NCBI GenBank assembly: GCA_023228865.1
Contig: JALOAH010000076.1
Span: 1 to 18,045 of the forward strand
DNA from: Porticoccaceae bacterium
GTDB taxonomy: Bacteria; Pseudomonadota; Gammaproteobacteria; Pseudomonadales; Porticoccaceae
DNA: 18,045 nt
Direction of reading: 5' to 3'
Part shown: piece after piece, positions 1 to 18,045 of the stretch
Layout: each line of letters starts with the position of its first letter
Numbering within the stretch: the first letter of the stretch is position 1
Translations under genes and position numbers: made by a program
Notes under the pieces: model-generated
Told to the model about the DNA's origin: nothing
Database searches by the model: none
The model's input: the letters and a program-made list of their open reading frames with translations, nothing else

Positions 1-1471
1 AAACCACCACGGCCTGTTGACCTTCACTGATTTCATCGACTTCCTGGCCATCGACAAAAAGACCGACAATCCGACCACTGCTTTGGGTAGCGCCGTAGCC
101 GACAAATCGCGTGGCACCACTGACGTGGATTCCGGCGGTGTAGTCGACGCCAAACTGGCTGGCAGCGCGGGCTCGAGCCTTCTGCGCCGCCATACAGGCG
201 TCATAGCCCGGCATATCCAGCTCATAGCCGCGCTCCCGGGCGATATCGTTGGTCAAATCTGTGGGAAAGCCGTAGGTATCATAGAGCTGAAACACCATGG
301 AGCCGGGGATTACCTTGCCGTCAAGAGTCGCCAGCCCCTCTTCAAGCACCGCCATGCCGTTATCCAGGGTTTTGGCAAATTGCTCCTCTTCACCGCGAAT
401 GGTTTTGTCGATTTGCGCCTGCTTTTTCACCAGATCGGGGTAGGCCTCGCCCATCTCCGCGACCAGAGCGGGCAACAGGCGGTGAAAGAACACGCCCTTG
501 GCGCCGAGTTTGTGACCGTGCCGCAGGGCACGGCGGACAATGCGGCGCAACACATAACCCCGGCCTTCGTTTGATGGCAATACACCGTCCATAATCAGAA
601 AAGCCGTGGCGCGAATATGGTCGGCGAGGACTTTCAGGGAAGGGTTTTCCAGGTCTTCCGTGCCTGTGGCCTCAGCCGCCGCGTTGATCAAAGCCTGGAA
701 CAGATCGATTTCATAGTTGCTGTGAACATGCTGCATGACAGCGGAGATACGCTCCAGCCCCATGCCGGTGTCCACACTGGGCTTGGGCAGCGGGTGCATC
801 ACACCGGCAGAATCCCGGTTGAACTGCATAAAGACGTTGTTCCAGATTTCAATGTAGCGGTCGCCGTCCTCTTCGGCAGAGCCGGGAGGACCGCCCCAAA
901 TACCCTCGCCGTGATCGTAAAAAATTTCCGTACAGGGACCGCAGGGGCCGGTATCCCCCATCATCCAGAAATTGTCTGATGCGTAAGGAGCCCCCTTGTT
1001 GTCGCCAATGCGAACCAGGCGCTCGGCAGGAATACCCACCTCGCGGTGCCAGATGTCATAGGCTTCATTGTCCTCGGCGTAGACCGTAACCCAGAGTTTG
1101 TCCCTGGGCAGATTCAACCACTGCGCCGAGGTCAGAAATTCCCAGGCAAAGAGTATGGCGTCCCGCTTGAAGTAATCGCCAAAGCTGAAGTTGCCGAGCA
1201 TTTCAAAAAATGTGTGGTGCCGGGCGGTATAACCGACGTTTTCAAGATCATTGTGCTTGCCACCGGCGCGAACACAGCGCTGGGACGATACTGCGCGACA
1301 GTAGTCGCGGGTTTCTTCACCGAGAAAGGTTTCCTTGAACTGAACCATCCCTGCGTTGGTAAACAACAGCGTGGGATCGTTGACCGGCACCAAGCTACTG
1401 CTGGCCACAATGGTGTGGCCTTTGGAGGCAAAGAAATCAAGAAATGCCTGGCGGATTTGCGCACTTTTCAT
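1..1471 (-). CDS. alaS: Alanyl-tRNA synthetase, N-terminal part (cut by window edge)
   Basis: Charges tRNA-Ala with alanine in the cytoplasm (class II aminoacyl-tRNA synthetase). Translating the minus strand from the ATG at 1471 gives about 490 residues open to the left edge. It begins [20 protein letters not shown], typical for AlaS. The class II core is visible: motif 1 region [17 protein letters not shown] (about residues 86-102), motif 2 region with [10 protein letters not shown] (175-184), and motif 3 with [10 protein letters not shown] (234-243). The family is usually about 870 residues, so the editing domain, zinc motif and C-Ala domain lie outside the window. An AGGA lies about 12 nt upstream of the ATG. 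The HIT-family gene ends 43 nt upstream on the same strand, so cotranscription is possible. No frameshift was seen in the visible part. Confidence 0.97.
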
Positions 1472-1514
1472 TAAGAAGAATCCTGTAACAGCGTTGCGAA
1501 TACTGTAACGTTAA

Positions 1515-1865
1515 TCAGAAGCCCAGTGATCGCTCGGACATTTTCATGTTGCCGAGGATATGGAGATGGAGATGGAAAACCGTTTGGCCTGCACCTTCGC
1601 CACTATTGACAATCAGGCGAAAGGCATCGCCAATGCCTGCCGCTTGCGCCACTTTCGAAGCGGTCAACATCAAATGCCCCAACAGAGCCTGATCGGCCTG
1701 TTCAGCATTGATGAGTTTCGGAATCGGCTTTTTCGGAATCAACAGCAAATGGGTGGGCGCCTTGGGGGCTATATCCTTGATAGCGAAACAGTGCTCATCC
1801 TCGTAGAGAATGTCGGACGGAATTTCACCATCGATGATTCGCGTAAAAATAGATTTTTCTGTCAT
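1515..1865 (-). CDS. hinT: HIT-family nucleotide hydrolase (HinT-like)
   Basis: Small histidine-triad protein of 116 residues, the usual HinT length. The signature is at residues 98-104, HLHLHIL, with H98, H100 and H102 forming the H-x-H-x-H triad; by analogy with HINT1, H100 is the nucleophile that attacks the nucleoside phosphoramidate phosphorus. The N-terminal block IFTRIIDGEIPSDILYEDE and HLLLIPKKPI are also typical. An upstream in-frame ATG (1883) exists, but GAGGAG sits about 6 nt before the ATG at 1865, so that start is preferred. HinT enzymes hydrolyse AMP-lysine and aminoacyl adenylates, which suits a position just upstream of alaS; that functional link is inference. Confidence 0.93.
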   Translation of the reverse strand: MTEKSIFTRIIDGEIPSDILYEDEHCFAIKDIAPKAPTHLLLIPKKPIPKLINAEQADQALLGHLMLTASKVAQAAGIGDAFRLIVNSGEGAGQTVFHLHLHILGNMKMSERSLGF

Positions 1866-1963
1866 GGGCATCTCCTCACTCAACTTTTGGCACCACCTAC
1901 TCTGCGAAAACCCTTGCGCTGAGTCGGCACCTGGAAAAACCTTACCTGGCCATTGAATCCTGC

Positions 1964-2170
1964 TCAGCGGCCAAAACTACCCGGATTTTCATGGAGCTTT
2001 TCATCCGCACTCAATTGACGGGCTTCAGACTCCAGCATAACGGGAATGCCATCCCGGATGGGATAGGCGAGACCACTGGCGCGGCACACCAGCTCCTGCT
2101 TGTCGCGATCATACTCCAAGGGCGCCCGGGTAACGGGGCAGACGAGAATACTGAGCAACTGTTTATCCAT
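1964..2170 (-). CDS. UPF0434 / Trm112-like small protein (YcaR family)
   Basis: A 68-residue protein matching the UPF0434 (YcaR) family: it starts [18 protein letters not shown] and ends with the conserved block [19 protein letters not shown]. The family is related to the Trm112 zinc-ribbon fold. Here only C11 and a second cysteine near residue 29 remain, because the CPxC motif of several relatives reads CPVT, so zinc binding may be lost or altered. In E. coli ycaR lies next to kdsB and lpxK; neither is present here. The molecular function is not established. The start is ATG with GGAT about 8 nt upstream. The downstream neighbour on the same strand is the HIT gene, 98 nt away. Confidence 0.9.
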
Positions 2171-2328
2171 TTAAATATCCATAAGGCCATAAGCACTGAA
2201 AGCCAACCCGAATTGACGAGCCAGCTTAAAAGAGCGGGTAGTTTAAAAGAAACTGGAGATCAACTCTATGGGCAAACTCGGGCAGCATTTCCGCTTTCAC
2301 AGAAATGGCGTCCGTTTACTGCCTGTTA

Positions 2329-3177
2329 TTACTCTTCAGCGGCACGGGGAAAGCTTTTCAGCACCAGAGCAGGATCTATGCGCACATCAAACCAGTTGAT
2401 GCGCCAGTCGAGGTGAGGACCGGTGGCGCGACCCGTGGCGCCAACCCGGGCAATTTCATCCCCGGCGGCAACAGCCTGCCCCGTTGCAACCAGAATATCA
2501 CTGAGATGGATAAAGGAAGAGAACAGGCCATAACCGTGATCCACTATAAGGGTGCCCCCTGAAAAATAGAGGTCGGGATGAGCCAGGCGGACAATACCGG
2601 CGGCCGGTGCCCGCACCAGGGCGCCCGTGGGGGCGGCAATATCGAGACCGTAGTGAGGATTGCGGGGAATGCCGTTGTAATAGCGCTGACTGCCATAAAC
2701 GCCTGAAATTCTGCCCTCGAGAGGCCTGGTAAAACCGGCGAGATAATCGAGGCGGGGATCGCTGCCAGATCTGGCGCTGGCGACAAGCGCCGCCTCCCTT
2801 GCGATTCTGTCGAGCACCTCCGGCGGTGGTTCCACAGTTTCCTGGGGAACCCCTTCCACCTTTTGCACGTCGTACTTGCGCTGCGCCACCGTGAAAACCT
2901 GTTTATTGATCACCCCCTTGTCGTTCAGCGTCAAAGTGACCTGGGAAGGTGCATCCCGTCCCAGGGCGACCATAAAATGCCCTTCAGGGGAAACATCCAC
3001 CTGGCGCCCCTCAAAGGTAATTTTTGTGCCCGGCCTCACCGACCCGAGAATAAGGCCGCCCTGCTGCCAGTCGCCCCGCAGATCAAGAGCCGCAGTATTA
3101 ATAGAAAGGAAATAAAGTAATCCAACCAGTACTTTGAAAAATATGGGAATAATTTTCCTGGTCGGCGCCCATATCAC
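2329..3177 (-). CDS. Exported M23-family (LytM/lysostaphin-type) metallopeptidase
   Basis: A 282-residue envelope protein. The N-terminus has a basic start and a hydrophobic stretch (about residues 9-29), a signal peptide or anchor. Residues about 30-110 form a beta-rich N-terminal domain and the M23 domain spans about 150-270. Candidate active-site residues are H175 and D179 in HYGLDIAAPTG, H224 in SFIHLS, and H255 in GPHLDWRINW. The last motif is normally H-x-H; here it is H255-L-D257, so one zinc ligand is an aspartate. M23 enzymes cut peptidoglycan cross-links; this one may act in the periplasm or be a non-catalytic activator. The only in-frame start is GTG at 3177, with GGGG about 8-12 nt upstream and 15 nt after the preceding gene, suggesting cotranscription. 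Confidence 0.88.
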   Translation of the reverse strand: MIWAPTRKIIPIFFKVLVGLLYFLSINTAALDLRGDWQQGGLILGSVRPGTKITFEGRQVDVSPEGHFMVALGRDAPSQVTLTLNDKGVINKQVFTVAQRKYDVQKVEGVPQETVEPPPEVLDRIAREAALVASARSGSDPRLDYLAGFTRPLEGRISGVYGSQRYYNGIPRNPHYGLDIAAPTGALVRAPAAGIVRLAHPDLYFSGGTLIVDHGYGLFSSFIHLSDILVATGQAVAAGDEIARVGATGRATGPHLDWRINWFDVRIDPALVLKSFPRAAEE

Positions 3178-3192
3178 AGATAAACCCCAACG

Positions 3193-3657
3193 CTATTCAG
3201 GCTTTTTGTTAGCGGAACTATTTCCCGCAGCAGCATTTTCGCCACCCTGTTCAGGCTCTTCGGTTTCTTCAACATAGGGTTCAAGTTTGTCGACAACACA
3301 GCTGTTGCCAAAATTCAGAACCCGAAGTATGTCCCCCTCGCAAAAATTGTTGTTGATCGGCTTGTGAACGTAACCTTCGGTGCGAATACCGCTGCAGGGG
3401 TTGCGCAAGGTTATTTTTACCTTGCGGTCGCCGGTCAATTCAATCACCCCCGTGGTTCTCGAATCGAAAGTCACGCGGCGAATATTGATATTGGCAACGC
3501 AACCGTTGCGAATGCCTGATTTGGCCGGATCCAGAGCCTGCTTCACGCCCTCGCCAGCACCGGCTCCCCTGTCTTGGGAGCCTGTTTCAGCGCCGGCAAC
3601 GCTCGCCGTCAGCGCCAACACTATTGATGAGATAAATCCTGTCAGTCTGGTTGCCAT
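3193..3657 (-). CDS. Small secreted cysteine-containing protein (DUF6491-like)
   Basis: A 154-residue protein with a clear Sec signal peptide (hydrophobic FISSIVLALTASVAGA, cleavage near residue 23). The mature part has four cysteines in a spaced arrangement (NGCVAN, RNPCSG, NNFCEG, GNSCVV) within a predicted beta-rich domain of about 80 residues, resembling the DUF6491 layout as I remember it; this match was not computed. The C-terminal 30 residues are acidic and low-complexity (EETEEPEQGGEN), probably disordered. Likely periplasmic with two disulfides. It lies 15 nt upstream of the M23 peptidase on the same strand, so the two are probably cotranscribed and may both act in the envelope. Function unknown. 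Confidence 0.78.
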   Translation of the reverse strand: MATRLTGFISSIVLALTASVAGAETGSQDRGAGAGEGVKQALDPAKSGIRNGCVANINIRRVTFDSRTTGVIELTGDRKVKITLRNPCSGIRTEGYVHKPINNNFCEGDILRVLNFGNSCVVDKLEPYVEETEEPEQGGENAAAGNSSANKKPE

Positions 3658-3909
3658 AACATACCTATAAAACTGTTATTACCGAAAAGTTGCGACCTGC
3701 GCCACCCCTTGCGCCGACAGCCGACCACACCCACTTAAGACCATCACGGCCAGGTGGTCAACTCCTGATCTGTTCAAAACCAGCGCCACACCACATGAGC
3801 CTGTGGCAACGCCGCCAACCTGTCACTGAGACCAGAAAATAGTAAAAACTATCCACAAACTTGTAAATGTTTTAGCTGTGCCGAGCAATATCCCCAGACG
3901 CGACAACCA

Positions 3910-4383
3910 TCAATCCTGCTCACCATGCTCCAGCGCATAGCGAATCTGGTCACCCGTAAAGCCTCGATACTGGAGAAATCGAACGCGCCTTGCTTTGTCG
4001 CGCATATCGCCAATGGGAGTGTCGCCAAATTTTTTATTGAGCACATTCAGTGCCAACGCAAACCAGTCCAGCTCCAGGGAAGCGGCGGCCTGATGCCAGT
4101 CATTTTCAGAGACTCCTTTTGACTTCAGGGCATTCAAGATATAGCGCTGACCATAGCCACACTGGGATTTGGCGCGGCAATAAGCCTCGGCAAAACGGCT
4201 ATCGGACTGCAAGCCCTCGTCCGCCAGCCTATCCAGTACGCCGTTGATCAGGCTCTGATGATCGCCAAATCTGGCGCTGAGTTTGCGGGATAACTCCTCC
4301 CGGGAATGTTCTCTTCTCGCCATAGCGTTGAGAGCCGCAGCTCGGATATTGGCGGAAGGGTTGTCCTGGCGGCAATACGCCAT
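3910..4383 (-). CDS. recX: Regulatory protein RecX
   Basis: RecX binds RecA filaments and limits RecA activity. The 157-residue product has the family layout of three-helix repeats: AAALNAMARREHSREELSRK (about residues 16-35), then DRLADEGLQSDSRFAEAYCR, and the last repeat ARRVRFLQYRGFTGDQIRYAL (about 131-151). Length is normal. Its ATG overlaps the TAA of the upstream DUF4126 gene by one base (TAATG), so translation is probably coupled. recA, the usual upstream partner, is not adjacent; 252 nt without a gene follow downstream. Confidence 0.92.
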   Translation of the reverse strand: MAYCRQDNPSANIRAAALNAMARREHSREELSRKLSARFGDHQSLINGVLDRLADEGLQSDSRFAEAYCRAKSQCGYGQRYILNALKSKGVSENDWHQAAASLELDWFALALNVLNKKFGDTPIGDMRDKARRVRFLQYRGFTGDQIRYALEHGEQD

Positions 4384-5099
4384 TACTGGCGCCCCAGTTT
4401 CAGCGACTCCTGCCCTTGCGACCTCTGCCCTTGGGGCATTTGCGGGTCACTGGCTTCCGTGGGGCGAGGTTGCAACTCTGCCGCCCGCTGATCCTCTCGA
4501 GAAAACCAGCTGCGAATTTTTGACATCATCGCTTTGAGCACCCTCCAGATTTTAGGCAGCAACCAAATCACCAGAGCAATGAATGCCACCATTAAGGCAA
4601 TAAAAACCAGGGGATGGTTGAACATTGCCCACAAACCGGCAAAAACCATGAGATCTTCGGCAATAGAGGCTCCCCAGTTGCTGAAAGGCTCCGGCGAAGT
4701 GTTAATCAGCAATCGGGACGACGCCTTGGAAAGATGGCTGGCGCCCGCCATGGTGCCTCCGAGAATGCCCGCAGCCACTTCCAGCGCCGGAGTAACATCC
4801 CCCACAGCACCGGCGGCGAGCATGGCGCCTGCGGGGATGCGAATAAAGGTGTGGACACTATCCCAGCCGGAATCAACTCCAGGGGTTTTGTCAACAAAAA
4901 ACTCCACCATATACATAAACCCGGCAGCGCCTATCACGAGCGGATCCTGAAGCACCAGCAATTCCTGTGGCAAAACAATATTGCCGGTGGCTCCGGCAAT
5001 GCCGAGGACACAGAGCAGCGCATAAAGATTGATGCCGCTGGCCCAGCCCACCCCCATGGTCAGCGCCAGTGTTGAGATAATACCCTGATAGGTGTCCAT
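4383..5099 (-). CDS. DUF4126-family integral membrane protein
   Basis: A 238-residue polytopic protein. The N-terminal part has the conserved SGINLYALLCVLGIAG segment, and residues about 65-85 carry VEFFVDKTPGVDSGWDSVHTF, the acidic DK-P-D-W-D-H-T-F pattern that I associate with DUF4126. Hydrophobic segments lie near residues 8-36, 54-68, 88-120 and 150-185, followed by a basic, then polar Gln/Pro-rich cytoplasmic-looking tail from about 190. The function of the family is not known to me. It is the first gene before recX and overlaps it by 1 nt. The ATG at 5099 has only a weak ribosome-binding site (GGGG about 9 nt away). Confidence 0.86.
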   Translation of the reverse strand: MDTYQGIISTLALTMGVGWASGINLYALLCVLGIAGATGNIVLPQELLVLQDPLVIGAAGFMYMVEFFVDKTPGVDSGWDSVHTFIRIPAGAMLAAGAVGDVTPALEVAAGILGGTMAGASHLSKASSRLLINTSPEPFSNWGASIAEDLMVFAGLWAMFNHPLVFIALMVAFIALVIWLLPKIWRVLKAMMSKIRSWFSREDQRAAELQPRPTEASDPQMPQGQRSQGQESLKLGRQ

Positions 5100-5393
5100 G
5101 GGATCGACCCCGCTTTAGGTTTCGCTTTGATTCACAGAATAGCAGATAGTGGGATGATATTGAAAAAAGGCATGCTGCCCTGTTTTTGACAGGAGATGCT
5201 ACAAAGGCATTCTCAACGCTCCCCCACTGGCGGCACGGGAAACCCTCAGGGCTGAAATTGCCGGCATTCAGCACCGAAGAGACAACCTGGATGTGCCAGC
5301 TGCCTGAAGATGGGTGCTGAAACCGGTGATTTATACACAGCCTGCAACCCTGCCAGGATTGCAGGCTCTGCCTGAAGACATTATCAGGGGATG
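5100..5393. other. Intergenic stretch with one hairpin, no gene found
   Basis: About 294 nt between the ABM gene stop and the DUF4126 start. It should hold the DUF4126-recX promoter; only a weak minus-strand candidate was seen (TATTCT near 5137 with a poor -35 element). A small stem CCTGT/ACAGG (around 5179-5193) and a 9-bp stem at 5339-5367 are present. No open frame here has a ribosome-binding site or recognisable protein. Confidence 0.5.
5339..5367 (-). terminator. Inverted repeat after ABM gene, candidate terminator
   Basis: Perfect 9-bp arms AGCCTGCAA and TTGCAGGCT with an 11-nt loop, 27 nt downstream of the ABM stop codon on the minus strand. There is no T-run after the stem on either strand, so intrinsic termination is uncertain; it may only stabilise the 3' end. 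Confidence 0.4.
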
Positions 5394-5687
5394 TTATATG
5401 TTGGTATTGTCGAGGAATCTGACTCGAGGTTCTGCGGCAATCATGGTGGCCAACTTGTCAAAAACGCCATTCTCTGCCCGCCAGTTAAAATAGGTTTCAT
5501 AGGCGTTGCGACTTTGCCATTCCTCCACGCAAACAATATCGTTTTCATCGTCCTGGTTGACGAAGACATCCATACGAATGAAACCCGGATATTCTCTGGT
5601 CACCGGAAGCAGTGACTCAAGATAGGCTTTGACATCGGGCAGTTTCCCAGGAGCCACTTTAAGCTCCAGAAGAATAGATACGCTCAT
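5394..5687 (-). CDS. ABM-domain (antibiotic biosynthesis monooxygenase-like) small protein
   Basis: A 97-residue protein with the dimeric alpha/beta-barrel ABM fold seen in YgiN and ActVA-Orf6: it starts with a beta strand MSVSILLELKVAPGK, followed by LLPVTREYPGFIRMDVFVN and IVCVEEWQSRNAYETYF, in which the EEW and YExYF positions are family hallmarks. These proteins are cofactor-free oxygenases of quinols or polyketides, or heme/quinone-handling proteins. The ATG has a good AAAGGAA about 8 nt upstream. It follows the tandem TetR gene by 191 nt on the same strand and has its own leader with a perfect palindrome at 5789-5803. A role in oxidising an aromatic or quinol intermediate of the neighbouring pathway is inference. 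Confidence 0.85.
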   Translation of the reverse strand: MSVSILLELKVAPGKLPDVKAYLESLLPVTREYPGFIRMDVFVNQDDENDIVCVEEWQSRNAYETYFNWRAENGVFDKLATMIAAEPRVRFLDNTNI

Positions 5688-5788
5688 AAAATATTCCTTT
5701 CAATTTGGTTAATTATGATTCGGCGGCAGGAATTGTACGGTTAGCTACCGCAGGATGCCAGCACTCCGTCGCGCCAGCGTAACCGGTA

Positions 5789-5803
5789 TCAAAAGCGTTT
5801 TGA
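5789..5803. promoter_or_regulatory. Perfect 15-bp palindrome upstream of the ABM gene, candidate operator
   Basis: TCAAAA-GCG-TTTTGA, two 6-nt arms around 3 nt, about 102-116 nt upstream of the ABM start codon. It overlaps a possible minus-strand -35 element (TTGTCA, 5802-5807). The size and symmetry fit a dimeric HTH regulator; the adjacent tandem TetR protein is the obvious candidate, but this is inference. Confidence 0.4.
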
Positions 5804-5847
5804 CAAATTCCTTGCTGGATATTAGAGCCTGTTAACACTCATTGGAC

Positions 5848-5871
5848 TGCCACACGGCCAAGGGTGTGGCA
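5848..5871 (-). terminator. Hairpin just after the tandem TetR gene, candidate terminator
   Basis: Perfect 8-bp arms TGCCACAC and GTGTGGCA with an 8-nt loop, 7 nt beyond the TetR stop codon. Its position is right for a terminator of the minus-strand transcript, but no U-run follows, so it may instead protect the 3' end. Confidence 0.42.
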
Positions 5872-5878
5872 CCGGGAC

Positions 5879-7126
5879 TTATTGGCTAGAAAAAATCAGC
5901 CTGGCCGCACTGAGAAGTGCCTCGCGGGGAATAGGTTCGCCATCACAAACAGCCTCATTGAACACCGCCTGACCTTTTATCCACACAGCAAACGCGGTTG
6001 CACTGCCCCGCTCAACCAACAGGGATGTCGGCCAAACCGTCTGGCCGGCTCTGAATGTGCCCCAACCATCGATTTTTCTCAAATGTTCAACCAATGGCCA
6101 CAATTCCCTGCGGCGAGTCGCCAGCAAACAGGCCTGGCCGGTAAGCCGGGCATAATCCACATAGAAACCCGCAGGCCTGTGATCGACCTTGGGCCTGGTT
6201 AACCGTTGCAGAACCGTCGCCCATTCCGACATGTTTTTTTGTTTAACGCCAACGCTTTCATTGAAATTGGGGTCGAGCTCCTTGGGAATATCACGAAGCA
6301 GCGCATGCCACACCGCCTGGTTAACAAAATTGGCCATATTGCCAAAATGGTAGACGATCATCGAAGATGAGGTGCCCGCCCGCTTTGCCAGCCGCCGCTG
6401 ACTCAAAGAGCCAACCCCGTGGGCGAGGATGTCGTCTGCGGCCAGTTCGACCAGGGTTTCGCCCAAATCGTTGACCGCCATTTCCTGGCTAGACTGAAAC
6501 CTTGCCGACCCCTTGTTCAGCCACAAACTCAGGTCGCCATTGCCGGCACTTTCGCCAACACCAAAGCTATTGGCAAGCAGAGCTTTGGTGGTCTCCCGCA
6601 ACAATAATTTGTATTGAACATTATTGGCCAATTCATGGGCGTAGACTTCTTCCATGGCAGAATAAATGGCAATCAGATGGGGAAGAAAACTTTTCGCCAT
6701 AGCCGGATTGGCCAGCTGGCGCTCCCAGAAATTGACCCTGAGCGCCAGCCACCGCTCAAGCTCTGCCCCCGCTTTATGGATCTGGCTGGACTTGAACAGA
6801 ACTTCCGACCAAAAACGGGCAATGGTGAGGTTAGCCCGCTGCTCAACATATGCGGCTATCAACTCAGAAAAATTAGCGTATGAAAATGGCAGGCCATCGA
6901 GCTGGCGGGAGAAATCATCGTGAAATTGAGCCTCGCGCGTCAAAGCAAACGCCAGCGCAGCGTCAAGCAGACCCGCCTTGTTTTTAAAACGCTGAATAAT
7001 GGCCGTTGTTGAACACCCAGCGGCCAAGGCAATTGAGCGCAGGGAAATATCGTCGAGCCCATGGGCGCCTATGGCCTCTATGCTGCATGCCAGTAACAAC
7101 TCGCCAAGAGTATCTGGATCACTCAT
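5879..7126 (-). CDS. Tandem (double) TetR-family transcriptional regulator
   Basis: A 415-residue protein, about twice the usual TetR length, that contains two complete-looking TetR units. Unit 1: HTH at about residues 7-56, with DISLRSIALAAGCSTTAIIQ and the RFKNKAGLLDAAL helix-4 signature. Unit 2: HTH at about 220-270, with SLSQRRLAKRAGTSSSMIVY and HFGNMANFV. Each is followed by a helical region of about 140-160 residues where the ligand domain would be. The ATG at 7126 is preferred over the in-frame TTG at 7132; the ribosome-binding site is weak. The frame runs through the junction without a stop, so this is a genuine fusion. It sits between the ABM gene and the heme-propeller gene and probably controls one or both, plus perhaps the divergent MFS row. 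The ligand is unknown. Confidence 0.88.
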   Translation of the reverse strand: MSDPDTLGELLLACSIEAIGAHGLDDISLRSIALAAGCSTTAIIQRFKNKAGLLDAALAFALTREAQFHDDFSRQLDGLPFSYANFSELIAAYVEQRANLTIARFWSEVLFKSSQIHKAGAELERWLALRVNFWERQLANPAMAKSFLPHLIAIYSAMEEVYAHELANNVQYKLLLRETTKALLANSFGVGESAGNGDLSLWLNKGSARFQSSQEMAVNDLGETLVELAADDILAHGVGSLSQRRLAKRAGTSSSMIVYHFGNMANFVNQAVWHALLRDIPKELDPNFNESVGVKQKNMSEWATVLQRLTRPKVDHRPAGFYVDYARLTGQACLLATRRRELWPLVEHLRKIDGWGTFRAGQTVWPTSLLVERGSATAFAVWIKGQAVFNEAVCDGEPIPREALLSAARLIFSSQ

Positions 7127-7449
7127 CGGCAAACTTACTGCTGTGAGCGTGGCGGCGAGCCATCGCCAACGCCGCTATCGAGAAAAGAAACACCTTTAAA
7201 TTCCTTGCCAGCCATGAACAAATGCAATCACCCCAATATAGACACAGCTTTAATAACGCCGCATCAACCGGTCAGCCGCGAAGGCGACACTTCACCAACG
7301 CACCCCTTGCGGTTTTTTGCGCGATTCTGTGTGCGCTCAAAAAACCGCAAGGGGTGCAATATCCGGGCTGAAATGTTTTGGGACGATCAACGGGCGGCCA
7401 TTATTGTCATAATTCCCGCTTTCGTCCACTTCAAAGGGAAATCTTCCCG
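7127..7449. other. Intergenic stretch between heme-propeller and TetR genes
   Basis: About 323 nt. Its notable content is the long perfect stem-loop at 7301-7356. The open frames crossing it have no recognisable protein or ribosome-binding site, and one on the plus strand simply reads through the palindrome. The TetR promoter is expected between 7127 and 7300, but I could not pick a convincing -35/-10 pair. Confidence 0.5.
7301..7356. repeat. Long perfect inverted repeat (19-bp stem), possible terminator
   Basis: Left arm 7301-7319 (CACCCCTTGCGGTTTTTTG) is exactly complementary to the right arm 7338-7356; the 18-nt loop also contains GCGC on both sides (7319-7322 and 7333-7336). The A/T run is inside the stem on both strands, next to the loop, not after it as in a classical intrinsic terminator. 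It lies about 94 nt after the heme-propeller stop codon, so the minus transcript would form this hairpin. It could be a transcript 3'-end stabiliser, an RNase III site, or a copy of a genome-wide palindromic repeat. Confidence 0.6.
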
Positions 7450-9501
7450 TTAATGCGCCAGGGGATCAGGCCTCACCTGAACCTTGCCCGCATAGCCCTT
7501 TCTGTTTTCAGTGTGAACCATGGGGTCAATGCCGTTGGTAAACCAAAGACCGCGCCCCTTCCAGCCACCATTCTCGTCATCGATGCGGCCATCCATACCC
7601 CTTGTGTAGGTGTTGAGGGGATAGGGTATGCGAATTACGGTGAAGTCTTCCGTGACCGGATTAAAGGCAATCAGGGAGTCCGAATTGGTGCCATTAAAAA
7701 TCACCGTATCCTTACCCAGACCCAGTGTATTAAAGCGATCCACCCATGTGTAGTAGTGCATATCGGTTCCTACGCTGGCACCGGAGTCCAAATTAAAGTA
7801 AGGCGTTGGTGTTTTCCACAGCGTCCAGCCCTCGGGACACTGATCCCCCGCTCCCCAGGTCTGCTTGCATTGACTGTAATCAAAACGCGCCAGATGATTG
7901 CTGCCGGCAAGGGCTGTCCAGACCACGCCCTTGCTGTCGACATCCAACCCTCTCGGACCGTATCCAGGTGCCGGGGGTTTAAAGGCTTCAACCTTCTTGG
8001 TTACCCCATCATAGCGAAGCAGATGCCCAGGGCGATTAGGTTCAGACCACAGCATGCCCGGAGGAATGGATGTCCATACCGAATTGTCCGTGTAACTGGG
8101 CTGAACACCGTAATGAAATCCAGTAATTGCAAGATCCGCCTTACCATCACCATCAGAATCCACTTTGCTTTCCACCCAGCTCTGGGCAGCCTGAAGGCTG
8201 CCTGGTTCATCGGGATTGAATACTTTGGTATCAAAGCGCCCCATGGCTTTGGGATCACCGCTGGTCCAGAGAACATCATTGTTATCAAACTGAAGGTGGT
8301 GGGTACCAAAACAGGTATCCACGGGGACGATATCCCCGGTTTTGGTGTCCAGATAACCCAACTGGCGATGGTGTCCATAGCTGGTGATAAATTCTGACTT
8401 TTTACAAAACTCCGGCAAATCCTCACCCCATTCCCTGCGGATTTGAATAGTCAGCCAAAGCTTACCCTCCGCGTCCAGCATGTGATTGTGAATATTGGCA
8501 GGGTTGTTGTATTTGCCCTCATGAATGGTGGCACCCCCTGGCGCAGGACTCCCCAAGGATCGGCTGCCAAAGAGTGTCGGTTCTCCACCACCGAGTGGCA
8601 CATAGGTGTTCTCTCCCCAAGGGGTAGTCCAGCCCCACTCTTCCATAGGCATTTTGACTTCGTGTGCCGAGTTTTTGACAGGATCCACCCAGAGCACTCT
8701 GTCGTTGGCCATATCTATACCATAGACTGGGCCGTCAGGATAAAGGTAGGGATTGCGCTTATCTGTGGAAATTTCATCATGGGCATAGGTATAGAGATCA
8801 CCCCATCCCCATTGAGTAATCACTATATTTCTTTCAATCCCCTGCGGGCGCGATGGTTGCACCGAGGGTGTTTCACCCTTCACTACACGCTCACCAAAAT
8901 CGCCCATTACATCCAACGTCACATCCCAATCAAGTTCCGAGGCAATTTGGGGCATGATTTCCGCTTTTTTCAACCCCGTCTCATAATGCTCACGGCCTGG
9001 AATAGATCGGGTCACCACACTGCCCAACTGGTGGCAGACGATACAATTAAGCTTAAACTGCGCCAACCAGGTTTCCTGGGAATAGGCGTAATCAAGCTCA
9101 GACACAACATCAGCCGCCGGTGGCTTGACCATGGACAACCAGTAACTGGCCGGGTAAATCGCCGCAGCCTCCTGGCTTGAAGCAGCCGTCCTGGCCAACA
9201 GCGCCACATCATCACCCAAATTGGCTTTTATTTTTTTTGAGTCAACCAGGCCGTAACCCCTGACCCAAAGTTGATAGGATGCATCGGGCAACTGGGGCAG
9301 GACAAATTTGCCCTCGTCATTGGTTACGACAATTTTTCGATAATCTGTCGGCAGATCCGCTGTTTCAGCAATCACCCAGACACCGGCCTCCGGCGCGCCC
9401 TCGCCATTGACCACCCTACCGCTGATAAAGTCGTCTTTGGCAAGAGCCCAAGGGGCTGCCGCCATTGCGATCAAAAACAGGTATGTACTTTTATGGATCA
9501 T
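7450..9501 (-). CDS. Exported heme c protein with carboxypeptidase-regulatory-like and beta-propeller domains
   Basis: A 683-residue exported protein. A signal peptide (YLFLIAMAAAPWALA, cleavage near residue 21) is followed by a carboxypeptidase-regulatory-like beta-sandwich (about 24-95: ISGRVVNGEGAPEAGVWVIA, with the usual DEGKFVLPQLP block). Next is one c-type heme motif CIVCH (about 153-157) with candidate axial methionines near 183 and 199. The rest is a Vgb/streptogramin-lyase-like propeller with repeated units such as GYLDTKTGDIVPVDT, GRFDTKVFNPDEPG, GLDVDSKGVVWTALAGSNH and DSLIAFNPVTEDFTVIRIP. A DSDGDGKADL calcium-type loop occurs at about 448-457. It is periplasmic, probably a redox enzyme or lyase-like protein; substrate unknown. 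The ATG at 9501 is chosen because GAGGTGG precedes it properly; an in-frame GTG at 9510 lies inside that ribosome-binding site. Divergent from the MFS row. Confidence 0.86.
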   Translation of the reverse strand: MIHKSTYLFLIAMAAAPWALAKDDFISGRVVNGEGAPEAGVWVIAETADLPTDYRKIVVTNDEGKFVLPQLPDASYQLWVRGYGLVDSKKIKANLGDDVALLARTAASSQEAAAIYPASYWLSMVKPPAADVVSELDYAYSQETWLAQFKLNCIVCHQLGSVVTRSIPGREHYETGLKKAEIMPQIASELDWDVTLDVMGDFGERVVKGETPSVQPSRPQGIERNIVITQWGWGDLYTYAHDEISTDKRNPYLYPDGPVYGIDMANDRVLWVDPVKNSAHEVKMPMEEWGWTTPWGENTYVPLGGGEPTLFGSRSLGSPAPGGATIHEGKYNNPANIHNHMLDAEGKLWLTIQIRREWGEDLPEFCKKSEFITSYGHHRQLGYLDTKTGDIVPVDTCFGTHHLQFDNNDVLWTSGDPKAMGRFDTKVFNPDEPGSLQAAQSWVESKVDSDGDGKADLAITGFHYGVQPSYTDNSVWTSIPPGMLWSEPNRPGHLLRYDGVTKKVEAFKPPAPGYGPRGLDVDSKGVVWTALAGSNHLARFDYSQCKQTWGAGDQCPEGWTLWKTPTPYFNLDSGASVGTDMHYYTWVDRFNTLGLGKDTVIFNGTNSDSLIAFNPVTEDFTVIRIPYPLNTYTRGMDGRIDDENGGWKGRGLWFTNGIDPMVHTENRKGYAGKVQVRPDPLAH

Positions 9502-9663
9502 GATTTCCACCTCGAAAAGCTTATTTTTATGACAAGAAAAGCATTAGTAACGTGTTGTTAAAATATTGCCTTTAAAATTGACGGGCACTTTTGTCCTGAC
9601 AGCAGCGCTCAGGCCAGCCCTTTATGTACCATCGCCACACTCCCAGTAACAGGAAAGATTTCA

Positions 9664-9693
9664 TTGACCTTTTTCAATATCTCACCTTATAAT
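9664..9693 (+). promoter_or_regulatory. Sigma-70-like promoter for the MFS row
   Basis: TTGACC (9664-9669), an 18-nt spacer, then a perfect TATAAT (9688-9693). Transcription would begin near 9700, leaving a leader of about 270 nt before the MFS start codon. The match is strong, but spacing of 18 is one longer than ideal. Confidence 0.5.
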
Positions 9694-9723
9694 TATTACG
9701 AATTTGAGTCGACTTACTATTCA

Positions 9724-9756
9724 CCGATTAGAACTATAGATTGAAATCGGCTTCAA
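9724..9756. promoter_or_regulatory. Overlapping inverted repeats in the MFS leader, candidate operator
   Basis: CCGATT (9724-9729) pairs with AATCGG (9745-9750), arm centres 21 bp apart (two helical turns). Overlapping it, TTGAA (9741-9745) pairs with TTCAA (9752-9756). They lie just downstream of the predicted start of transcription, a place where a repressor such as the TetR protein could bind. Weak evidence; short arms arise by chance. Confidence 0.25.
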
Positions 9757-9789
9757 CACCACCACAGCCGTCGCTCAAAATGTCGCCGT

Positions 9790-9803
9790 TTGACATAGAT
9801 CAA
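9790..9803. promoter_or_regulatory. FNR/Anr/Dnr-type binding site
   Basis: TTGAC-ATAG-ATCAA matches the FNR consensus TTGAT-N4-ATCAA at 9 of 10 positions. Its centre (9796.5) is about 175 nt before the MFS start codon and about 43 nt before a possible start near 9840, if the TTCAAT at 9828-9833 is a -10 element; that spacing resembles class II activation. It could alternatively act on the divergent heme gene or repress the upstream promoter. No regulator gene is in the window. Confidence 0.5.
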
Positions 9804-9971
9804 CATATAGACAGCACTAACCAAAATTTCAATACGGACGCCTTCTGTTCGACCCCATAATTGCCAACGGCTCAAGGCCGCATGTGATTATGAAGACGTC
9901 AAAAGACAATAAATTGATTATCCTGAATGGGATATAACTAGAGCACAGCCATTTATGCGGGCACATCACTC

Positions 9972-11261
9972 ATGAAGGCATCTCAAACCCCGGCAGCCGC
10001 AGAAAGCGAGCCTTTTTTTGCTGGCCACAAAACCTATGTGCTATTTATTTGCTTCCTGGTCTACACTTTTAATTACATCGACAGGCAGATTCTCATCATT
10101 CTCGCAGAGCCAATTAAAAATGAATTTGGCTTGTCTGACTCCCAGCTCGGCTTTCTCACTGGAACAGCATTTGCCCTATTCTATGCAACTCTGGGAATTC
10201 CCATTGCCCACCTCGCCGACCGCTTAAACCGCGTCAACATTATTGCCATTTCCCTGTCCATCTGGAGCGCAATGACCGCTCTTTGTGCGATTACCAACAA
10301 CTTCGCCCAGCTGGCTGCGGCAAGAGTCGGGGTTGGCATCGGCGAGGCTGGCGGCAGCCCTCCTGCCTCATCCCTGTTGTCGAGCTATTTTTCTGTAAAG
10401 CAGCGCTCTACCGCCATGGGGATCTACGCCCTTGGCCCCACTGTCGGCCTACTTCTCGGTTTTATTGTTGGCGGCTGGGTCAATGAATTGTTCGGCTGGC
10501 GAGTGGCCCTACTGGTGGTGGGTATACCCGGACTTCTCCTGGCTCTGGTGCTCAAACTCACTGTCAGGGAACCAAAACGGGAAACCATTGCCGGCTCAGA
10601 TTCCCAGCAAAACGTCCCTCTTTTCAAGGAAACATTGAAAACACTTTTTGCAATAACCTCGTTTCGCTGGGTGAATGCAGGCGCCACCATCACCGGATTC
10701 AGCGTCTATGGTTTTATGGTGTGGACACCCATTTATCTTATTCGCCAATTCGAACTGTCAACGGGGGAAGTGGGCACAGCTATCGGCCTGGTCGCTGGTA
10801 TCGCGGGAAGTATCGGCATTTTTGGCGGCGGATTCCTCGCCGATGCCCTGTCAAAGCGCAATATTCGCTGGCAAATGCGCATTCCCGCCATCACTACGCT
10901 GATCTTTTTCCCGCTGATACTGGTATTTTTGAACGCCAGCTCCGCCAAGATGGCGATTATTTTACTGATCCCTGCGTACACCGTTGCCCTCGCCTACACC
11001 GGCCCGACATGGGCAGCCCTGCAGAGTGTTTCGCCTCCCCATATGAGGGCGATGGCCGCCGCCATTATGTTGTTTCTGGTCAACCTTATAGGACTTGGCA
11101 TAGGACCTCAGCTCATTGGTATTGTCAGCGATATCCTCAGCGAAACCATCGGCTCTGGAGCTTTACGCTATGCCATTGGTTTTAGCGGCACGCTGACGCT
11201 GCTTGCAAGCCTCTGTTATTTTCAGGCATCCCGCTTTTTGCCTGGCGATATTCAGGATTAG
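9972..11261 (+). CDS. MFS transporter, Spinster-like family
   Basis: A 429-residue inner-membrane protein with about 12 hydrophobic segments. Signature parts are YTFNYIDRQILIILAEPIK in TM1, the motif-A region HLADRLNRVNII between TM2 and TM3, and RVGVGIGEAGGSPPASSLLS in TM4, which is characteristic of Spinster-type MFS proteins common in catabolic clusters of proteobacteria. A cytoplasmic central loop rich in charged residues (about 198-223, KLTVREPKRETIAGSD) separates the two halves. It is first in the plus-strand row, so uptake of the pathway substrate or export of a product is likely; direction and substrate are unknown. The ribosome-binding site before the ATG is weak. The cupin gene begins 121 nt downstream. 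Confidence 0.9.
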   Translation: MKASQTPAAAESEPFFAGHKTYVLFICFLVYTFNYIDRQILIILAEPIKNEFGLSDSQLGFLTGTAFALFYATLGIPIAHLADRLNRVNIIAISLSIWSAMTALCAITNNFAQLAAARVGVGIGEAGGSPPASSLLSSYFSVKQRSTAMGIYALGPTVGLLLGFIVGGWVNELFGWRVALLVVGIPGLLLALVLKLTVREPKRETIAGSDSQQNVPLFKETLKTLFAITSFRWVNAGATITGFSVYGFMVWTPIYLIRQFELSTGEVGTAIGLVAGIAGSIGIFGGGFLADALSKRNIRWQMRIPAITTLIFFPLILVFLNASSAKMAIILLIPAYTVALAYTGPTWAALQSVSPPHMRAMAAAIMLFLVNLIGLGIGPQLIGIVSDILSETIGSGALRYAIGFSGTLTLLASLCYFQASRFLPGDIQD

Positions 11262-11382
11262 TTAAGCACTGGAAACCCAAACGCTGAGTTACTTGAATAA
11301 GGATTTTCCTGATCGCTAACAGCTGCGAGCCCTGAAAATCAGGCACTATCCATTTTAACCCACAAAAAACAAAGGATATATC

Positions 11383-11916
11383 ATGTCGCATTACTTAAGT
11401 ACTGATGACGACTACCAAATGGGTCCTTATAAGGGCAAGGCTAACCCTCTGGCGTACCCGGAAATTGTCATTAATGATGTCTTTACCAAAGACGAGAAAA
11501 TATGGGTGCCCCTGGGCGACCAAATCTGGTCTCGCCCCCTGTGCTTCAATGTCGCCGAAGGCTATTTCACCCATATTCTCAGGGTTCGCAAAACCGGCGT
11601 ATTTAACCGCCACCGGCACGGCTCTCCTGTTCACGGACTGGTATTGAAGGGCTGCTGGGGCTATCTGGAGCGGGACTGGCTCGCCACCGAAGGCAGTTAT
11701 ATCTACGAACCACCGGGAGACACCCACACCCTTTACCTTCCCGAAGGGGTCGAAGAAATGATGACCTTTTTCTATACCCCGGGATCTTTGGTGTTCGTGG
11801 ATCCAGACGGTAATATGACCGGTTTTGAAGATGTCTTCAAACGCCTGGAAAAATGCCAGGATTATTACGAAGAAATCGGCTTGGGCAGGGATTTTGTCAA
11901 GCAGTTTGTTCGCTGA
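11383..11916 (+). CDS. Cupin dioxygenase of the 2,4'-dihydroxyacetophenone dioxygenase family
   Basis: A 177-residue cupin matching the 2,4'-dihydroxyacetophenone dioxygenase (DAD) family, which uses non-heme iron and O2 to cleave the C-C bond of aryl hydroxyketones. The hallmark block is seen: RHRHGSPVHGLVLKGCWGYL, then LERDW, GSYIYEPPGDTHTL. Candidate iron ligands are H77, H79 and H115, with E96 nearby, positions close to those I recall for the characterised enzyme. Length equals that family. Most members are uncharacterised, so the actual substrate may differ. The start has AAAGGA about 8 nt upstream. The SDR gene begins 26 nt downstream, indicating one transcript. Confidence 0.86.
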   Translation: MSHYLSTDDDYQMGPYKGKANPLAYPEIVINDVFTKDEKIWVPLGDQIWSRPLCFNVAEGYFTHILRVRKTGVFNRHRHGSPVHGLVLKGCWGYLERDWLATEGSYIYEPPGDTHTLYLPEGVEEMMTFFYTPGSLVFVDPDGNMTGFEDVFKRLEKCQDYYEEIGLGRDFVKQFVR

Positions 11917-11942
11917 AATTGTTATCGATCGAGGAGTATCAC

Positions 11943-12797
11943 ATGTCAAATGACCTGAAGGGAAAGGTCTGGCTTATTACCGGCGCATCCACCGGCCTGG
12001 GTAGAGCAATCAGCGAGCATATTATCCAGCGTGGCGGCTTTTTAATGGCCACCGCGCGCAATCCTGCATCACTCGACGACCTAGTGAAAAAATCGCCGGA
12101 CACCGTGGTGGCCGCCAAGGTCGATGTCACCCGCAATGACGATATTGCCGCAGCAGTAGCTCTTGCCAAATCACACTTTGGCCGTATAGACACGCTGGTA
12201 AATAACGCGGGTTACGGTTTTATCAGCGCTGTCGAGGAAGCCAGCGACGCTGAAATTCGCCATCAGTTTGAAGTGAATTTTTTTGGCCTCGCTGCCATGA
12301 CCAGAGCCGTATTGCCGCTGATGCGCGATCAGCAAGCGGGAACCGTCGTCAACCTCTCTTCTATCGCAGGGGTTCGCGGCGGCAGCGGCGGCGGCTATTA
12401 CTCGGCAACCAAGTGGGCGGTGGAAGGACTTTCCGAAGCCCTGGCAGCGGAGGGCGCAGCAATGGGAATTCGAGTGCTTATCGTCGAGCCAGGTCCATTT
12501 CGAACGGATTTTGCCAACAGATCCCTGGTGTTTTCAAAACACCAGATTCCCGATTACAAGACTGTTGCCGAAACCCGTCAATACCTCGCCAATATGGATG
12601 GTTGCCAGGAGGGTGACCCCCAAAGAGCGGCGGACATCATTATCAATACAACCCTCGAAAAAACACCGCCGCTGCGGCTTGTCCTGGGCGGCGCCACCTA
12701 TGTAGCAGCGTGCAAAGCCCTTCAAAACCGCCTCAACGATATTCAGAACAGTGAACCAGTGGCAGGGCTGGCGGACTATCCGAAAGATGAAAAATAA
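11943..12797 (+). CDS. Short-chain dehydrogenase/reductase (classical SDR)
   Basis: A 284-residue NAD(P)-dependent oxidoreductase with all classical SDR elements: TGASTGLG nucleotide-binding motif (13-20), D61 after the fourth strand (KVDVT), NNAG (87-90), catalytic serine in NLSS (137-140), YxxxK as Y153-S-A-T-K157, and PGPFRTDF after it. The ATG at 11943 is chosen over earlier in-frame codons because GAGGAG precedes it by 6 nt. Such enzymes interconvert alcohols and ketones. Its position between the cupin and the acyl-CoA ligase suggests oxidation or reduction of the pathway's carbonyl; exact substrate unknown. Confidence 0.93.
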   Translation: MSNDLKGKVWLITGASTGLGRAISEHIIQRGGFLMATARNPASLDDLVKKSPDTVVAAKVDVTRNDDIAAAVALAKSHFGRIDTLVNNAGYGFISAVEEASDAEIRHQFEVNFFGLAAMTRAVLPLMRDQQAGTVVNLSSIAGVRGGSGGGYYSATKWAVEGLSEALAAEGAAMGIRVLIVEPGPFRTDFANRSLVFSKHQIPDYKTVAETRQYLANMDGCQEGDPQRAADIIINTTLEKTPPLRLVLGGATYVAACKALQNRLNDIQNSEPVAGLADYPKDEK

Positions 12798-12849
12798 TCT
12801 TTTCAATAATGCCTGACCCGCTATTTTTTTGATTGTGAATAATTCAAGC

Positions 12850-14466
12850 ATGATGACGAAACTGACGACATCCTACTGGCCGGCAACCACAGAATATCCG
12901 CTGCTTGACACCACCTGTGGCAGCGTTCTCCGCGACATGGCGGCGCAACACCCAAACGCCATCGCGCTCAAGGAAGCCAGCCCAGAGCCATCGCAACGGC
13001 GCTGCTGGACCTACAAAGAACTGCTCACTGAGGCAGAAAAAGTTGCCTGTCATCTATCGAGCCGTTTTCAGCCTGGCAACCATATCGGTGTCTGGGGAGG
13101 AAACTGCCCTGAGTGGGTCATTGTTCAGTTTGGCCTGGCCTTATCCGGCATGGTGATGGTAACCATTAATCCCGCCTATCAATTGCCAGAACTCGTCTAT
13201 GCCCTGAAGCAGTCCGACTGCCGGGGTATTTTTTTCCAGCCCAGCTACAGGGGCACATCTCTGCGGCAAATGGTTTTTGAAGCCAGTGCCACCCCGGACA
13301 TCCACCTTGAGCTGGCGCTGAGTTTTGATGACCTCGACGACTATATAAACAGCGCGCAACCTCGCATACTGCCCGATGTTTCTCCCCATAACCCGGCCAT
13401 GATTCAATACACCTCGGGAACCACAGGCTCCCCCAAGGGCGCAGTGTTAAGCCACTACAATGTCACCAATAATTCCCGCATCAAAGCGTTGCTCAAAGGG
13501 ATGAATACCGACACCATCAACCTCGCCATACCCCCCCTGTTCCATACCGGCGGCTGTGTCGGTGGTGTTTTGTCCACGCTGCAAAGCGGCGGCACCCTAT
13601 TGCTGCCCGAAAGCTTTAATGCCGATTTTATGCTTGATCTTGTCGAGCAGGAAAAAGTCACTTACCTGTTTGGCGTACCGACCATGTTAATCGCCATGCT
13701 CGAAGCCCAGCGGGAAAAGCCGCGGAATCTGTCAACACTGAGAACGGTTTTCACCGGCGGCACCATTGTTCCCATCGACATTGTCAAACAAATCGAAACC
13801 AAGTTTGAGGTCTGTCTTATTATCGGTTACGGCATGACGGAAACCTCGCCGGCCATTACCTATACACGGTTAACTGACACGGCTATAGATAAAAGTGAAA
13901 CCATCGGCTATCCCATTCCCCAGGTTGAAGTAAAAATTATCGATCCCGACACTGGCGAAACCCTGCCCGTCAATCAACCCGGAGAGATGTGCACCCGCGG
14001 CTTTCACGTCATGCCCGGTTACTACAATATGCCCGAAGCCACGGCAAAAACCATAGACAAAGACGGTTGGTTGCATACCGGTGATCTTTGCGCCATGGAT
14101 GAAAGGGGATACTGCAAAGTCACCGGAAGGCTCAAGGACATGATTATTCGCGGTGGCGAAAACATCTACCCCAGGGAAATTGAAGAAATTCTCTACACCC
14201 ACCCGGCGGTAGCGGAAGCCGCTGTGGTCGGGATTCCCGACGACTACTGGGGAGAACAGATTGCTGGTGTGATTACCCTAAAAGGTTCGGCCTCTGTGGA
14301 CGGCGAGTCTCTAAAGGAGTTTGTACGCACAAAATTGGCACGCTACAAAACCCCAGTGTTATGGTATGTGCTGGACGCTTTGCCAATGACTGTTTCAGGA
14401 AAATTACAGAAATTTCGCATGGTTGAGCAGATAGTGTCCGGCGAACTGGATCCCTTTAAAATTTAG
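12850..14466 (+). CDS. AMP-forming acyl-CoA synthetase (ANL superfamily)
   Basis: A 538-residue enzyme that activates a carboxylic acid with ATP and CoA. Motifs: P-loop TSGTTGSPKG (about 188-197), GYGMTE (326-331), TGD (410-412), hinge GRLKDMIIRGGENIYP (about 425-440), and the catalytic lysine in SGK (K518). Length fits medium/long-chain or aromatic acid CoA ligases; similarity of the middle part to fatty-acyl ligases is a guess. Upstream in-frame TTG (12829) and GTG (12835) are possible starts, but the ATG pair at 12850/12853 is preferred; none has a good ribosome-binding site. It is last in the plus-strand row and would feed the acid made by the preceding steps into CoA-dependent degradation. 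Confidence 0.92.
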   Translation: MMTKLTTSYWPATTEYPLLDTTCGSVLRDMAAQHPNAIALKEASPEPSQRRCWTYKELLTEAEKVACHLSSRFQPGNHIGVWGGNCPEWVIVQFGLALSGMVMVTINPAYQLPELVYALKQSDCRGIFFQPSYRGTSLRQMVFEASATPDIHLELALSFDDLDDYINSAQPRILPDVSPHNPAMIQYTSGTTGSPKGAVLSHYNVTNNSRIKALLKGMNTDTINLAIPPLFHTGGCVGGVLSTLQSGGTLLLPESFNADFMLDLVEQEKVTYLFGVPTMLIAMLEAQREKPRNLSTLRTVFTGGTIVPIDIVKQIETKFEVCLIIGYGMTETSPAITYTRLTDTAIDKSETIGYPIPQVEVKIIDPDTGETLPVNQPGEMCTRGFHVMPGYYNMPEATAKTIDKDGWLHTGDLCAMDERGYCKVTGRLKDMIIRGGENIYPREIEEILYTHPAVAEAAVVGIPDDYWGEQIAGVITLKGSASVDGESLKEFVRTKLARYKTPVLWYVLDALPMTVSGKLQKFRMVEQIVSGELDPFKI

Positions 14467-14475
14467 CCCGGCAAC

Positions 14476-14521
14476 GGCCATCATGCTGATGTGTCGATGG
14501 CGGTTTTGCGGGGCAATTTTT
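14476..14521. terminator. Candidate terminator between convergent genes
   Basis: In the 57 nt between convergent stops there are two small stems: GCCATC/GATGGC (14477-14482 and 14496-14501) followed by GGTTTT, and TTGC-GGG-GCAA (14506-14516) followed by TTTTT. On the minus strand the second stem is flanked by AAAA/TTTT, so it could act both ways. Stems are short. Confidence 0.35.
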
Positions 14522-14523
14522 AC

Positions 14524-15570
14524 TTATTGGCCGCCGGAACCCAGCGGCATAACCCGCACATCACCAAAATTGACGTCGTATTCATGGGCAGTGAGGAGAA
14601 TGGAACCCCGCCGGGGATTATCTCCAGACTGATACCCCGCAATATCCCAGGCGTCAGGTTCGAGTTCTGACACTGGCCAGACCCTGAGCTGGTAGAGCTC
14701 ATTGCCGTCAACCTCTGTTGTTACCCGCATCCTGAAATAGTAGGTTTCACCTTCCACCAGCTGACGCTCCTGCCTGGCAAGAATATGACTATTGTTGCCG
14801 TAAAGCTCGATACGTCCATGCCGGTACCAGCCTATGCAACCCAAAGGCAGGAAACCTGCCTTGGGCTGAAGGTTTGGAATCGGATTATCCGTATGACCAC
14901 CCCAACGCAGTAAAATGCCCACACCGCCAGACTCTGCGTCAAGATTATGCAGGGTTATGGGTACCAGAATTTCATAATCTTTCCAGTTCATATCTCCCAG
15001 AGCCAAAAACCGGTCATAGCCAGGCTCTTTTGTTCTGGCGCCCTCTGCCACAATTGACCATAGGCCATCTACAGCGCGAGATTTTTCTTGAACGCTCTTT
15101 ACCCTAGCCCAGTCCAACTCAAAAGGTAAAGGCCACATATTACCGGGAAAATAGTCAATTCTTACACTGGCCTCGGCCATACCGCCAGCGACATCAACCG
15201 CCTTGATTACAACACGATTTACACCGGGCTTGAGTTCGTCAATGGCAATATCGATATTGAAATCACCATCATTTTGCAAACGGCGACCGTCCGCCCCCAG
15301 GGACAAGGGTTTTACCACACCCCCATTGAGGCTGTATTCGAAGGTTTTGATTTGGTGATGACTTCGCACATTACCGAGAATATTTTCCCAGATCTGGGAA
15401 ATACCCGGATTTCCCAAAGTTTGCTCGCTGCCATACCAGAGATGAATGCGGGGGACTGTATCACCAGGGGTAGCGTCTTGGCACAGCCCCTGGGATATCT
15501 GACAACATAAGAGTAAAAAGAGCGACCTCAGCGTGAATAGAAAACCTTTTGAGCCAAGGCTGGCCTTCAT
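14524..15570 (-). CDS. Secreted protein with Ig-like and LamG/DUF1080-like parts
   Basis: A 348-residue exported protein that I do not recognise by name. A signal peptide is clear (basic start, then LRSLFLLLCCQISQGLCQ; the cysteine pair in the hydrophobic core is unusual). Residues about 40-150 look like an Ig/FN3-like beta domain ending in NRVVIKAVDVAGGMAEASVRI. Residues about 155-345 look like a concanavalin/LamG or DUF1080-like jelly roll (ILVPITLHNLDAESGGVGIL, ARQERQLVEGETYYFRMRV, ending NFGDVRVMPL). ATG at 15570 is used; an in-frame TTG at 15591 would overlap the MDR stop. It follows the MDR gene by 13 nt, so it is probably in that operon. Likely periplasmic binding or carbohydrate-lipid-type role; not established. 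Confidence 0.72.
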   Translation of the reverse strand: MKASLGSKGFLFTLRSLFLLLCCQISQGLCQDATPGDTVPRIHLWYGSEQTLGNPGISQIWENILGNVRSHHQIKTFEYSLNGGVVKPLSLGADGRRLQNDGDFNIDIAIDELKPGVNRVVIKAVDVAGGMAEASVRIDYFPGNMWPLPFELDWARVKSVQEKSRAVDGLWSIVAEGARTKEPGYDRFLALGDMNWKDYEILVPITLHNLDAESGGVGILLRWGGHTDNPIPNLQPKAGFLPLGCIGWYRHGRIELYGNNSHILARQERQLVEGETYYFRMRVTTEVDGNELYQLRVWPVSELEPDAWDIAGYQSGDNPRRGSILLTAHEYDVNFGDVRVMPLGSGGQ

Positions 15571-15583
15571 CGCTGCCAGTGCA

Positions 15584-16591
15584 CTAATCAATAGCTATGA
15601 CCACTTTGCCAAGGTGCTGGCGAGCTTCGAAGTAACGGAAAGCCTCCACAGCCTCAGAAAAATGGAAAACTCGATCAACCAAGGGCTTGAGTCGGTGAGT
15701 ACTGAGGGCTTTGTTCATGGCGACAAAGTGCTCTCTACTGCCGACGCGAATGGGATGAATCGACTGCATACGGATAAAAAAGTTGTGATCCAATGCAGGC
15801 ATACCGCTGAGCAAACCGATGACACTAATCCGCCCGCCCATACGGGTGGCAGCGACAGATTTTGCAAAGGTTTCACCGCCAGCCACTTCGACCACCACGT
15901 CCGCGCCTACCCCATCGGTGAGCTCAAGGACTGCCTGATCCCAGTCAGGCCTTGTGCGATAGTTAATCACGTCATCAGCACCCAGGGCTTTGAGGGTATG
16001 CAGCTTTTCCTCTGAGGAAGAGGTGGCAATCACTCTGGCGCCAAATAACTTGGCCATCTGCAGGGCAAAGATAGAAACTCCGCCAGTGCCCTGAACGACA
16101 ACTGTTTCTCCAGGACAGAGGGCGTCGTATTGAGTCAGTGCTGTCCAGGCAGTGACGGCGGCACAGGGCAATGTAGCGCCTTGCTCATAGGACATGTAGG
16201 AAGGCAGCAAAACCGCTTCGCTGGCTTTGACACAGACATACTCGGTCAAGACGCCATCCGCATCACCACCGCCGCGGCCAATGGGATTAAGGGAAGGACT
16301 GAACTTCCCGCCAATCCAATCGAGGTGAAAGGTTAATGCCACTCTGTCACCGGCGCCAAACTCGGTAACACCAGCGCCCACAGCGACAACCTCACCGGCG
16401 CCATCGGAAAGCGGTACCAGATTGTTCTTGCGCTCGCCGTAAAGCCCAGTTAGCACCATCAGGTCGCGAAAGTTGAGCGACGCCGCGCGCATTTTGACAA
16501 TAATTTCACCATTCCCCGGCGATTCCGGGCGCACACCAGAAACCTGTTTAATACTGTCAACATCACTACCGCTGAGCACATAGGATTTCAT
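15584..16591 (-). CDS. Zinc-independent MDR-family alcohol dehydrogenase/quinone reductase-like
   Basis: A 335-residue medium-chain reductase. N-terminal GroES-like domain (ASLNFRDLMVLTGLYG, then PLSDGAGEVVAVG with D63-G-A-G), then a Rossmann fold with VVQGTGGVSIFALQMAKLFGA (about 164-185), whose GTGGVS is the cofactor loop, and EKLHTLKALGADDVINY. The catalytic zinc ligands of true alcohol dehydrogenases are not evident, so it is probably an NADPH-dependent enone/quinone reductase type; the conserved zinc-free group acts on ketones and enals. GGAGAG precedes the ATG by about 7 nt. It lies 43 nt after the OYE gene and slightly before the secreted protein gene, forming a minus-strand operon. 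Confidence 0.9.
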   Translation of the reverse strand: MKSYVLSGSDVDSIKQVSGVRPESPGNGEIIVKMRAASLNFRDLMVLTGLYGERKNNLVPLSDGAGEVVAVGAGVTEFGAGDRVALTFHLDWIGGKFSPSLNPIGRGGGDADGVLTEYVCVKASEAVLLPSYMSYEQGATLPCAAVTAWTALTQYDALCPGETVVVQGTGGVSIFALQMAKLFGARVIATSSSEEKLHTLKALGADDVINYRTRPDWDQAVLELTDGVGADVVVEVAGGETFAKSVAATRMGGRISVIGLLSGMPALDHNFFIRMQSIHPIRVGSREHFVAMNKALSTHRLKPLVDRVFHFSEAVEAFRYFEARQHLGKVVIAID

Positions 16592-16634
16592 AAGATAACT
16601 CTCCTTTATTTGTTGGCGCCTTTACTTGTTGGTG

Positions 16635-17918
16635 TTATAGCTGCTGCATATTGGCGGCAAGCTGTTCCTGACTTTCCTCAATGGCTTTCATGGCTTCAAG
16701 CAAAGTGATATTGGGGTTGGGTTGTTTGCCTTCACCCATTAACAAAATTTGCATGGACGCCCAGGCTACCTGGGCATTGGTTTCCAGCGCCTGAATTTCT
16801 TTTTCTGACATGTCGCCTTCGAGAGCAGAGCGATCAATGGTCATATCAAGTTCAGGGGACACAGCCACATCTTTTTCACCACTGAGCAGAGCCTTGCAAA
16901 TGTTTGGCTCAAAGCACAGCGGCCGAGCCAGCCCGACAATATCCAGCTCGTCGTCCTTGAGCGCCGCCTCCATTGAAAATTTGCTGCGAAATCCCCCGGT
17001 CACCATCAGTGGCATTTTGGCGACAGGCCTCAGGCGTTTGGCAAAGTCAAGAAAATAGGCTTCCCGCAACAACGTGCTCTGCTTTTTCACGGGTTTCACC
17101 CCTTCGCTTTCATCGCTATTTCTGCCAACCATTTCCTGAGCTTCGTAATTGCCGCCGGAAATTTCGAGCAGATCAATGCCCTCATTACCCAGCCATTCAA
17201 CCACCTGAACAGATTCGTCGCTGGTGAAGCCACCTTTTTGGAAATCGGCGGAATTCAGCTTAACAGAAACCGGAAAATTGCTGCCCACAGTTTTTCTTAT
17301 ACCCCGAACAATCTCAAGAAGGGCTCTGGCGCGATTTTCCAACGAACCACCCCAGGCGTCTGTCCTGGTATTGGCCAGGGGACTCAAAAACTGGGACATT
17401 AAATAGCCGTGAGCGGCATGCACCTGAACACCGGTAAAACCACAATCCTGGGCCACTTTGGCGACATGAACAAAACGCTTGATCACATCAAGAATCTGCT
17501 CCTCCGTCATTGCCCTGGGATTGCCACAGCCAATTTCTGCGCGAAGGGGCACCGCTGAAGGGGCGAGCGGTTCTGGATTGATAAAAGCGGGCGTTTGACG
17601 TCCAGGGTGGTTAATCTGCATCCAAAAATGATTGCCAGCGGAGGTGCCAGCAGCAGCCATTTTGCGCAGCTCGTCCAAACCACCATTGCCGTCAACGGCA
17701 ATATTGCCTCCCCGCTCCAGGTGTCTGCGATCGACAAGCACATTGCCCGACAGCAACAACCCGGCGCCGCCTTCTGCCCAGGTTCGGTAAAGATTGACAT
17801 GGCCTTCTGTAGCTCTGTTAAAGTTGTCACCCAAACCCTCGGTCATTGATGCTTTTGCAAGGCGATTGACAAGGGTTTGACCGCAGGGGAGCTGGAGGGG
17901 TTGATTGAGATAATTCAT
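16635..17918 (-). CDS. NADH:flavin oxidoreductase / Old Yellow Enzyme family
   Basis: A 427-residue FMN-dependent TIM-barrel enzyme. Seen: QINHPGR (101-107), HAAHGYLMSQFLSPLANTRT (167-186) with H167 and H170 for substrate binding, and the DAWGGSLENRAR phosphate-side block (about 187-198, normally D-x-Y-G-G). It lacks the iron-sulfur and pyridine-nucleotide C-terminal domains of FadH, so it is a stand-alone ene-reductase; its last 70 residues are a helical tail. OYE enzymes reduce the C=C bond of alpha,beta-unsaturated carbonyls. Start at 17918 is preferred because AGGA lies about 10 nt upstream; an ATG at 17960 would add 14 untypical residues. It heads the minus-strand operon with the MDR gene. 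Confidence 0.92.
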   Translation of the reverse strand: MNYLNQPLQLPCGQTLVNRLAKASMTEGLGDNFNRATEGHVNLYRTWAEGGAGLLLSGNVLVDRRHLERGGNIAVDGNGGLDELRKMAAAGTSAGNHFWMQINHPGRQTPAFINPEPLAPSAVPLRAEIGCGNPRAMTEEQILDVIKRFVHVAKVAQDCGFTGVQVHAAHGYLMSQFLSPLANTRTDAWGGSLENRARALLEIVRGIRKTVGSNFPVSVKLNSADFQKGGFTSDESVQVVEWLGNEGIDLLEISGGNYEAQEMVGRNSDESEGVKPVKKQSTLLREAYFLDFAKRLRPVAKMPLMVTGGFRSKFSMEAALKDDELDIVGLARPLCFEPNICKALLSGEKDVAVSPELDMTIDRSALEGDMSEKEIQALETNAQVAWASMQILLMGEGKQPNPNITLLEAMKAIEESQEQLAANMQQL

Positions 17919-18045
17919 AGCTAGAAAATCCTGATAATATTTATTAAGTCTGTGGATCATTTTAACGACATCGAGCAGATTATCGCCATAACCATACAGT
18001 AATGACGGCTAAATTTGTCGCACCATTTTACTGCCCAAGGAAACT

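What the first reader, a model, noticed from the sequence alone, without database searches (positions are those of the whole stretch)
7450..9501. Heme c embedded in a carboxypeptidase-regulatory/beta-propeller protein
The order signal peptide, carboxypeptidase-regulatory-like domain, CxxCH heme site, Vgb-like propeller is uncommon among characterised enzymes. A single covalent heme beside a lyase-like propeller suggests a periplasmic electron-donating oxidation of a substrate before uptake by the divergent MFS protein. It could be a new type of dehydrogenase or C-C/C-O cleaving enzyme.
Basis: partly seen in the sequence, partly recalled or inferred. Interest (0 to 1): 0.75.

Follow-up and report, generated by a model that had tools for sequence, protein, structure and literature searches.

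The report
Uncharacterised heme-propeller protein family
This gene encodes one member of a large, scattered and apparently undescribed family of exported bacterial proteins that join a small beta-sandwich, a strictly conserved heme-attachment site and a seven-bladed propeller with conserved pocket-like residues, which looks like an oxidising enzyme whose substrate is unknown.

The parts
7450..9501 (-). Whole gene (683 aa): signal peptide, CarboxypepD_reg-like sandwich, heme-c domain, seven-bladed propeller
9439..9501 (-). Signal peptide, residues 1-21 (by eye; lower-confidence helix in the model)
   Evidence: sequence
9208..9426 (-). CarboxypepD_reg-like domain PF13620, residues 26-98 (683-aa numbering); holds the family signature GVWVIAET
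   Evidence: 29-101 in the 686-aa numbering; conservation
8824..9186 (-). Heme domain, residues 106-226, all-helical in its own model
9031..9045 (-). CIVCH heme-attachment motif, residues 153-157
8953..8955 (-). Met183, candidate axial heme ligand, 136 of 136
7450..8826 (-). Seven-bladed propeller, residues 226-683 and stop, Vgb-like, closed by strand 226-233 (blade assignment by hand)
8776..8778 (-). Asp242, invariant 136 of 136, in the loop between strand D of blade 7 and strand A of blade 1
8296..8298 (-). His402, invariant 136 of 136, start of strand A of blade 3
8110..8112 (-). Tyr464, invariant 136 of 136, start of strand A of blade 4
7753..7755 (-). Tyr583, invariant 136 of 136, second residue of strand A of blade 6
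7585..7587 (-). Arg639, invariant 136 of 136, second residue of strand A of blade 7

Best explanation
A Sec-exported periplasmic oxidoreductase. A small organic substrate binds in the mouth of a Vgb-like seven-bladed propeller, in a pocket built from D242, H402, Y464, Y583 and R639 plus the nearly invariant H241, H338, H401 and R517. Electrons taken from it pass to one covalently bound c-type heme (C153, C156, H157, probably M183 as sixth ligand) and on to the respiratory chain. In the window's own clade the product probably enters CoA-dependent catabolism. Shown: the architecture and the conservation of the heme motif and of the strand-start residues. Inferred: export, heme attachment, Met ligation, that these residues form one pocket, redox catalysis and the catabolic role. 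Unknown: the substrate, any second cofactor or metal, and the heme-to-pocket distance.
For: Heme motif and M183 in 136 of 136 aligned sequences; the one without CxxCH has CxxxCH. The cytochrome c assembly family PF01578 is found in 9 of 10 genomes carrying the protein, the miss being a 1.7-Mb assembly; the same search rings in 9 of 14 control genomes, so this is weak support. Vgb-like propeller. At the starts of the seven strands A stand Y260, H338, H402, Y464, R517, Y583 and D637/R639, each 94-100% conserved in 87 sequences. In HMMER's repeat alignment the family's R517 column faces a His of 2qc5 (11.3 bits) and the residue that is His in 2z2n and Ala in 2z2p, whose title names it the inactive H270A mutant (the latter two pieces score below 0 bits). 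In the four genome loci of the window's seven-member clade (L001, L002, L003, L013) an SDR relative lies nearby in 4 of 4 and a CoA-ligase relative in 3 of 4, against 5 of 75 and 1 of 75 in the rest; the window itself has SDR, CoA ligase, an old-yellow-enzyme relative and a dioxygenase-like cupin.
Against: No activity is known to me for any relative. The five invariant residues are no recognised set for a redox cofactor, and direct two-electron oxidation by one Met-ligated heme would be unusual without a second cofactor (general knowledge). Conserved residues of catalytic type (H, D, E, R, K, Y, C) are not clearly enriched in top loops over bottom loops: 14 of 62 against 6 of 36 with loops alone, 20 of 70 against 6 of 36 if the strand starts are added. 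The predicted heme domain matched no PDB cytochrome, and the window's own heme domain hits no Pfam family at E <= 1. The gene neighbourhood differs between branches of the family.
Confidence: 0.45

Rival explanations
1. Electron-transfer or docking partner: the heme accepts electrons from a separate periplasmic dehydrogenase such as a PQQ quinoprotein, and the propeller only docks it or binds a ligand.
For: In L036 the order is this protein, amidohydrolase, PQQ dehydrogenase, second copy of this protein, with gaps of a few bases or overlap; L042 and L058 have the same first three genes, L059 the same with an NHL-repeat gene inserted. Ten PQQ-dehydrogenase genes lie within 3 kb in 9 of 79 loci. 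On a Microvirga ossetica plasmid a short ORF annotated PQQ-dependent sugar dehydrogenase follows the gene.
Against: Ten carrier genomes hold at least 182 PF01011 matches in about 43 Mb, so ten genes in 0.42 Mb of flank is an enrichment of only a few-fold. Two of those 10 genomes have no PF01011 match at E <= 1e-40 (G006, G010), and only 3 of 10 have PqqE over its cut-off; many of these assemblies may be incomplete. None of nine window proteins scanned matches a PQQ family. Strand-start residues of the propeller are as invariant as the heme site.
Confidence: 0.25
2. A non-redox lyase or hydrolase of the Vgb kind, in which the heme is structural or a redox or gas sensor.
For: The fold and repeat register are closest to Vgb.
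Against: The Vgb family score is far below cut-off (14.1 against 50 bits). The position of Vgb's catalytic His is mainly Arg in the blade that HMMER aligns (R517, 127 of 136; His in 2 of 136). A universally kept heme site and Met would be costly for a structural role (inference).
Confidence: 0.15
3. A sensor or ligand-binding protein: the propeller binds a small molecule and the heme reports it, with no turnover.
For: Several copies per genome (11 matches in G005, 10 in G002 of which two are pieces of one frame) would suit sensors of many ligands, as they would suit enzymes with many substrates.
Against: No signalling domain was found in the protein; the window's copy stands among catabolic enzymes.
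Confidence: 0.1

Closest known systems
Virginiamycin B lyase (Vgb), PDB 2z2n, 2qc5
   Different: The Vgb chains are about 295 residues and align to the propeller only: no sandwich, no heme domain; 14% identity; the catalytic-His position is mostly Arg in the aligned blade
Quinohemoprotein dehydrogenases such as polyvinyl alcohol dehydrogenase (recalled)
   Same: Exported, heme c plus propeller; periplasmic oxidation as a working idea
   Different: No PQQ-propeller match in this protein; best fold is Vgb-like, seven-bladed
Cytochrome cd1 nitrite reductase and hydrazine synthase alpha subunit (recalled)
   Same: Heme c combined with a propeller
   Different: No Pfam match to a heme d1 propeller at E <= 0.1; different propeller relatives on top
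Class I cytochromes c
   Same: CxxCH at the end of a helix and an invariant downstream Met
   Different: In the window the Met lies only 26 residues after the His; no Pfam cytochrome match in the window copy, weak ones in some relatives; no confident PDB fold match

Membership tests
Virginiamycin B lyase (PF24684) | Family score above the curated cut-off | tested here: not met
   14.1 bits against 50
Virginiamycin B lyase (PF24684) | Seven-bladed Vgb-type propeller fold | tested here: met
Virginiamycin B lyase (PF24684) | Catalytic His/Glu/Mg2+ site (recalled) | tested here: inconclusive
   In the aligned blade the His position is Arg in 127 of 136; blade-by-blade superposition was not possible
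Mono-heme c-type cytochrome domain | Heme-attachment motif CxxCH (or CxxxCH) | tested here: met
   136 of 136 aligned sequences, one as CxxxCH
Mono-heme c-type cytochrome domain | Sixth ligand | tested here: inconclusive
   Met183 is invariant; ligation itself was not tested
Mono-heme c-type cytochrome domain | Known cytochrome c fold | tested here: inconclusive
Mono-heme c-type cytochrome domain | Covalent heme present | not testable with these tools
   Needs heme stain or spectroscopy
PQQ quinohemoprotein dehydrogenase | PQQ-binding propeller (PF01011/PF13360) | tested here: not met
   No match at E <= 0.1
Carboxypeptidase regulatory-like domain (PF13620) | Domain match | tested here: inconclusive
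   E 6.5e-7 but 30.1 bits against 32.3; listed in the precomputed Pfam of P0001 and, by my count of the table, of 97 of 120 best hits
Carotenoid-cleavage-type or copper propeller oxidases | Four-His iron or multi-His copper site (recalled) | not tested
   H402 is invariant and H241, H338 and H401 are nearly so, but geometry could not be measured

The most novel reading that the evidence does not exclude
The family is a new class of single-heme periplasmic dehydrogenase: a Vgb-derived propeller, perhaps with a His/Asp-bound metal, oxidises small molecules at its mouth and passes electrons to a heme c held in a helical domain of previously unseen fold, and the family has radiated into many paralogues with different substrates in Acidobacteria and other environmental bacteria.
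Probability: 0.25. Interest if true: 0.8.

Novelty: new variant of a known kind. Interest (0 to 1): 0.52.

Why it matters
A large protein family with a heme site kept in every member examined and conserved pocket-like residues, multicopy in some uncultured soil and marine bacteria, has no assigned activity that I could find. If it is an oxidoreductase, it would add a cofactor arrangement to the known heme-propeller enzymes and give a function to genes now labelled 'streptogramin lyase' or 'hypothetical protein' (labels).

Tried and rejected
Whole-genome search of the window's own assembly: none is held. Viral contigs: no relative encoded, with a single-sequence query that finds close relatives only. 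PADLOC: no match. NCBIfam: no match for this protein at E <= 0.01. PHROGs was not run. Plasmids: one relative at E <= 1e-20, on a Microvirga ossetica plasmid. Papers: seven searches found nothing on a heme-bearing Vgb-type protein (I saw search listings and starts of abstracts only, and read no paper). Searches gave no paper. Searches allowed partial term matches; of 20,231 and 380 papers I saw the top 20 each, general ones by title. Searches gave two papers and one, with no apparent bearing by title. The library is open-access PMC only, so absence there is weak.

Considered and dropped: that CxxCH is a chance motif (conservation rules it out); that L086 lost the heme (it has CxxxCH); that the family is bound to the cupin and MFS; a dedicated PQQ-dehydrogenase partner as the general role. 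A clear top-face enrichment of conserved residues was expected and not found with loops alone. Cytochromes were absent from the PDB list for the heme domain; this does not exclude a cytochrome fold.

Limits: one search scored only the 7999 candidates sharing most words and listed 120. Class- and phylum-wide searches scored at most 3 candidates per genome, so copy numbers there are floors. In one search some intact frames are reported as two matches (two pairs in G008, one in G002). PF01011 counts are capped at 55 scored candidates in four genomes. Organism names are record titles. Strand positions come from DSSP text, not coordinates; my blade assignment is manual. The 136 sequences are the window, 7 database proteins, 79 ORFs over 600 residues and 49 further ones; six shorter or partial rows were left out, three relatives were dropped as duplicates (L100, L107, L109), and L101 and a second short piece in L131 were left out because they did not reach 600 aligned residues.

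Full report

Is the heme site real? As a DNA pattern CxxCH is no more frequent than chance (3 found, 1.52 expected). Conservation settles it: 120 of 120 best hits, the window's own copy included, carry exactly one CxxCH. Of 85 matching ORFs in 79 genome loci, 81 contain one CxxCH; the other four (L045, one of two pieces in L040, a contig-end fragment in L010 and an N-terminal match in L078) do not cover the region. In a wider set with relatives down to 28.7% identity, 136 of 136 aligned sequences keep C153, C156, H157 and M183; the single sequence that lacks CxxCH reads CGLACH, a CxxxCH motif. The cytochrome c assembly family PF01578 is found in 9 of 10 carrier genomes, the exception being a 1.7-Mb assembly; it also rings in 9 of 14 control genomes, so it is only a consistency check. 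Covalent attachment itself is not shown.

Is there an active site? From the model's strands I assigned seven blades by hand. At the start of the seven strands A stand Y260, H338, H402, Y464, R517, Y583 and D637/R639, each 94-100% conserved in 87 sequences. In 136 sequences D242, H402, Y464, Y583 and R639 never vary, and H241 (131), H401 (128), H338 (125) and R517 (127) rarely do. HMMER's alignment puts R517 opposite a His of 2qc5 (11.3 bits) and opposite the residue that is His in 2z2n and Ala in 2z2p, described as the inactive H270A mutant; these last two pieces score below 0 bits. If the register holds, these residues stand where Vgb keeps a catalytic residue. Against this, top loops are not clearly richer in conserved catalytic-type residues than bottom loops (14 of 62 against 6 of 36; 20 of 70 against 6 of 36 with the strand starts). 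C366/C397 and C545/C555 (134 of 136 each) look like two disulfides, in keeping with export (inference).

How widespread? 7985 of the 7999 candidates scored match at E <= 0.001. By record title the 79 genome loci come from Gammaproteobacteria, Acidobacteria, Myxococcota, Thermoleophilia, Dadabacteria, Xanthobacteraceae, Marinimicrobia and others, nearly all metagenome assemblies. The family is patchy: 3 of 369 genomes of the class of G001 (the genome of Luminiphilus syltensis; one match is a 160-residue fragment) and 34 of 297 of the phylum of G002 (a Vicinamibacterales genome), at E <= 1e-30 and with the centre genomes counted. It can be multicopy, with 1 to 11 matches in ten carrier genomes. 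In a tree of 136 sequences the window falls in a 20-member clade (support 0.986) and a 7-member subclade (0.997).

Context. Nine window proteins were scanned: besides this one, a two-TetR regulator, MFS, cupin, SDR, CoA ligase, a zinc-type dehydrogenase, an old-yellow-enzyme relative and one without a match. The cupin's nearest solved relative is 2,4'-dihydroxyacetophenone dioxygenase (E 1.7e-36). At E <= 1e-4 relatives of the cupin are near 0 of 79 and of the MFS near 3 of 79 family loci, so the proposed uptake link is not supported. The four genome loci of the 7-member subclade have an SDR relative in 4 of 4 and a CoA-ligase relative in 3 of 4, against 5 of 75 and 1 of 75 elsewhere, which suggests a catabolic setting for this branch. 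In another branch the protein lies in tight order with an amidohydrolase and a PQQ dehydrogenase (L036, L042, L058, and L059 with one gene inserted). Several carriers are rich in PQQ dehydrogenases, and two of ten have no PF01011 match at E <= 1e-40, so this is not a general partnership.

Verdict. The most likely function is a periplasmic heme-c oxidoreductase (0.45), ahead of an electron-transfer partner (0.25), a non-redox lyase with a structural heme (0.15) and a sensor (0.10). No NCBIfam model matches at E <= 0.01 and no Pfam model covers the whole protein, and seven searches of an open-access library found no description. It is a new variant of a known kind, a heme c joined to a propeller.

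Noticed in passing
window 5879-7132 (-): A 417-residue regulator with two TetR N-terminal stretches, apparently a fused double TetR, downstream of the heme-propeller gene; no relative at E <= 1e-4 in the 79 loci.
   Followed up: partly
window 11383-11916 (+): Cupin related to 2,4'-dihydroxyacetophenone dioxygenase (PDB 4p9g, E 1.7e-36), hinting at side-chain cleavage of an aryl ketone by this cluster.
   Followed up: partly
window 14524-15591 (-): 355-residue protein with no Pfam match at E <= 0.1 and no NCBIfam match at E <= 0.01 and no relative in the 79 loci.
   Followed up: no
L086 (G005:C5:143300-146400): A relative with CGLACH, a CxxxCH heme motif, in a genome with ten other matches to the family. 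Its source record is titled Acidimicrobiia (L057), yet the genome is drawn within the phylum of G002, a Vicinamibacterales genome, so the title may be wrong.
   Followed up: partly
L036:9926-17712: Tight order: heme-propeller, amidohydrolase, PQQ dehydrogenase, second heme-propeller; divergent from glyoxalase-like, DUF1592-type and DUF1552 genes.
   Followed up: partly
L011: Contig from an assembly titled Klebsiella pneumoniae carries a 54%-identical relative; probably a mislabelled or mixed metagenome bin.
   Followed up: no
G002, G004, G005: 54, 39 and 48 PF01011 PQQ-dehydrogenase matches in single genomes of 3 to 6 Mb, with only 55 candidates scored in each, yet PqqE is over its cut-off in G002 alone of these three.
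   Followed up: no
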